Source: Aporhodopirellula aestuarii (GTDB lineage Bacteria > Planctomycetota > Planctomycetia > Pirellulales > Pirellulaceae). From it: a DNA stretch of 64,000 nucleotides. The stretch is from contig NZ_JAMQBK010000060.1 of the NCBI RefSeq assembly GCF_023701485.1, positions 248,001 through 312,000 on the forward strand, read 5' to 3'. Below are positions 1 to 64,000 of the stretch, piece after piece. Below the pieces are notes generated by a model. It searched no databases, was not told where the DNA came from, and saw only the letters and a program-made list of their open reading frames with translations. Position numbers and translations under genes: made by a program. The number at the start of each line of letters is the position of its first letter. Positions within the stretch are counted from its first letter, which is position 1.

Positions 1-294
1 ACGCAACAGGAGTGGTGACCGGGAATCAGACGACCGGGTTTGCAATTTCTGAGGCAAATCCATCGGGCCGCGCCACTTGGCGATGATCGCCTGAACGGCC
101 TACTCGTTCTCTAGTTGGTGCAATCGCTACTGCCGTCATAGTCGATCGGGGGAGGTGCTTGTTGTGCTGACATGGCCAACTTCTGTGCGAACGGATGCCT
201 ACGTCGTGATTTTTCTGTCCTAGATTTCGTTGATCGGCCAACGTTCTTCGCGTCTTTCAACAATCCGCCCGCCCGCACTTGAGTCAAGATTTCT
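1..294. other. Window edge, no gene recognised
   Basis: I see no convincing coding signal here. Open frames are short, Arg/His/Ser-rich and lack family resemblance. The stretch probably holds the promoter region of the HDOD gene that begins at 295 and the end of whatever lies outside the window. Confidence 0.4.
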
Positions 295-1188
295 ATGAGT
301 ACTGTCGCAGAAAAAGCTAGTTTGGAAGAAGTTTTTCACACCGACGTTCTGCCCGCGTTGCCACACTCAGCAATCAGTTTGTTGCAGTTGTCCCAACGAG
401 ACGATGTCGGCCCCAACGATTTTGCTCGACCTATCGAAGCGGATCCAGGGCTGATGGGCCAAGTACTTCGATTTGTGAACTCGTCGTATTTCGGATTCAG
501 CCGCGAGATCATGAGCGTGCCGCAGGCGATCACGTTGGTGGGCTCACGTGCGATCACCAACTTCGCCTTGTGGAACGCGGTCTTCAGCGTGATTCCGAAT
601 CCGACGTTTGGTCCGTTCGATCTCAAATCGTTGTGGCAAGACTCGCTGCGACGAGCGATTTTCGCCCGCAAAGCTGGCCGATCGCTCAAGTTGGCCGAGG
701 CCGAAGACTTGTTCGCCGGTGCGTTGCTGCAAGACATGGCTGTCCCGTTGTTGCTTAAAGAATTACCAGAACAATACGAGCCACTGGTTGAGAAAAGAGC
801 CGCCGAAGGCATGCGGCTCAGCGGTCTCGAACAAGAAATGTTCGGTTGGGATCACGCCGACGCGGCAGCCCTCTTGGCCAAACGCTGGAACCTGCCCGAA
901 GAGTTCGTGTCATTGATCGCTCAGCACACCCAGATGGAAGATTTGCTCGGCAAAGGCGATATGTCGCGTGGAGCCGCCTGCGTTGCTCTGGCGTCTCTTC
1001 TGCCTTCCTGTCAGGACAAAGAATGGCACGAGAAGGAGCAGTTTTTGTCTGCTTTTGCGAGATTGATTGATCCGTCCGCCGACGTTCTGCAAACGATTTT
1101 GTGCGAAGTCGACGAACAAACGGCTGAGTTCGCACCACTGCTGAAACTGCCTGTTCCCGAGCGAACTTTGGTAGCGTTTGCTGAATGA
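295..1188 (+). CDS. HDOD domain signalling protein
   Basis: A 297-residue soluble protein whose residues 15-215 look like an HDOD domain, the HD-related output domain of bacterial signalling proteins that lacks the metal-binding HD pair. Typical stretches are LPALPHSAISLLQLS near the start, then ADPGLMGQVLRFVNSSYFG and VPQAITLVGSRAI. No receiver, GGDEF or EAL domain is attached, so it is a stand-alone HDOD protein. No signal peptide or membrane segment is visible. The start ATG at 295 gives the normal N-terminus for the family. The next gene is 161 bp away on the same strand and looks unrelated. HDOD proteins act in chemotaxis, motility or stress signalling, but the partner cannot be inferred here. 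Confidence 0.85.
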   Translation: MSTVAEKASLEEVFHTDVLPALPHSAISLLQLSQRDDVGPNDFARPIEADPGLMGQVLRFVNSSYFGFSREIMSVPQAITLVGSRAITNFALWNAVFSVIPNPTFGPFDLKSLWQDSLRRAIFARKAGRSLKLAEAEDLFAGALLQDMAVPLLLKELPEQYEPLVEKRAAEGMRLSGLEQEMFGWDHADAAALLAKRWNLPEEFVSLIAQHTQMEDLLGKGDMSRGAACVALASLLPSCQDKEWHEKEQFLSAFARLIDPSADVLQTILCEVDEQTAEFAPLLKLPVPERTLVAFAE

Positions 1189-1349
1189 GTCGCTTTTCTT
1201 GCGAGCGATAATGGCCAACGGGCTCGAATCGGAGCCTCGTGGAAGACATCACCAACTTTGTGGCTTCCCTGTTTGACCATTAGGAGAGAGAATACGAGTT
1301 CTAGGCGGTTTCGAACTTCCATCCCCTCCATTGAATAATTCGGCCCAAT

Positions 1350-2237
1350 ATGCCGGATACAGGAAACACAGTGCTCTCTCTTTCAGATTCAGGTCGCCAA
1401 ACCGTCAACGACCTCGCCTCGCGCTACGGTATCTCACCCGACGGCGTTACGCACATGTTGATTGCCGTTCACAACGGCCGCGGAACCATGGCGCAGTTCA
1501 GTCACCCCGATTTCGGCGGCTCCGGCCAATGGATGCAGGGCGGCATGACCATGGTCAGCGATCTCTTCAACTACAACCTTAAGAACCTCGTCAACAATCT
1601 GTGCAGTGAACTCTCCACGATCCTAGCTAACAATCAGCATGGAACGTTCTCGGGATCGTTCCAATCGCAGAGCCAAAACGGGTTCGATTCCCAAGCTCAA
1701 ACGGCTGGTAATTGTGGTGTCACCAATAGTCTGTTTGTCCCCGATCCGGCGGCACAGTGGTGGCCTCCACACCTTGGTACGCCGAGTGCGACGGGTAACC
1801 AGAATCAGACCAAGTACGCTTACTTTGCCGATTCACATCGCCTGGCGGTGACCACCGGTGGACCTGCATGGGTTTATGACACCCTCGATCATCAGATCGG
1901 TGGTTTCGGTCAACAACAAGGCGGCGGTGCGTCGATCACCTTCACCAGCCAGTACGGCACTGTTGACTTGGCGTCGTTGCCGGTTGTTTGGAAAGACGGT
2001 GCTCCGTTTACCACGGCGCCACAGTCGGTTCCGCAACCGGTGGAACCAACACCGCCTGCGGCGCCGCAAGAGAACTTCAACCCTTCGCCGTCGAACGGTA
2101 ATGGATCCAACGGCATCTCTGACGACGTCTTCGATCGCCTCGAGCGGCTCGCGCAACTGAAAGAGAAAGGGATTCTCACCGAAGACGAATTCAACGCAAC
2201 CAAAAGTGCGTTGTTGTCCAAGATCGGTTCGCGGTAA
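1350..2237 (+). CDS. SHOCT domain-containing protein
   Basis: A 295-residue protein. Its last 35 residues form a SHOCT (short C-terminal) domain: FDRLERLAQLKEKGILTEDEF followed by a short helix ending in LLSKIG. SHOCT modules are thought to mediate oligomerisation. The N-terminal part is conserved-looking, with TVNDLASRYGIS, GGSGQWMQGG, a Ser/Gln-rich stretch (SGSFQSQSQ), a WWPPHLGTPSATG segment and ITFTSQYGTVDL; a Pro-rich linker lies near residues 215-245. From memory, very similar proteins of unknown function occur in many Proteobacteria, which makes transfer possible. No signal peptide or membrane helix is seen. Start ATG at 1350 has a poor ribosome-binding site. The stop lies 3 bp from the stop of the convergent gene. 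Confidence 0.75.
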   Translation: MPDTGNTVLSLSDSGRQTVNDLASRYGISPDGVTHMLIAVHNGRGTMAQFSHPDFGGSGQWMQGGMTMVSDLFNYNLKNLVNNLCSELSTILANNQHGTFSGSFQSQSQNGFDSQAQTAGNCGVTNSLFVPDPAAQWWPPHLGTPSATGNQNQTKYAYFADSHRLAVTTGGPAWVYDTLDHQIGGFGQQQGGGASITFTSQYGTVDLASLPVVWKDGAPFTTAPQSVPQPVEPTPPAAPQENFNPSPSNGNGSNGISDDVFDRLERLAQLKEKGILTEDEFNATKSALLSKIGSR

Positions 2238-2245
2238 CGTTACCG
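2232..2245. repeat. Perfect 14-bp palindrome containing both convergent stop codons
   Basis: CGGTAACGTTACCG reads the same on both strands. The plus-strand TAA of the SHOCT gene (2235-2237) and the minus-strand TAA of the giant envelope gene (2240-2242) are its two halves. There is no room for a conventional terminator between the genes. Confidence 0.7.
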
Positions 2246-5200
2246 GTTGCTGGATGTCATTGCCGGACGCATTCCGGTACTCAGGCTTTCGACCTTGGAC
2301 GAAACCAACTCAAACGGCTTTAACCGCAACGTCATGTTGATGATCGCGAGCGTGACAGGACGCCCGGTCAAAGGGGTTTGTTGAAATCGAGCGGGACGCC
2401 CCGGAGTTCCCTCGATGGTGACCAAATCTTTAGCGACCGCGTATCCACAGCGGTCTGCTGTCGCTTCTGATAGTCCACGGTCGGTGCGGCTGCGAAACAC
2501 GATTCCGCCGGATGCTTCAATCTCGAACGCCGGACTCGATCCGCCGGTATCCGCGGAGAATCGAGATTGTTGCACGGCTGCCGAGGGATCGATCGCGAGG
2601 CGAATTTGATCGCAATCGAGCGTCAACTCATCCTCGGATAGCAAGTTCATGTCGGTCGCATCGAATCGTGAATCGAAGTCTTCGACGATCTTGCGCCCGA
2701 TCCGGATTCCGCGCCGGAACGTGAGCGATTTTGCCATGAGGTCGCCTTGCATGCCGTCTTGGAAAACGAGATGGACGCCCGTGATGTAGGTTTCTGGCGG
2801 CGAGTTTCCGGCTCCTTGGTTTTGCCGGTCAAACGCGCCCTGCTGGTCTTCGATCATGCCTTCAAAGTACACCGATGCGTCGGCCCCGTTGTCGGCAATG
2901 CCTCGTGTCTTGATTGCGGTCTTGTCGGCTTCATCGGATTGTTTGGCAGTCGTGCGGATCCACCCTCGATACGAACCCGCCCCCGGCGCATAAACCTGTC
3001 CCGCTAGGGGCGATGCAACTTGGCGCGATTGATTCATCGGGTAAGTCGTCAACGAGGCTGCCGTTCCATTCTCGGTCGTAGCGCCTGGTATCCACGTCAG
3101 TTCCGACAACAACATTTCGTGACGTGACTCACGGCGGCCATCGGCGGCGAATCGGTCGACAAAGATTTCGACGGGCTGTTGTGAGGTTTGTTTGAGTGAA
3201 ATCTGTGCGAGTTGAGTTGCTTGAAACGTCGCCGGCGTACGGAGATCAACGGGGGTTTCGAGCGTGAACGAAAGCTTGTCACCCTGCATCCTTAAATCGC
3301 TCGGTTCACGCCCTTGAGCAATCGCCGCCTCCAATACGACTCCACCGCTGAGCGTCGCGACGCGTCCGTCAAACGTCATCGAGCCACCAAACCGCCCACG
3401 AGGACTCTGTGTCCAACGCATTGCCTTTGCCGGATCACGACTCGATGCCACGCCGCCGAGTGCAGGAAGGAACGCACTCGGAACAACAAATTCTCCGGCC
3501 GAAGGAATCCAGATGTAATTGTCATCGGGACGTACTTGGATTTCAGGGCCGATAAAATAACCGTCACCCAGCTCCAAACGTGCCGGTGTTTGAGACTGGC
3601 TGCCCAATTGCAGAACGTCGCCTCCACCATCGCCGTCACGCAGTCGCAAATGATCGCCGGTCATCACAGCGAGCATGGTTTGCGTTGGCTGATCCGTTTC
3701 TGGATTCGAATTCGCACTCGTCTTCTGGCGTAGCGTTAGTGAATGCGTGACCTCCACGTTCCCGACAACGCTCAAATCGGTCGCGGTCAACTCTCCATCA
3801 CCGAACGTCAGTTTGGCCGTGACCTGATCACCTCGAATGGTCGCCGGTGGCTTTGCCGGCTTCGCAACCCCATTTGCCGCAGCGACGTTCCTGCCATTAT
3901 TCAGCGTTCCCGCATCAGGCTGGCTGACCCATTGTCGCAATGACGATCCGTCTCGCGGCACTACGGCATTTTTCGCAGCAGGTGCTGCCTGTTCAAAGAA
4001 CAAATTCATCTGAGGCGTGCTAGCTTGCAGCGTACTGGAATTCACACGCACGTTGCCGATCGCGGAGAAGCGATCCGGAAACCAACTGTGATCGAGCGAC
4101 GCATCATCGGTTCCCGAGGCGTTGTTGGCGGTGTGGGCACGGGAGTTTGGAGAGCGTTGCACGACCGGTTTAAGGACACCCTCGATACGATCAGTTTGGA
4201 ACGTACCGCCATCCGCCAGTAATGAACGTATATCGCCGTCGCACCACACACCAAATCTTACATTCATCGCATCCGCGGTGGCGGTCTCCAATGGAGACAC
4301 ACGCAGACTGTCACGCCACGAGAAAGATTTGAAAACGGAATCGATCGAGCTGTAATCGACCCGTCCTTTGCCGTCGACTTCGACGGTACCGAGTTGTTGC
4401 GGATGCTTGGGATCAAAACGGTAGACGATTCGAGATAACGTCGCTTGCATCTCGCCCCGTCGAAGTCGAACAAATTCAGTGAGTCGTGGGTCGCCACCAA
4501 CCGACGTTGCGAGCGGCATGGCACCGACGGGAGACGGACCGGCGATCAACCAACCTTCCAGTGGGTCAAACAACACTTGTCCAGCCGTCAGGTCGAATTG
4601 CTGCGACCGTACAGACAATCGAACCGGCCGTCCAGTCGCTTCGATCCGATCGATCCAATCGATGGCGGTCTTGCGAATGCGATCCGAGTTAAGCGGATCT
4701 CGCAGTGTCATGCGAAGTGAGTCGCACTCAAACTGATCAAACAAGGATGGGTCCGAATTCCCGGCCGATCGTGTGTCGGTCGTCGCCTGATGTACGAGTC
4801 GCACGTTGCGATCGAGCAGCAATTGATCCATTGCAAAATCGTATTCAATCCGACCATCGCAATGGACTTGCACCATTCCCCGATTGTCGTCGTCTGGTGA
4901 CCAAGCGTCTTGTGGCTTTCCGAGCGGCAGCGTCAACTCGCGTAGATAAATCAACTCCATCCGGTCGAGAGAGCGGGCCAAGTTGGCTTGTGAAGTGGCT
5001 GTCCCAGTGGATGCTGCCAAGTGAAGGGTCAAGTCTCGCCCGACCATGACTGCGCGACCGACGTGCATTTCAATCGCTTCGGTCGTCCAGATTTTTCTGC
5101 GGTCGATACCGACGTTGGCGGTGCGAATGTCGAGGGTTTGGTCGTCGCTGAGTTCGGTCTGCGTAGGACGCACGTGATAAGCCGAATCAGCCTCCGGATC

Positions 5201-5704
5201 GTTGTTTCCAGTTGTTTGCGTGGGCTGATGGGAAGCGACGCGTTGAATATGGACGTCGCCGAGCAATTGCCCGCGTTGGATCGTCGGGGCCACGCCGCTC
5301 ATGACGTCGAGTGCGGCGCTGAATTCAATCACCGCGCCTTCGGCTGCCTCGATCAGGATCGGTTCGCGTGAATCGTCCGCCGACAACCCGCGTCCGATGA
5401 CCATCGTGATCGGCCACAACCGCCATTTCTTGCCGCCGTCACGATCGTCTTTGTTCTGTTCCCAATTTTGAAACAACAGCATGCCGTCTTGTGTCTTCAA
5501 CCGGATCGCACGACCGCGTTGCCAGGCATCTTCCGGGTACAAGTCGGCCAGGGATTCATCGTTGTCGCTGAGAACGCGAACTGCGATCGGCGCGTGCTCG
5601 ATCTCAGGCGGCGTGAGCCACTTCGCTGCGGTCACTTGATAACCGCCCATCGCAACGAGCACTAAGCTCAATCCGATGATATAGTCGCGAAACGAGCCCG
5701 CCAT
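2240..5704 (-). CDS. Giant LptC/LptA (OstA)-like periplasmic protein
   Basis: A 1154-residue protein with one N-terminal membrane segment (about residues 8-26, rich in I/L/V/A/G) and no other hydrophobic helix, so it is probably anchored in the inner membrane with a long periplasmic part. The body is beta-rich and repeats segments in the style of OstA/LptA: GNVRVNSSTLQASTPQMNL, VVGNVEVTHSL, FDGRVATLSGGVVLEAA and, near the C-terminus, ATADRCGYAVAKDLVTIEG. LptA and LptC are each under about 200 residues, so this would be several jellyroll units in one chain. Its ATG directly abuts the kdsC stop (TGAATG), and kdsD lies just upstream; in Proteobacteria lptC and lptA follow kdsD-kdsC. A role in lipopolysaccharide transit is inferred from context and repeat style, not proven. 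An AsmA-like or purely structural role is the alternative. Confidence 0.6.
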   Translation of the reverse strand: MAGSFRDYIIGLSLVLVAMGGYQVTAAKWLTPPEIEHAPIAVRVLSDNDESLADLYPEDAWQRGRAIRLKTQDGMLLFQNWEQNKDDRDGGKKWRLWPITMVIGRGLSADDSREPILIEAAEGAVIEFSAALDVMSGVAPTIQRGQLLGDVHIQRVASHQPTQTTGNNDPEADSAYHVRPTQTELSDDQTLDIRTANVGIDRRKIWTTEAIEMHVGRAVMVGRDLTLHLAASTGTATSQANLARSLDRMELIYLRELTLPLGKPQDAWSPDDDNRGMVQVHCDGRIEYDFAMDQLLLDRNVRLVHQATTDTRSAGNSDPSLFDQFECDSLRMTLRDPLNSDRIRKTAIDWIDRIEATGRPVRLSVRSQQFDLTAGQVLFDPLEGWLIAGPSPVGAMPLATSVGGDPRLTEFVRLRRGEMQATLSRIVYRFDPKHPQQLGTVEVDGKGRVDYSSIDSVFKSFSWRDSLRVSPLETATADAMNVRFGVWCDGDIRSLLADGGTFQTDRIEGVLKPVVQRSPNSRAHTANNASGTDDASLDHSWFPDRFSAIGNVRVNSSTLQASTPQMNLFFEQAAPAAKNAVVPRDGSSLRQWVSQPDAGTLNNGRNVAAANGVAKPAKPPATIRGDQVTAKLTFGDGELTATDLSVVGNVEVTHSLTLRQKTSANSNPETDQPTQTMLAVMTGDHLRLRDGDGGGDVLQLGSQSQTPARLELGDGYFIGPEIQVRPDDNYIWIPSAGEFVVPSAFLPALGGVASSRDPAKAMRWTQSPRGRFGGSMTFDGRVATLSGGVVLEAAIAQGREPSDLRMQGDKLSFTLETPVDLRTPATFQATQLAQISLKQTSQQPVEIFVDRFAADGRRESRHEMLLSELTWIPGATTENGTAASLTTYPMNQSRQVASPLAGQVYAPGAGSYRGWIRTTAKQSDEADKTAIKTRGIADNGADASVYFEGMIEDQQGAFDRQNQGAGNSPPETYITGVHLVFQDGMQGDLMAKSLTFRRGIRIGRKIVEDFDSRFDATDMNLLSEDELTLDCDQIRLAIDPSAAVQQSRFSADTGGSSPAFEIEASGGIVFRSRTDRGLSEATADRCGYAVAKDLVTIEGTPGRPARFQQTPLTGRPVTLAIINMTLRLKPFELVSSKVESLSTGMRPAMTSSNR

Positions 5705-6268
5705 TCAATCCTCTTTCGTCAGATGTTCATTCCAACGATCGCCGCCACGCAATAGTCGTTCGATTAACTCACGAATCACACCTTGGCCTCCGTGTGCGCG
5801 CATGGTCCAGTGAGCAAACTCGCGGGCATCCGTCGCGGCGTCGTCCGGCGCCGCGGCCAACGCCACCTGCCGCATCACACAGATGTCGGGCAAGTCATCG
5901 CCGATGTAACAGACCTGCTGAGGCTTGACGCCCATCGATTTCATCATCGCTTGAGCGGCCAACCATTTATCGCTGGCCCCTTGCGATACATGCTCAATTC
6001 CGAGTTCAGCGGCGCGATGGGCGACCAACGGGCTCGTGCGAGCGGTGATGATGCCAAAGTGAAAACCGCTTTTCATCCACAATTTAATTCCCAGACCGTC
6101 ACGAACATGGAACGATTTGGTTTCGCGGCAATCGCCGTTTTTTTCGACGCTATAAGTGATCTTGCCGTCGGTGAGCACTCCATCGACATCGGTCAAAATG
6201 CATTGAATATCTGCGGCAATCTCGGCATCGCTGCGTAGCCGACTCTGAATAGGAACGTGCGACGTCAC
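5705..6268 (-). CDS. kdsC: 3-deoxy-D-manno-octulosonate 8-phosphate phosphatase, HAD family
   Basis: A 187-residue KdsC-type HAD phosphatase that would remove phosphate from Kdo-8-phosphate in Kdo synthesis for the lipopolysaccharide core. The nucleophile motif DVDGVLTDG lies at residues 27-35 (Asp27, Asp29). Motif II is IITARTS near 73-79, the conserved Lys is 101, and the metal-binding motif GDDLPD is at 123-128. As usual for KdsC there is no cap domain, and the length fits the family. The start overlaps the stop of kdsD by 4 bases (ATGA), and its stop abuts the start of the giant LptA-like protein, so the three are almost certainly one transcript. The YrbI family also includes KDN-9-P and N-acylneuraminate-9-P phosphatases; the adjacent kdsD favours Kdo. 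Confidence 0.9.
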   Translation of the reverse strand: MTSHVPIQSRLRSDAEIAADIQCILTDVDGVLTDGKITYSVEKNGDCRETKSFHVRDGLGIKLWMKSGFHFGIITARTSPLVAHRAAELGIEHVSQGASDKWLAAQAMMKSMGVKPQQVCYIGDDLPDICVMRQVALAAAPDDAATDAREFAHWTMRAHGGQGVIRELIERLLRGGDRWNEHLTKED

Positions 6269-7398
6269 GATGATTGTTTTCCGGTGGTGGGAGGAATCAA
6301 AGGGAGCACCGTCGCGGTTGAGTCACAGGTCGAGATATCACCGGCCGTGATCAGGTCGGTGATGTCGATCATTCCGATCGGGTGGCCATCTTCATGGATC
6401 ACCGGCAATTCGCTGATGTGTCGCTGCGACAATACGGTAACCGCCTTTGCCAGCGGGGTGCCGCTGCGAATCGTGACCGGCGTCCGAGTCATTACTTCTT
6501 TGATCGGCTGATCGAGGCTGTTTTCTTGGCGACGTTGTAATAGTTTGACGAGATCGCTGTCGGTGAAAATTCCGGTTAGTTTTTGATCGGAATCGACCAG
6601 CATCACGGCCCCGCTTCGTCGATCGGGCGTTTTGCCCGCGATCGCATCCCGCACCGGTAACGTCTCCGATGCGATTCGGCATTCGTGAAGCCCACGCATC
6701 ACGTCGTCCACATTGGCCAGCTTGCGTCCTAAGGCGCCCCCGGGATGGAACCGGGCGAAATCCTGTGGACCAAATCCTCGCAGTTGTGAAGCGAGCATGG
6801 CGATCGCGTCGCCTATGGCGAGCATTACCGATGTGCTTGTCGTCGGTGCCAGCCCGTTGGGGCAGGCTTCGCGGTGACGCCCCATAGGCACGACGAGGTC
6901 CGCCATCTCGGCCAACGGATTGGCGTCGTCGGCTGTGATCGCGATCAAACAGTTCGCTTGAGTCTTGAGGTGTTCGCAAACCCGGACGACCTCTTCGCTG
7001 CGGCCCGAGTTCGAAAAAGCGATGACGATGTCGGTGCCCTGAACCCGGCCCAAATCGCCGTGAATCGCTTCGCTCGGGTGCAGAAAATGCGATGGCGAAC
7101 CGGTACTGGCCAGCGTCGCGACAATTTTTTGGGCGATCCATCCTGCTTTGCCCACGCCGGTCAAAACGACGGACCCGGTACATGCCGCGATCCGTGTGGC
7201 GGCTTCCACGGCGGCGGTCGAGGCAACGGATTCCGCGGCCCGAATCGCGTCCGCCTCGGCAAACATCGTGTCTCGGATGATCCGGACACGCTCGACTTGA
7301 GAGAGCGATTTTGCGGAATTATGTGAGCCGGAGACGCGATCAACGGCGAAACTGCCGTCGTCACGCGACGCAATTGGTTGAGGCGACACGGGGAGCAT
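6265..7398 (-). CDS. kdsD: D-arabinose 5-phosphate isomerase (SIS plus two CBS domains)
   Basis: It converts ribulose 5-phosphate to arabinose 5-phosphate, the first committed step toward Kdo. From the ATG chosen at 7398 it has 377 residues: a SIS domain at about 70-205 with VVLTGVGKAG (77-86), HPSEAIHGDLG (107-117) and AFSNSGRSEEV (127-137), then two CBS domains at about 255-375. Reading is open back to 7542, but those extra residues would overlap the upstream sulfatase and do not resemble KdsD. Even from 7398 the N-terminus is about 40 residues longer than Escherichia coli KdsD; an ATG at about residue 45 is an alternative. Its stop overlaps the kdsC start by 4 bases. Family and context make the call firm; exact start less so. 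Confidence 0.88.
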   Translation of the reverse strand: MLPVSPQPIASRDDGSFAVDRVSGSHNSAKSLSQVERVRIIRDTMFAEADAIRAAESVASTAAVEAATRIAACTGSVVLTGVGKAGWIAQKIVATLASTGSPSHFLHPSEAIHGDLGRVQGTDIVIAFSNSGRSEEVVRVCEHLKTQANCLIAITADDANPLAEMADLVVPMGRHREACPNGLAPTTSTSVMLAIGDAIAMLASQLRGFGPQDFARFHPGGALGRKLANVDDVMRGLHECRIASETLPVRDAIAGKTPDRRSGAVMLVDSDQKLTGIFTDSDLVKLLQRRQENSLDQPIKEVMTRTPVTIRSGTPLAKAVTVLSQRHISELPVIHEDGHPIGMIDITDLITAGDISTCDSTATVLPLIPPTTGKQSS

Positions 7399-7501
7399 CC
7401 ATGCAAAACGTGCGTATTTTGGCTTCGCAGACGGGGCGAAGAGAACCGATCCCAAGGCTACCCAAAGGGCTCCTGCGGTCGCAAGACGAACCGAACTCGC
7501 A

Positions 7502-9292
7502 TCAACGCCGCATTCCAGGCAAAACGAAGCTTTTCTCAGCATACTCCTGCCACATCGCTGCGAGTTTTTCCACGATTTCAGGTTTCTCCTGACTCAGATC
7601 GTTCTGCTCGCTGCGGTCACGGGAGATGTCGTACAGTTCCCAGGCACCCTTGGGGCCTTTGGCGACGAGTTTGTAGTCACCTGCCCTAACGGCTCGGTTT
7701 CCCTCGTGTTCCCAGTAAATCGCCTCACGTTCTATCGGCTGACCGTCGAAGAGTGGCCGCAGACTTCGACCCTCCATCGGGTGGATTTTGTTGCCGCCAT
7801 GAGAGGTCGCCGGATATTCCGCACCCGATACATCGACGGCCGTGGTCATCAGGTCGATCAGGTGTCCCGGAGTGGATTCGATCTCGCCGTGGCGGGAAAT
7901 GCCGAGCGGCCAATGGGCAATCAAGGGGGTGGAAATGCCTCCCTCGTGTACCCAGTGCTTGTATTCGCGAAAAGGTGTGTTCGATACCGTCGCCCAGCCG
8001 CGCCCGTAGGCGACATAGGTATCTGCCGGCCCCGCCATCGCGTTGTGCCCATTCCGTACCGGAAAACCGTCGCGGGTTTGTTTGGGAACCATGTCCATTT
8101 GCAAATGATCAGCCGGCAGCGGTGTCAAAGTGGGCCCATTCGCTCGTGGCCCGTCCTTGCCATTGCGACCAAAATTCTCCGCACACCCGCCGTTATCTTG
8201 CAAGAAACAAATCAGCGTGTTGTCGAACTGGCCGGTCGATTTGAGCGACTGCACGATTTTTCCAATGCCTTGATCCATCGCATCGATCATCGCCGCATAG
8301 ACCTCCATGTTGCGTTTGTCCCAATCCCAATGGTTCTTCACCTTCCAATCGTCTGGGATTGGCCAATTCACGGTGCTCTCCGCTTGGATCACTCCGAGAT
8401 CGAGCATCCGTTGATAGCGGGAGTCTCGAATCGCATCGTATCCCGCGTCGTATCGACCCTCGTACTTCGCGATGTCACGTTCTCGCGCGTGCATCGGCCA
8501 GTGGGCTGCCGTGTAAGCGACGTAGAGAAAGAACGGTTTGTCCGCCGACTGTTCGTGATGTTCCTGAATGAAGCGGGTTGCGTGATCGGTAATCGCGTCG
8601 GTGTAATAGAACTCGCCGTCGACCTGTGACTCGAGCGGATACTCCGGATCCGCAGCAGGCGAAATTCGTGTGTTGTCACGAGTCAGTGAGTTCGGATCCC
8701 AAAAGCTACCCGCGCCATGAATGGTCCCATAGAAACGATCGAAACCACGCTGTCGTGGCCAATTCGCTTTGTCCGCATCGGGGGCCTTGTTATTAAAAGG
8801 GGTCACGTGCCATTTGCCGGAAATGTAAGTTCGGTACCCGGCCGGACGCAGCACCTCGGCAATCGTGACGCAGTGACGATTGAGTTGTCCGCGATAACCC
8901 TCATGCCCCCGATCCTCCATCATATGGCCCACGCCCGCTTGATGCGGATACAAACCCGTCAACAAACTCGCCCGCGTCGGACAACATCGTGCCGTGTTAT
9001 AAAACTGCGTGAACCGCAACCCGTTTTCCGCCAACGAGTCCAAAACCGGCGTCTCAATCTCGCTACCGTAACACCCGATGTCCGAGAAACCCATGTCGTC
9101 AGACAAGATGTAGATGATGTTGGGCCGTTGGATTGATTCGGCTTGAGCGTGTATCGCGATCAGGAATAGTGAACACGTGACGACACCTGACGCTAAAACG
9201 AATCGTTTGAATCGTGGCAGAAATCGATCACAAGCGTTTGTGAGGCGAACTGTCGATTTCGCACGCAACAAATTTGCGGATAACGGACGCAT
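7502..9292 (-). CDS. Secreted arylsulfatase, formylglycine type
   Basis: An alkaline-phosphatase-superfamily sulfatase. It begins the catalytic domain with RPNIIYILSDDMGF (metal-binding Asp pair). The formylglycine motif is CCPTRASLLTG near residue 103, with the second Cys fitting C-x-P-S/T-R after its partner is skipped or the first as C-C-P-T-R; modification by a sulfatase-maturating enzyme is needed. Later blocks include KWHVTPFNNK and a DNGG segment (FLQDNGGCAENFG) that completes the metal site. A hydrophobic stretch ending AIHAQAE is a likely signal peptide, after an unusually long basic leader. I chose ATG 9292 because GGAG lies 6 bases upstream; an in-frame ATG at 9334 would add 14 residues. 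It precedes the kdsD unit on the same strand by about 100 bp but its function is separate: desulfation of marine polysaccharides. Confidence 0.92.
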   Translation of the reverse strand: MRPLSANLLRAKSTVRLTNACDRFLPRFKRFVLASGVVTCSLFLIAIHAQAESIQRPNIIYILSDDMGFSDIGCYGSEIETPVLDSLAENGLRFTQFYNTARCCPTRASLLTGLYPHQAGVGHMMEDRGHEGYRGQLNRHCVTIAEVLRPAGYRTYISGKWHVTPFNNKAPDADKANWPRQRGFDRFYGTIHGAGSFWDPNSLTRDNTRISPAADPEYPLESQVDGEFYYTDAITDHATRFIQEHHEQSADKPFFLYVAYTAAHWPMHARERDIAKYEGRYDAGYDAIRDSRYQRMLDLGVIQAESTVNWPIPDDWKVKNHWDWDKRNMEVYAAMIDAMDQGIGKIVQSLKSTGQFDNTLICFLQDNGGCAENFGRNGKDGPRANGPTLTPLPADHLQMDMVPKQTRDGFPVRNGHNAMAGPADTYVAYGRGWATVSNTPFREYKHWVHEGGISTPLIAHWPLGISRHGEIESTPGHLIDLMTTAVDVSGAEYPATSHGGNKIHPMEGRSLRPLFDGQPIEREAIYWEHEGNRAVRAGDYKLVAKGPKGAWELYDISRDRSEQNDLSQEKPEIVEKLAAMWQEYAEKSFVLPGMRR

Positions 9293-9571
9293 CGAGGACT
9301 CCAGTCGTGGATAAGGGCGGTGATACAGTTGCATGCCTGCCGCGACAGTATAGGTGCTCGGCGCCGTGGGAATGCCTCACTGAATCGGAAAAAAGGAAGC
9401 TACCTATGCAAGCCAGATACAACTGTGTTCGCGCCGCAATTGTGCGGTTGATCTTGATTCAGAAAAAATGAGATGGATCACGAACCGTTTAATAGGGTGT
9501 CGCGTACGGCGTGCTTGAGTCTTTGGTCGGACCCGCACCCCTTTCGTATTTGTCTCCCTGTTGGGTGATTT

Positions 9572-10042
9572 GTGGTTCCGTCGATCCGTCCATTAACGAC
9601 TTTCTTGCTCAGCGTGACGCTGGCGTTGGGGAATGCTCCAGCCTGGCTGCATATCGCTAGTTGCGATCACGATTGTTGTGGGCACGTCGCTTGCGAGCAC
9701 GCGAGCTTATCGCCCGACGAGTCACAGCTAGGGCATTGTTCGCACCAGCACGCGGGTTGTTGCCACACGCATGATGTCGAAGATTCGTGTGCATCGACGA
9801 GCGATCGTGATGCGTCCACGGAGATTCTCCTGTTAATAGGTGGCGATTCTTCGTCACATGATTCGCATACGTGTTGGATTTGCCAATCGATCGCCAGTCC
9901 CAGCGGATTGGTCCGAGGCAGCGAAATCCATGTCGACTGCACCAAAGCAGCTAATGCCGAGTTTCCCCGCTGTCGTTCGGCTGATGTCGAACCTGCGTAC
10001 TCTCTGCCGCCTCTACGCGGCCCGCCAGCGGTCTCGGTCTGA
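9572..10042 (+). CDS. His/Cys-rich secreted protein, DUF2946-like
   Basis: A 156-residue protein with a GTG start and a signal-peptide-like segment (FLLSVTLALGNAPAW, residues 11-25). The mature part is packed with His and Cys: CDHDCCGHVACEH (31-43), HCSHQHAGCCHTH (55-67) and a CWIC pair at 101-104. It ends with LPPLRGPPA, which recalls the C-terminus of DUF2946 proteins found beside copper genes; I rely on memory for that likeness. The content of thiolates and imidazoles points to binding of copper or zinc in the periplasm or outside. It heads a same-strand group with a DUF1559 protein, a lipoprotein and an AztD-like protein. No metal-responsive operator was recognised upstream. The reading frame is well formed, but the GTG start is a guess. 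Confidence 0.65.
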   Translation: MVPSIRPLTTFLLSVTLALGNAPAWLHIASCDHDCCGHVACEHASLSPDESQLGHCSHQHAGCCHTHDVEDSCASTSDRDASTEILLLIGGDSSSHDSHTCWICQSIASPSGLVRGSEIHVDCTKAANAEFPRCRSADVEPAYSLPPLRGPPAVSV

Positions 10043-10328
10043 TTCGCTGTTGCTTCCCTGTGCTTCAACCCGTTTGCGTTCCCGCATCCGGTGCGCGCCG
10101 ACTGATCGCTGACTGATGCAGTCACGTCATGTCATCGACATTCGTGTTGAGGTGGGTGCGGTGGAAAGTGACCGCGATCAGAACATGACATCGCTTCTTC
10201 AATTCTGCTCCGCGTGTGCGCGTGCTGACGTTTGACTCCCGGTCCGACCAAACCTGTGTCGATCGATGTGCGCGTCACGCGGGGCTCTTTCTGCCTTCCT
10301 GCGCAGTTACCTCGTACATCCAAAGACT

Positions 10329-11384
10329 ATGAACATAAAACTCTTTCGACTTCGCAGTCGTTTTTTCAGATCTGCGTTCACCTTGATCGAATTGTTGGTG
10401 GTTGTCGCCATCATCGGCATTTTGGTCGGTTTGCTGCTGCCGGCGGTGCAGTCCGCGCGTGAAGCGGCTCGTCGCATGTCGTGCAGCAACCGTATGAAAC
10501 AAATCGCCTTGGCGACTCACAACTACGAAAGCACGTATCAACGGATCCCGGCCATGACGGGATCGAGCAGCTATTCCGTGCAAGCACGGGTGCTGCCATA
10601 CATCGAACAAGCCGGCCTGAGTGACTTGATCAATTTCGAAAAGCCGCTGTTAGTCGGGCCTGCCTGGGCAGCGCTCTATAACCCTGACCTTCGGTCCGCG
10701 GTTGAAACGATTGTTCCCACCTACCTCTGCCCGAGTGATGTCGGCGAGCCCAAATTCTCGACAACGTTCGCCGATAGTTCAGAGGGATATTCGGCGGGGT
10801 TGAGCTACATGTTCAGTTACGGCAGCGGGACTGACACACACTATGACGATCGTTATCGCACCGATGGTATGGTGTGGACGGATTCGTGGGCGAAGTTTCG
10901 AGATTGCCTAGACGGCACGAGCCAAACCGTATTGCTCGCCGAAACGGTCTTAGGGGATCAGACCAGCGGATTGACCGAACCGACGCCCAACGGGCCACAC
11001 CGGCGGATTGCCAACTGGAGCGGCACGTCGGCGAACGTGGCACCGAACCCCGGGTTCCTTGATGGAGGAACGCTGATTCTGAACCCCGATCTGAACACGG
11101 TTTTTCCAGCCAAAATCAGTTCCTACACTGGGAACCGCGGTGCCAGTTGGATTCGAGGTGTGCCGTACTCGACGGTGATCAATGGCTATTTAACGCCTAA
11201 TTCACCGCTACCTGATGTCGGCATGCACGGTCGCGGATTCTATTCGTCGCGGTCGTATCACACGGGAGGTTCGACGCACGCGATGCTCGACGGCAGCGTT
11301 CATTTCATCACCGAATCGATCGACCGTGAGCTCTATCACGCACTGTTTTCGCGAGACGGGCGGGAGGTTGTTCAATGGCCGTAG
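10329..11384 (+). CDS. DUF1559 protein with prepilin-type leader
   Basis: A planctomycete DUF1559 family protein of 351 residues. The type IV prepilin leader is intact: basic residues, then FTLIELLVVVAIIGILVG, followed by LLLPAVQSAREAARRMSCSN, the signature that links the N-terminal helix to the DUF1559 domain. The C-terminus holds the family block STHAMLDGSVHFITESID. These proteins occur in dozens of copies per planctomycete genome and are probably processed by a prepilin peptidase and exported as pseudopilins; their job is unknown. The ATG at 10329 gives a normal leader; upstream in-frame ATG 10266 would add 21 non-conserved residues. The last 10 bases overlap the next gene, a lipoprotein, which indicates co-translation. 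Confidence 0.93.
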   Translation: MNIKLFRLRSRFFRSAFTLIELLVVVAIIGILVGLLLPAVQSAREAARRMSCSNRMKQIALATHNYESTYQRIPAMTGSSSYSVQARVLPYIEQAGLSDLINFEKPLLVGPAWAALYNPDLRSAVETIVPTYLCPSDVGEPKFSTTFADSSEGYSAGLSYMFSYGSGTDTHYDDRYRTDGMVWTDSWAKFRDCLDGTSQTVLLAETVLGDQTSGLTEPTPNGPHRRIANWSGTSANVAPNPGFLDGGTLILNPDLNTVFPAKISSYTGNRGASWIRGVPYSTVINGYLTPNSPLPDVGMHGRGFYSSRSYHTGGSTHAMLDGSVHFITESIDRELYHALFSRDGREVVQWP

Positions 11385-11794
11385 CAACTCCGAGTTGGTT
11401 CTGTCTTGCCGGATGTTGCACGATCGCCTTGCTCGGTTGTGACGCTCAATCGCAAACAGAGACGGGTGCCGAAGAGGCATCGGTAAAAGTCGTTTATCAA
11501 AGCAATCCGCTCGCCAATGTGCTGATCGTCTTGAAACAGCCAGCCGACGGGAAGCCGCTCGCCCACGCGATCTCAGCTCGCAGTGGTCGTGCATCGTTCC
11601 AAAGTTTGCCGAATCCTGAACCCGAACAGTACGTCGTCTCGATGGAGTCCAACAGTGACGGCGGGTGGATTCTCGACTCCAATATCATGGCGAAGTTTTG
11701 TGACTCGCTGCGACTAAAACCATTTTCTCAAGTCCCAAACCAACTCATTGAACTGCCAAATCGAGCGGTTCGATCACTCTCACCCTCTCATTGA
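11375..11794 (+). CDS. Small lipoprotein with carboxypeptidase-regulatory-like fold
   Basis: A 139-residue protein with a signal peptide ending in the lipobox ALLGC (Cys at about 22), so it is probably a lipoprotein. The mature part, with VKVVYQSNPLANVLIVLKQ and later ARSGRASFQSL and PEQYVVSME, resembles the short beta-sandwich of carboxypeptidase-regulatory-like proteins that planctomycetes often encode next to DUF1559 genes. It starts inside the end of the DUF1559 gene (10-bp overlap) and is followed after 18 bp by the AztD-like gene, so the three are likely one transcript. It probably partners the DUF1559 protein at the cell surface; no enzymatic motif is visible. Confidence 0.75.
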   Translation: MAVATPSWFCLAGCCTIALLGCDAQSQTETGAEEASVKVVYQSNPLANVLIVLKQPADGKPLAHAISARSGRASFQSLPNPEPEQYVVSMESNSDGGWILDSNIMAKFCDSLRLKPFSQVPNQLIELPNRAVRSLSPSH

Positions 11795-11812
11795 ATTTAG
11801 GAAGACAAACAC

Positions 11813-13153
11813 ATGTTACTGCGACACCTTGTAATGACCATTGCGGTCGTTTCGATTTTCAGCGACTCGTACCTACACGCCGAAAACCGAACGGTCGCAC
11901 GCTTGTTTTGGCAAGACCACGAGAACGCAACGTTGATGTGGGGAAACCTACAGAAGACTGATGAAGGTTATTCACTAAGTGAAAACAAAGTTGAGGGATT
12001 TCCCGCTCTCGATGTGGACGAACAATCATTGGTGCAAATGCAGAGCGATGACGGGTTGATCGTTGTCGGCGTTCGCGACGAAGCGGGCGGTGAAATCGGT
12101 AGCGGTTGGGTTGCGATCGAATCGGGGGCCGTTCGGGAGGAGCATGGCGACCACTACCACTGGCGTTTCCCGACGGTGCCTGCCGTCCACACGACACGGA
12201 TCGACGCGTCCCAAGGTAATCCCGCTCACGTCTATCACTACGACGACGCATTTGTGATGGCGAATGACCAGCACAATGGATTCACAATGTTGACGGCGAA
12301 GTCCATTCGTGAATCGAAATCGCCTGAAACGGCGGGGCGATTCATCAGCGGGGGTGGAGGACATATCACCTTAGCCGTCGCCGATGGCAAGGTCGCGTAC
12401 AGCACATGGATTGATCGCGAAGGAGAAAACGCTGGTCGTGTGGACGTGGTCGGGCTAGGTGAGCAATCAGGGAAAAAGTATCGTCTGGATTGCCCAACGG
12501 GCAGCCTGCATGGGGCGACTTACAACAGCGGGAAAGTGTTCTTCGCGCCGTCCGATGGTATCTGCTGGGTGAACGCGGATCTCGATCTGAACGACGATCC
12601 GAAATCAGTCGCGGTGAATCATCTGGAGATCGGGACGGACGCAGACGGCAAGCCATTTCGCACGGGGGCATTCAAGAATCTCGGCCGTCACGTCATTTTC
12701 TCGAGCGGCAAAGCGGACCAATCGCGACTGTGCTTCGTTGACGCTTCCAAGCCCGAACCAACGATTGAAACGTTGATGTTGGAGATGTCAGAACAACAGT
12801 CGATGTTGACGCCGATCGTCGGAACCGGTCCCGGTGGCAGCCCGATCGCGTTGTGTTTTGCGGAGTCAAAAGACACCCCCGAGAATGATCAACTTTGGGT
12901 CGTCGATCTCGATCCCGACGGAGATGGGAAGTTCTGCGATGCGAAAGCACGCGAGCCCATCGCGGTGGGACGCAGTCGAATCGAAGGCCACTTCGGACAT
13001 CACGATGCCGTGTTCTTGCCTCGTGGCCGACAAATCGCGGTTACCAACCCAGGCGACTCGAGCATTTGGATCATCTCGCTCCGCGATCAGAGTGTCATCA
13101 CGAAATTCGACTGCAAAGGGACACCGACCAGTTTAATCTCGATCTCGGACTGA
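11813..13153 (+). CDS. Secreted beta-propeller protein, AztD-like metallochaperone candidate
   Basis: A 446-residue exported protein with signal peptide MLLRHLVMTIAVVS to about SYLHAEN. The rest is a run of beta-strand blocks of the propeller kind, such as HVYHYDDAFVMANDQHNGFT, GGGGHITLAVADGKVAYST, RHVIFSSGKADQSRLCFVD and REIAVTNP-like strands near the end (RGRQIAVTNPGDSSIWII). His-rich loops are the striking part: EEHGDHYHWRF near residue 112-122 and EGHFGHHDAV near 390. This combination recalls AztD, a periplasmic zinc chaperone of Paracoccus; the likeness is from memory and the AztABC transporter is not in this window. It follows the lipoprotein gene by 18 bp. A methylamine-dehydrogenase-type or generic WD-like propeller is the alternative. 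Confidence 0.6.
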   Translation: MLLRHLVMTIAVVSIFSDSYLHAENRTVARLFWQDHENATLMWGNLQKTDEGYSLSENKVEGFPALDVDEQSLVQMQSDDGLIVVGVRDEAGGEIGSGWVAIESGAVREEHGDHYHWRFPTVPAVHTTRIDASQGNPAHVYHYDDAFVMANDQHNGFTMLTAKSIRESKSPETAGRFISGGGGHITLAVADGKVAYSTWIDREGENAGRVDVVGLGEQSGKKYRLDCPTGSLHGATYNSGKVFFAPSDGICWVNADLDLNDDPKSVAVNHLEIGTDADGKPFRTGAFKNLGRHVIFSSGKADQSRLCFVDASKPEPTIETLMLEMSEQQSMLTPIVGTGPGGSPIALCFAESKDTPENDQLWVVDLDPDGDGKFCDAKAREPIAVGRSRIEGHFGHHDAVFLPRGRQIAVTNPGDSSIWIISLRDQSVITKFDCKGTPTSLISISD

Positions 13154-13180
13154 GTCTGGGTAACGGAAACGTTGCTTTGC

Positions 13181-13215
13181 CGGCTCCGGCCTTCGGTTAA
13201 CGTAGGCCGGAGTCG
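13181..13215 (+). terminator. Hairpin after the AztD-like gene
   Basis: CTCCGGCC (13184-13191) pairs with GGCCGGAG (13205-13212) across a 13-base loop, and the stem extends to 13181/13215 with one G-T pair. It begins 28 bases after the stop at 13153. No T-run follows, so it may be a Rho-assisted end or an RNA-stability hairpin rather than a classic intrinsic terminator. Confidence 0.5.
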
Positions 13216-13352
13216 CGAATAAAGCGACGCTGCTCAGCCGATGAGTGATGAGTCAATGTGGTTTCTATTCCCCCGCCGAATGGACGCCATGCATGCTCCA
13301 CGCTGTCGCGTTTGAAAAATTCCATTTGGTGTTTGTAAGCGTCACCTTCCAC

Positions 13353-13547
13353 TTAGAGTGCAACGTACTTGGTCGGATACCGGTGCACCGAATCGCTGCC
13401 TGCATCGATCGAGTCAGCGGTCAATGTGATCGCCCCATCGCTCATTAGAAGGTGACAGCAACCCACATGGTTGCTTGATGGGGTAATCATGTTGCCGTTG
13501 TACTGGCCGCAAGTCTCAGGGTTAAGCGGATTCAATTCTGATCCGGA
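13353..13547 (-). pseudogene. 3' remnant of a DUF1559 gene
   Basis: On the minus strand the frame ending at 13353 encodes NPETCGQYNGNMITPSSNH, then VGCCHLLMSDGAI and TADSIDAGSDS. This has the typical C-terminal block of DUF1559 proteins (a Ser/His turn, a small-residue loop, DGAI/DGSV, then a D-SID segment). There is no N-terminal domain or prepilin leader upstream: the NPY membrane gene occupies that space in another frame and overlaps by about 15 bases. I read it as the tail of a DUF1559 gene whose 5' part was lost by deletion or rearrangement. It could instead be a short expressed frame, but no start with a ribosome-binding site is evident. Confidence 0.55.
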
Positions 13548-13930
13548 AATAGCTCGGTGGCAAGGACGCCAATTGTGAGGATGGTCGCGATGAGTGTTCC
13601 GCCAATAAACATCACCCAACGCGGCCACCTTCGAGAGTAGCCCAGCCATTTCACGTATGTTTCAATGGTTGGACCGGCGAAGTATGCGAAGTTTGCGAAG
13701 ACCGCACCCTCCAATATCAAAAGCAACAAGCGTCGATTCAAGAATCCGGCCGGCCCGACCAACAGCACCGTGATCAAGGTGAGAATCGCAACGTAAGCGA
13801 TGCGTAGTTTCTCCCAAGCCAGAAACGTTCTGCGTGCAATTGTCTGTATGGAGCGATCGTTCTGATCGTCTGCATCCGGCGATGTCGGCGGACTTGGTGC
13901 AGTCGGCGAGGAATACGGGTTCTCTGTCAT
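13532..13930 (-). CDS. Small membrane protein with N-terminal NPYSSP motif
   Basis: A 132-residue protein starting MTENPYSSPTAPSPP. The NPYxSP opening followed by a Pro/Ser/Asp-rich stretch is common at the start of small planctomycete membrane proteins of unknown function. Three hydrophobic segments follow, near residues 45-62 (IAYVAILTLITVLLVG), 68-88 (LLLLILEGAVFANFAYFAG) and 103-125 (VMFIGGTLIATILTIGVLA). It lies alone between a DUF1559 remnant and an SDR gene. Function is unknown; the family is recognised only by its opening motif and topology. Confidence 0.8.
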   Translation of the reverse strand: MTENPYSSPTAPSPPTSPDADDQNDRSIQTIARRTFLAWEKLRIAYVAILTLITVLLVGPAGFLNRRLLLLILEGAVFANFAYFAGPTIETYVKWLGYSRRWPRWVMFIGGTLIATILTIGVLATELFPDQN

Positions 13931-14034
13931 AGGTGCTGCCGGCGAATCGTTGAGATCACCACGAATGTATGGTGGATCGTGAAATGGAAAGTCGGAACGC
14001 CGCTTGGTTTGTTTCGGTCTTTTGTCTTCGGTGG

Positions 14035-14796
14035 CTACTGGATCGTGAGCATTTGCCCACCGTCGACGGCGAGAAGTTGGCCAGTGGTGACCTTCGTGCC
14101 GATGGCAAAAAACAGGACTGCGTCGGCAATGTCATCGGGTTGCGATGGTTGGGGAATGGGGTAGTTCGCAACCATTTCAGTGAGATCCCAATTGGGGTTC
14201 CCTTCACGAATCCACCGGCTGTCGATCGGTCCCGGGCACACCGCGTTGACACGGATTTTTGGACCGAGGGCGCGGGCCAGCGATTTTGTCATTGTATTGA
14301 GGCCCCCTTTGCTGGCGCAGTACGCGATGCAAGACCCGGCACCGGTAAAGCCAGCGACGGAACTGACGTTGACGACGCTACCGCCCTCTCCTTCGGCCAA
14401 TAGTTTTGCGGCGGCCCGGGTAACGAAGAACGGTCCCTTCAAGTTGACGCCCAAGATTCGGTCCCAAGCCGCTACGGTCATCGCGTCCAAATCGGAATGC
14501 TCAACGAATTCGGTCGCGGCGGCATTATTGACCAAGCAATCGAGTCGTCCGTATTGATTGCGGACCTGATCCAACATCGATTGAACTTCCGATTCCACCG
14601 ATACATCTGCTTGGACGACTGAAACGGGAACGCCGAGTGCCTCGATATCATTCGCCGTTTGATCGGCCTCTGCTTTGCTGCGTGAGTAGTTCACGACGAC
14701 CGCGAATCCGCGCCGCGCGAATTGCATGGCGCAGGCACGTCCGACTCCGGTGGCGGCACCCGTGACCAAAGCGACGGGGCGATCAGAAAGATTCAT
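14035..14796 (-). CDS. Short-chain dehydrogenase/reductase (SDR)
   Basis: A 253-residue classical SDR. The Rossmann motif TGAATGVG lies at 12-19, the structural NNAA at 90-93, catalytic Asn at about 118, Ser at 145-146, and Tyr159-x3-Lys163 in YCASKGG. The segment VCPGPIDSRW after the active site is usual. It resembles the 3-oxoacyl-ACP reductase (FabG) / glucose dehydrogenase branch, but nothing nearby belongs to fatty-acid synthesis, so the substrate is not known. NADP preference is possible because strand 2 ends NYSRSKAEAD with basic residues. It is transcribed in the same direction as the gene at 14976-16517, 179 bp upstream, probably as an independent unit. Confidence 0.92.
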   Translation of the reverse strand: MNLSDRPVALVTGAATGVGRACAMQFARRGFAVVVNYSRSKAEADQTANDIEALGVPVSVVQADVSVESEVQSMLDQVRNQYGRLDCLVNNAAATEFVEHSDLDAMTVAAWDRILGVNLKGPFFVTRAAAKLLAEGEGGSVVNVSSVAGFTGAGSCIAYCASKGGLNTMTKSLARALGPKIRVNAVCPGPIDSRWIREGNPNWDLTEMVANYPIPQPSQPDDIADAVLFFAIGTKVTTGQLLAVDGGQMLTIQ

Positions 14797-14975
14797 GGGA
14801 ATTCCGGTGGACGGCAGTTGACGAGAGCAGAAATTGGCTGACCGGCGCTACACGCGGGCTGACCGGCACGCTGCAATGAAACCAAACCCATGTGGATTGG
14901 GCAACCAGACTCAATCTCTGTCTCTCATGGTGACGCCCGCGAAACTGCTCGGCATTTTGCCGATCACGCTCACGA

Positions 14976-16517
14976 CTACTCGGCGACGTCGGTTGGGTAC
15001 AACCAAGTGCAACGATCAATCGGGGTGCCCAGTGCGTCGGCGAGTTGGAAGATGCCTGACTGACCTGGGAAAAGATTTGCAACGATCTGTAGCCCTAGCT
15101 CTTGCATTTGCTGTTCGTTTTCAGTGGTGAGCATCGACGCGATCACGCGCATTTGAACGCAAGCAACATCCGAGTCCTCGTCTCGCAAAAGTTCGAGGTG
15201 CATTGCACCATCGGGATTAAAGAGCGAAATCTCCTGAAAGTAGTCGGCCGCGGCTCTGGCAAACGCCTTGTCGAACGATGCGTCGTAGAGGAGGCGATTG
15301 TTGTCACAGGCAATGCAGGCGTTTGCCCGCGTGTTGATCGGGAACGAATGAAGCGGCGTGAACTGGTGGTCGCAAAGCACCATTTCGAGATCGACCTCGG
15401 GAGTCAATTCGGCTTTGATTCCCGCTCCCGTGGCGGCAAAGCTGCGTTGGAGTGCCAAATGTTGTTCGCGAGATTTCTGCGATGTCGGTACCAGCACTTG
15501 GACGTGTTCACCCGTTTGCTGAATCCACATGTCGATCGTGATGTCGCGGCCAGGGATCGTTGGCAAACGAGTCGCAATTGCATCGAGCGTTTCCTCCGAC
15601 ACCGATTCGTCGGCGAGATAGAGCATGCACCCGTTTTTCGCTAATGCAGTTGGTTGAAAAGGCGGTTGGTGCGTGAAGCATCGGATGTCTTGCAGATCAG
15701 ATCCGATCAACGAGAACTGGGTTGTGCGTCCGCCAAAGAGCGTGAGGCTGAGATTGGTCGCTCGATCACGCAGGGTGGCCGTGAGCACATCAGGATCGAT
15801 TTGTAAAACGATTGCTTCGTTGCTGACGACTTCGACACGTCCTCCTTCATCGTTCTGACGAATGAATAGGAGCCCAAAATCGGCGGAATTGGGAAGCATG
15901 CCCAAGGATCTTAAGCCGAGGAGGGCTGTGTTGAGTTCATCGTCAGCAAGCTCGGTATCGAAAAAGATGCTCTGATTTCCGTCGAACCAACAAGTCGCGA
16001 CGTCCGAACGAGACGCGGCGATGACGGGTGTGTCGTTTTCGCTGTTGAGAAGACAGAACTGTGTGGGTTCGCCGTTGAAGCATTCATGGCTGAGAATGGA
16101 CGCCATATATCCATATATCGGTGTGAGTTGGTGACAGACGTTGAGCGGAAGTGGGCTATGAAGCTTCAGTTCGTGTAGCGGCTGTTTGTTCGCAAGATTG
16201 GACGTTTCCAACGTGAAAAGGTGGTCCGTGTCGCTCGAACCGAACAGGCATTTGGACCCGAGGACCGCGAGAATTGCTTCGGCTTTTTGACTCGAAAGAG
16301 ACGGATCAGCGAACAGCGTGACGGCGTCAGTCTGGTATCGACTCAGCCCAACGGCGTCTTCGTCGTCTGGTCCCGAGTGCGAGATGGTTCGTGCGGCGGC
16401 CGTGTGGGGCTCATCGGAGTTCGCGTCGGTGCCAATCGTCGCAATGACGACAAGAAGGGCAACGATGCCAATCGGAAACGCGATGACAGCGAAAAGGATG
16501 GCTTTGAGAACACGCAT
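14976..16517 (-). CDS. Membrane-anchored protein of unknown function
   Basis: A 513-residue protein with a single N-terminal hydrophobic segment at about 5-29 (ILFAVIAFPIGIVALLVVIATIG), best read as a membrane anchor or uncleaved signal. The remainder is mixed alpha/beta, low in charge clusters, with no catalytic motif that I recognise. Stretches such as ETLDAIATRLPTIPGRDITID and LVPTSQKSREQHLALQRSF look like a folded extracytoplasmic domain. It is divergent from the receptor kinase at 16913, separated by a 395-bp region that presumably holds both promoters. I do not know what it does. Confidence 0.7.
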   Translation of the reverse strand: MRVLKAILFAVIAFPIGIVALLVVIATIGTDANSDEPHTAAARTISHSGPDDEDAVGLSRYQTDAVTLFADPSLSSQKAEAILAVLGSKCLFGSSDTDHLFTLETSNLANKQPLHELKLHSPLPLNVCHQLTPIYGYMASILSHECFNGEPTQFCLLNSENDTPVIAASRSDVATCWFDGNQSIFFDTELADDELNTALLGLRSLGMLPNSADFGLLFIRQNDEGGRVEVVSNEAIVLQIDPDVLTATLRDRATNLSLTLFGGRTTQFSLIGSDLQDIRCFTHQPPFQPTALAKNGCMLYLADESVSEETLDAIATRLPTIPGRDITIDMWIQQTGEHVQVLVPTSQKSREQHLALQRSFAATGAGIKAELTPEVDLEMVLCDHQFTPLHSFPINTRANACIACDNNRLLYDASFDKAFARAAADYFQEISLFNPDGAMHLELLRDEDSDVACVQMRVIASMLTTENEQQMQELGLQIVANLFPGQSGIFQLADALGTPIDRCTWLYPTDVAE

Positions 16518-16912
16518 GGAAACGACTCGCGGGCGGAGACCGGGGTGCTGAGAAAAAAGGAACAGGAAACCACGGCTGCGTCTCGCTTCGGTAAGTCCCG
16601 ACTGAGTGCGGTTGACGTTCGCGTTTTATTTCCGAGCAACTCAAGCTGCTCGATTTTGCTGGTTCCGTTGTAGGGAAGTTAGGACGCCACCTCGATGAGT
16701 ATGAGATCAAAGTTGATTCAATTCGGACGTGCTGAGAGACGCGGGGAAACTTAGTAGGGTTGTTCCAAAAGTTGCGATTGTGCGGGTTCTATTGCGAGGC
16801 AGTCGTGGTCGATCTCCGACATGCCATCAATGTGCGACCTAACCTTTGGGTGCTCACGGTGCGGTCACCGCTGCGCGCTCAGTCTCATTATCGGAAACCG
16901 GCACTCTCGGTC
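16518..16912. other. Divergent intergenic region
   Basis: Lies between two divergently transcribed genes. An open frame continues upstream of the kinase to 16760 from a TTG, but its residues are unlike kinase N-termini and I leave it out. I recognise no operator or RNA gene; promoters for both genes should be here. Confidence 0.4.
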
Positions 16913-19849
16913 ATGTCAATCGATTCATCCAATCAATCTTCACCGGAACAGACTCGCGCGATCGGTCCGCTCACCGGCAATCCGTCCAAGGAACCGGTTT
17001 CGGGATCGATCGATGGCTCACCGGAGTCGGCGTCGCCGGAATCGAGCAGCGATTCGAAAAGATCTCGGCGGCGTATTCGATCGGGTGTCCGTGGGTCAAA
17101 ACGTTCTCGTGCCCGCGGTGCATCGTCCAATGACGAATTGCGAGTCTCACGGAGTAATTCACCTGCGACTGCGCCCAATGGCGGGGCGTCGCGATATCAG
17201 ATCTTGGGCGAGCTCGGGCGTGGCGGGTGGGGCGTTGTTCAAAGTGCGATCGACAAACATCTCAAGCGTCCGGTCGCGATCAAACGAATCAGCGGGGCGA
17301 CACGGCCATCAAATAACGTTCGTGATCGATTCCTGCACGAAGCCGTCGTGACAAGCCAATTGCAGCACCCTGGCATCGTGCCGGTTCATGAACTGAGTGA
17401 AGACGAGACCGGGAACGCGTACTACGTGATGAAGTTGCTCGATGGGCAACCGTTTCATCATCTGATTCGACAGACACACACCGCAATGGGTGCTGCGTAC
17501 CACACTGCGGCTGTGAGCAGCGGAGTGCCGGAGACTGGTGCGTCGAAAGCGGGAACATCGAAGCGCGACGTATCGGACGAAACCGTCTCTGAAAGACGTT
17601 GGCTAATACGTGCAAAGCGGCCGCGTCCTCAGCGTTTGGCGGAGGCGGTTTTGCCGCTACTGGAACGTTTTATCGACATTTGCAATGCGGTCGCGTATGC
17701 GCACGAGCAAGGCGTGCTGCACCGCGACTTGAAGCCCGCCAATGTGATGATTGGCGGATTTGGCGAAACCATTATCGTTGATTGGGGATTGGCCAAGCGT
17801 TTGCACGAGGAAACGCCGATTCGTAATGAATCGGTTGTCGAAACCGAGTTGGATGCGGCGACGCGATGGATCGAAGATGCCGAAGGAGACACGGATTCCG
17901 CTCGCACTTCAGCCGGGTCGATTATTGGAACTCCCGCCTACATGCCACCCGAGCAGGCGTTGGGCAACGTGGATGGATTGACGCCCGCATCGGATATCTA
18001 TTCACTTGGCGTGATCTTGTATGAAATTCTGGTCGGGCATCACCCCTTCAAAGGTTCCAATATTGAAACCGCATTGCGACGCGTTCGAACCGGCGATTGG
18101 GTTTCCGCCAAACAGGTCCGCCGTGATGTCCCGCGAGCCTTGTCGGCAATCTGTGAACGGGCGATGTCACATGATCCCCGCGATCGCTATGCATCCGCGG
18201 AATCACTCGCTGATGACGTGCGACGGTACATCGCAGGTGAAGCGGTCCAGGCCGATCGTGAAAATTGGATGGACCGGATCGGTCGTTGGTGCCGTCGTCA
18301 CCGCACGGCCGCGATCAGTTTTGCGGGGACGTCGTTAGTTCTCCTTGTTGCGTCCTCGTTCTTTAGCTACTTCATTCACCAAGCGCACAACCAAGAACGT
18401 GCGGCACGTGTTGCGACGGAAGCGGCACACAAAGAATCGTTAGAGTTGTTAGGTGAAAGCCGCGTTGCTGCTGATGCATGGTTGATCGATTTGAGCGGAT
18501 CGCTCGAATTTTATCCCGGCTTGTTGCCGATTCGAAATCAGTTGATTGAGCAGGCGACCGAACACTACGAGGACTTGCTCAAACGAGAACAAAATGGCCC
18601 TTCGCCTTGGTCGGATGAAAACGCGTCCGAGGTGCTGCGATGGCGCCGTGGAGTCGAGCGATCCAAACTTCATCTGCGATTGGGAGACCTCTATCGGCTG
18701 CGTCAGAGTTACGACGTCGCAAGGAAGCACTACGAGAATGCTGAAAACGTCCTCGCATCGTTGCAAACGCTGGCGGACCCCGATCGCGATTCGTCCGAAG
18801 AAGTGGCGCTACAGAGTGCAAACGTCGCGATCGGAAAAAGGTTGATTGACGCCGCGATTGACGATCAAGAGCCCGCTCTCAAGAACGTCATGTCGTTTGA
18901 GCCGTACGAGCGAAGGGTTGAAGCGTTGTTGGCAACCTACGGGGTGACCGATCCGAACGAACCGTCAACGCAGGAGTTGCCCCGCCGGGCGTACGAGCTC
19001 GCGTCCTGCATGTCTCGGATGAATTTGGTGAGCGGACGAACTCCGTCGGCGGACATGGACTCGTCGATGGTCATTGCGTATTTCGAACGAGCATCCGATT
19101 GGGCGGAATGGCTGCGTCTTTCACGTGGCAAACCGTCCGATCACCGACTTGCGGTAACGACCACGACAGATTGGGCAACGGCAATGCAGAATGTCGGGCG
19201 TCACGCCGAAGCGATCGACGTTTGGCAGCAGTTGGTCGCGAATCTCGAGAAGCAGATTGAGCTCGTTCCGGATCGGATCGACTATCAGCAATCGTTGGCA
19301 CACGCGCGACTGCAATTGGCCAACGCACTAACGCGGACACGAAACCTGGATCAAGCGCGTTCGGAATATATTCACGTGATCGAAGAGCTGAATCACGCTT
19401 GGTCGTTGTCGGATTCCGATGGTTTCTATCGAATCAATTTGTCCGCGGCCGAAAGCAATTTGGGGATGCTGTTGGCGAAGGGGACGGACGAAGAACGCGA
19501 GCTTGCGGTGGCTCATCTTACGAACAGTCTGCGAACGCTCCGTCGCCTCATTCAAGAAGATCCAAACAGCGACGGAATCCGCCGCTTTTGCGAAACCAGC
19601 CACACGTTGGCGACCGCCCAATCGTCGCTTGCAGGGGTCGATGCCATGCCCGCTCTGGTGGATGCGAACGTCGGCTACGAAATTCTGACTGACTACGGGA
19701 TGTTGCTGCCAGGTGACGCGCAGCGATGGACGCGGGTCCTCGCCGAGCTGGCGAACGAATACGATCGGCGGGGTGCGACGCAGCAAGCGATCGATGCCCG
19801 CAACAAAATCGAACAGCTGAAGTCCGTGGGGCCGAGCAAATCAAGTTGA
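16913..19849 (+). CDS. Receptor-type Ser/Thr protein kinase with TPR-like C-terminal region
   Basis: A 978-residue PknB-type kinase. After a Ser/Arg-rich leader (1-90) the kinase domain runs about 95-440: GRGGWGVVQSA glycine loop near 101, VAIKRI with the ATP-binding Lys, HRDLKPANVM near 269, VDWGLAKR in place of the usual DFG, and GTPAYMPPEQA near 344. Two insertions are visible: about 60 residues in the hinge region and about 35 acidic/Ser residues before the GTPAY segment. One membrane helix follows (about 464-486, SFAGTSLVLLVASSFFSYF). The remainder is helical, with repeated LGDLYR / ALTRTRNLDQARSEY units of tetratricopeptide type, presumably on the outside. ATG 16913 fits the family better than the upstream TTG at 16760. 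An FHA-GGDEF gene lies 195 bp downstream on the same strand. Confidence 0.9.
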   Translation: MSIDSSNQSSPEQTRAIGPLTGNPSKEPVSGSIDGSPESASPESSSDSKRSRRRIRSGVRGSKRSRARGASSNDELRVSRSNSPATAPNGGASRYQILGELGRGGWGVVQSAIDKHLKRPVAIKRISGATRPSNNVRDRFLHEAVVTSQLQHPGIVPVHELSEDETGNAYYVMKLLDGQPFHHLIRQTHTAMGAAYHTAAVSSGVPETGASKAGTSKRDVSDETVSERRWLIRAKRPRPQRLAEAVLPLLERFIDICNAVAYAHEQGVLHRDLKPANVMIGGFGETIIVDWGLAKRLHEETPIRNESVVETELDAATRWIEDAEGDTDSARTSAGSIIGTPAYMPPEQALGNVDGLTPASDIYSLGVILYEILVGHHPFKGSNIETALRRVRTGDWVSAKQVRRDVPRALSAICERAMSHDPRDRYASAESLADDVRRYIAGEAVQADRENWMDRIGRWCRRHRTAAISFAGTSLVLLVASSFFSYFIHQAHNQERAARVATEAAHKESLELLGESRVAADAWLIDLSGSLEFYPGLLPIRNQLIEQATEHYEDLLKREQNGPSPWSDENASEVLRWRRGVERSKLHLRLGDLYRLRQSYDVARKHYENAENVLASLQTLADPDRDSSEEVALQSANVAIGKRLIDAAIDDQEPALKNVMSFEPYERRVEALLATYGVTDPNEPSTQELPRRAYELASCMSRMNLVSGRTPSADMDSSMVIAYFERASDWAEWLRLSRGKPSDHRLAVTTTTDWATAMQNVGRHAEAIDVWQQLVANLEKQIELVPDRIDYQQSLAHARLQLANALTRTRNLDQARSEYIHVIEELNHAWSLSDSDGFYRINLSAAESNLGMLLAKGTDEERELAVAHLTNSLRTLRRLIQEDPNSDGIRRFCETSHTLATAQSSLAGVDAMPALVDANVGYEILTDYGMLLPGDAQRWTRVLAELANEYDRRGATQQAIDARNKIEQLKSVGPSKSS

Positions 19850-20044
19850 TGATTCACAGGAAGACGCCGGTGGTGGAGATATCAATATGACCCGCACGAT
19901 CGGATGCTCAGTCTGCGTAAGGAAGCAAGTCGATGAACTTCGTGATCGTTCTTTTCCCGCGTCCCAACTCGTAACCTAGTTTTGAATCAACTGACCCCTT
20001 TTAGCCCAAATGCTCGGGCTAGTAACCTCCGCTGCGATTGTTTC

Positions 20045-20995
20045 ATGACCGATCTAATCAACCACAGTGTTCTTCAGCGTGTTCCGGCCCCCCGTCATTT
20101 GGTGAACGAGGCGGAAGCCGAAGCGACAATGCAGCAACTGGGCTTTCATACACCGGACGACGCGGTGGGCAATGAATCCTGTCTGGTTCAGATTTACCCC
20201 GCCGACGTGATCGATGGGATGTTGTTGCTCGAACACGACTTTCTAGCGATCGGACGGGACATTTCCTGCGACTTGGTGTTAGACGACGCCAGCGTATCGC
20301 GACGGCATGTGCAATTGATTCAAACCCTCGAAGGACACGCCCTGCAAGATTTGGGCAGTACGAACGGGACCCTGGTCAATGGCACTCCGATCGAAGGTCG
20401 CCACGTGCTGAGTTCGGGTGACAATATCTCGATCGGCAGTTTTATCTTTAAATACTTGTCTGCCGGAAGTGTCGAGTCGCAATATCACGAAACAGTCTAT
20501 TTGTCGCTCACCCGCGACGCGTTGACAGGGACGATGAACAAACGGTATCTGCTCGAATCGATGCAGCGTGAGATGGCCCGGTCGCTCCGTCGTTCTCAAT
20601 CGCTTGCCGTGGTGATGATGGATATCGACTTCTTTAAGAGTGTCAACGATACGCACGGGCATTTGGTTGGTGACGAAGTGCTTCGCGAGTTTGGCCGACG
20701 ACTGTTGTCGACATGTCGCGAAGATGACTTGTTGGCACGTTATGGTGGAGAAGAGTTTTCGCTCTTGATGGCATCGACCGAACGCGATGAAGCGATTGAG
20801 ATCGCTGAGCGTTGTCGAATGGTGATCAGCCAAGATCCGTTCGAGACCGCAATTGGACCGCTCAACATCACCGCGAGTTTCGGAGTTGCGTGTTACGACG
20901 GCGGTCAGACGATGAAAGCCCTCGAGCTGATCAAGATCGCCGATGATCGGCTCTACGAAGCCAAGCGAGACGGCCGCAACCGAGTCGTGTGTTAA
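20045..20995 (+). CDS. FHA domain diguanylate cyclase (GGEEF)
   Basis: A 316-residue soluble protein. Residues about 50-130 are an FHA domain, which binds phosphothreonine: IGRDISCDLVLDD, SVSRRHVQL and DLGSTNGTLVNG are all present, including the Arg, Ser and Asn that contact the phosphate. Residues about 150-315 are a GGDEF domain with MMDIDFFKSVNDTHGH and the active loop RYGGEEF at about 233-239. RxxD (REDD) lies exactly five residues before GGEEF, matching an inhibitory I-site, so it should make c-di-GMP with product feedback. ATG 20045 is chosen; an upstream TTG at 19982 would add 21 residues without homology. It sits 195 bp after a Thr kinase gene, a plausible source of the phosphopeptide signal. 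Confidence 0.92.
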   Translation: MTDLINHSVLQRVPAPRHLVNEAEAEATMQQLGFHTPDDAVGNESCLVQIYPADVIDGMLLLEHDFLAIGRDISCDLVLDDASVSRRHVQLIQTLEGHALQDLGSTNGTLVNGTPIEGRHVLSSGDNISIGSFIFKYLSAGSVESQYHETVYLSLTRDALTGTMNKRYLLESMQREMARSLRRSQSLAVVMMDIDFFKSVNDTHGHLVGDEVLREFGRRLLSTCREDDLLARYGGEEFSLLMASTERDEAIEIAERCRMVISQDPFETAIGPLNITASFGVACYDGGQTMKALELIKIADDRLYEAKRDGRNRVVC

Positions 20996-21151
20996 ACAGC
21001 GGATAGAGACGCGGGCGGGTACGACACACGCTTATCTGACCGATAGCGAAACTCGTCACGAGTTTGGGAGCTGAAGTTCGGCTGTCGATCGTTTTGAAGA
21101 CTTCCGCGACGACAGAATCAGCTCGCTTGCGTTGCGTGAACACGTTTTGCT

Positions 21152-22225
21152 ATGACGCGAAGCGTGAATTTCTATGATGCAGCGATTATCGGGGGCCGAT
21201 TGAGCGTTTTCGCCACGGTTGGTCGCTGCGCGATAGCTTCTGTTACTGCAATCGGGTTGGTCGCAGTTTCACCGATTGGTGTTTCACGCGGGAACGCTCA
21301 GGCACCAGTTGCGATGGAGCAGCATGGCTACGGCTACGACCCATACGTTGCCAGTAGCCAGTATGATCCGGGGGATATGATCGTCACGGATGAGTATATT
21401 CCCGTTTCAATACCGCTCGCGTTGGAGGTTCCCGTTGAGCGGTTTCGACGGGGTTTTTATCAGGGCAGTGAAGTCTCGTCGGGATACGTCCTGGGGCTCG
21501 GCGATCGTGCTGGTGGTTTGAATCAAACGTTCTTTGAGTCACGCGTGGCCGTGGGTGTGCCTCTGGGAAGTTTGAAGAACATCTTGGCGGTGAGTCCGTT
21601 TTTCCGCGTCGATTTGATCGACGGGCCGGCGACGATTGATGTTCCCGAAACGCTCTACAGCACCGGCGTGACGTTGTTACAGCGGAAGGAGTGGTCCGAA
21701 CGTGTTGCGACGACCGTTCTGCTAACGCCTTCGGTCCGGAGTGATTTCACGACCGGGGAAGACGCATTTCGGCTGTTCGGTTTGGGGATGGTCAGTTGGC
21801 AGTTGTCGACGGATTGGAATGTGTCATTGGGGGCGGTCTATTTCGATCGTTCCGACCTGAGCGTTTTGCCGGTGATCGGTGCGACGTGGACGCCACGGCC
21901 CTGGTGCAAATTGGATCTGACGATGCCGCGTCCTCGGTTGAGCTATCGGATGTGGAAAGAGGGCGGCCTGGCTGAAGCATGGGCGTACGTCGGAGGTCAG
22001 CTCGGAGGGAACACCTGGGCGGTCTCGCGTGATGACGGATCAAACGATGAGCTGACGATCGGGGAGTTACGGCTGTTGTTGGGATACGAGGTGATCCGCC
22101 AAGGCAACCGCGGTTTACTAGTCGAAGCCGGATACGCATTTAACCGGAGCGTCGAGTATGAACGGGCCAATGTCGAACTGGATCTGGACGACGGTTTGTT
22201 CCTGCAGGCGGGGTGGAAGTTCTAG
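21152..22225 (+). CDS. Predicted outer-membrane beta-barrel protein
   Basis: A 357-residue protein with a signal sequence (hydrophobic IASVTAIGLVAVSPIG, cleavage likely after GNAQA, about residue 50). The mature part alternates short amphipathic strands with turns and ends in Phe (FLQAGWKF), the usual last residue of an outer-membrane barrel. Blocks such as LGLGDRAGGLNQTFFESRVAVGVP and GLGMVSWQLSTDWNVSLGAVYF fit paired strands. It resembles DUF6268-type barrels, though this is from memory. Its TAG stop is immediately followed by the ATG of the next gene, so the two are certainly co-transcribed. Function unknown; a porin-like or structural role is possible. Confidence 0.7.
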   Translation: MTRSVNFYDAAIIGGRLSVFATVGRCAIASVTAIGLVAVSPIGVSRGNAQAPVAMEQHGYGYDPYVASSQYDPGDMIVTDEYIPVSIPLALEVPVERFRRGFYQGSEVSSGYVLGLGDRAGGLNQTFFESRVAVGVPLGSLKNILAVSPFFRVDLIDGPATIDVPETLYSTGVTLLQRKEWSERVATTVLLTPSVRSDFTTGEDAFRLFGLGMVSWQLSTDWNVSLGAVYFDRSDLSVLPVIGATWTPRPWCKLDLTMPRPRLSYRMWKEGGLAEAWAYVGGQLGGNTWAVSRDDGSNDELTIGELRLLLGYEVIRQGNRGLLVEAGYAFNRSVEYERANVELDLDDGLFLQAGWKF

Positions 22226-22960
22226 ATGAAGACACACAATCTTTGTCTGCCACCTCGCTCGCGACTTCGAATCGAGGTGATCGGTTGGCTAGTCATGATT
22301 GTGTTGTGCATGTTCACATTCTCACAATCATCGCAGGCACAATTGCCAACCGGAATTACCAAATCGCGCTGGGCGATGGATGATCCGGACTATGCCCAGA
22401 AATATGCTGATGGCGCTGAAAAAACCGACGTGCCCGGGAAGATCAAACAGGCAGCGGACGCGCGTTTCTTGAAAGATTCTTCGGGGCTTTATTTCTCCGG
22501 TGGACTGAGCGCGTTCGGGAAATCGGCGAATCCGCTAGGCAGTCTTGAGCTCGGTTACACCGGATATTGGACATCCTATCTCACAAACCGCACGGGATTT
22601 GTAGCGGCGGCCAATCTCGACGACTACTATTTTGGCGGCGAATTCGGGATGCGTTTTCAAACGCCAACCCGATTAGCGCCGTTTGCCGGGTTCGGCTTGT
22701 TCGCCGGAGTTTCGAGGACATCGGAGTCGGCCGACGATGACAATATTGACAATGACGACGATGGCTTCATCGACGAATGGGGCGAGGAAGAGGAATCGTT
22801 TGATGGGGCGTTGATAGCGGTCTATCCCGAAACAGGGATTCACTTTTGGTGGACGCCGCGGATTCGGTTGAGCGGATTTGGACGCTACATGGTCACAACC
22901 GAAGGCCGTGACGCAGATGCTTGGTACTACGGTGCGTCGATCGCGATTTTGTCGAAGTAA
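22226..22960 (+). CDS. Exported barrel-like protein with acidic calcium-loop motif
   Basis: A 244-residue exported protein. A hydrophobic segment at 19-34 and AQAQ-type cleavage near residue 40 form the signal peptide. The rest has strand-turn-strand character of a small outer-membrane barrel (GLYFSGGLSAFGKS, LELGYTGYWTSYLT, RLAPFAGFGLFAGVS). Between strands, residues 169-195 are extremely acidic and contain DNDDDGFIDEW (175-185), which matches calcium-binding loops of the thrombospondin-3/dockerin kind (D-x-D-x-DG-x-x-D). The start ATG abuts the stop of the preceding barrel gene without a gap. The pair may form one surface assembly; the loop would lie outside the cell. I do not recognise the family. 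Confidence 0.7.
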   Translation: MKTHNLCLPPRSRLRIEVIGWLVMIVLCMFTFSQSSQAQLPTGITKSRWAMDDPDYAQKYADGAEKTDVPGKIKQAADARFLKDSSGLYFSGGLSAFGKSANPLGSLELGYTGYWTSYLTNRTGFVAAANLDDYYFGGEFGMRFQTPTRLAPFAGFGLFAGVSRTSESADDDNIDNDDDGFIDEWGEEEESFDGALIAVYPETGIHFWWTPRIRLSGFGRYMVTTEGRDADAWYYGASIAILSK

Positions 22961-23080
22961 AGTAAAGCGGCCGTTCTTGTCCGTCGGATGCAGATCCGTG
23001 AGGTCCTGGATCACTCTCTCGTTTCGGGCACGAATCGTCAATTAGCTGCATCGCGCCTTCGGCCGTGCTAGATTAGCGGC

Positions 23081-25093
23081 ATGAGTTCATCTCCTGAAAT
23101 CGAAGAGCTTGTTCGTCAATGGCAGCACCGGACTCGGAGCGGTGAGGTTGGCGTTTTGAAGCGATTGCAAGAGGACCATCCTGAGCTTGCCGAGGAGATC
23201 GCGGCTGAGGTTTCTAAGCTGCAAGATCGGGAAACGAACGCGTCGGCATCGGATACTCAGCTCAGTCACTCGGCTTTCCAGACGGATGAATTCGCTACGA
23301 GGCTGCCCGAGAATCTAGAGCAACGTCGTGAGCGTGTTGAGCGCGACCGCATCCCTCAATCACTCGGTCCGCAGGGGCGGTATCGTGTCATTGGGTTGTT
23401 GGGAAGTGGTGCGTTTGGCGATGTGTATTTATGTCATGACGAAAAGCTGTTTCGTGATGTGGCGATTAAGGTTCCACGAACCGAGTGGTTGCGAGACCGT
23501 GGCAACGTCGCCGACTTCTTAAACGAAGCCCGCGCGGTTGCGGCGCTGCGTGATCCGGGGATTGTGACGACGCACGATGTTCTCGAAGAGCACGATGGCA
23601 CGATTTTGTTGGTGATGGAGTATGTCGATGGCGGCACACTGCAGGACAAACTCGACAAGCTGCCATCCCAGACGTCACGGATGGCAGCGTTGGGCGTTGT
23701 CGAGATTGCGAAGATCGGACGGGACATCACGGCGGCACTGGTCGAGGCGCACCGTTTGGGGTTTGTTCACCGTGATTTAAAGCCGGCCAACGTTCTGATC
23801 GGGCGTGATCGGTTGCGTATCACGGACTTCGGGCTCGCGATCTCGACCGCGTCCGATTCGCCCGCCAATACTGCCGGAACGCCATTGTATATGTCTCCCG
23901 AGCAGTTGAATCCTCGGAATTCGCAGCTCGATGCGAGGTCAGATTTGTGGAGCATCGGCGTCATTTTGTATCAAGCCTGCACCGGAAAGTTCCCCTTTCC
24001 CATGCCGTCGTCAGACGAGGAATCTGGTCGGAATCGGACCCGAGAGTTATTCCGTCGCATTCAAGAAGATCCACCCATTCCGCCGAGGCAATGGGACAAA
24101 TCGATCCCGACATCGTTAGAGCAAATCATCCTTCGCTGTTTGCAAAAGGATCCATCGAATCGATATCAAACTGCGGAAGAACTTGGTAACGACCTGCGTC
24201 TGTTGGCGGTGCCCGATGTTGCCGGAAGACGCTGGGAATGCCTCGCCATCCCTGTTGGTGGGTTCCTAACATTCGTTGGAATCATGGGGCTCGTCGCGAT
24301 TTACACCTCAATGTTGATGATCCCGCATCTGACCGTCAATGGGCTCGTAATGGACGGGATGAGTTCCTATATCTTTGCGGCGGTCACGTTGGGGATTGGG
24401 CCACCGTTGATTGCGTTAGGAAACTGGTGTTGTTGTCGGCGGGCAATAGCCCAACGGGCGAACGCACCCACATTGCCATGCCGTGTCAGTCGCTACGCGG
24501 TCGCATGCGTTGGTGTAGGATCGGCGACGGCGGGATGGGGTCCGCCCTCGGTTTTGTTGACGATCGTATTGGCGATTCTCGCTTGGCGAGATATTCGGCG
24601 GAAGAAGCATTGGCTGTCCGGCGGACGCCATGTGGTTGCAGGCTTAGTTCTCGCTTGCGTGTTGATGATCCCTTGGGTGTTCTGGTGGTTCACGTTCGTG
24701 AAGATTGCGGATTCGACTCGTTTGATCGAGGCTGCGGATTCGGCGATCACGACTTCCAATTACGGATATGCCGAGCAGGTACTCGACCAAGTCGCGAGCC
24801 GAAAGGATTCCTTTCCGATGTCGCACGCCGCGATCAGCGACGTCGCTTATGCGCTAAAGGTCCGTCTGGCATACGCGAAAGGTGAATACGAACGCGTGCT
24901 CACGATGGCAGGAAAACTCAAATCGACAAACTCGGTTCTGAGCATTGCGGACACCATGGTCGTCTTCATCCGAATGAAATCGCATGAAAAACTAAACGAT
25001 CAAGCTGCCGCAGAGCGTGATCGTGAGGCACTCCGCACCCTTGTTCCGTGGAATGCAACGCAATTGCCGGTTTGGTTGTCTCTTCCCGACTGA
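23081..25093 (+). CDS. Ser/Thr protein kinase with multi-span membrane region
   Basis: A 670-residue PknB-type kinase. Residues 1-95 are a charged helical region (VRQWQHRTRSGEVGVLKRLQ and on). The kinase domain runs about 100-375, with LLGSGAFGDVYLC at 104, VAIKVP, HRDLKPANVLI at about 229, TDFGLA, GTPLYMSPEQL and a canonical APE-like region. After it come four or so hydrophobic helices between about residues 386 and 550 (for example VGGFLTFVGIMGLVAIYTSM and VVAGLVLACVLMIPWVFWWF). The C-terminus is a helical cytosolic or periplasmic tail of about 110 residues with a tetratricopeptide look (YGYAEQVLDQVASRKDSF). All catalytic residues appear intact. It is transcribed separately from the barrel genes 121 bp upstream, and ends convergent with the S15 peptidase. 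Confidence 0.92.
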   Translation: MSSSPEIEELVRQWQHRTRSGEVGVLKRLQEDHPELAEEIAAEVSKLQDRETNASASDTQLSHSAFQTDEFATRLPENLEQRRERVERDRIPQSLGPQGRYRVIGLLGSGAFGDVYLCHDEKLFRDVAIKVPRTEWLRDRGNVADFLNEARAVAALRDPGIVTTHDVLEEHDGTILLVMEYVDGGTLQDKLDKLPSQTSRMAALGVVEIAKIGRDITAALVEAHRLGFVHRDLKPANVLIGRDRLRITDFGLAISTASDSPANTAGTPLYMSPEQLNPRNSQLDARSDLWSIGVILYQACTGKFPFPMPSSDEESGRNRTRELFRRIQEDPPIPPRQWDKSIPTSLEQIILRCLQKDPSNRYQTAEELGNDLRLLAVPDVAGRRWECLAIPVGGFLTFVGIMGLVAIYTSMLMIPHLTVNGLVMDGMSSYIFAAVTLGIGPPLIALGNWCCCRRAIAQRANAPTLPCRVSRYAVACVGVGSATAGWGPPSVLLTIVLAILAWRDIRRKKHWLSGGRHVVAGLVLACVLMIPWVFWWFTFVKIADSTRLIEAADSAITTSNYGYAEQVLDQVASRKDSFPMSHAAISDVAYALKVRLAYAKGEYERVLTMAGKLKSTNSVLSIADTMVVFIRMKSHEKLNDQAAAERDREALRTLVPWNATQLPVWLSLPD

Positions 25094-25261
25094 TCCCTCA
25101 TGTCGACTGCACGGTGAATCTCTGAGGCAACGATCAACAGCAAAATGGAGGCAGGGCGATGAACCAGACGGCCTTGAATGCGAATGTTTTCGACTTGTTT
25201 AAAACAATCTTCAAACACATCGATTTTCGAACTCCCTGCGATCTTCGTTACAGCATCCAGT

Positions 25262-27091
25262 TCAATTTTCTGGTTTGAACTGCATGGTTCCTCCGACGAC
25301 CGGCAAGCTTAGGTGGGTGTGTTGAAGATCGATCGTGAGTTCAGTACCTGGAGTGGGATGCAGCGTAAAGTCTCGATCGCTTGAGAAGATCATCAAACCG
25401 ATTTGCTGTCCTTTCGCAATCATCTGATCGTCTGGTTGGAGATCGAATTCCACATCGTAGAACTGACCGGGGACCAGCGGTTCGCTCTCGCGTATTGATT
25501 TGGTGTTCTGTGGGTCCGCCCATCCGCGAGTGATGATATTGTCCGTAATCTTGGAATGCTTTCCGTCGTTCCACGGCAGCGAGACCAACCAGACGCTTAA
25601 GTTCGCTGCCGGACGATCGCAAGCCATTCGCAGTTTGATGCGTGGTGTTCCCGATAGATGAACCGGTTCGCTCAATTCAGGCGTGGTGTAGATCAAGCGA
25701 TGTTCGGTGAATTCGGCCTGAGCAAGTGCATCGCCCGAGAAAGAGAAATTATCAAAAAGCGTTTCGGTACTCGGTTCTTCAACTGGAGTCAGTTGCAAAC
25801 TCCCGCGTTGGGGAGCGCCTGCAACCGGATAAAACAAAACGTCTTTCGCCCAGGGGTGCGGGTATTCGGGATACTCGGTCGGATTGGTTTGTTCGTCGCC
25901 TTCGCGAACAATCCATGACTTCGAATCGTTTTCAACGCCGTTGTCTTCGCCATACAAGTAATGAGTGAACCACCGATTCATCATGCTGATTGGTGGAGGT
26001 CCTCCGTGTCCGCCCTGATGCATAAACAGTTGGGTTTGAACACCATTCTTTTTCAAGGCCTGATAGATACGAATGCTGTGTTCCGGGACGACGTTCCAAT
26101 CGTTGAACGCATGCGCCATCAGAACCGCCGCCTTTACGCCTTGAATTCTGTGCACGTAATCGCGGGAGTACCAGAAGTCGTTGTAGTCACCTGTTACGCG
26201 ATCTTGTTTTGCCTTCATGAGTTCGTCGCGAATGTGACAATCACAATACGCTTTGGTCTCTTCGTTGCCACCGCTATGGACGAAGTCATATAAGATATCG
26301 ATATCTTCACCGAGATATCCGCCGGGATGGCGTACCAGTCCATTGGATCGGTAGTAATGGTAGTACGAGGTGTTGGGGGCCACTGGAATGATGACTTCGA
26401 GCCCCTCAACTCCAGTCGTTGCGGCTGCCAATGGGATCGTTCCGTTGTAGCTGGTTCCTGTCATGCCGACTTTCCCCGATGACCAATAAGCTTCGACAGG
26501 TTCACCCCCGAACGGCTCCGTGAATCCTTTGCCACGTCCGCATAACCAATCAATCACTGCTTTCGGTGCAAGAGCCTCGGGATCGTCGCCGATCGTCGGG
26601 CATCCTTGCGAGAGTCCTGTTCCTGGGGCACTCGAATGAACGACGACGAATCCACGAGGAAGCCAATCCTTGATGTGCCGTTTAGAGATGATCGGACGTG
26701 TGCCCTCTCTCTCAATCTCCGGAGCATCGGATCGTTGCGGCGGCTCGTCGCCCAGCTCTTGCCGGGCATCCCACAGATAAGAGTCATCGTCGCCCGTCGT
26801 GCCGGCAAAGTAGGGACTCGAGTTGTAGATCACTGGCAGTTTCAGTGATTGCGTATCGGTTTGCGTGGGCCGTGTGACGCTGACGTGCATCCGATCCAAC
26901 TTTCCGTCGCCATCCAAGTCGAACTCGGTTTCCACCCACAGGTCGTGGCGGATCCAGTAGTCAGAGTCCTCGAGTTCTTTAATGATTTGCGTCTCACCGT
27001 CTTTGATGACGGGAATCTGGACGTCGGCACCTCGGGTAGACGAGGTCATGAATAGCAATAGGGCTAGAGCGGACAAAAAGAGACGATTCAT
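25262..27091 (-). CDS. Secreted S15-family peptidase, Xaa-Pro dipeptidyl-peptidase type
   Basis: A 609-residue CocE/PepX-like hydrolase with a signal peptide (LFLSALALLLFMTSS, then RGAD). The alpha/beta-hydrolase triad can be placed: Ser in GMTGTSYNGT near residue 213, Asp in HAFNDWNV near 330 and His in HQGGHGGPP near 361. The C-terminal 200 residues form the beta-sandwich typical of PepX/CocE (LSGTPRIKLRMACDRPAANL, EPLVPGQFYDVEFDLQP). I chose ATG 27091 because it opens directly on the hydrophobic core; the frame is open 17 codons further. Family members cleave dipeptides after proline or hydrolyse esters such as cocaine or cephalosporin precursors. Given the neighbouring secreted sulfatase, it is likely a scavenging enzyme. 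Confidence 0.88.
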   Translation of the reverse strand: MNRLFLSALALLLFMTSSTRGADVQIPVIKDGETQIIKELEDSDYWIRHDLWVETEFDLDGDGKLDRMHVSVTRPTQTDTQSLKLPVIYNSSPYFAGTTGDDDSYLWDARQELGDEPPQRSDAPEIEREGTRPIISKRHIKDWLPRGFVVVHSSAPGTGLSQGCPTIGDDPEALAPKAVIDWLCGRGKGFTEPFGGEPVEAYWSSGKVGMTGTSYNGTIPLAAATTGVEGLEVIIPVAPNTSYYHYYRSNGLVRHPGGYLGEDIDILYDFVHSGGNEETKAYCDCHIRDELMKAKQDRVTGDYNDFWYSRDYVHRIQGVKAAVLMAHAFNDWNVVPEHSIRIYQALKKNGVQTQLFMHQGGHGGPPPISMMNRWFTHYLYGEDNGVENDSKSWIVREGDEQTNPTEYPEYPHPWAKDVLFYPVAGAPQRGSLQLTPVEEPSTETLFDNFSFSGDALAQAEFTEHRLIYTTPELSEPVHLSGTPRIKLRMACDRPAANLSVWLVSLPWNDGKHSKITDNIITRGWADPQNTKSIRESEPLVPGQFYDVEFDLQPDDQMIAKGQQIGLMIFSSDRDFTLHPTPGTELTIDLQHTHLSLPVVGGTMQFKPEN

Positions 27092-27629
27092 TGTTGCAAA
27101 AACCAAGGCGGGGTTGTTGTGAGACGTCATCAGCTTAGTCACACAATCGAGTGAACTTCAAGCGACGATGGCTCTATCATTTTGATTTGGCACCGCATGT
27201 TGCGCATGACGAGTTCGTGCTGTGCGCGTTCATTCATTGAGGTGAAGATATTTTGCTAACGAACCTAAAACCGCTCATCAGAAAAATTAATCGACTGATT
27301 TTGTTCGACACACTTGCTTTCCAATAAGTCCAATTCCAAATACCTTTTTGGCAATGAACTCAAACTGATCTGGCCGCGATTGAACCGATCTCGCTCGTGG
27401 TGGATCCGGGACCCATGACTAGCAGTCTGTTGAACTGATTAGCCACGCTACGTTAGCGGCGGTTCTTGATCCAACAACCCTGGATAATGTGCGCGTCGGA
27501 TAATTGATGTTGGTGTGTCAATGATAAAATCAACGCCCCGCTACTTCCGAATGGGATTTCGGAAAGGTTTGAGAATTAGTGCATCGTCCAATCTGTACGG
27601 TGCGTCGAACACCCCCTTGGGAGACCCTG
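27092..27629. other. Long divergent intergenic region
   Basis: 538 bp between the peptidase and sulfatase genes, which point away from each other. An AT-rich patch around 27280-27345 is the only obvious compositional feature. I find no coding frame, RNA gene or clear operator. Confidence 0.4.
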
Positions 27630-29345
27630 ATGATCCGCCTGCTTCTCATGTGCCTGTTTGCCGCGATATCGTCGATCGCGACGGCAGAGAAACCAAACGT
27701 TCTATTTATTTCATTGGACGATCTCAATGATTGGGTCGGATGCTTGGGCGGACATCCTCAAGCACTCACGCCGAACCTTGATCGGCTTGCCGCGAGTGGC
27801 ACATTGTTTACGAACGCTCACTGTCCAGCACCAGCTTGCAATCCATCGCGTGGTGCGATCATGACCGGCATCTCGCCACATGTTTCCGGTCTCTACGACA
27901 ACCGACAAAGTATGCGAGGCCAAATGCCGGATGCGGAACTGCTACCCCGCTACTTTTCGAATCACGGTTACTGGTCAGCGGGATCGGGCAAGATTCTGCA
28001 TTACTTGATCGACGCGAAGTCATGGGACGAATACTATCCACCCAAGGAAACCGAAGATCCATTTCCCCCTACGTTCTATCCGAAGAAGCGACCAGTCAGC
28101 CTTCCTCGAGGCGGTTCATGGCAATACATCGAAACGGACTGGGCGGCGCTCGATGTGACGGACGAAGAATTCGGTGGAGATTGGCTCGTGTCCGAATGGA
28201 TCGGCGAACAGCTTTCTAAATCGCACGACAAGCCATTCTTTCTAGCCTGCGGAATCTATCGTCCACACGAACCTTGGTTTGTCCCCAAGAAATATTTTGA
28301 TCCGTTTCCACTGGAGGAGATCGAGCTCCCGCCGGGCTATCTCGAAAACGATCTCGACGACCTTCCGCCGGCGGGAAAACAACGCGGTCCGAACAGGTAT
28401 TTCGCCCACATCCGCGATCAGGGCCAATGGAAGCAAGGCATCCAAGGTTATCTCGCATCCATCTACTTCGCCGATACCATGCTCGGCCGTGTACTCGACG
28501 CGTTGGAAAATGGACCCAACAAGGACAACACCATTGTTGTCCTATGGAGTGATCACGGTTGGCACTTGGGCGAGAAGCAACATTGGCAGAAATACACTGG
28601 TTGGCGAGCATGCACACGCGTGCCTTTGATCCTGCGTGTTCCAAAGGGTGCACCGGGTCTGCCGCGAGGGACAGTCGCTGGCACGAAGTGTAACGCTCCG
28701 GTGAATCTGCTCAGTCTATTCCCAACCCTCACACAACTTTCCGGCTTGCCGGCAGACGCCACTCATGACGGCCCTAGTTTGGTGCCGTTGCTCGATTCCC
28801 CGAATGCTCAGTGGCCACATGCATCGATCACGTACCTGGGGCGGCCTGGCAATTTTGGTGTCAGCGGTCGTCGCTTTCGATATATCCATTACGACAACGG
28901 AGATGAAGAACTCTACGACATCGAAACGGATCGCTATGAGTGGAACAATCTTGCGCCAAAGCACGAATTTGCAAACAGGATTGCGGAATTGAAAGCGCAT
29001 CTTCCAAAGGAGTTCGCCGAATATGCAAACAACAATAGCGGCGAGTCACTGCCTGACCTGAAATGGACTCCGTTTAATGGAACAGACAAACTGGTTTCGC
29101 AGCCCAAAGGTGACAAATTCGAAGTTCGAGTCAGCAACGAAGCTGGAGAGCCTATCAAGATCTTTTCGATCGACAGTCAGGGAGAAAAGCACTCGTACGG
29201 AACACTTGAAACCGGCTGGAGCAAACCATACGAAACCCGTTCGGGGACCGTTTGGTTAGTTGCCAATGCCGAGGGCCAACCGTTCGGCTATTTCACGGTA
29301 GGCGACCAAGCCGCGCACGCGGTAGTCCCGATGCCGAATCCGTGA
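27630..29345 (+). CDS. Secreted sulfatase, iduronate-2-sulfatase-like
   Basis: A 571-residue formylglycine sulfatase with a signal peptide (MIRLLLMCLFAAISSIATAE). The catalytic domain begins KPNVLFISLDDLNDWVGCLGGH, which with its DDLNDW stretch is characteristic of iduronate-2-sulfatase-like enzymes in planctomycetes. The formylglycine motif is CNPSRGAIMTG, preceded by CPAPA. WSDHGWHLGEKQHWQK supplies the second metal and substrate residues. The last about 95 residues (from GTDKLVSQPKGDKFEV) are an extra beta-rich C-terminal region beyond the sulfatase fold. GGGAG lies 6 bases before ATG 27630, which settles the start. It heads a plus-strand set with a LamG/DUF1080-like protein and a ThuA protein, consistent with desulfation and breakdown of a marine glycan. 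Confidence 0.93.
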   Translation: MIRLLLMCLFAAISSIATAEKPNVLFISLDDLNDWVGCLGGHPQALTPNLDRLAASGTLFTNAHCPAPACNPSRGAIMTGISPHVSGLYDNRQSMRGQMPDAELLPRYFSNHGYWSAGSGKILHYLIDAKSWDEYYPPKETEDPFPPTFYPKKRPVSLPRGGSWQYIETDWAALDVTDEEFGGDWLVSEWIGEQLSKSHDKPFFLACGIYRPHEPWFVPKKYFDPFPLEEIELPPGYLENDLDDLPPAGKQRGPNRYFAHIRDQGQWKQGIQGYLASIYFADTMLGRVLDALENGPNKDNTIVVLWSDHGWHLGEKQHWQKYTGWRACTRVPLILRVPKGAPGLPRGTVAGTKCNAPVNLLSLFPTLTQLSGLPADATHDGPSLVPLLDSPNAQWPHASITYLGRPGNFGVSGRRFRYIHYDNGDEELYDIETDRYEWNNLAPKHEFANRIAELKAHLPKEFAEYANNNSGESLPDLKWTPFNGTDKLVSQPKGDKFEVRVSNEAGEPIKIFSIDSQGEKHSYGTLETGWSKPYETRSGTVWLVANAEGQPFGYFTVGDQAAHAVVPMPNP

Positions 29346-29447
29346 GCGGAGATCGGTTGCCGAACTGTGCACGCGTCACCTTGAGCCGAGTTGCGTCGAG
29401 AGCGTGATTAGGCTGACGCTTGCCGGTTGAGCCCGCTTCGCGTCAAA

Positions 29448-29477
29448 GGTGTTTTGCGTCGGGGTGTTTTGCGTTGG
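29448..29477. repeat. Two tandem copies of a 15-bp unit
   Basis: GGTGTTTTGCGTCGG is followed at once by GGTGTTTTGCGTTGG, differing at one base. It lies in the gap after the sulfatase gene, about 70 bp upstream of the next start. A slippage repeat or a paired protein-binding site are both possible. Confidence 0.6.
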
Positions 29478-29548
29478 CATGGACGACGGAGTAGCATGTC
29501 AGGCCTTCACTTAGCGCCCCCATCGCACTTCAAAAGTTGGTCACAGCC

Positions 29549-30274
29549 ATGAAAGTTATTGTTTTTGCCACATTTGTGCTGGTGAGCAGTTGTTTTGGTT
29601 CGGAGTTAGCCTCCGCAGAGGAAACTCGTACGTTGCTTTTCGAAGATCATTTTGATCGAAACGAATCGCAAGAGGCCAAGGAGGAAATCGGAAACGGTTG
29701 GGCTTCCAACAGCGAGAAGCGGGCCAATGGGAACAAGCAAGTCGATTTGAGAGATGGGGCGATGTACATCTATTTCCATGAATCGGCAGACCACGCCGTG
29801 TCGGTCACCCACCCCGCCGAATTCCGTGACGGACTGGTCTCGCTGCGGTTCATGTTGGAGGGCGATAGAGATAGCCTGGGATTGAACTTTGCCGATTTGA
29901 AGTTCAAAGAGGTGCACGCCGGGCACCTGTGTGTTGCGAAAATCAGCACGCAGTACGTGCAGATCGATGACCTGAAAACGGGTGGAATGGCAGCCAAATT
30001 CTACGAATTGAAGAAGGCCAAAAAGTTGACGCCTGCGATGAAGGCCGAACTAAAATCAAAGACCAAGCGGTTTCCAAACGAGCTCGAAACAGGCAAGTGG
30101 TACGATTTGAGCGTTCGCATCGAAGGCGAAACCATGACGGTATCGATTGATGGCGCGGAAGTCGGGGCGTTTTCGTCAGAGGGGATCGCTCATCCGACAA
30201 AACGTCTGTTGCGGTTGGCGGTTCCGAAGAATGCCGTCGTCGATGACGTTATGATCTACTCGTTGTCGAAGTAG
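29549..30274 (+). CDS. Secreted LamG/DUF1080-like protein
   Basis: A 241-residue exported protein (signal peptide VIVFATFVLVSSCFGSELASA). The mature part has a concanavalin-like beta-sandwich pattern: LLFEDHFDRNE at the start, RFMLEGDRDSLGLNFADL in the middle, then TGKWYDLSVRIEGETMTVSIDG and VVDDVMIYSLSK at the end. This sequence of blocks is characteristic of DUF1080 / 3-keto-disaccharide hydrolase-type and LamG-like domains, abundant in planctomycetes next to sulfatase and ThuA genes. No catalytic residues can be named. I start at ATG 29549, which opens on the signal peptide; an earlier GTG-type start adds only four residues. The ThuA gene follows 116 bp later. Confidence 0.75.
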   Translation: MKVIVFATFVLVSSCFGSELASAEETRTLLFEDHFDRNESQEAKEEIGNGWASNSEKRANGNKQVDLRDGAMYIYFHESADHAVSVTHPAEFRDGLVSLRFMLEGDRDSLGLNFADLKFKEVHAGHLCVAKISTQYVQIDDLKTGGMAAKFYELKKAKKLTPAMKAELKSKTKRFPNELETGKWYDLSVRIEGETMTVSIDGAEVGAFSSEGIAHPTKRLLRLAVPKNAVVDDVMIYSLSK

Positions 30275-30389
30275 TCGTCGCTTGCAGAAGGTGACTGGCG
30301 CCGGGCACTGACATACGGGGCGCCGTCATACGCGACTCCGAATCACCTCATGAATTTCAGAACACACCCCCTCAGAAAATGACACATCA

Positions 30390-31274
30390 ATGAACTTTGT
30401 ATCGATTCGCAAACTGAGCCTCGCTCTGGTCGCATTTTTTTCAGTGAGTACCCTCGGCGTGTCCGCAAAGGATGCGGCAACCGAGGCGGCTCCCTTGAAA
30501 GTGCTCTTGGTGGCCGGTGGTTGTTGCCATGACTACCAGACTCAGTCGCAGCTATTGAAGGACGGAATCGAATCGCGGATTAATGCGGAGGTTACTGTTG
30601 TGCTGAGTAGCAACAGCACGACGAAGGCAACCTTTGAAATCTATCAATCGGATGATTGGGCCGATGGCTTCGATGTCGTCGTGCACGATGAGTGTTCGGC
30701 CAACGTGACTGAGCGACCCTACGTGGATCGGATCCTCGCGGCGCACCGAAACGGCACACCAGCGGTCAACTTGCACTGTGCGATGCACAGTTATCGCTGG
30801 GGCGATTACCGAGCGCCCGTGGAACCGGGAGCGGACAACGCAGCTTGGTACGAGATGATTGGCGTCCAATCAACCGCGCACGGTGCGAAGTCTCCGATTG
30901 AGGTTGTGTACACCGACTCAGATCATCCGATCGCAAAGGGATTGGACAATTGGACGACCATCGATGAAGAGCTTTACAACAACGTCAGAATCTTTGATGG
31001 CACGAGTGCGTTGGTTTCTGGTAACCAAATGACTCCGCCGAATAAGCAGCAATTGAAGAAAGATCCGAACGCATCCGCGAAGGAATCGACGGCGGTGGTC
31101 GCATGGACGAACCACTACGGTCCCAACAAAACGAAGATTTTTAGCACCTCGCTGGGTCACCAAAATGAGACCGTCGCGAACGCCAAGTACATGGATCTGG
31201 TGGTTCGCGGTCTGTTGTGGGCGACCGGCAATCTGTCACCCGACGGCACACCAACGGCTTCATTGACGAAGTAG
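30390..31274 (+). CDS. ThuA-domain secreted protein
   Basis: A 294-residue exported protein (signal peptide to about SVSTLGVSAKDA). Residues about 34-270 are a ThuA-like domain of the glutamine-amidotransferase-like fold: VLLVAGGCCHDYQTQSQLL, then DVVVHDECSAN, NLHCAMHSYRW, SDHPIAKGLDNW and the closing VVRGLLWATG. ThuA proteins take part in oxidation and use of trehalose or other disaccharides in rhizobia; planctomycetes have many secreted copies. Here the signal peptide and the neighbours (sulfatase, DUF1080-like protein) suggest a role in external sugar turnover. The Cys pair GGCCHDY is a local variation of the usual G-x-x-x-H-D. Confidence 0.88.
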   Translation: MNFVSIRKLSLALVAFFSVSTLGVSAKDAATEAAPLKVLLVAGGCCHDYQTQSQLLKDGIESRINAEVTVVLSSNSTTKATFEIYQSDDWADGFDVVVHDECSANVTERPYVDRILAAHRNGTPAVNLHCAMHSYRWGDYRAPVEPGADNAAWYEMIGVQSTAHGAKSPIEVVYTDSDHPIAKGLDNWTTIDEELYNNVRIFDGTSALVSGNQMTPPNKQQLKKDPNASAKESTAVVAWTNHYGPNKTKIFSTSLGHQNETVANAKYMDLVVRGLLWATGNLSPDGTPTASLTK

Positions 31275-31296
31275 TTCAGTTAAGCGCGAATACACG

Positions 31297-31331
31297 ATCA
31301 CCCTTTGCTGATGATTTCTGCAAAGGGTGAT
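31297..31331. terminator. Terminator-type hairpin between convergent genes
   Basis: ATCACCCTTTGC (31297-31308) and GCAAAGGGTGAT (31320-31331) form a perfect 12-bp stem with an 11-base loop. It lies between the ends of the ThuA gene and clpB and could end transcription from both sides, although neither flank has a T-run of classic length. Confidence 0.7.
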
Positions 31332-31360
31332 TGACGTTATATCGAGGGCGATGAACCGAA

Positions 31361-34039
31361 CTAGGTTTTCCCCGCAAAGACAAACTGATCATCTTGGTAA
31401 TCGATGTAGATCGTGCTGCCTTCTTCGTAGCTGTCTTTCAATAACGCTGTGGCGAGCGGGTTTTGTACCTCTCGCTGGATCACTCGTTTGAGTGGACGAG
31501 CACCATAGGCAGGGTCGTACCCGACGGCGGCGATTTCATCGATCGCTGCTTCGGTGAGTTCCAGCGACAGACCGTTGGCCGCCAATCGTTTTCGCAAGTC
31601 TTCGAGTTGCAATTCGACGATGCGTCGGATTTGAGTCTGTTGGAGCGGATGGAAGATGACAATGTCATCGATACGGTTGAGGAACTCGGGCAAGAATCTT
31701 GCTTTGAGTGCATCCTGGACCGCGGATCGCATTTCTTCTTCGTCTCCGCCCTCGTCGGTAACACGCTGGATCACTTGGCTGCCGACGTTGCTGGTCATCA
31801 CGACAACGGCGTTTGTGAAATCCACGGTTCGGCCATGCCCGTCGGTGAGTCGACCGTCGTCGAGGACCTGCAGCAAAATGTTAAAGACGTCGGGGTGTGC
31901 CTTTTCCATTTCGTCGAGCAGGATCACGGCGTACGGGCGTCGCCGGACGGCTTCGGTGAGTTTGCCGCCTTCTTCGTAGCCGACATATCCGGGAGGTGCA
32001 CCGATCAAACGCGAGACGCTGTGTCGTTCCATGAATTCGCTCATGTCGATTCGCACCATTGCAGAATCGTCGTCGAACATGACTTCCGCGAGTGCTTTGC
32101 ACAGTTCGGTTTTGCCGACACCGGTTGGGCCGAGGAACAGAAACGATCCGATCGGACGGTGGGGATCTTGGAGACCGCTGCGACTGCGCCGGACGGCGTC
32201 GGAAACGGCCGCGACCGCTTCGTCTTGCCCGATCACGCGTTGGTGCAGACGCTCTTCCATGACCAAAAGTTTGGCCCTTTCAGTTTCCATCATGCGAGAC
32301 ACGGGGACGCCGGTCCACGTGCTGACGATCTCGGCAATTTCCTCTTCAGTAACTTCCTTACGCAGCAGCCGACGCTGTTCGCGATCGGGTTTTTCCGTTC
32401 CATCGGAAGAGCTTGATTCTGTGCCGGGGGCCTGTTTGTTTGATTCGGAAGATTCCATTTCATCGATACGCGTCTGCAGTTCGCGTTGCCGCGTTTGTAC
32501 CTGCAGCATCTCGCGATAGAGATCTTCGGGACTTTCACCGCGGAGTTGTTTCTCTTTCGCTTCGGCATCGAGTTTGGCGAATCGGTGTTGCAACTCTTCG
32601 GCTTCCTGACGAATCGACTGGACGTCGTCGAGGCCCATCTTTTCCGCTTCCCATTGCTCCCGCAGGCTGGCGAGTTCCGCTTTCACTTCGTCCATTTCCT
32701 CTTCGACCTCGGTGCGTTTGTCGACCGCGGAGGCTTCGGATTCATCGACGAGTTGTCGGTGCGCGAGTTCGAGTTGCCGAAGGCGTCGTTGCAAACGATC
32801 GATCGGTTCAGGCACCGATTGTTTTTCCATCGCCAAGCGGCTGGCCGCTTCATCGACGAGGTCGATGGCTTTATCCGGCAGGAAACGATCAGCGATGTAA
32901 CGACTCGACAGGTTCGCGGCGGCAACGAGTGCGCTGTCGGTGATGCGTACACCGTGGTGCGACTCGTAGCGAGGTTTGAGTCCGCGAAGGATCGCGATGG
33001 TGTCTTCGATGTTGGGTTCACCAACGAAGACTGGTTGGAAGCGACGTTCGAGCGCGGCGTCCTTTTCAATGTTTTGGCGATATTCATCAAGTGTCGTGGC
33101 ACCGATGCAGCGGAGCGAACCGCGGGCGAGTTCGGGTTTGAGCAGGTTGGCGGCGTCGGCAGAACCTTCGGCGTTGCCAGCGCCCACGACGAGGTGGAGT
33201 TCGTCGATGAACAGCACAACGCCGCCATCGGAATCTTTGATTTCACGCAAGACGGCTTTGAGTCGTTCCTCGAAATCACCGCGGAATTTAGCACCAGCGA
33301 CGAGTGCACCCATGTCCAAGGAAACGACGCGTTTGCCTTTGAGGCTTTGCGGGACGTCACCTTCGAAAATTCGCAGCGCGAGACCTTCGGCGATTGCGGT
33401 TTTACCGACGCCGGGTTGGCCGATCAGAACGGGGTTGTTTTTCGTCCGACGCGAGAGAACTTGGATGACACGGCGGATTTCGTTGTCACGGCCGATCACG
33501 GGATCGAGTTTGCCGGTCTCGGCAAGTGCGGTCAGGTCGATACCGTACTTTTCGAGAGCTTGGTAAGTGGATTCGGCGTTGGGATCGGTCACGCGTGCGG
33601 AGCCTCGTATTTCACTGGCAGCTTTGAGAAGGTCGTCGGCGGTAACGCCGGAGAGTGACAGCAGGTTCTTGGCTTTGTTTTCAATTCTGGCCAATCCGAG
33701 CAGCAGGTGCTCGGTACTGATGTACTCGTCTTTTAGCGATTTTGCGGATTCATCGGCCGCTTGGAAAACCTCTTGCAATTTGGAGCTGACGCGAGGTTGG
33801 CCACCGCCACTGGTACGAGGCAGCTTTTCCAGTTCACTGGCGATCAGCGATTGCAACGAACCGGTGTCGACTTTGAGTTTCTCGAGCATCGGTTTGGTGA
33901 TACCACCGGACTGCGCTAGAGCCGCGGCGAGCAGGTGCAACGGCATGATTTCCGCGTTGCCTGCGGCGGTGGCTTGGGCCTGTGCTTCGGCGACGGTGTT
34001 CTGTGCTTGGGTGGTCAGTTTGTCGATTCGAAAGGCCAT
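31361..34039 (-). CDS. clpB: ATP-dependent disaggregase ClpB
   Basis: An 892-residue Hsp100 chaperone that reactivates aggregated proteins with DnaK. It has the N-domain repeats (1-145), NBD1 with Walker [15 protein letters not shown] near 207 and Walker [20 protein letters not shown], the middle coiled-coil domain (about 400-550), and NBD2 with [11 protein letters not shown] near 636 and [14 protein letters not shown]. The family is usually 855-870 residues; the excess is a Ser/Glu-rich insertion (about 525-560, [11 protein letters not shown] and following) between the middle domain and NBD2. dnaK lies 190 bp upstream on the same strand, but an intrinsic terminator in between implies that clpB has its own promoter. 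No CIRCE-type inverted repeat was recognised. Confidence 0.97.
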
Positions 34040-34148
34040 GGGAGTGTGCTCTTATGCGTCGTGCGGTGGGGAGGGTTGCTAATCGCGGGGAGCCGTTTGG
34101 TTGGTTTCCTGTGAGTGCAGAGTGGTAAACAGTGTGCGGCTCAGTTCT

Positions 34149-34200
34149 AAAAAAAAGGCGAGCACTTGTGATGCCAAAGCTGGCATCACAAGACTCGCCT
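34149..34200 (-). terminator. Rho-independent terminator of dnaK
   Basis: On the minus strand AGGCGAG and TTGTGATGCC pair with GGCATCACAA and CTCGCCT, split by a small internal loop, and the hairpin is followed by eight T residues. It starts 31 bases beyond the dnaK stop at 34231. It is the clearest intrinsic terminator in the window. Confidence 0.92.
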
Positions 34201-34230
34201 GAAAGGATTAACGCCTAGAGGGCGAGATTC

Positions 34231-36162
34231 TTATTCCTTGACTTCGAATTCAGCGTCGATGGCGTCATCGTCGTCGCCACCGGATGCGGCAGCGCCCGCG
34301 GCGGCACCGTCACCGGCTTTCTCGGCAGCATCGGTCTTTTCATAGAGGACCTTGCTGAACGCTTGCGACGCGGCGTCGAGTTCATCGGAAGCCGTCTTGA
34401 TCGCGGCCAAGTCGTCGCCTTCGGCGGCTTTCTTGACTTTCTCAATCGCGGCGTTCATCGGTGCCTTGTCGGCATCGGTGAGCTTGTCGGAGTTCTCTGA
34501 CATGAGCTTTTCAAGTTGGTAAACCTGTTGGCTCGCCTTGTTGCGTGCTTCGACGAGTTCAAACTGTCGTTTGTCCTCATCGGCATTCGCCTCGGCGTCT
34601 TTGCGCATTTGTTCGATATCGTCATCGGACAACGCACCGCTGTCTTTGATCTCGACATGGGCTTCTTTTCCTGTCTTGAGCTCTTTCGCCGAGACGCTGA
34701 GGATGCCGTTTTGATCGATGTCGAATTTGACTTCGATTTGCGGGACACCTCGAGGAGCTGGCGGAATACCGTCAAGATTGAACTCGGCGAGCAAGCGGTT
34801 GGCGTTAGCCATCTTGCGTTCACCTTGGAACACGCGAACGGTAACGGCGGTTTGGTTGTCGGCCGCAGTACTGAACACGTTTTTCTTTTCAGCGGGAACA
34901 GTGGTGTTGCGTTCGACCAGAGCCGTCATGACACCGCCTTCGGTTTCGATACCGAGGGTCAGCGGCGTGACGTCGAGCAAGAGCACGTCGGTCCGGTCGC
35001 CGGCCAGAACACTACCTTGGATCGCAGCACCGATCGCAACAACTTCGTCGGGGTTGACGCCTTGGTGAGGCTCTTTACCGAAGATGTCTTTGACCGTTTG
35101 GCGAACTTTAGGAACACGGGTGCTACCACCGACGAGAACGATTTCGTCAATGTCGCTCGGGCTCATGCCTGCGTCCTTGAGTGCTTGAAGCACGGGGCCA
35201 CGGCAACGCTCGACCAGTTTGTCGATCAACTCTTCGAACTTCGAACGCGAGATCTTCATGGTCAAGTGTTTTGGACCCGATGCGTCCATCGTGATGAACG
35301 GCAGGTTGATATCCGTTTCGGGCAATGTGCTGAGTTCTTTCTTGGCCTTTTCGCAGGCTTCTTGGAGCCGTTGCAGTGCCATCGCGTCATTACGCAGGTC
35401 GATGCCGTTTTCTTTCTTGAACTCGTCGGCAACGTAGTGGATCAATGCTTCGTCGAAGTCGTCACCACCGAGGTGTGTGTCACCCGAGGTCGAGACAACT
35501 TGGAAGACGCGGCTTTCTTGGTCTTCATCACCACTGTCGGCCACTTCGAGAACGGAAACGTCGAACGTACCACCACCGAGGTCGAAGACGATGATGCTTT
35601 CATCTTTCTTCTTGTCGAGGCCGTAGGCGAGTGCCGCCGCGGTCGGTTCGTTGATGATCCGAGCGACTTCGAGGCCCGCGATTTGGCCGGCGTCTTTGGT
35701 TGCTTGACGTTGAGCGTCGTTGAAGTAAGCCGGGACGGTGATGACGGCCTTGTTGACCTTGTGGCCGAGGTAGGCTTCAGCGGACTCTTTGAGTTTGCGA
35801 AGCACCTTGGCCGAGATTTCTTGTGGTGTGTATTCGCTGTCACCGACTTGGATCTTGACGTAGTCGCCGGGGCCACCGGTGATGCCATAGGGGACCATCT
35901 TTTCTTCGGACTCGACTTCGTTGTGCCGACGGCCCATGAAGCGTTTGGCCGAGTACACGGTTCGCTTCGGGTTGGTGACGGCTTGACGACGGGCTGGTTC
36001 GCCGACGATGGTTTCTTGCTTGTCCGTGAAAGCGACGACGCTCGGGGTGAGGCGGTTGCCTTCGGGGTTTGGGATGACCTTCGGTTCGCTACCTTCCATA
36101 ATCGCGACCACACTGTTCGTGGTCCCGAGGTCGATGCCGATGATTCTTTCGCCTTGTGCCAT
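34231..36162 (-). CDS. dnaK: Chaperone DnaK (Hsp70)
   Basis: A 643-residue Hsp70. It opens with [18 protein letters not shown] (phosphate loop 1), has [15 protein letters not shown] (phosphate 2) and [12 protein letters not shown], and carries the substrate-binding domain with [16 protein letters not shown]. The lid ends in a Gly/Ala-rich linker and an acidic [12 protein letters not shown] tail, as in bacterial DnaK that works with DnaJ and GrpE; neither cochaperone gene is in the window. GGAG lies about 7 bases before the ATG. The length is normal. An unusually long open frame runs antisense across the gene, an artefact of codon bias. The gene has its own terminator before clpB. Confidence 0.98.
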
Positions 36163-36614
36163 GATGATTTCTCCGCTGGGTGTGGCCCCGTTACAGGGCG
36201 TTTTTTGTAGTGATTAGGGTGTTGTTTATTTGGTTTTCAGCTTGCCCGATTGATAGGGGACGGCTGGTTGATGAGGATGTCAGACTTTTTCAACGCGAGT
36301 AGTGAAAGGCAAGAACTGTGCCAGAGCGTGTTTTTCGGCTCGCGTCAAAACGGCAAGATCGATAAAACGTCGTGTTTTTCTGCGTGTTTTGCGTTGAACG
36401 CGTCGCTGGAAAACTTTGCCGGAACAAACTGGCAGCCGGCGAAAAACGCGCGCGCCGGCCATGTGGCTGACGTGTCAATTCGGCAGTTTTGGCAGTGGCA
36501 ACATCTCTTTTTGCAGTAGGGTTGGATCCACTCGAAGCTGCGAAATGATCGGTCTGTAACGATAAAGACGAAACAAACGACTTGTGCTCCGACCTGCAAC
36601 GATGACGACAGAGG
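36163..36614. other. Divergent region between dnaK and pheA
   Basis: 452 bp holding presumably both promoters. A CG-rich run (CGCGCGCGCCGGCC) lies near 36446. No CIRCE element (TTAGCACTC-N9-GAGTGCTAA) or coding frame is visible. Confidence 0.4.
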
Positions 36615-37688
36615 ATGACCCTTGCCATGAATGAACCGAGTTCACAACCGAGCGAATCCCTTTCGGAAATTGACCGTGAAATTCTGCGATTGGTCAATCG
36701 GCGGCAACAACTCGTGGCTGACGAGCTGGGTCGAACAGAAAAGAGAGCGAATTTGGCGGCGGCCCTATTGCAGGCGGAATCTGACGTCCAAACGCGGGAC
36801 GGGTGTTTGCCCGAGGCGGCTCAGAAGTCGATTTTGAGGCATATCGTCTCGGCCTGTTACCAGGCGTCGCGGCCGGAGCAGGTTGCGTTTTTGGGGCCGG
36901 TGGACAGCTATAGCCATCTCGCGGCAATGTCGTATTTCGGTGAAGGATTGGATCTGTCACCGGTGTCGAGCATTGGTGCGGTGTTTGACGCGGTCGAACG
37001 CGGCGATTGTCAGTATGGGATTGTCCCGATCGAAAACAGTACCGATGGTCGCATCGTGGACACGCTCGGGAAGTTGGCTGATAGCGAAGTCAATATTATT
37101 GGTGAGCTGCTCCTAGCGATTCACCACAACCTGCTTTCGCACAGCGAGCGTGACAAAATCACCCAGGTCCACAGTAAACCCCAGGCGTTGTCACAGTGTC
37201 GTGGTTGGCTCGCGGCGCATTTGCCGGGGGTTCAGTTGGTCGAAACGGCCTCGACCGCGGCGGCGGCGGAGGCGGCGTCAACGACCCCGGGGATCGCGGC
37301 GGTCGCCAGTCTCGCTGCGGGTAGGCGGTATGGGCTGGAGGTGGTTCAGGCGTCGATCGAAGACAATCGCAACAACGTTACACGATTCGCGGTCCTCGGC
37401 TCGGGCGAGCCAGATCCGACCGGCGACGACAAAACGACGTTGCTTTTTGAGGTGGAGCACCGACCGGGAGCATTGGCCGACGTGATGGGGATCTTTCGAG
37501 ATTGCGAGCTGAATTTGACCTGGATTGAGTCATTTCCGCAGCCGGGACGACCGAATGAGTACTTTTTCATCGTCGAATTTCCGGGGCATCAAACCGATCC
37601 TGCGGTTGCCGGCGTGATCGCCACACTGCGTCAGCAAACGCAACGGGTGGCTGTTCTGGGAAGTTATCCGGTGGGAAGAAAGGTCTAG
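36615..37688 (+). CDS. pheA: Bifunctional chorismate mutase / prephenate dehydratase
   Basis: A 357-residue P-protein for phenylalanine synthesis. Residues about 12-95 are an AroQ-type chorismate mutase (SEIDREILRLVNRRQQL). Residues about 98-275 are prephenate dehydratase: VAFLGPVDSYSHLAAMSYFG, PIENSTDGRIVDTL and the TRF motif in NNVTRFAVLG. The C-terminal ACT domain (about 283-357, LFEVEHRPGALADVMGIF, then LTWIESFP) should bind phenylalanine for feedback. A second ATG at 36627 opens four codons later, and GAGG at 36611 sits better for that one; either is possible. It is monocistronic in appearance and stands divergent from dnaK. Confidence 0.95.
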   Translation: MTLAMNEPSSQPSESLSEIDREILRLVNRRQQLVADELGRTEKRANLAAALLQAESDVQTRDGCLPEAAQKSILRHIVSACYQASRPEQVAFLGPVDSYSHLAAMSYFGEGLDLSPVSSIGAVFDAVERGDCQYGIVPIENSTDGRIVDTLGKLADSEVNIIGELLLAIHHNLLSHSERDKITQVHSKPQALSQCRGWLAAHLPGVQLVETASTAAAAEAASTTPGIAAVASLAAGRRYGLEVVQASIEDNRNNVTRFAVLGSGEPDPTGDDKTTLLFEVEHRPGALADVMGIFRDCELNLTWIESFPQPGRPNEYFFIVEFPGHQTDPAVAGVIATLRQQTQRVAVLGSYPVGRKV

Positions 37689-37865
37689 AGCGGGTCTTTC
37701 CCCTTGAAAATTCCGGGTGGCCCATTCACAATCCCCGCTCGAATTTTCGAAAGAGCTCGCTTTTTCTAAAACATTCCCGAATCCAGGCGAGAACGTCTGG
37801 GGCGAATTGTCTGCCCCTGCCCTTCGGATCCCGCCGCCCACTTTCATCCTCTAAAACGAGAAACC

Positions 37866-38474
37866 ATGGCACGTTACACCGGCCCGAAAGCCCGTATTAA
37901 CCGTCGTTTAGGCACCCTGCTCTATGAAACCGCAGGTGCTACCCGCGCCCTCGACCGCCGCAACACGCCTCCGGGGATGCATGTTCGGGGCCGCCGGCCG
38001 AGTAACTACGGTCTGGCTTTGATGGAAAAGCAAAAGATCAAACACTATTACGGGTTGGGCGAACGCCAGCTTCGTCGTTACTTCGATAACGTGGGACGCA
38101 AATCGGGTAACACCGGTGAATTGTTGCTCCTGATGTGCGAGAGCCGATTGGACAACGTGGTTCGCCGCGTCGGCTTTACCAAAACTCGCCCCCAAGCCCG
38201 TCAGGGCATCGGTCACGGTCACTTCTGTGTCAACGGCGTGAAAGTTACCAAGCCCGGTTATTTGTTGCGGGCGGGCGACATTATCGAAGTCCGTGGTCGT
38301 GAGAACTTGAAGAATCTCTATCGCGGTGTGATCGCCAACTCGCCACCAGACGGATTGGATTGGGTTTCGTTCGACAGCGAAGGATTGCGTGCGACCGTTT
38401 TGAGCCTGCCCGGCCCCGTCGATATCAGTCTCCCTGTCGACGCTAACAGCGTCGTCGAATTCCTGTCACGCTAA
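37866..38474 (+). CDS. rpsD: 30S ribosomal protein S4
   Basis: A 202-residue S4. ARYTGPKARINRRLGTLLYE opens the protein, which lacks the zinc-binding Cys cluster of some S4 forms. The S4 RNA-binding domain (about 95-160) has CESRLDNVVRRVGFTKTR and ARQGIGHGHFCVNGVKV. S4 nucleates assembly of the 30S body, and in enterobacteria represses its own operon, but here it stands outside the usual ribosomal protein cluster. It is followed after 23 bp by lpdA. The 177-bp leader before it could hold an autoregulatory structure, which I have not identified. Confidence 0.97.
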   Translation: MARYTGPKARINRRLGTLLYETAGATRALDRRNTPPGMHVRGRRPSNYGLALMEKQKIKHYYGLGERQLRRYFDNVGRKSGNTGELLLLMCESRLDNVVRRVGFTKTRPQARQGIGHGHFCVNGVKVTKPGYLLRAGDIIEVRGRENLKNLYRGVIANSPPDGLDWVSFDSEGLRATVLSLPGPVDISLPVDANSVVEFLSR

Positions 38475-38497
38475 CTCGTCTGCTGATTGATTTGACC

Positions 38498-39937
38498 ATG
38501 CACAGTTCTGTTGTTGTTCTCGGTGGTGGCCCCGGTGGTTATGCGGCTGCGTTTCTCGCGGCTGATGAAGGCCTTGAAGTCACTATCGTCGAGGCCGAGC
38601 CCCGATTGGGCGGCACGTGTCTGTTGCGTGGTTGCATCCCTTCCAAGGCGTTGTTGCACGTCGCGAAGGTGATCAGTGAAGTCGAAGAGCTGAAAAAGGA
38701 TTGGGGAATCGAATACGAAGGCGCACCCAAGATCAATGTTGATACGGTGCGTGCGCGGAAAGAGAAGGTGATTTCGAATCTGACAGGTGGTTTGGCGAAT
38801 CTCGCCAAACGCCGCGGTGTGAAAATCATTCAAGCTCGTGGTTCGTTCGTCGGTTCCAACGAACTTAAGCTCGAAGGCGATCACGATTCGATCCCTGAGG
38901 ATGGCAAGCTCACGTTTGATCATTGCGTTTTGGCGACGGGCAGCGTCCCGGCGATGCCGCCGAGTTTCGATATCGGCAGCGATCGATTGATGGACAGCAC
39001 CGGTGCCCTTAATCTCGCGGATATTCCCGAAACCTTGCTCGTCATCGGTGGCGGTTACATCGGTCTCGAGATGGGAACCGTGTACGCGAACCTCGGTTCG
39101 AAAGTCAGCGTTGTCGAGCTGGCCGAAGGTTTGTTGCCCGGTGCCGACCGTGATTTGGTCAAACCTTTGGCGAAACGCGTCGACACCATGTGCGGTGGTC
39201 GGGTTTATCTGAACACCAAGGTCGGCTCAGTCTGCGAAGTTGATGATCAAATCGAAGTTACTTTCGAAGGCCCGAACAAATTCGGCCACGAACGGTTCGA
39301 TCGTGTTTTGGTCAGTGTCGGGCGTCGCCCCGTGACCCGCGGACTCGGACTCGAAAATACCAAAGTTGTTGTAAACTCCCGCGGTTTTGTCGAGTGTGAT
39401 AATCAACAACGAACTGCGGACCCGAGTATTTTCGCGATCGGCGACGTTGCCGGCGATCCGATGCTCGCTCACAAGGCGACTCACGAAGGTCGCGTGGCTG
39501 CCGAAGTGATCGCAGGCAAGAAGGTTTCGTTCGACAAAATTGCGATTCCCGCGGTTGTCTTTACCGATCCTGAGATCGCCTGGGCTGGGATCACCGAGGA
39601 AGAAGCCAAACGCGAGGGACGCAAAGTCACCGTCGAGGTTTATCCTTGGGCGGCGAGCGGTCGTGCTCAAGCCCTGAACCTGACGAACGGTTTGACCAAG
39701 TGGTTGGTTGATCCGGAAACCAACCGTGTTGTTGGCTGTGGTATCGTCGGAACCGGCGCCGGCGAGTTGATCGCCGAAGCCGTGCTCGCGATCGAAATGG
39801 GTTGTGAAGTCACCGATATCACCGAGTCGGTTCACCCGCACCCGACGCTGAGCGAAACGCTGATGAATGCCGGCGAAGTTTACTTCGGAACGGCAACCGA
39901 AATCTTCAAGCCGAAGAAGAAAGCCGCATCGGCTTAA
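38498..39937 (+). CDS. lpdA: Dihydrolipoyl dehydrogenase (E3)
   Basis: A 479-residue flavoprotein disulfide reductase that re-oxidises lipoamide of 2-oxoacid dehydrogenases or the glycine cleavage system. The FAD motif is GGGPGGYAAAF, the redox disulfide is GGTCLLRGCIPSKALLH, the NAD-binding motif is VIGGGYIGLEMG, and the second FAD block TADPSIFAIGDVAGD. The C-terminal HPHPTLSE supplies the active-site His-Glu pair. In the disulfide loop the usual L-N-V-G is L-L-R-G, a local variation. I start at ATG 38498; the frame opens two codons earlier at TTG 38492. The partner E1 and E2 genes are not in this window. The gene probably shares the rpsD transcript. Confidence 0.95.
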   Translation: MHSSVVVLGGGPGGYAAAFLAADEGLEVTIVEAEPRLGGTCLLRGCIPSKALLHVAKVISEVEELKKDWGIEYEGAPKINVDTVRARKEKVISNLTGGLANLAKRRGVKIIQARGSFVGSNELKLEGDHDSIPEDGKLTFDHCVLATGSVPAMPPSFDIGSDRLMDSTGALNLADIPETLLVIGGGYIGLEMGTVYANLGSKVSVVELAEGLLPGADRDLVKPLAKRVDTMCGGRVYLNTKVGSVCEVDDQIEVTFEGPNKFGHERFDRVLVSVGRRPVTRGLGLENTKVVVNSRGFVECDNQQRTADPSIFAIGDVAGDPMLAHKATHEGRVAAEVIAGKKVSFDKIAIPAVVFTDPEIAWAGITEEEAKREGRKVTVEVYPWAASGRAQALNLTNGLTKWLVDPETNRVVGCGIVGTGAGELIAEAVLAIEMGCEVTDITESVHPHPTLSETLMNAGEVYFGTATEIFKPKKKAASA

Positions 39938-40307
39938 GTTTGCCGCTGACTTTTCGCGTCTCAGGCGATCGCATGTTTGAAAGAGCACGGGCGGTCGCCG
40001 TTTCTTAGAAATCGTGCGACGTCGCTTCGTCACAGTGCCGATCTGAATTCGAGAAACACGTTTGGGTGTGATTGAATTTCTCTTCTACTCGGCTCGTCTG
40101 ATGGTCCTGCGGGATGTTCCTGTTGATGCCGCCAATTCCCCGGCCGTGACAATCTGACACGGCGTTTTCCGGGGAAAACATTCTATACTCAGCAGTGCAC
40201 GTTTCGATACAATTGGGCTGTCGGTGGTGGATTGTGATACCCCGTGTTAGCGAATCGTTGCGACTGATATCCACCGCCTGAGCTTCATTTTTTGATACTG
40301 CAGGTGA
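39938..40307. other. Intergenic region before the radical SAM gene
   Basis: 370 bp with no convincing gene. It must hold the end of the lpdA transcript and the promoter of the radical SAM-hemY pair. I see no clear terminator, riboswitch or operator. Confidence 0.35.
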
Positions 40308-41516
40308 ATGGATATGATCGCTCGAGCCAACCGTGAAACCTTTGGGCTTTCTCCCGCGGATTCGGTGCGATCCGCTGGCGGCCCCGGTGCACCCGGGGGT
40401 GCGACGGCGATGGCTCGGCGGACTCGCAAGTCGTTCGATCATAGCCCGATGCTGGTGTTCTATGAGTTGACGCGGGCCTGCGATTTAGTGTGTCTTCACT
40501 GCCGCGCGTGTGCTCAGCCGAGACGTGATCCGGCGGAGCTCAACACGGCTGAATCCAAACGAATGATCAGCCAGCTCGCTGAGTTTCCCGAGCCACCGAT
40601 GTTGGTGCTTACCGGTGGTGATCCGTTTAAGCGAGCTGATTTATTTGAATTGGTCGAGTACGCGGTCGGTGAGGGGCTCGCGGTTTCGATCACGCCTTCT
40701 TCGACGCCGCTGGTCACACGCGAAGCGATCGCTCGATTACGTGACGCCGGTATCTCTCGAATGGCGGTGAGTATTGATGGAGCCGACGCGGAAACCCACG
40801 ACCGTCATCGCGGAGTCGTCGGGAGCTTTGCCCGTTGTTTGGAGATTCTCCAAGACGCAAGAGAGCTCGGCGTGCCGACGCAAGTGAACACAACTCTGAT
40901 GCCGAACAACGTTCATCAAATCGAAGCGATGGGTGATCTGTTTGCTCAGTATGGCATCGCGATGTGGTCATCGTTCTTTTTGATCCCCGTTGGTCGAGCG
41001 GAAGAATCATCAAGGCTCAACGCCGAGGAATGTGAAAAGGCGTTTGAGCGATTGTTTGCACAATCTCGAAAACAGCCGTACTTGGTCAAAACCACCGAGG
41101 CGATGCACTATCGTCGCTACATGATCCAACATCGACGCGATGCAGTGGACGCCTCGGCGAAAACGAAGAACGCTGCCTCGCCACCACCCTTCATTACCGC
41201 AGGGATCAACGACGGAAAAGGCGTGATGTTCGTCAGTCATACGGGTGTTGTTTACCCGGCCGGTTTTCTACCCGTGGTTTGTGGGACGTTTCCCGCCCAG
41301 AACGTTGTGGATGTCTATCAAAAGTCGAATGTGTTTCGGTCGTTACGCGATTCAGAACGTCTCGAAGGTAAGTGCGGCCAGTGCGAGTTTCGGCAAATTT
41401 GTGGAGGCTCTCGTGCGCGTGCTTACGCAGTCACGGGCAACATGTTCGCGGCCGAACCGGATTGCAGTTACCTACCCAAACCCGCTCAAGGAGCACAGAA
41501 ATGCGACGTCGTGTAG
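40308..41516 (+). CDS. Radical SAM/SPASM domain protein
   Basis: A 402-residue radical SAM enzyme. The cluster motif is C58-x3-C62-x2-C65 (ELTRACDLVCLHCRAC), followed by LVLTGGDPF for SAM contact. The C-terminus is a SPASM-type extension with Cys residues near 356, 359, 365 and 386 (KCGQCEFRQICGG and PDCSY) for one or two auxiliary clusters. A short Gly/Pro-rich linker precedes the core. It ends 16 bases inside hemY, so both are made together. The likeness is to SPASM proteins found near porphyrin genes (heme d1 / AhbC-AhbD-like group), which suggests work on a tetrapyrrole or a peptide, but the substrate is unknown. ATG 40314 is an equal alternative start, better spaced from AGGTG. Confidence 0.85.
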   Translation: MDMIARANRETFGLSPADSVRSAGGPGAPGGATAMARRTRKSFDHSPMLVFYELTRACDLVCLHCRACAQPRRDPAELNTAESKRMISQLAEFPEPPMLVLTGGDPFKRADLFELVEYAVGEGLAVSITPSSTPLVTREAIARLRDAGISRMAVSIDGADAETHDRHRGVVGSFARCLEILQDARELGVPTQVNTTLMPNNVHQIEAMGDLFAQYGIAMWSSFFLIPVGRAEESSRLNAEECEKAFERLFAQSRKQPYLVKTTEAMHYRRYMIQHRRDAVDASAKTKNAASPPPFITAGINDGKGVMFVSHTGVVYPAGFLPVVCGTFPAQNVVDVYQKSNVFRSLRDSERLEGKCGQCEFRQICGGSRARAYAVTGNMFAAEPDCSYLPKPAQGAQKCDVV

Positions 41517-42955
41517 CGATCATTGGTGGCGGTGTATCTGGTCTCGCCGCTGCTCATCAAGTGATCAAGTTGGACCCTTCGTTGGACGTGCAGTTGTTCG
41601 AAGCGGGGCCTCGAGTCGGCGGGGTGATCCAAACGATTCGCAAGGACGGTTTTTTGATCGAAGGAGCTGCAGATAATTTCATCACGTCGATCCCAGGCGG
41701 GATCGAGCTATGTCAGGATCTTGGATTGGGCGACGATCTGATCGGCACCAACCCCAACGGTCGCGGCGCCGATGTTTTGTCACATGGTCGGCTTGAGCCG
41801 ATTCCGTCGGGATTCATGGTGATGGCTCCTTCGCGAATTTGGCCGTTGCTTTCGACGCGGATTCTAAGTCCTTGGGGCAAGCTGCGTTCAGGTTTAGAAG
41901 TGTTTGTGCCACGAAAGTCCGGTGACGACGATGAATCGTTGAAGTCCTTTGTGTGTCGACGATTTGGCAAAGAACTGTTCGATCGACTTGTCCAACCGCT
42001 CGTGGGCGGGATCTATACGGCTGATCCGAACCGTCTCAGCGTGGCGGCGACGATGCCGCGATTCTTGGATATGGAACGCGAGCACGGTAGTCTGATCCGC
42101 GGTATGCTCGCAGGGCGAAAGGCGAGCGGCAAACGATCTGAAAAGGCAGGCGGGGCGCGGTACAGTCAATTCATGACGCTGCGTGGCGGTATGTCGAAAT
42201 TGATCGACGCGTTGCGCGACAGTTTGCCGGAGGGATCGGTACACGTGAATACTGCGGTCGGATCGATCCACCGTCGTGCTCGAGGGTGGAAGATCCGTAT
42301 AGGCGATCCATCGTGTCCGTCGATCGATGCCGACGCCGTGATTGTTGCGGCGCCGGCCGCGCATGCCGCAAGCATCCTATCGAGCGTTGATGCTCAAGTT
42401 TCCGACGAGTTGGGCGGAATCGAGTACGCAAGTTGCGCGGTCGTGTCGCTCGCTTTTCGACGAGACCAGATTGGACACCCGCTCGGATCGTTCGGGTTTG
42501 TTGTGCCACAGATTGAAGATCATCTCATCCTGTCGTGTAGTTTCTCAAGTGAGAAGTACGAAGGGCGAGCACCCGAGGGTACCGTGTTAATGCGTGTCTT
42601 TATCGGCGGTGCTTGCCAAGGTGGATTGTTGCGATTGCCAGACAAGGAACTGCTCGAGTTGGCCCAGTGGGAAGTTGCGAAGTTGCTTGACATTTCGGGT
42701 GAGCCGCTGATGCAGCACATCACGCGTCAGAAGCATGCGATGCCACAATACCACGTTGGTCACCGGGCACGCGTTGAACGGATCGAGCAGCGTCTGCAGA
42801 GCCATCCTACGCTTGCCCTGGCCGGCAATGCACTCAACGGCGTCGGGGTCCCAGGCTGCATTGACAGCGGCCAGAAAGCAGCTCGTCGTGTTGTCGACGA
42901 ACTCGGTGCCGCAGACCCGTCGCGATCGCAACTCAACGAGTTAAGCGCTTGCTGA
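41501..42955 (+). CDS. hemY: Protoporphyrinogen/coproporphyrinogen oxidase
   Basis: A 484-residue FAD enzyme that oxidises the porphyrinogen to porphyrin in haem synthesis. It starts MRRRVAIIGGGVSGLAAAH with the dinucleotide fold, has LFEAGPRVGGVIQTIR at the second motif, and the central FVCRRFGKELFDRLVQPLVGGIYTADP that is typical of HemY/HemG oxygen-dependent oxidases. The C-terminal LAGNALNGVGVPGCIDSGQKAA closes the FAD site. Reading is open 43 codons further upstream, but only within the end of the radical SAM gene; ATG 41501 is the true start. Whether it uses protoporphyrinogen or coproporphyrinogen III (the latter would need HemQ) cannot be told from the sequence. Confidence 0.92.
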   Translation: MRRRVAIIGGGVSGLAAAHQVIKLDPSLDVQLFEAGPRVGGVIQTIRKDGFLIEGAADNFITSIPGGIELCQDLGLGDDLIGTNPNGRGADVLSHGRLEPIPSGFMVMAPSRIWPLLSTRILSPWGKLRSGLEVFVPRKSGDDDESLKSFVCRRFGKELFDRLVQPLVGGIYTADPNRLSVAATMPRFLDMEREHGSLIRGMLAGRKASGKRSEKAGGARYSQFMTLRGGMSKLIDALRDSLPEGSVHVNTAVGSIHRRARGWKIRIGDPSCPSIDADAVIVAAPAAHAASILSSVDAQVSDELGGIEYASCAVVSLAFRRDQIGHPLGSFGFVVPQIEDHLILSCSFSSEKYEGRAPEGTVLMRVFIGGACQGGLLRLPDKELLELAQWEVAKLLDISGEPLMQHITRQKHAMPQYHVGHRARVERIEQRLQSHPTLALAGNALNGVGVPGCIDSGQKAARRVVDELGAADPSRSQLNELSAC

Positions 42956-43163
42956 GGCGTCGTTGAAACGCGGTGGCGATCATTTTGAGTGTCGGTGCCA
43001 CTGCGCGTCGGGAAGCAATCTGCTGCTTCGATGATGTGCTCATCGGGCACGTGTCTGGCTTGGTTTTCGATGGACTAGGGTCACTTTAGGGACGGTGCGC
43101 GGTAAGGTATGTTCGAGCCCTTTTCGTTGCGCCCTCTTTTCTCCCTTTTCGTAAAGACTGACC

Positions 43164-44594
43164 ATGAGCTACCCGCGCGTTGCAAGTTTGAAGAACGGCG
43201 AATCATTCCGGCGGCATCTTTCGGATTCATCGATCGAATTACCGTTCGCCGAAGAGGTCGGCACTGGTCCGCAATCTCCTTTGGGCTCTTCGATTGAGGT
43301 ACATGGTCAGTCCATCGGAAACCGGTTTTGCATTTTGCCGATGGAGGGTTGGGACGGCACAACCGAGGGCAAACCGACTGACCTGACGCGGCGGCGATGG
43401 CAGAACTTTGGGCTCAGCGGTGCAAAGTTGATCTGGGGCGGTGAGGCGGTCGCGGTGCGGCACGATGGTCGTGCCAACCCGAATCAACTGCTGATCAATG
43501 AGGCGAACCTGGGCGAGATCGCTTCGCTGCGAGATGAGCTCGTCAACACGCACGCTGATCATTTTGGGGACACCAATGATCTTATGGTCGGTTTGCAGCT
43601 CACGCATTCCGGCCGATATGCAAAACCGAACGATAAGAAACGTCCAGAGCCTCGCGTGGTCCAGCGAAACGTCGTTCTCGATCGTCGTGTGGGTGTCGAA
43701 GATGATTCGGCGATTCTCTCGGACGATGAGTTGAGCCAACTGATTGACGACTTTATCACCGCCGCGGTCGCTGCCGAACGAGCTGGGTTTACTTTCGTTG
43801 ATGTCAAACACTGCCATGGGTATCTCGGACACGAGTTGCTCGCCGGTGTGGATCGGCCAGGACGCTTTGGCGGAAGCTTTGAGAACCGAACAAGATTCCT
43901 GCGAGACATCGTGGAGGGCATTCGCGGCGCCACGAGCGGGCTGCATGTTGGAGTGCGACTGAGCGTGTTTGACTTCGTTCCCTATTGCCCCGGTGAAGAC
44001 CGGGTCGGGATCGCGGAACCCGATAGCGAGCCGCGGAAGACATTCGGCGGAAATGCCACGGGAGATGGGATGGATCTCAGCGAACCGTCACGCTTAATCA
44101 CGTTGATGAAGGAGATCGGAATTCGCATGGTTTGCACCACGGCCGGCAGCCCCTATTACAACCCACACATCCAGCGTCCCGCATTCTTTCCGCCCAGTGA
44201 CGGGTATCAACCGCCCGAGGATCCGTTGCGAGGGGTTGCGCGGCAGATCGCAGCGGTCGCGGAATTGAAGAAGCGGCACCCGGAAATGACTTTTATCGGA
44301 TCGGGGTACACGTACCTGCAAGACTATCTGCCGAACGTCGGGCAAGCCGTGATTGAACAGCAGATGGCCGATTCGATCGGATTGGGGCGGATGGTGTTGA
44401 GTTATCCCGAGTTGCCTGCAGACGTGATCGCCGGTCGGGACTGGCAGCGAAAAAAGGTGTGCCGCACGTTTAGTGATTGCACGACGGCGCCACGCGAGGG
44501 GATCGTCAGCGGTTGTTATCCGCTCGATCCGTTCTACAAGAATCGCGAAGAGCGTGAATGGCTCAAGGCGGCCAAAGCACGGCTGCAAAAATAA
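43164..44594 (+). CDS. NADH:flavin oxidoreductase, Old Yellow Enzyme family
   Basis: A 476-residue flavin TIM-barrel protein, longer than the usual 350-370. [23 protein letters not shown] opens the barrel, [13 protein letters not shown] supplies the His/Arg substrate region, [16 protein letters not shown] is the familiar second His block, and [15 protein letters not shown] near the end binds the FMN phosphate. The about 70-residue C-terminal tail has three Cys ([10 protein letters not shown] and SGCYPLD), not the classic C-x2-C-x3-C-x11-C iron-sulfur motif of 2,4-dienoyl-CoA reductase. FMN-dependent reduction of an activated C=C bond is therefore likely, but the substrate is open. It follows the hemY gene by 208 bp in the same direction. 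Confidence 0.85.
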
Positions 44595-44663
44595 GCGAAG
44601 GCAAATTTTGCAAAAAGGGTCAGCAAGCAATCTAGCAGGCAGCTGATCGGTAAGAGCCACCCA

Positions 44664-44694
44664 AACAACGAAGCGTTTTCACGACTTCGTTGTT
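44664..44694. terminator. Hairpin between convergent genes
   Basis: AACAACGAAG (44664-44673) pairs with CTTCGTTGTT (44685-44694) across an 11-base loop. It lies between the end of the Old Yellow Enzyme gene and the end of the NRDE gene and may serve both. The flanks hold only short T/A runs. Confidence 0.6.
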
Positions 44695-44758
44695 GTTGAC
44701 GCGGATGGTTGGTTTCCCAGATTGATCGTTCATTCTTGAGAATGGCGATCAGGCGGAT

Positions 44759-45535
44759 CTAAGAAACTTTCGCTTTGGTGCGAGCTTCACGCAAACCGCG
44801 GCTGAGGATGTCTCGCAGCATTGGCGAGTAGTCTTCGTACTTGTTTCGATCCGGTGCACCGTTGCTGAACTGGTAGATCGCATCGCGAGGTTTCACCCCT
44901 AGCGCGATCAGCGTGCTGGAAACGGTCGCGTAGTCGCCGTTGCGGACGACCATGCTCGGACGGCCTGGGCCGACGGGAGCGCGGGCGAACACTTTGCTGG
45001 CCACGGCGAGGAATTTCACCGGCGAATCGAGAGTCTGAAGGGTCAGCAATCGACGGGCGAGTTGGACGCGTGGATCGTCGAGATCGTTGAGGTTGCGAGC
45101 CCCGATGATGTTCAGGCCTTCTTGCAATTCCACAACTTCCTGGCGTTCGTCGGCGTGGATGGCGTATCCCGCTTTCGCGTCAGCGATGATAATATTGCAG
45201 CCTTCATACCGGTTTTTGGCAAATTCGGTGTGGGCTTTTTCGAGTGCCCGGCGAGCGGAGGTGCATCGCAGCAGGTCCATCGCGAGTTGGCCCCGCGAAC
45301 GCTGGCCGAAAAGCGGAGTCACCGTCGCACGGTTCGTTAAGCCGACAAACAAACCGTTTTGATTGACGCCCAACCAAGTGCCACCGGCCTTTTGATCGAT
45401 TCCACAGAGAACACGAGGTTTACCCGATTGAATCGACGGAGTTTGACTCGGTCGATCGACGTACTCCTCGCGGTTGGCCGCGACAAGAATAGGACTTTCG
45501 GGGACCAATCGGTACTGAACAGCTAGCAAGCACAT
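44759..45535 (-). CDS. NRDE / TANGO2 family protein
   Basis: A 258-residue NRDE protein. It begins MCLLAVQYR, runs ILVAANREEYVDRPSQTP (the N-R-E/D-E box that names the family), and has GGTWLGVNQNGLFVGLTNR and later blocks ending YEDYSPMLRDIL. The Cys immediately after the initiator Met would be the N-terminal nucleophile if it is an Ntn-type hydrolase. That is the reason for choosing ATG 45535; a TTG at 45550 would add five residues and bury the Cys. Eukaryotic TANGO2 is linked with haem or lipid handling; a bacterial role is unproven. The haem gene pair about 2 kb away is suggestive only. Confidence 0.85.
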   Translation of the reverse strand: MCLLAVQYRLVPESPILVAANREEYVDRPSQTPSIQSGKPRVLCGIDQKAGGTWLGVNQNGLFVGLTNRATVTPLFGQRSRGQLAMDLLRCTSARRALEKAHTEFAKNRYEGCNIIIADAKAGYAIHADERQEVVELQEGLNIIGARNLNDLDDPRVQLARRLLTLQTLDSPVKFLAVASKVFARAPVGPGRPSMVVRNGDYATVSSTLIALGVKPRDAIYQFSNGAPDRNKYEDYSPMLRDILSRGLREARTKAKVS

Positions 45536-45868
45536 CAGGGAGACATCCAACTTTCAAAGATCAGTGATTTCCAGTCTCACGCACGCAATCACTCTCACCC
45601 AAGAGATTGACGATCGGATCAGTGATGAGAGTTTTTGGACTCTAATCAGGGCGACTTTGAATCAAAGCCGTGATTCCCTGAAAAACACCACCGAAATCGA
45701 ACCCCCCGAAGGAGAGCCTGGTGTGATTGACGTGAGTCACAATGTAGCTACGCGAGAATCGACGCCACACCCCCTGGCGGGGGGTTTGTTGATCTTTTAT
45801 TGCCAGAAGTGGCGAAGTTTGCCGTTTGGGGGCATCAATTCGATGATTCGGATCCCCGTTAGAGGTGT
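45536..45868. other. Intergenic region with a G/C hairpin
   Basis: 333 bp between the response regulator and the NRDE gene, both on the minus strand. It contains the hairpin at 45769-45785 and no convincing coding frame. The 115-codon plus-strand frame here lacks any family resemblance. Confidence 0.4.
45769..45785 (+). terminator. Compact C5/G5 hairpin followed by T-rich sequence
   Basis: ACCCCC pairs with GGGGGT around a five-base TGGCG loop and is followed on the plus strand by TTGTTGATCTTTT. This is the form of an intrinsic terminator for plus-strand transcription, yet both flanking genes run on the minus strand. It could stop antisense or an unseen small RNA. Confidence 0.5.
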
Positions 45869-46339
45869 TCAGACCGCTGCAGTGGAGTTCCAAACTCCCC
45901 ACGAGGCGTGAGTGGCGGGGGGCGTAATCTCAGCGTCAGCGCCCGACACTGCAGCGAAATGGCCGTCGATCAGGCGGGTTAGCTGTTTGGGGCTGAATGG
46001 TTTGCCCATTACCGCCAACAGCTGGAATTCGCCCTGCAGTTGAGCGCAATCGAGCTCGAATCCCTTTGCGGTGCAGAGCACCGAAGCGGAAACGAGCGAT
46101 CGTCCTTCCGACGCTGCGGTTCGGATCCGGTGCAGCAGTTCAATGCCGCTGCAGTGCGGCATCTGGTGATCGGTCACCAGGAGTTCGATGTCGCCTTCCT
46201 GGAGCCGCTGCCACGCTTGTTCGCCATCGGCAGCGGTGAAGACACGGTACCCCGAATGTTCGATTGTGAACTGCATCAATCGCCGGAATACCGGGTCATC
46301 CTCGGCAATCAGGACGGAGGGGGAATTGTTTTGAGGCAT
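45869..46339 (-). CDS. Single-domain response regulator
   Basis: A 156-residue receiver protein. VLIAEDDPVF holds the acidic pair (Asp14/15), LLVTDHQMPHCSGIELL has the phospho-accepting Asp57, and CTAKG (Thr90) and GKPFSP (Lys113) complete the switch. Only a short tail of about 20 residues follows the domain, so it has no DNA-binding output and must act through a partner. I use ATG 46339; reading continues further upstream but that part is Arg/His-rich and unlike any receiver. No histidine kinase is adjacent. A short prepilin-like frame lies directly upstream on the same strand, 11 bases away, and may be co-transcribed. Confidence 0.9.
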   Translation of the reverse strand: MPQNNSPSVLIAEDDPVFRRLMQFTIEHSGYRVFTAADGEQAWQRLQEGDIELLVTDHQMPHCSGIELLHRIRTAASEGRSLVSASVLCTAKGFELDCAQLQGEFQLLAVMGKPFSPKQLTRLIDGHFAAVSGADAEITPPATHASWGVWNSTAAV

Positions 46340-46350
46340 GGGTTTCTCAG

Positions 46351-46560
46351 TCAAAGAGGGGTGGCGCCGAACAGTTGCGGGGCCGCAATCGTCGCGAGTA
46401 CGCCCAAAATCACGAGCGCCACGACGATCTCGGTCATCATCGTCCCGCAGCGACGTTGATGCCTGCGGTTCGTATATCGAGAGGTGGGAGCTGCAACCAT
46501 GGGAATGCCGTGAGTGATTTCGGCGTTGTTGATGAGAAGTCGAACGAGTGGGCATTTCAA
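46351..46560 (-). CDS. Very short prepilin-like protein
   Basis: A 69-residue frame, or 49 residues from the ATG at 46500. After a basic stretch (RRHQRRCG) comes TMMTEIVVALVILGVLATIAAP, which has the shape of a type IV prepilin or pseudopilin: Gly cleavage site, Glu at +5, then an uninterrupted hydrophobic helix ending in a Pro. It stops eight residues later (QLFGATPL), so the usual globular part is missing. It could be a genuine mini-pilin, or the 5' part of a broken pilin gene. It ends 11 bases before the response regulator gene on the same strand. No good ribosome-binding site is seen. The alignment to prepilins is by eye. Confidence 0.5.
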   Translation of the reverse strand: MKCPLVRLLINNAEITHGIPMVAAPTSRYTNRRHQRRCGTMMTEIVVALVILGVLATIAAPQLFGATPL

Positions 46561-46793
46561 AGATACAACACAAATTGATGCACATACTGAGCGTTTGCGT
46601 CTTCCCGGGGTACTGATCCTGTTAACAGAAGGGATTGCGGTCGGCAGATTGGTTGCGACACGCCAAATCGTTATGGTCGTTATGATTGCCTTGACGCTTA
46701 CTTCGCGACGTTTCTATACTCCCGCACCACTCATGGCGTTATTCCAACGCCGAATTAACGGAATTTTTCTCTAACGGCTTGGACCGATCACCC

Positions 46794-47765
46794 ATGAACA
46801 GCGAGCGACGCCATGAACTCCAGGAGAACGAGCTAGCTAGCGCCCTCGAGAAGATCAATCAGAAGATCGATCCTTATTCCAAGCCGATTGCGGTGGCCGT
46901 GGCCGCTGGGTTTATCGGACTGCTCGGATGGGGCTTCTATTCCAGCACCCAATCGGAAAAACGCAGCGATGCCACCTACCAACTGATCGAAGGCTCGATT
47001 CGGGGCGATAGCGAGATTTTGGCCACGGTGGCGGCAAGTTATCCGAACACGCCGATGGCCGCCTGGTCGCGTCTGTACCAGGGCAGCCAGAAGATGGGCG
47101 CGGGGCTGAACGCCCTTTTCACCAGCCGTGACGAAGCCGAGGAATTGCTCGGTGAGGCCAGTTCGGCGTACAAGGAAGCGATCTCGCTGAGCAAGGACAA
47201 ATTGATCCTTTCACGTGCCAATCTCGGTCTGGCCCGAATTTCCGAGTCGCTGGGCGCGATCGAAGAAGCGATCGGATATTACGAATCGGTGATGGCCGCG
47301 GGTGAGTCCGACGCGATGGTCGCTGAAGCGAAAAAGCGGGTCGAGCTCCTCTCACAGTCGAATGCAACCGAATTCTTGGCATGGTTCGGCGAACAAGACT
47401 TCTCCCCAGCGGACCCAAGCCTGCCGCCTGCTTTGCCATCGGACCAAATGCTGCCGGATCTCCCCGATCTTGATTTCCCCGAAATCGAAACGGAGGAAAC
47501 GAGTGAAACCGAAGAAGAGTCTGCCGAACCCGCCGCTGAAATGACGGAGGAAGAAGCTTCGACGGAAGAGACTCCCGCCGAGGAATCCGACGCTGAGGAA
47601 ACATCGGTCGAGGAAACTCCGGCGGAAGAAACTCCAGCGGAGACCGCTGAGATGACGGAGTCGGAAGCATCGGAAACCGAGGAGCCCGCAGAGGAATCGG
47701 CTCCCGAGTCGGCTAGCGGTGAGGAAAGCGATGCGGATGATTCATCCGCACCGTCAAATTCTTGA
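46794..47765 (+). CDS. Membrane-anchored TPR-like protein with acidic repeat tail
   Basis: A 323-residue protein. One membrane helix (about 32-50, AVAVAAGFIGLLGWGFYS) follows a short basic N-terminus, as in YfgM-type ancillary proteins. Residues about 60-195 are helical with tetratricopeptide features (ANLGLARISESLGAIEEAIGYYESV). The C-terminal third (about 230-323) is very acidic and low in complexity, built of Glu/Thr/Pro/Ala units such as EETPAEE and TEETPAEESDAEE. The tail may be a flexible linker or metal sponge outside the membrane. ATG 46794 is chosen over an upstream TTG. The stop TGA overlaps the TTG start of the pseudouridine synthase, so the two genes are translationally coupled. 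Confidence 0.8.
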   Translation: MNSERRHELQENELASALEKINQKIDPYSKPIAVAVAAGFIGLLGWGFYSSTQSEKRSDATYQLIEGSIRGDSEILATVAASYPNTPMAAWSRLYQGSQKMGAGLNALFTSRDEAEELLGEASSAYKEAISLSKDKLILSRANLGLARISESLGAIEEAIGYYESVMAAGESDAMVAEAKKRVELLSQSNATEFLAWFGEQDFSPADPSLPPALPSDQMLPDLPDLDFPEIETEETSETEEESAEPAAEMTEEEASTEETPAEESDAEETSVEETPAEETPAETAEMTESEASETEEPAEESAPESASGEESDADDSSAPSNS

Positions 47766-48847
47766 ACGCGCCTGTTAACGATGCTGATGACGGGCAATAC
47801 GGCCAATTGCCCAGTAACCCGCTGGAAGATACTGGAGAGGCGGTCCGGTCATTTGTTGTCCCCGAGTCTGCCGACGGATCACGCATCGACCTGTTTCTAA
47901 CACAGGTTTGTGACGGACTGAGTCGTTCGCAGATTCGTTTGGCTGTCCAAAACGACGGTGCTGAAATTGACGGCCGAATCGTTCGCCCGAGTTTCAAAGT
48001 TCGGGCCGGGCAAAACGTTCGCTTTCGATTGCCCGTTGTGATCAGCGATGAAACGGTTGCCGAGAATATTCCGCTCGATATTCTCTATGAAGATGATGGC
48101 ATGGTGGTCATCAACAAGCCCGCTGGGATGGTCGTGCATCCGGCCCGGGGTAATTGGACGGGGACGTTGACCAGCGCGTTGGCGTTTCGGTTTCAATCGC
48201 TCTCGGACGTTGGCGGTCCCGCGCGTCCGGGGATTGTGCATCGCCTCGACCGCGACACCAGCGGCGTGATTGTGGTGGCCAAGAACAACGCCGTTCACCT
48301 CCATTTGTCGGCTCAGTGGCACGACCGCCAAGTCCAAAAGACGTACCTGGCGTTAACCGCTGGGCGGCTCGACCGTGATCGTGACTGGATCAATGCTTCG
48401 ATCGGTCGACACCCTTATCAAAGGGACAAACAGGCGATTCGCGAAAACCACGAGACCAGCAAACCGGCGTCCACTTTTTATGAGGTCATCAGTCGGCATG
48501 GCCGTGTGACGCAGGTGAAAGTCTCACCCAAAACCGGCCGTACCCACCAAATTCGCGTCCATTTGGCCCACATCGGGTGCCCGATACTCTGTGACCGGCT
48601 CTACGCGGGCCACGCTGTGCTCACTCGGGCCGGTCTAGCGAGGGCTTCCGGCCTGGCACTCACTGCTTTGGCGGAAGCAGAAACGCCGGCGGGATCCACT
48701 GGTGGGGGGGGCGATGAAGTGATTTTGGATCGTCAGGCCCTTCATGCACACCAACTGACGCTGGTGAATCCCCAGACACAAAAAGAAATGACGTTTACGG
48801 CGCCCTTACCAGCGGATATGGGGCGAGTGGTCAGATTGTTGGGGTGA
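47762..48847 (+). CDS. RluD-type 23S rRNA pseudouridine synthase
   Basis: A 361-residue RluA/RluD-family enzyme that converts uridines of large-subunit rRNA to pseudouridine. An S4-type RNA-binding module lies at about 40-95 (RIDLFLTQVCDGLSRSQIRL), the catalytic block HRLDRDTSGVIVVAKN at about 160-175 contains Asp163, and later blocks KTYLALTAG, TGRTHQIRVHLAHIGCPILCD are all there. A Gly-rich insertion (ETPAGSTGGGGDE) interrupts the C-terminal part of the domain. The frame has no ATG near the family N-terminus, and the TTG at 47762 overlaps the previous stop, so a TTG start with coupling is likely. Which sites it modifies cannot be read from sequence. Confidence 0.92.
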   Translation: MNAPVNDADDGQYGQLPSNPLEDTGEAVRSFVVPESADGSRIDLFLTQVCDGLSRSQIRLAVQNDGAEIDGRIVRPSFKVRAGQNVRFRLPVVISDETVAENIPLDILYEDDGMVVINKPAGMVVHPARGNWTGTLTSALAFRFQSLSDVGGPARPGIVHRLDRDTSGVIVVAKNNAVHLHLSAQWHDRQVQKTYLALTAGRLDRDRDWINASIGRHPYQRDKQAIRENHETSKPASTFYEVISRHGRVTQVKVSPKTGRTHQIRVHLAHIGCPILCDRLYAGHAVLTRAGLARASGLALTALAEAETPAGSTGGGGDEVILDRQALHAHQLTLVNPQTQKEMTFTAPLPADMGRVVRLLG

Positions 48848-49052
48848 ACGTCGGTTCGTCTTTGACGGTAAGTGTGACTATACTGCTCACAGAATTGGGG
48901 GAGTGACTGCGGATTTGGTTTCGTTGTCACGCGTTGGATATTAGCAATCTTCCCCCCAGCATACGTGATCGGCCAAGCTCATCCGTGGGCATGTGTCCGG
49001 TCGCGTGTCGAATTAAGGTGTCAGGGAAGCCGCCACAATCGGCCAAATTACC

Positions 49053-50174
49053 ATGCCAGCGACAACGCGATACGAACCGACTCCGACGATCACCTACCTC
49101 GGTGCTCAGTCGCAAACGAGCGACCCCAAGCTCGTTAACCGCTACGATGAACTGACCCGAGACCGAAAGGTTTCGTGGACGGGGCATTATCGTTTGTTGC
49201 GGATGCTCGGCCGCGGCGGTCAGGGTGAGGTCTACCTCACCGAATATCGGGGCACGGATAGTTTTACCGTTCCCGTTGCGATGAAAATCTTTTCGCCCGA
49301 GCGATTCAAAGACGCTCGCGCGTATGACGAGGCGATGCACCGGGTGGCGTCGATCGCGGCGCGTGTGGCGATGATCCAGCACGATAACCTGCTCGACGTG
49401 CAGAACTTCTTCGAACGAGATCGCATCCGAGTGATGTTGATGGAGTGGATCGACGGCTACGATTTGCGGCAATTGGTGATGCCACAATGCCTCGAATTGC
49501 TCCGCGATTACGTGCACCCCAAGCGATGGCGGTACATCAACGATGTGATCATGACCGAGGGCGTCGAGCAGTCACGATTCAAGGCCGGCGTCGCCGTCGC
49601 GATCGTGCGTGAATGTTTGGCCGCTTTGGCTGCGCTGCACCGTGAGGGCATCGTGCATGGCGACGTCAAACCCGCGAACATCATGCTCAAACGCAGCGGG
49701 CATGCGAAATTGATCGACATGGGATCCTCGATCGATTATCGCAATCCCCCGACCGACCGGGAGTGCACACCGATCTACGCAGCGCCTGAGGTGCTTGAGA
49801 ACCGGCCGGCGACGCCACGCAGCGACCTGGCGAGTCTGGGGTACGTGCTCATCGAGTTACTTGCCGGCGTGAACCCGTGCTCGGGCATGACGAGCTTGGC
49901 GGACTTCCTCAAAGCGAAATGGGAATTGCCGAAAAACCTCGATAAGATTCTGCCCGAAGAGGTGCTGCGTAATCAATTGTTGATGAATTTTCTTCGCGGT
50001 TTGATCGCTCCAGATCCGACACGACGGTTTGTCAGTGCCGAAGAGGCGGAGCACGTCGAGCAAGGAGGCGCTGCGGCGTTCCATCGTCAGTTAACTCTCA
50101 GTAACATGTCGACCGAGTACGACAATGACATCCGTCATTGGCTCGAAGAACTACGACACCTTGAGAACGACTGA
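49053..50174 (+). CDS. Soluble Ser/Thr protein kinase
   Basis: A 373-residue kinase without a membrane segment. The domain spans about 45-345: LGRGGQGEVYL at 52-62, VAMKIF, HGDVKPANIML at about 202, LIDMGSSID near 222 and PIYAAPEVLE. The catalytic loop reads HGD rather than HRD, and the magnesium loop DMG instead of DFG, so it is of the RD-less kind but still has Lys, Asp and Asn for catalysis. Its stop is 3 bases before the start of the inositol-monophosphatase-type gene, an arrangement that suggests a kinase/phosphatase or regulator/enzyme pair. The substrate is unknown. Confidence 0.88.
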   Translation: MPATTRYEPTPTITYLGAQSQTSDPKLVNRYDELTRDRKVSWTGHYRLLRMLGRGGQGEVYLTEYRGTDSFTVPVAMKIFSPERFKDARAYDEAMHRVASIAARVAMIQHDNLLDVQNFFERDRIRVMLMEWIDGYDLRQLVMPQCLELLRDYVHPKRWRYINDVIMTEGVEQSRFKAGVAVAIVRECLAALAALHREGIVHGDVKPANIMLKRSGHAKLIDMGSSIDYRNPPTDRECTPIYAAPEVLENRPATPRSDLASLGYVLIELLAGVNPCSGMTSLADFLKAKWELPKNLDKILPEEVLRNQLLMNFLRGLIAPDPTRRFVSAEEAEHVEQGGAAAFHRQLTLSNMSTEYDNDIRHWLEELRHLEND

Positions 50175-50177
50175 TTC

Positions 50178-50975
50178 ATGGATAACGATCACCTGCACGT
50201 TGCTGTCGAAGCTGCCCGTGCGGGCGCACGTGAATTGATGGCCCGGTATGCGAATCGGGTCGTCAGCGAAAAAGCGCCTAAGGATCTCGTCACGGACGCC
50301 GACTTGGCTGCTCAGGCTGCGATCCGCGGAATTCTCGAAACGGGCTATCCCGACTACGCCTTTGTCGGCGAAGAAGAAGGCGAAACCGAACCGTTGGCAT
50401 CGGTTCGGGCGGGCGACGAGGATGCACCTCCCTGCTGGGTCGTTGATCCGCTCGATGGCACCGTCAACTACGTTCACCGCCTGGGCGGATTTGCAGTTTC
50501 GATCGCGCTGTACGCGCGAGGTAAGATGCGTCTCGGCGTCATTTATGATCCGACCAGCGAAGAGTGGTTCACTGCAATCGACGGACAAGGCGCCCGTTGT
50601 AACGACCGTCCGATGAAGTCGAGCGACGCGACGGATCTCAGCCAAAGTCTCGTGGCATGTAGTTTCCGTGCGGGTGTCACGGCCGATTCGCCCGAAGTCG
50701 GACGGTTCGCCCGGGTGCTCGAACGTTGCCGCTCGTTGCGACGTCTGGGTTCTTGTGCATTGAACATGTGCTATGTCGCCGATGGCCGTCTCGACGCCTA
50801 CTGGGCCACCAACGTCGCGGCGTGGGATTCCGCCGCGGGAACCGTAATCGCTCGCGAAGCCGGCGCGGTTCTGACCGGCTACGATGGCCACGAATTCGAC
50901 GATTGGCTGCCCAAGTTTTGTGTCGCCGCCACTCCCGAACTGCATTCGGCCTTGATCGAGCAACTGAGCGTTTAG
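50178..50975 (+). CDS. Inositol monophosphatase family phosphatase
   Basis: A 265-residue metal-dependent phosphatase of the IMPase/FBPase/CysQ fold. FVGEEEGE (Glu65-66 in metal site 1), WVVDPLDGTVNYVH (Asp90 and Asp93), and AAWDSAAGTVIAREAG (Trp215-Asp216) are intact. It resembles inositol-1-phosphatase or histidinol-phosphatase of the HisN type more than CysQ. It lies 3 bases after a protein kinase gene. Which substrate applies (inositol phosphate, PAP or histidinol phosphate) cannot be settled by eye. Length is normal for the family. Confidence 0.9.
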   Translation: MDNDHLHVAVEAARAGARELMARYANRVVSEKAPKDLVTDADLAAQAAIRGILETGYPDYAFVGEEEGETEPLASVRAGDEDAPPCWVVDPLDGTVNYVHRLGGFAVSIALYARGKMRLGVIYDPTSEEWFTAIDGQGARCNDRPMKSSDATDLSQSLVACSFRAGVTADSPEVGRFARVLERCRSLRRLGSCALNMCYVADGRLDAYWATNVAAWDSAAGTVIAREAGAVLTGYDGHEFDDWLPKFCVAATPELHSALIEQLSV

Positions 50976-51011
50976 TTCACCGAACGAAGATGTCCGCCGT
51001 CGGGCGCGAAT

Positions 51012-51788
51012 CTAATCGCGAACGTGCCACACTTCACCGATACCATTGATGGCACGATCGCCTCGGCTGACCCACCACGTGAGGCGAGCGTTTGTTGGGC
51101 TGAGCGATGCAAGATTCGGACGCAATCCCGGGCGGTTGAGCATCAGGTGTTGAAACGGACTATCCAAAGGCAATGGGACGCTGAAACGGTTCGCCGGCAG
51201 TTGCACCGGAGTTCTTAAGACCAGTGTGCCGCGTCGCATCCCGTAGGCGGGGTGCTCACCGACTGTGCCGCTTACCAAGATGGTTCCGGCAATCTGCCAT
51301 GCCGCGATCGAATTGCCTGCATTGCCGTTGATTCGAATCTCACCGCGTCGCATCCGATGCCCCGCGTGGTCGCCCACATTGCCCGTCACCACCAATAACC
51401 CGCCGTTCATTCCGACGTTGCGAGTGCCGGTTGGGGCAGCAAGATAGTCTGCTGCATTTCCGTTGACAGTGATGGTGCCACCCGTCATGCATGAACCGCA
51501 ACAATCTCCGATATTGCCTTCGACGCGGATATGTCCAAGGCGATGTTGATGCCCCAGTTTGTGAACCGCACGACAGTCACCTCGCACGATCAAACTCGGT
51601 TCGGCGGAATCGTTTGAAGAGCGTTCGACACGAAACACGTCGCCTAGTTCGAGATCCCCATCTGCCGATCGAATCGTTTGCCGCGCGATCTCGTCGATTG
51701 TTTTCTTGGCGAGTTCATCCAATCTGAGAGTGGATGCATCTACCGTCGCGGCATCAGAATCTTTGATCGAGAGTAGGATGGTTTTCAT
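51012..51788 (-). CDS. fhcC: Formyltransferase/hydrolase complex subunit C
   Basis: A 258-residue FwdC/FmdC-like subunit. The whole central part is a right-handed beta-helix of glycine-rich turns: GNIGDCCGSCMTGGTITVNG, then GNVGDHAGHRMRRGEIRING and GTVGEHPAYGMRRGTLVLR. In methanogens this fold binds in the formylmethanofuran dehydrogenase complex. In methylotrophs and planctomycetes the bacterial Fhc complex hydrolyses formyl groups to formate as the end of the tetrahydromethanopterin-linked formaldehyde oxidation route. Its ATG overlaps the fhcD stop by 4 bases. It is last in the A-D-C unit. Confidence 0.93.
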   Translation of the reverse strand: MKTILLSIKDSDAATVDASTLRLDELAKKTIDEIARQTIRSADGDLELGDVFRVERSSNDSAEPSLIVRGDCRAVHKLGHQHRLGHIRVEGNIGDCCGSCMTGGTITVNGNAADYLAAPTGTRNVGMNGGLLVVTGNVGDHAGHRMRRGEIRINGNAGNSIAAWQIAGTILVSGTVGEHPAYGMRRGTLVLRTPVQLPANRFSVPLPLDSPFQHLMLNRPGLRPNLASLSPTNARLTWWVSRGDRAINGIGEVWHVRD

Positions 51789-52792
51789 GAGGAACGCTCC
51801 ATCATGATGTCATGCAACTTGAAATGATGTCGTCCGAGCTTGCCGCCGTAATTGCCGGCCGTGACACCGACCAACCCTTCTCGACCTACGCTCTCGCACG
51901 CGGCTGTGATCCCGGCCTTCATCGCATCCGATATTTCATCAAAGCTCATCCCATCGAGTACCACTTCGAGGACTGCTGCCGCGTCGTCGGGTAATTCTGT
52001 CTCCGCTATTTTTCGAAGGCTTGGACAGAACGCTTCGTTCGTCGATGCGAACAATGTTGCGTATTTCGAACCCACCTTGGAACCACTCCGTGTGGCACCA
52101 CCGGGAAACGGTGTGATCACGCCGGGCATCTGTCGAATCGCGTCGACGGCGGCACGGCAGGCATTTGACACCGCTGGCATCGAGCGGCCGAGCAGAATGA
52201 AGTTGCCCCCACCGATCGCTTCGGTTCGTCCGACATCATGTTGGCAAACGAATTCGCCATCCATCACGGGGATCCGCCAATATCGGATCGCTTCGACGCG
52301 ACCGTCCGCATTCGTTTGCAATACTTGTTTGCTGATCTGCATGCCGTCGCCGAAGTACCGCAGAGCTTTCCCGATAGGAACGCGATTGGGGTAGATGCTT
52401 CGATCACCATCCAAGCCCGCGTAGAGTGCGGTTGTGGGGCACGTCAAAACGCACTGTCCGGCGCGTCGAGGAATTTGTTTTTCAAGTTCTTTTCCCGATA
52501 CCGCAAACGCGAGAATCGCAACTCCAGGTCGGCCGTCAGGAGTCTGTTCGGGAGTCAGTTCACGCTCGACAGCGATTTCGACGCCACAGGCAATCACGCT
52601 CGTTCCGAATCCGACCATCGCGGCAGCGGCGTCGTTGCACCATCTGCGATCCGCGGCGGTCATAATCAGCCTCGTGACCTTCATGTCGAAAGCCTCCGCA
52701 AACGTCGCTTGGATCGGAACGCCGGCGATCCGCAACGTTGCGTTCTCCGTCCAGTGCTCGGCCGTTACGTTGACGTTCGGGCTGTCAGTCAT
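51785..52792 (-). CDS. fhcD: Formylmethanofuran-tetrahydromethanopterin N-formyltransferase
   Basis: A 335-residue protein of the Ftr/FhcD family that moves the formyl group between tetrahydromethanopterin and the methanofuran analogue. The N-terminus after ATG 52792 reads TLRIAGVPIQATFAEAFDMK. Other blocks include VIACGVEIAVERE, PGRPGV-like turn PDGRPGVAILAFA, RIPVMDGEFVCQHDVG and GGKLGRHHFKLHDI at the end. Reading is open another 20 codons upstream, but the overlap with the fhcA stop (ATGA) fixes the start. It is flanked by fhcA upstream and fhcC downstream with 4-base overlaps on each side, so all three are one operon. Confidence 0.95.
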   Translation of the reverse strand: MTDSPNVNVTAEHWTENATLRIAGVPIQATFAEAFDMKVTRLIMTAADRRWCNDAAAAMVGFGTSVIACGVEIAVERELTPEQTPDGRPGVAILAFAVSGKELEKQIPRRAGQCVLTCPTTALYAGLDGDRSIYPNRVPIGKALRYFGDGMQISKQVLQTNADGRVEAIRYWRIPVMDGEFVCQHDVGRTEAIGGGNFILLGRSMPAVSNACRAAVDAIRQMPGVITPFPGGATRSGSKVGSKYATLFASTNEAFCPSLRKIAETELPDDAAAVLEVVLDGMSFDEISDAMKAGITAACESVGREGLVGVTAGNYGGKLGRHHFKLHDIMMERSS

Positions 52793-54516
52793 GCAGACGC
52801 TCCGTTGTTGGGCGACCGCAAGCCTGCCGGTTGCAGTCGACTGCCGAGGCACTCTTCCATTTCGCCGTCGTCGATCCAGAGCCGGTCGAGGGCAAACGTT
52901 CCGTGCTTTGCATAGCGGGCCCGGAAGTCGGCGATGAGTTTCTTGTCGAAATCAATCTCGGCTCGATTCAGATCGACGGCTAAGGTTCGGTCGGGCTGTG
53001 TCATCAAGTCGATGTTGACGCAGGTGCCTTGCTTGCGAATCATTCGGCCAGATTTGAATACCATCTCAGGGACCCTGAACATGGTTTCGATATTGTCTTG
53101 TTCACGGTAAATCACAACATCGGCAATTCGACCTGGGGCGAGTGTGCCGCGATCATCGAGACCGAGAATCTTTGCCGGCGCGGTGCGAGTCATTGTGGCG
53201 ATGTCATCAAGCGAGTACTCACGCTCGATACCCTTGAGTGAGCTCGCTGCCGCGGCATCGGCGTGGATTTCGGCAAGGGCGGTTTCCCGGAGCGATCGGT
53301 CAGACAGCAGCGCGAGCAGGTGTGGGTATGCCGTGAATGGGCCGCCGTTGGGATGATCGGTTGTCAAGAAAACTCGCGAAGGGTCGTCGATCGCGAGAAA
53401 CAGTTCCAAACCGATCGCCCATTGCAATGAATGCACGAACTCGCGGCGGCGATATCGAAACGGTACGACGCCGCATCCTGCTTCGCATTCGATGTCCACC
53501 AGCACCGACTTGCGTGGTTTTGCGTGTCGGGTGTTTTGATACTGGTGCATCGTATCGGCACTAATCGTGACGGTTTGCCCGAACTGAATTTGCCCGACGT
53601 CGATGGTGACGTTCGGATGCTTTTTCATCGCCTCGACCAATTGGCACGCGGCGGATGAAAACTTGTAGGGGCCATCTGTTCCGTAGCAATGAAACTGTGC
53701 GTGGGTCAGGTGAATCGGATAGCCGTCGGCTGCCGCGATTGTCGCGAGAGTGGATGCGATGTTGCCCGGCACGCCGAGGTTGCTGCAGTGGATGTGCAGC
53801 GGATGAGCTAGGCCGATTTCATGCACCGCGCGACTCAGCACGCGGATGATCTGACCCGGCGTCACCCCATTTTTCGGGTGAGGCGTGTCGACATCAAAGG
53901 AACGTGTGTTGAATTTGAACGCACTGATGCCTCCCGGATTGACGACCTTGACCGCGATACAGCGAGTCGCCATCAACATCCAGGCGACATACGCATTGAT
54001 CACTTCTTGAGGAGAATCCTCAGCGATCAGTTGCAGCAGGACATCGTCGTTGCCGAGCAAACAGTATCCGCCGGTGTCGATTCCCCGAACGTCGGCCATC
54101 TCGGCGTGTGCCGATCGGGCATTGCAAGGAATCACCGCAGGTTCAAGGCAGGTGGTGTATCCCATGTCGAGATACCGTGATGCCGTGGTGGGTGCGGAGG
54201 GCAGAAAATGAGATGTCGCCGGCGAGGACTCTCCATGGGGAAGTCCTTCTCGCCAGGGCGGCATTTGATCTCGCAGCAGCATGCGCGCGAGCGTGACTTT
54301 GCCGCCGCCGATGTGGGTATGTAAATCGATGCCGCCCGCCATGACGACGCATCCTTTGGCATCGATCTCAAGATCAGGTGTCTCGCCGTTGACCGGTGGA
54401 TCGACGATCGATTCGTCGCAAAACCATAAATCTTTGACGTCGGAGGAGGACTGTTCACTCAGATGACCAAACCGATCAGGATCGATTAAACGACTGCCAC
54501 GGATACAGGTCAGCAT
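52789..54516 (-). CDS. fhcA: Formyltransferase/hydrolase complex subunit A
   Basis: A 575-residue amidohydrolase-fold subunit that carries the hydrolytic site of the bacterial Fhc complex. It has the metal-binding HxH (His66, His68 in GIDLHTHIGG), a GDLD-like C-terminal metal-loop, TTDHPNGGPFTAYP in the distal region and the ending block LGLDDRGTLAPGRIADVVIY typical of dihydroorotase-like amidohydrolases. The ATG at 54516 is preceded by an AAGG; the frame continues 18 codons upstream through a Pro/Arg-rich repeat that I do not include. It overlaps fhcD by 4 bases. The partner fhcB is not in this window. Confidence 0.93.
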   Translation of the reverse strand: MLTCIRGSRLIDPDRFGHLSEQSSSDVKDLWFCDESIVDPPVNGETPDLEIDAKGCVVMAGGIDLHTHIGGGKVTLARMLLRDQMPPWREGLPHGESSPATSHFLPSAPTTASRYLDMGYTTCLEPAVIPCNARSAHAEMADVRGIDTGGYCLLGNDDVLLQLIAEDSPQEVINAYVAWMLMATRCIAVKVVNPGGISAFKFNTRSFDVDTPHPKNGVTPGQIIRVLSRAVHEIGLAHPLHIHCSNLGVPGNIASTLATIAAADGYPIHLTHAQFHCYGTDGPYKFSSAACQLVEAMKKHPNVTIDVGQIQFGQTVTISADTMHQYQNTRHAKPRKSVLVDIECEAGCGVVPFRYRRREFVHSLQWAIGLELFLAIDDPSRVFLTTDHPNGGPFTAYPHLLALLSDRSLRETALAEIHADAAAASSLKGIEREYSLDDIATMTRTAPAKILGLDDRGTLAPGRIADVVIYREQDNIETMFRVPEMVFKSGRMIRKQGTCVNIDLMTQPDRTLAVDLNRAEIDFDKKLIADFRARYAKHGTFALDRLWIDDGEMEECLGSRLQPAGLRSPNNGASA

Positions 54517-54531
54517 GGGCCTTCGAGGTCT

Positions 54532-54559
54532 AGGTGGAATCGGTCGAGGTGGAATCGGT
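54532..54559. repeat. Tandem 15-bp repeat upstream of fhcA
   Basis: AGGTGGAATCGGT occurs at 54532-54544 and again at 54547-54559. On the minus strand the frame through it would add Pro/Arg-rich PIPPRPIPPRP to fhcA if translated, but it more likely sits in the leader. It could be a paired binding site or slippage product. Confidence 0.55.
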
Positions 54560-54744
54560 TGCTGCGGCAATCGAGAGACGCAACTGGATTATCACACAAT
54601 CCAGCCTTGATCAGTAGGCCCGCTTGCCGGTGCCAGATCTGCCCTCATTTTCTCGTAGAGTGTGAGTGATTAGTGTAATGCGGCGAGATCTCACAACGAG
54701 CGATCGACGTCATTTTTAGAGCTACCCTTTTTCATGCGATTCTT

Positions 54745-56091
54745 ATGAGCAAATTGATTATCAGCGTCAGCGGTTTACGCGGTATCGTCGGAGAAACGTT
54801 GACACCGGATATCGCGTGTCGATTCGTCGCCAGTTTCGCCGCGTCAATCCCTCCAGGTCCAATCGTTGTCGGGCGTGACGGGCGTACCACCGGTCCCATG
54901 CTTGGCGCAGCGATCATGGCGGCATTGAACGCGTGTGGACGTGACGTTATCGATGCGGGAGTTGCCGCGACTCCGACGATCGGCGTATTGGTGCGTGAGC
55001 GGTCGGCAGCGGGTGGGGTGCAAATCTCGGCGAGCCACAACCCGCCGCCTTACAACGGGATCAAGCTGTTCGGGTCGAGCGGTCGGGTGCTCGACGCCGA
55101 ATCGGGCGCAAGGATTCGTGACGGCTATTTCAATGGGACGGCCGCGTGGTGTGCGTTCGACGAGATCGGTTCGACCCATCGCGATAACGATCCGCACGTC
55201 GGGCACCTCGAGAAAGTGCTGGCAACGATTGACGTCGATCTCGTTCGCAAGCAAGCGTTCTCTGTCCTGATCGACAGCAACCACGGCGCCGGCGGCATTC
55301 TCGGCAAGCGTCTTCTCGAATCGCTCGGATGCGATGTGGAAGCCGTCGGCGCGGAGCCGACCGGATTGTTCGCACACGTGCCCGAGCCCACGGCGGACAA
55401 TCTGACCGGAGTCGCATCACGTGTCGCGGGCAGCAAATGTGTGATCGGTTTTTGCCAAGACCCGGATGCCGATCGGTTGGCGCTGATCGATGAAAATGGA
55501 CGTTACATCGGTGAAGAGGCAACGCTTGCGTTGTGCGTGACTCGCGCGATGATGGTGGGACGTACCGACGGACCGATCGTCATCAACGGAGCCACCAGTT
55601 CAATGAGCGGGATCGTTGCCAAGCAGCACGGCGTCGAAACGCTGCGAAGCTCCGTTGGTGAAGCCAATGTTGCGGACATGATGATCGCTAACCAAGCGTC
55701 GTACGGGGGCGAAGGCAACGGCGGTCCGATCGATCCGGCCGTTGGGTATGTTCGTGACAGTTTCGTGGGAATGGCACAGGTGCTCGACCTGATGGCTCGC
55801 ACCGGAAAACCGCTCAGTCAGCTCGCCGATGAGTTGCCGCAACTTGCTATCTACAAAGAGAAAGCGGAGATATCGGTCGAACAGTTGCCCGCAATCTTCC
55901 AAAGGTTGCTGGAACATTTTAGCGACGCCCAAGCGCAAACCGGCGACGGGCTGCGGTTGCAATGGGATGATTGCTGGCTGCTCGTTCGAGGTAGCAACAC
56001 CGAACCGATCGTGCGATTGATTGCAGAAGCCGAAACCGAGGCAAAGGCAAAGGCAATGTGTGACGTCGCGGCGGGGCTGCTGAATCCTTGA
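54745..56091 (+). CDS. glmM: Phosphoglucosamine mutase family protein
   Basis: A 448-residue phosphohexomutase. The phosphoserine loop ISASHNPPPYNGIKLFG places the catalytic Ser at 97, DPDADRLALIDENGRY at about 238-254 holds the metal-binding Asp residues, and RGSNTEPIVRLIAEAET at about 420-435 binds the phosphate of the substrate. The N-terminal SVSGLRGIVGETLTP resembles GlmM but the Asn-Gly-Pro pattern also fits bacterial phosphomannomutase/phosphoglucomutase. GlmM makes glucosamine-1-phosphate for UDP-GlcNAc, which would feed lipid A and sugar polymers here. It is convergent with the DUF2314 gene downstream. Confidence 0.85.
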   Translation: MSKLIISVSGLRGIVGETLTPDIACRFVASFAASIPPGPIVVGRDGRTTGPMLGAAIMAALNACGRDVIDAGVAATPTIGVLVRERSAAGGVQISASHNPPPYNGIKLFGSSGRVLDAESGARIRDGYFNGTAAWCAFDEIGSTHRDNDPHVGHLEKVLATIDVDLVRKQAFSVLIDSNHGAGGILGKRLLESLGCDVEAVGAEPTGLFAHVPEPTADNLTGVASRVAGSKCVIGFCQDPDADRLALIDENGRYIGEEATLALCVTRAMMVGRTDGPIVINGATSSMSGIVAKQHGVETLRSSVGEANVADMMIANQASYGGEGNGGPIDPAVGYVRDSFVGMAQVLDLMARTGKPLSQLADELPQLAIYKEKAEISVEQLPAIFQRLLEHFSDAQAQTGDGLRLQWDDCWLLVRGSNTEPIVRLIAEAETEAKAKAMCDVAAGLLNP

Positions 56092-56158
56092 TCGACCGAA
56101 GGCGGCACGCGGCGTGCTGGTAGGAATCGACTCGGTGTCATTCCCGGACGTCGTGTTC

Positions 56159-57511
56159 CTATCGCTCGTCTGACTGCTCAGCCTCTTGGATCTGCCGGAT
56201 CGCCTCAAGGCTGAATAGACCGACCGGTTCGTCGTCTTTCTGATAGCACCAATCGCAGACGTCCTCGATCGGGAACTCAACTTGGCTGCCGAGTTTGAGA
56301 TCGCCCAACGCCACCGGGTCGTTGGCGAGATACCCGTGGACGAAGTGGGGTTCCAAGCCGATCACGTCGACCCAGATGAATTCTGTCGAATCATCAACGG
56401 TAATCTTTGCCTTGACGACGAAGCTCGATTCCTCATCGCCAGCCTGATGGTTCGCACGCTGTTGAAACGCGTCGACAAATTCTGGCCATCGTTGTTTCGC
56501 TGTTGCGATTGCCGCTTGCATCGCCGGGTTATCCTCTGCGATGGGAATGACGGGAGCGTTGTCTTGATGAGACAAATCTTCATAGGCACCGGGTGTGAGC
56601 AGGCGATCGGCAACTTCTTCGGACCATACGTTGATGTCCATTGATTCCGGGCGGACGACCGCCAAGGTGTCTTCATCAGCGAGAGCGACCAGCAATTTGG
56701 CGACGAGTAGGTAGGCTTCGTTCATGTCCGGTTCTTCATCGCCGGGTGTGAGCAGGTCGACGGCGAGCCAAGCGGTGTGGTCCTCAACCGCCTTGCGAAG
56801 CCGCAGTTCACCAATCGCCTCAACGACTTCGTCTTTGTTATCCCAGTACGGCGCGTCGAGATTGTGTACCAAATACATGCCGGTGGGCGCTTTGATAATG
56901 AATAGAGGATTCTCTCCCACGACAAACCCATCACCCTCGTGTTCGTCGGAGTCGTCGTCTTCCCCGTCGCCATGTGAATAGTCGCCGCCCCACGTCGCTT
57001 CGACCAGTTTGGCCAAGATCATGTCTTCGAGATACTTCTGTTGGCGTTGCAACAGTACCAACGAGATCATCGGTTTATCGGATTCGTCATCGCTGGTTTC
57101 GTCGGTCTGTTCAGGTTCGTGATGATCTCGCATTTGCCGCAGGCCGCTCCAGCACTCATAGGTAAATTGTGCGAATGCGAGACAGTAAATGAGATATCGC
57201 CATTGGAAGTCGATTGCCGTTCGCAGACCATGCAGCAGCGTCATCAATCCAAAGATGATCAAGCCGATCCACAAGCCCGCTGCCAATTCCTGCCAGATCA
57301 AAACAGCGGTGATGAGAAAGGAGATACCCATCACCAAGACGACGAGGTTCGGCCCACCCGCCACACCAACGAAGAGGAGCAGGAGGCCGATCGCAGCGGC
57401 CCAAAATGCCGTCGACGTCGTGCCAAACCGTGGGCGTTGAAGAAACGGTTTCAATGAATCAATCCCTGGCCAGGAGTCGTCGAGAACACGAAGAGTTGGA
57501 CGATTAGGCAA
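56159..57511 (-). CDS. Membrane protein with C-terminal DUF2314 domain
   Basis: A 450-residue protein. Four hydrophobic segments crowd residues about 33-125 (WAAAIGLLLLFVGVAG, LVVLVMGISFLITAVLIW, LWIGLIIFGLMTLLHGL, YLIYCLAFAQFTYEC). A cytosolic region follows with an acidic stretch (DGEDDDSDEHEG) at about 185-195. The final about 110 residues match DUF2314: AIATAKQRWPEFVDAF, FVVKAKITVDDSTEFIWVDV, LANDPVALGDLKLG and VEFPIEDVCDWCYQ. DUF2314 occurs in diverse bacteria with unknown function, often in proteins connected with protein interaction. The gene stands alone. Confidence 0.8.
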   Translation of the reverse strand: MPNRPTLRVLDDSWPGIDSLKPFLQRPRFGTTSTAFWAAAIGLLLLFVGVAGGPNLVVLVMGISFLITAVLIWQELAAGLWIGLIIFGLMTLLHGLRTAIDFQWRYLIYCLAFAQFTYECWSGLRQMRDHHEPEQTDETSDDESDKPMISLVLLQRQQKYLEDMILAKLVEATWGGDYSHGDGEDDDSDEHEGDGFVVGENPLFIIKAPTGMYLVHNLDAPYWDNKDEVVEAIGELRLRKAVEDHTAWLAVDLLTPGDEEPDMNEAYLLVAKLLVALADEDTLAVVRPESMDINVWSEEVADRLLTPGAYEDLSHQDNAPVIPIAEDNPAMQAAIATAKQRWPEFVDAFQQRANHQAGDEESSFVVKAKITVDDSTEFIWVDVIGLEPHFVHGYLANDPVALGDLKLGSQVEFPIEDVCDWCYQKDDEPVGLFSLEAIRQIQEAEQSDER

Positions 57512-57650
57512 TGCCTTTTCATTCCCAAAATAGCAGCGACGATTGTAGCATTCAGAGGTACCACGTACGAATCAAACCGTCACAACCCGTCGCCGCCGCG
57601 TCACGGATTTAGATCGTCAGGCATCGACGCTGCGAAGGTGAAACCGATGT

Positions 57651-58442
57651 TCACTGATTCGGGGTGACTTCGACCGCCATGCGTTCCCGGCGGTCGCTTT
57701 CGGCACGAACGTCGTCAGACATCAGCACGCGTTGGAAGAACAGCATGAGCAGCGTGCACAGATATCGACGCCCCATCTCTTGCATTCTCAAATTGCTCGA
57801 CCCCCACGTTCGCCCTTCCCATCCGATAGGAATTTGTTTGATTTTATACCCGCTGATCAGAGCACTCAGTGACATTTCCAACGTGATATTGAAGTGACAA
57901 GCGCGATAGGGGCCGCAGTGTTCGACTACGGTTCGGCGGTAGGCCTTGAACGCATTGGTGAGGTCATTCATGTCCGTCCAAAACATCCACTGGACCGCTT
58001 TGTTCACAATCCGATTCACGATCAGTTTCACTCTCGGATATCGCTGAACGGAGGCTCCTTTGACGAAGCGTGAACCGAACACACAGTCGTAGCCTTCCTG
58101 GATGGTGCGGTAGTAAGCCAGGACGTCTTTGGGGTGATCGGACCGATCAGCCATGTAGATGACAACGACTTCTCCAGTCACGAATTCCAAGCCGGCGCGG
58201 ATCGCACGCCCGAATCCACCCGGGGCTTGCCTGCGTACGACCCGAATACCGGGCCAGCGATCACGTCGCTTGAAAACCTCGCTTTCCGTGTTGTCTTGGC
58301 TGTTGTCGTTGACCACGATGACTTCGGTCGAAATCCCATGTTGATCGATCAGGAATTCCAGCAACTCGTCCAGGCACGGGCCTATATTTTCTTGCTCGTT
58401 ATAGGCCGGGATCACGACTGAGAGTTCAGGAGCTTCACTCAT
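57651..58442 (-). CDS. Family 2 glycosyltransferase, polyprenyl-phosphate type
   Basis: A 263-residue GT2 enzyme. It opens ELSVVIPAYNEQENIGPCLDEL and has IVVNDNSQDNT; its DxD-like acceptor region is VVIYMADRSDHPKD, somewhat unlike the usual DADxSHPP. The segment GYKIKQIPIGWEGRTWGSSNLRM is typical of dolichyl/polyprenyl-phosphate mannosyl- or glucosyltransferases (DPM1-like). No membrane helix is included, so it would act at the inner face. It is last in a three-gene minus-strand unit and overlaps the GT-C gene by 8 bases. The product probably loads the lipid donor that the GT-C protein uses. Confidence 0.9.
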   Translation of the reverse strand: MSEAPELSVVIPAYNEQENIGPCLDELLEFLIDQHGISTEVIVVNDNSQDNTESEVFKRRDRWPGIRVVRRQAPGGFGRAIRAGLEFVTGEVVVIYMADRSDHPKDVLAYYRTIQEGYDCVFGSRFVKGASVQRYPRVKLIVNRIVNKAVQWMFWTDMNDLTNAFKAYRRTVVEHCGPYRACHFNITLEMSLSALISGYKIKQIPIGWEGRTWGSSNLRMQEMGRRYLCTLLMLFFQRVLMSDDVRAESDRRERMAVEVTPNQ

Positions 58443-60060
58443 TGGGACGGTCGGGGGCAGCAGGTTGATAAAGATCCACGAAACAGCTCTGGTCCGTTTC
58501 TCGGCTTCCGATCCGGCGAACCCACTTGCCGTCGTATTGTTCCGCCCATCCGGCGTCTTCGCCCTCCCAAGACAGGATCAAGTACGCGTAGTCGATTTCC
58601 TCGTCACCCCAGTACTGTTCGCGTTCCTGGCACAAACGTGTTTCGCGGCCGCTCAGGTACACATCGAACACGTAGCTGAGGTCGGCATAGAACACGCCCG
58701 TGTGAGGAAGTTCGTTCAGCACGCCGTCGATAAAGGAAGGGCCATGGTAGCGATCGTCATGCCAGTGCGTAATGTAGAGCCACGTGGTGCGCAGTCCGGA
58801 ACCGGGGATGAGAGCCATGAGTAGGAACAGCGAAATCGCTGAAAACATGAGTTCGCGTCGTCTGATCGAGGAGCCAGTTCCCGCCAACCAAGCGGCGCCG
58901 TGCCACGTCGACACGACCAGCAGGACTATGATCCACATAAAAGGGTACATCCAATAACCTTTGGTGGGGTGCAGGCCGGCGACGGTCGCGGTCAAGTAAA
59001 CGCTCGACCACACCAGCGCGATGTAACCGATGGCGATGCGGTCGCGGCGGGTACGCCACAAAGTGAAGGAACCGAGGATGAGCCCGATGGCGAGCAACGC
59101 ACATTGAGCGGGACCCAGGAATTCCCACAGCAGGCCCGCATGATGCCGTAACGCCGGCAGCGGCCACAGAAGTCGTGAAGGGAGTCCCGGGCCAGCGCGG
59201 TCGAGGACATTGGCAAAAAACTGGCTACGAAACTCATGAGGAAATGCCAGGATCAACGGCAGCCATAGCAGCAGAACCGCGACCGTTCCCCCCGCCATCG
59301 ACAACACATGAAGAATTCGCCGTTTCCAAGTTCCGGCACCGAACAACCCGGCAACTCCGACCTGAATGCAAAAGACCAAAGCGAACGGATGAAACAATGC
59401 GCCGAGCCCGCAGACACAACCGATCAAGAAGGAATCTTTCAGTCGATCCAGTGATAAGCGTTTCCAAAGAATGAGAATCGCCACCCACCCGCAAAGGATG
59501 CACAACAAGTCGGGACGCGTCGTGAGTCCCGTAAAAAGTAACGGACGCGAAACGGCAATGCTCGTCGCCGCAACACCTGCCACGATCGCAGGTATCGCAA
59601 ATTCTGATCGTCGCTGCTCCTCGCTCGCGACGACGCGGCGGCTTAGCAGTCTTGTGGTGCGAAACGTCAACACGATCGCGACAAGGGCGCCGAGGAATAG
59701 TGGAATCCGTGCCGTCGCGTACCCAGCGGGAAAGACCGCAAAGAATGGAGCCTGGACATAAAACAGTCCCGGCGGCAATGCCATCAAGCAAACATCTGCA
59801 TTTTCAAATAGCGTTTCTCGTCTGCGTGTCGGCACATACGGGATGCGAGGAATTCCTTCCTGCCAAACCGTTAGGCCGGGAACCGCAAACCACTGTTCAT
59901 CTTGCATGCCGGGTTGGTGGATCAACGCCGGAAGACGCAAGACAGTGAACAACGCAATCGGAACGAGCACGTACAAAAGGTTTCGGTATCGTGAGCGTTC
60001 CCGCGCCCGCTCGTTGTCTGCGTCGGTCTCCGCGTCGGCACTGTCGTTGTTCTCGATCAT
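58435..60060 (-). CDS. Integral membrane GT-C glycosyltransferase, ArnT/PMT type
   Basis: A 541-residue protein with about 10-12 hydrophobic helices. The first periplasmic loop carries Asp-Glu at 54-55 (MQDEQWFAV), the typical donor/metal region of ArnT and PMT-like GT-C enzymes, which take a sugar from a polyprenyl carrier and place it on lipid A, protein or glycan outside. The helices include LYVLVPIALFTVLRL at the start and WHGAAWLAGTG, MFSAISLFLLMALIPG late. The C-terminal soluble part (YHGPSFIDGVLNELPHTG) is outside. ATG 60060 is right: it overlaps the upstream epimerase stop by 4 bases (ATGA). The frame is open 30 codons further, but those are not part of the gene. Confidence 0.88.
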   Translation of the reverse strand: MIENNDSADAETDADNERARERSRYRNLLYVLVPIALFTVLRLPALIHQPGMQDEQWFAVPGLTVWQEGIPRIPYVPTRRRETLFENADVCLMALPPGLFYVQAPFFAVFPAGYATARIPLFLGALVAIVLTFRTTRLLSRRVVASEEQRRSEFAIPAIVAGVAATSIAVSRPLLFTGLTTRPDLLCILCGWVAILILWKRLSLDRLKDSFLIGCVCGLGALFHPFALVFCIQVGVAGLFGAGTWKRRILHVLSMAGGTVAVLLLWLPLILAFPHEFRSQFFANVLDRAGPGLPSRLLWPLPALRHHAGLLWEFLGPAQCALLAIGLILGSFTLWRTRRDRIAIGYIALVWSSVYLTATVAGLHPTKGYWMYPFMWIIVLLVVSTWHGAAWLAGTGSSIRRRELMFSAISLFLLMALIPGSGLRTTWLYITHWHDDRYHGPSFIDGVLNELPHTGVFYADLSYVFDVYLSGRETRLCQEREQYWGDEEIDYAYLILSWEGEDAGWAEQYDGKWVRRIGSRETDQSCFVDLYQPAAPDRPNE

Positions 60061-61121
60061 GCGAGATCCAACCAGTATGGGTTTGCTCGCGCGTGCTCGG
60101 CGATCTCTTCCAAGATACTCGTCGCGTCCATGGTCGGTTGCCAGTCCCACGCCTCTTGGGCAAGTCGCGAATCTAGCACCACCCAGGGTAGATCAAACGG
60201 CCGTTGTTCTTTTGACGAGGCAACGTCGTGTTCGCCGAGATTCTCATGGCACCACTCGCTCAGTTGGCGGAGCGAATGTGCTGAATCGATACCGCCACTG
60301 ACGTTCGCAATTACCGGTTTGCTCGGATCAGATCCCGTTTCAATTTGTTTGATGACCAGCAACGCCACATCCCACGGATGCAAACAGTCACGGACCTGAT
60401 GTCCCTTGCCATCGAAACCGATGTACCGCAAAGACCGACGACCCAGATAGGAATGAATCCAAAACGAAAAGATTCCCTGGTCCGCTCGACCAAACTGACC
60501 GGAACCGGCAAGAACGCCGCAGCGGTTGATCCGGAGAGGAAAACCGAAGGCTTCCGAATACTCCCACGCCATCGTTTCGGTGGCGAGTTTGGTAGATCCG
60601 TAAAGCGAAATGGGAGGGGTCGTTGAAAAAGTCTCATCAATGCCATCGGTCGATATACCGGGAGGCAGTGTTCCTTCGGGGTCTAATACAAAGGCATCAT
60701 CGAGGCATTTCAATGGGAGGCCGGCGAGTTGCCGAATCGAATAGACACGGCTTGTGCTGAGCAGGATCAGACCGGCATCAGACCGTCGGCAATACTCGAG
60801 CAGGTTGAGCGAACCTGAAAGGTTGTGTTCGACAAGCTGTCTTGGTGACGTGTTGCCGGCGGTGCCAGCCAAGACACTCGGCAGCGCTGCGCAATCGATC
60901 ACCCAGTCGACCGCGGTGAGTGCGTCCAGGTCACTGGAACATCGAAGATCGCCGTGGACAAGTTCGACGCCCATGGATTGGAGATGCTGACGGTTCGACT
61001 CGCTGCCGGACCGAGATAGATTGTCAAATCCGATGAGCTGCACGTTGGGCAGATGTGATAGCAATGCCTCGGCGACCCAGTGGCCTACAAAACCGCACGC
61101 GCCGGTGATCAATACCTTCAA
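60057..61121 (-). CDS. NAD-dependent nucleotide-sugar epimerase/dehydratase
   Basis: A 354-residue extended SDR. The NAD motif ITGACGFVGHW is at 5-15, the catalytic Tyr174-x3-Lys178 in SLYGSTK, and STSRVYS precedes it. The segment GFDNLSRSGSESNRQHL near 31-47 is diagnostic of the CDP-paratose/tyvelose 2-epimerase branch (RfbE), though the substrate could differ. It is first in a unit with a GT-C and a GT2 gene and overlaps the GT-C start by 4 bases. The set probably makes a modified sugar, attaches it to a polyprenyl carrier and transfers it at the outer face of the inner membrane. Confidence 0.88.
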   Translation of the reverse strand: MKVLITGACGFVGHWVAEALLSHLPNVQLIGFDNLSRSGSESNRQHLQSMGVELVHGDLRCSSDLDALTAVDWVIDCAALPSVLAGTAGNTSPRQLVEHNLSGSLNLLEYCRRSDAGLILLSTSRVYSIRQLAGLPLKCLDDAFVLDPEGTLPPGISTDGIDETFSTTPPISLYGSTKLATETMAWEYSEAFGFPLRINRCGVLAGSGQFGRADQGIFSFWIHSYLGRRSLRYIGFDGKGHQVRDCLHPWDVALLVIKQIETGSDPSKPVIANVSGGIDSAHSLRQLSEWCHENLGEHDVASSKEQRPFDLPWVVLDSRLAQEAWDWQPTMDATSILEEIAEHARANPYWLDLA

Positions 61122-61270
61122 AGGACTACTCGAATCGAAGAGGTCAGACGAGAGAGGTCCTCTAGGATAGCAGCAGGAAAACCAACTTGCGACAACGGAA
61201 TGGTCCAGGCAGATTCACTGAATGTTCAATCCGTATTGGTGGCTAGTTTGATCCACCGCGTCCGCGGCGC

Positions 61271-61780
61271 CTAATGTGGTTGCCGCTGTTTGGGGCCGAA
61301 GCTTGGCGAATCGACGGTGTACCGATCGCCGGGTGATTGCGAATAGGTCGTCCTCGTCGGCTCGAAGTCACGGTCCGAATCGGAGTCGGTCTTGGTTCCG
61401 AACCCCGAAGTGTGTACCTGGAATCGACCGCTGTAACGGCGACGCAGATAACCGCCCACGAGTTGTCTTCCGAATGGAGTGAGCAATAGGAAGCCGAGCG
61501 AGTCGGTAAGCAACCCTGGCGTTAGCAAGAGCGCCGCGGCGAAGGCGATCATCATGCCGTCTTGGATCTCACGTCCGGGCATGCGTCCTTCAGCCAAGGC
61601 GCTACGAAACCGCGCGATCGTTGCCATGCCCTCACGGCGAGCCAAGACCGAACCGATGATTCCGGTCACAATCACAATCGTGAGCGTTGTCAACCAACTC
61701 GTTGCCTCGGCCATCCGCAGCAGCAGAATCAATTCAACGAACGGAATTAGGATGAACGCAGCTAATAATCGAATCAACAT
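61271..61780 (-). CDS. fxsA: FxsA family membrane protein
   Basis: A 169-residue protein with the FxsA core. It starts LIRLLAAFILIPFVELILLL, has SWLTTLTIVIVTGIIGSVLARREG, and the helix AFAAALLLTPGLLTDSLGFLLL and terminal LTPFGRQLVGGYLRRR. FxsA (YtzA) was first seen as a gene that, when in excess, relieves F-plasmid exclusion of phage T7; its normal function is unclear. The C-terminal about 45 residues are a polar Ser/Asp/Arg tail. The start ATG 61780 is preceded by AAGGTGGA. It stands alone, with no close neighbour on the same strand. Confidence 0.88.
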   Translation of the reverse strand: MLIRLLAAFILIPFVELILLLRMAEATSWLTTLTIVIVTGIIGSVLARREGMATIARFRSALAEGRMPGREIQDGMMIAFAAALLLTPGLLTDSLGFLLLTPFGRQLVGGYLRRRYSGRFQVHTSGFGTKTDSDSDRDFEPTRTTYSQSPGDRYTVDSPSFGPKQRQPH

Positions 61781-62263
61781 TGGTTAGTTCCACCTTGGGA
61801 CGCAATCGACTGCCACCTTGGCACCGAAATCATCCAGAATGATGTTTGCAAGTAGGTAGAAGCGAATGCCGTTCCGAAGTGGAAATTTGAAGCCCATGCG
61901 GATTTCGATCTGGCCGTGTTCCTAGGCTATTCGCTCATCGCCGGCTCGGTCGCTGAGCATCCATTGTTGACTGAAACTGAGTCAGTCTAAGAAAGGCGGC
62001 AGAAGAATCTCGTCAGATGTGTCGACGGAATCGTTGCCAGAAGAGCGGGACAGACTAAAAGACTGCCCTCAAAGGATCCGTGCCGAGGTTACCGGCTGGT
62101 GAAGGTTGGACTGGGAGATGAATGGCCCAAGGTCACACGCGGTCGAAAATCGATTTGTCGCAACGCAGATGCTCTCGCCAACAAACCCGCAGTAGCCATC
62201 GAGGGCTAAACGGATAGCGGGAACCATTGGTTCGACCGCGAATCCTTCGTGTCCCGAACAACC
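61781..62263. other. Intergenic region with no gene seen
   Basis: 483 bp between FxsA and a small hypothetical. I find no coding frame with family resemblance, RNA gene or clear operator. Confidence 0.4.
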
Positions 62264-62479
62264 TCAGCGGCTGCGTCGCTGCGTCGAAGACTTGGTGGCG
62301 AAATGGCTTAGGCGATCTTCCATGGCGAGGAGATCTTTTTCAATCCATCCACCGAAATCGGAGGCAAACACTTCATCGTCGAAACGAATCGAGAGAGACT
62401 GCCAGTCAAGAGACACGATCGCTTCTTGGAAGCAATCGTTCCCTCCGGAGGGTGGTGTCGAATTAGAGGAGATAGACAT
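62264..62479 (-). CDS. Small hypothetical protein
   Basis: A 71-residue frame starting MSISSNSTPPSGG and continuing with a natural-looking soluble body: EAIVSLDWQSLSIRFDD, then EVFASDFGGWIEKDLLAMEDRL. Composition (mixed acidic and hydrophobic, no Arg/His excess until the last five residues) is unlike the shadow frames around it. GGGAG lies six bases before the ATG. It has no signal peptide, membrane helix or recognised family. I call it a probable gene of unknown function. Confidence 0.55.
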   Translation of the reverse strand: MSISSNSTPPSGGNDCFQEAIVSLDWQSLSIRFDDEVFASDFGGWIEKDLLAMEDRLSHFATKSSTQRRSR

Positions 62480-62842
62480 AACGAACTCCCAATAAAAGCA
62501 TTAGTGAACTCTAGTAAGATGCACCGAGCTAAATAAAAGTTCGGCAAATTCGATGCCGTTCGGCCAGTCTGATCGCTCGAAGAGTGCAGTTTCTAGTGAG
62601 TACATGTCCGATTTCGCAGAAATAGTGACAGGTGGCAAGGCATTTTCGCCCGAAAGGTGGCGAAATTCGCAGTACATCAGGAATCGTCAGAAATTTCGCG
62701 CCAGCTTGCCAAGATTCCTCTGCCTAGAACGAAGAACACGTTAGACCACCCACCTGCCCGTGCTTTTGAAGAAGGGCGATTACGCCGCTCGTGCGGGTAA
62801 CCGGTGAACGGACAAAACACTTCGAAAATTGGGGAAACCACC
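62480..62842. other. Intergenic region before the coiled-coil gene
   Basis: 363 bp with short frames that look random. It should hold the promoters for the small minus-strand gene and the plus-strand coiled-coil gene. Confidence 0.35.
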
Positions 62843-63667
62843 ATGTTACGCAAACTATTCTTGGCCGGAACGACGTTCGCATTGTTATCCGGAATCACGC
62901 TCGCAACGCCGATCGGTTCCTACGCCCGCTGCGGCTGGAATTACCTGACCGATTCGGCCAGCGACGCGGTGCCGCTGGAATGGGAACTCAAACGGGCTCG
63001 GACAATGATCGCTGATCTCCAGCCTGAAATTCAGGATAACGCCCGCCGAATTGCTCAGGAAAAAATTGAAGTCGCTAAACTCGAGCGGCAACTCAGCGAA
63101 ACGGACATGCGATTGGCCAAAGCGCAAAGCGAGATCGAACGACTCAGCGACGACTTGCGTGACGAAAGCCCTAGCTACAGTTACGGCGGAAAGACCTACA
63201 CTTCGGTGCAGGTCAAATCGGATCTGGGTAATCGCTTCAAACGATTCAAAACCCGTCAGGAGACTTCTGAAAAGTTGCAGAAGATGCTGTCGGCTCGTCA
63301 AGCTTCGTTGAGGGCCGCCAGCGAGCGGATGGAAGCGATGCTCGATGCACGACGTCAACTCGAAGTCGAAGTCGAAAATTTGCAAGCCCGAGTCGGTGCG
63401 TTGCGAGTTGCTCAGACCAGCAGCCAGCTGCACCTCGATGACAGTGCGTTGTCGCGTTCACGTGAGCTGCTCGACGAGATCGCGATGCGAATCGATGTCG
63501 AAGAAGAAACGATGAAGGTGGACGTGGAATACTTCGGTGAAATCGATCTCGACGAACCATCCGACGAGAATTTGCTAGAAGACATCTCCGCGTATATGAA
63601 TAGGGTTAACGGGTCAGGTTCAGATGCTCTCGTCTCGATCGACTTGAGTGCCGATTCCTCGCTGTAA
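62843..63667 (+). CDS. Exported coiled-coil protein
   Basis: A 274-residue protein with an N-terminal hydrophobic segment (MLRKLFLAGTTFALLSGITLATPIG), likely a signal peptide. Two long coiled coils follow: about residues 50-115 (KRARTMIADLQPEIQDNARR and on, with heptad Leu/Ile) and about 145-205 (KLQKMLSARQASLRAASERM). The C-terminus is acidic with Asp/Glu-rich stretches. GGGGAAACCACC directly precedes ATG 62843; the frame is open 13 codons further. No enzymatic motif is present. It lies 123 bp before a Ser/Thr kinase gene on the same strand and may act in the cell envelope or as a scaffold. Family not recognised. Confidence 0.75.
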   Translation: MLRKLFLAGTTFALLSGITLATPIGSYARCGWNYLTDSASDAVPLEWELKRARTMIADLQPEIQDNARRIAQEKIEVAKLERQLSETDMRLAKAQSEIERLSDDLRDESPSYSYGGKTYTSVQVKSDLGNRFKRFKTRQETSEKLQKMLSARQASLRAASERMEAMLDARRQLEVEVENLQARVGALRVAQTSSQLHLDDSALSRSRELLDEIAMRIDVEEETMKVDVEYFGEIDLDEPSDENLLEDISAYMNRVNGSGSDALVSIDLSADSSL

Positions 63668-63790
63668 TCCACGAGCGTCCGACACCGAGGGTGGCGTTGG
63701 CCGCCCGGTGCCGGAGCGATCGACGATTCGCGTCGGTTTGCGAAGTGATAGCCTCTTTATTTCGGCGAGTTCGATATCAACGAAACCATC

Positions 63791-64000
63791 ATGAACTTCA
63801 CGCATTCCCCTAACGAAACTGTCTTAGACCGGTACACGATCAATCGTGGTATCGGCATCGGCGGCTTCGGTGAAGTTTATTTTGCGCTCAGCCAAGCAGG
63901 CAAAGAGGTTGCGTTGAAACGCATCCAACGCAACCTCGACGTCGAGCTGAGAGGCGTTTCGCACTGTCTCAATCTCAAACACCCCAACCTGGTTTCCTTG
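63791..64000 (+). CDS. Ser/Thr protein kinase, 3' part outside the window
   Basis: The first 70 residues of a kinase, cut by the window end. After [16 protein letters not shown] comes the glycine loop [14 protein letters not shown] and EVALKRI with the ATP-binding Lys, then KHPNLVSL as in the following helix and strand. The frame stays open to the last base. It follows the coiled-coil gene by 123 bp. What lies behind the kinase domain (membrane helix or sensors) cannot be seen. Confidence 0.85.

Follow-up and report, generated by a model that had tools for sequence, protein, structure and literature searches.

In E. coli, the gene order is kdsD-kdsC-lptC-lptA-lptB. LptC (YrbK; PF06835, TIGR04409), encoded after kdsC, is a stand-alone protein of ~190 residues with one N-terminal helix and a jellyroll, and it docks on LptF/LptG; LptA (YhbN/OstA; PF03968, TIGR03002) is a separate soluble periplasmic protein, with a jellyroll comparable to the LptD N-domain. 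One-chain, inner-membrane-anchored beta grooves are known from TamB/AsmA-like lipid bridges, a layout that the protein proposed here may share. The planctomycete outer membrane was for a long time a matter of dispute. The Lpt system of these bacteria is reported to be largely reduced (PMC8871954), and their periplasm to be capable of great enlargement (PMC5394234).

Within the window (the whole 64,000-nt stretch of Aporhodopirellula aestuarii DNA analysed), three minus-strand ORFs overlapped or abutted each other, so that the kdsD-kdsC arrangement with a 1154-residue gene given in the preliminary description was real. The predicted kdsD product (arabinose-5-phosphate isomerase; nt 6265–7542) matched TIGR00393 with 261 bits against a cut-off of 204; its longest ORF encoded 425 aa, and the likely start at nt 7398, compatible with the limit chosen earlier, gave 377 residues, equal to the ORF length in the orthologues of loci L031 and L032. 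The kdsC gene (nt 5705–6268, GTG start), assigned to a Kdo-8-phosphate phosphatase from its sequence and a TIGR01670 match (135 bits, cut-off 107), overlapped kdsD by four bases, GTGA, which had been misread as ATGA, and abutted the giant gene (nt 2240–5704, ATG start) at the TGAATG junction as originally read. The giant gene is in the place held by lptC-lptA in E. coli.

This gene order was conserved, with a giant present in 54 of 60 order-level genomes and kdsC upstream in all 54; no giant was recovered in the other 6. Eleven frames were fetched from genomes blank in the plain protein search; PF03968 had located ten of them and the family profile the other (G052). Nine were giants adjoining kdsC, and those at L211 and L221 were rejected as such after fetching. 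At the deeper loci fetched, an ORF with an LptC domain followed kdsC or kdsD in 17 of 20, with no kds gene at 2; none was seen at 4 of 10 more distant loci, and in that distant set an ORF search at L175 and L177 found neither a giant nor kds genes. PF06835 had a match in 72 planctomycete genomes, and in 65 of these the matching frame was at least 445 aa long; G077, among the 65, is a probable contaminant. That genome, in which a separate LptC, a 301-aa LptA-like ORF and lptB followed kdsD (locus L202), was judged from its sequence style to look alphaproteobacterial; it was excluded from the length series given below and is still counted among the 20 deeper loci and the 72 genomes. Also excluded from that series was a 1704-residue ORF at L207, which proved to be an overlong frame running over kdsC and kdsD.

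No LptA or LptC profile (PF03968, PF06835, TIGR04409) matched the giant protein of the window itself. Among 37 aligned family members, PF03968 matched 25 and PF06835 matched 3 at E ≤ 1, and TIGR04409 matched 10 at E ≤ 0.1; the single TIGR04409 match inspected for position lay at residues 261–308, not at the N-terminus. For nine orthologues scanned singly, seven passed the curated PF03968 cut-off and none reached the NCBIfam equivalog cut-offs. Profile matches were strong in deeper members at the same locus: all eight that were scanned exceeded the PF06835 cut-off (E down to 6e-19), with the strong match near the N-terminus, and five of the eight exceeded that of PF03968, in 2–4 stretches (E down to 2e-26).

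The structure predicted for the giant protein consisted of one N-terminal helix (residues 3–30, nt 5615–5698) followed by 61 beta strands. The single helix agrees with the preliminary description; it was taken as an LptC-like anchor that would insert into the membrane, and a hydrophobic N-terminal stretch was also present, as judged by eye, in 36 relatives. After the helix, the model had an LptC-like jellyroll (residues 55–265, nt 4910–5542), on which LptC could be superposed at 2.5 Å over 122 residues of its 125-residue chain. Predicted LptA-type jellyrolls followed in later units, namely an LptA-like unit (residues 266–445, nt 4370–4909), one or more units similar to LptA or the LptD N-domain (residues 621–905, nt 2990–3844), and a C-terminal LptA-like unit proposed as the LptD-facing end (residues 968–1148, nt 2261–2803). 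Residues 446–620 (nt 3845–4369) formed the weakest unit, for which structural comparison gave no strong match; they were assigned as LptA-like by hhalign to residues 266–445 (70%; none of 40 shuffles as high). All these units are encoded on the minus strand. A structure search with the middle part returned Lpt proteins in all of the best 16 rows; Foldseek alone gave no match for this part at E ≤ 0.001. In the internal-repeat test, five of six unit pairs outscored every one of 40 column-shuffled controls; the exception was residues 55–265 versus 266–445, between which no sequence repeat was found, and hhalign of the N-terminal unit to the single E. coli LptC gave no match. Fold prediction thus bore out the repetition of Lpt-type jellyrolls, LptC-like at the membrane end and LptA-like thereafter. 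As the pTM of the full-length model was only 0.61, how the units are arranged relative to each other is uncertain; loops such as residues 923–967 were also of low confidence.

The giant protein shares with LptC the position after kdsC, one N-terminal helix and a superposable first jellyroll, but has 1154 residues versus 191 in E. coli LptC, running on for ~890 further residues that are largely LptA-like units, and lacks the PF06835/TIGR04409 match. With LptA and the LptD N-domain it shares the jellyroll of its C-terminal and middle units, and the LptA profile in its orthologues; it differs from LptA in that these units are joined to each other and to the LptC unit, and in that no separate copy was found in the genome.

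LptB, LptF/G and LptD were ordinary. The genome encoded LptB (C99:32504–33205; 324 bits, cut-off 240), three LptF/G frames and LptD (C155:10685–14128). One above-cut-off lptB match was found in each of 13 genomes scanned, and the LptF/G family in 20 of 20. A PF04453 scan had suggested loss of LptD in 19 of 20 genomes; this was overturned when the one PF04453 match was used as query and LptD was found in 60 of 60, so that absence by PF04453 means little here.

A search of the same genome with PF06835, PF03968 and PF13100 yielded no stand-alone lptC or lptA. For LptA this is a weak test: in this genus even known members largely elude PF03968, whose sole match in the genome was LptD (E 0.024), and the profiles could have missed a stand-alone LptA of divergent sequence. 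The giant might then be a long LptC, forming the inner-membrane half and linked to LptD by such an LptA. Some deep planctomycete lineages carry short frames that look like separate lptC and lptA genes; the LptA frames would fit this reading, as would three short below-cut-off PF03968 frames among 60 relatives (G035, 221 aa, E 0.008; G019, 248 aa, with a stop; G042, 389 aa). We regard this alternative as improbable, and consider it very probable that the giant is a single-chain LPS bridge comprising LptC and several LptA units with one N-terminal inner-membrane helix. The earlier suggestion of a bridge made of one polypeptide is thus supported by the fold of the units, the gene order, and the presence of lptB, lptF/G and lptD with no stand-alone lptC or lptA detected.

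Two further readings concern function. TamB was listed among the structure-search matches, and the TamB/AsmA group is characterized by beta-groove proteins of comparable length with a membrane anchor; the giant could accordingly carry another lipid, such as phospholipid, and be only distant kin of the Lpt bridge. Homology, fold and context point to LPS as the cargo, and transport of another lipid appears very unlikely. Equally slight is the chance that the protein is an Lpt-derived scaffold or envelope-spacing protein that has lost transport: its high divergence, with ~20% identity to most members of the order, would suit such a role, but the unbroken linkage to kdsC in the 54 order-level genomes and an otherwise present LptB/F/G/D set with no other bridge found argue against it.

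In the proposed one-piece LPS bridge, LptB2FG would extract LPS, and the N-terminal helix and LptC-like jellyroll would dock on LptF/LptG as LptC does. LPS would then slide through the groove that the linked jellyrolls form together, until the LptD N-domain receives it from the LptA-like unit at the C-terminus; both ends would be docked, and one copy would probably span the periplasm. The preliminary description had proposed a different form of lipopolysaccharide transport, which is too strong because LptB, LptF/G and LptD are ordinary; the giant is most likely a variant of the Lpt bridge with a fused chain, in which the principle of transport stays the same. Nor is the count of separate bridge proteins fixed in E. 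coli, where LptF suppressor forms reportedly bypass LptC (PMC9972910); there parts are fewer by bypass, here by fusion.

Bridge lengths formed a series from a lone 174-residue LptC through ~330, 560–665 and 830–900 to 950–1300 residues. In a KdsD tree of 64 rows, with L202 dropped, the length classes clustered (3 changes versus a shuffled mean of 8.7); the fusion was not dated from this tree because 20 of 61 inner branches were open and some rows very long. Tentatively, and with the balance against it, the planctomycete one-piece bridge may be tuned in length by added jellyroll units as an adaptation to a wide, variable periplasm; if so, no assembly step would be needed and the distance between inner and outer membrane would be fixed for LPS exchange. 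The giant is a candidate to fill the role of LptC and LptA in planctomycete LPS export, and fusion of the two would explain why the bridge seemed missing from these bacteria; surveys that rely on profiles and score lptA/lptC as lacking in phyla of this kind would have to be revised. It also makes testable whether an Lpt bridge must assemble from exchangeable pieces or whether a covalent one suffices, and offers naturally occurring bridges of graded length that can be compared with periplasm width.

The giant gene (minus strand, 2240-5704), an ORF of 1154 residues, followed kdsD (minus strand, 6265-7542) and kdsC (minus strand, 5705-6268, GTG start), two ORFs whose products passed curated subfamily cut-offs. 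kdsC abutted the giant at TGAATG and overlapped kdsD by GTGA, not by ATGA as in the preliminary description, the start of kdsC being GTG rather than ATG; otherwise, the observation that kdsD and kdsC stand in an operon with one OstA/LptA-like protein, and the core inference of a possible pre-assembled lipopolysaccharide (LPS) bridge, held. A sulfatase gene (minus strand, 7502-9334) was located upstream of these genes, whereas a SHOCT-domain protein gene (plus strand, 1350-2237) was convergent with the giant, with 2 bases between both gene ends. The genome comprised 9.07 Mb in 165 contigs. The nearest named relatives of the giant were those of Rhodopirellula rubra (79%, best segment) and R. sallentina (74%, best segment), in both of which an ORF similar to the SHOCT-domain gene adjoined the giant.

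A plain protein search detected the giant in 45 of 60 genomes of the order, own genome included, and at the loci from 36 of these 45 (L031-L066), the giant was preceded in the same orientation by kdsC in 36/36 and by kdsD in 31/36. Nine more giants that this search had not detected were located via PF03968 (LptA/LptD N-domain) or the family profile (11 places were fetched, two of which were not giants); these had kdsC upstream in 9/9 and kdsD too in 8/9. Summed over the order, the giant was present in 54 of 60 genomes and preceded by kdsC in 54/54; no giant was demonstrated in six of the 60 (G020, G036, G040, G042, G054 and G058). At the own-genus loci, window included, kdsC was upstream in 13/13, four of these genomes being shared with L031-L034 and counted once in the 54. 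Gaps between ORFs at the kds-giant loci ranged from overlap to about 0.6 kb. Phylum-wide, the 37-member giant profile matched in 70 of 294 genomes at E <= 0.001, from which 20 loci were fetched, 10 from family f21 of the same class, probably the Planctomycetales, and 10 more distant. In f21, kdsD was followed by a giant of 964-1035 residues at 10/10 loci, and kdsC was not found within the fetched stretch (0/10; L158-L167). At the more distant loci, kdsD and/or kdsC lay nearby in six and neither in four, in two of which (L175 and L177) the giant frame was also not recovered.

The window giant itself had no significant Pfam or NCBIfam match. Among the 37 aligned family members, PF03968 matched 25 and PF06835 (LptC) three at E <= 1, and TIGR03002 (LptA) matched 20 and TIGR04409 (LptC) 10 at E <= 0.1. 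In single scans of nine members, seven exceeded the PF03968 cut-off; their strongest stretch lay close to the C-terminus in five and at residues 301-490 in the other two. Of the two remaining members, one matched under the cut-off and one not at all; none of a different, partly overlapping set of nine reached the NCBIfam equivalog cut-offs. Subprofiles of the family alignment were compared by hhalign, with 40 column shuffles and reversed profiles as controls. The LptA-like unit 266-445 aligned with 968-1148 (95%, 118 columns), 621-830 (89%, 78 columns) and 446-620 (70%, 58 columns); 446-620 versus 621-830 gave 51%, and 621-830 versus 968-1148 gave 47%. The LptC-like unit (55-265) aligned with a profile of eleven LptC domains from deep planctomycetes (57%, 119 columns), and 968-1148 with the single sequence of E. 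coli LptA (60%, 51 columns). For all seven pairings, the observed score exceeded those of all 40 shuffles, and the reversed profiles gave low scores. No repeat was detected between the LptC-like unit and the next unit (3%; 1/40 shuffles higher), and likewise none by hhalign between E. coli LptC and E. coli LptA (0.1%).

LptB gave one over-cut-off match per genome in 13/13 genomes (own genome, contig C99:32504-33205), the LptF/LptG family was present in 20/20, and LptD (own genome, contig C155:10685-14128) was found in 60/60 by protein query, PF04453 alone detecting it in only 1/20. The profile search for LptC had no match in 20 genomes (0/20), and OstA_2 none over the cut-off in 60 (0/60). LptD was the sole PF03968 match in the own genome (E 0.024), and every frame over the PF03968 cut-off in the 60 relatives had at least 990 aa; below the cut-off, short frames matched in G035 (221 aa, E 0.008), G019 (248 aa, containing a stop) and G042 (389 aa). 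The own genome (G000) carried three LptF/LptG-family frames (contigs C109, C88 and C155), one above an LptF/LptG pair and one on the same contig as lptD. In genome G038, lptB and the giant shared a contig, about 11 kb apart. Large genes adjoined lptB in the window's genome (L107:8373-11402) and in G038 (L111:15984-20000), which we take from sequence style to be LepB-type signal peptidases, and a small gene, presumably of diacylglycerol kinase by the same token, adjoined lptD (L113:5308-9439).

Of 294 planctomycete genomes, 72 had a PF06835 match, which exceeded the cut-off in 60. The matching open frame reached 445 aa or more in 65 of the 72, including the probable contaminant G077 with an overlong frame, and was shorter than 400 aa in seven. 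At 17 of 20 loci chosen from these genomes, the LptC-domain ORF lay downstream of kdsC or kdsD in the same orientation; of the other three, L200 and L201 had no kds gene within the fetched stretch, and L202 belongs to the probable contaminant. The LptC match started within the first 235 ORF residues in 17/20, an overlong or wrong frame having been used for the other three (L202, L206 and L207). Leaving out L202 and L207, ORF lengths were graded: 174 (G087), 330 (G076), 559, 575, 635, 657-664 (four), 834, 848, 904, 944, 972, 981, 1112 (two) and 1124 residues. L202, from G077, was rejected from the series as probable alphaproteobacterial contamination; it has kdsD, a separate lptC, a 301-aa LptA-like ORF and lptB in a row (L202:1-3470). 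Eight scanned members of the series all passed the LptC cut-off, and five, in which PF03968 matched 2-4 stretches (best E 2e-26), also exceeded the cut-off of this second profile; PF03968 was under the cut-off in L195 and L208 and absent in L204. PF03968 was found in 77/294 genomes, 13 of them with at least one frame shorter than 400 aa, some possibly cut by contig ends or contamination. Because short frames occur, such as a 175-aa PF03968 frame on the same contig as the 246-aa LptC frame of G095 and a 190-aa one on another contig than the LptC frame of G087, some deep lineages appear to have kept lptC and lptA as separate genes. In the shortest LptC-like protein (L189:5007-5531; 174 aa, G087), LFSGC close to the N-terminus resembles a lipobox, and the protein may be a lipoprotein rather than anchored by a helix. 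Outside the phylum, LptA and LptC of Verrucomicrobiota methanotrophs carry adjacent locus tags (PMC10542722). The simplest reading is fusion and lengthening within Planctomycetota; the resolution of the KdsD tree was too weak to date the fusion.

If the giant works as LptC and LptA do, its helix and first jellyroll would receive LPS from LptB2FG, and the LPS would pass along the LptA-like units to the last one, which would deliver it to LptD. LptA has 16 strands and stacks into fibres of two sheets with 4.8 A for each strand. With 16 strands per LptA, the 61 strands modelled for the giant would equal about four units, and the chain, if stacked as LptA fibres, is estimated at roughly 15 nm before the LptD N-domain, the overall shape of the model being uncertain.

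LptD in planctomycetes is already known (PMC3422733). A 903-genome survey counts Planctomycetes among the phyla whose Lpt system is largely reduced, with synteny in 85 genomes placing clustered lpt genes only in Proteobacteria (PMC8871954), and a study that drew on R. baltica too describes how far the periplasm of planctomycetes can be enlarged (PMC5394234). An essential-gene study of P. limnophila reports lipid A genes as essential, and no occurrence of 'Lpt' was counted in its main text (PMC10632474). Among the matches listed for the open literature, no paper on a fused LptC-LptA bridge was found, which is no proof that a fused bridge is unreported. The giant, which would transport LPS, is most likely a new, single-chain variant of the Lpt bridge that is widespread in Planctomycetota.
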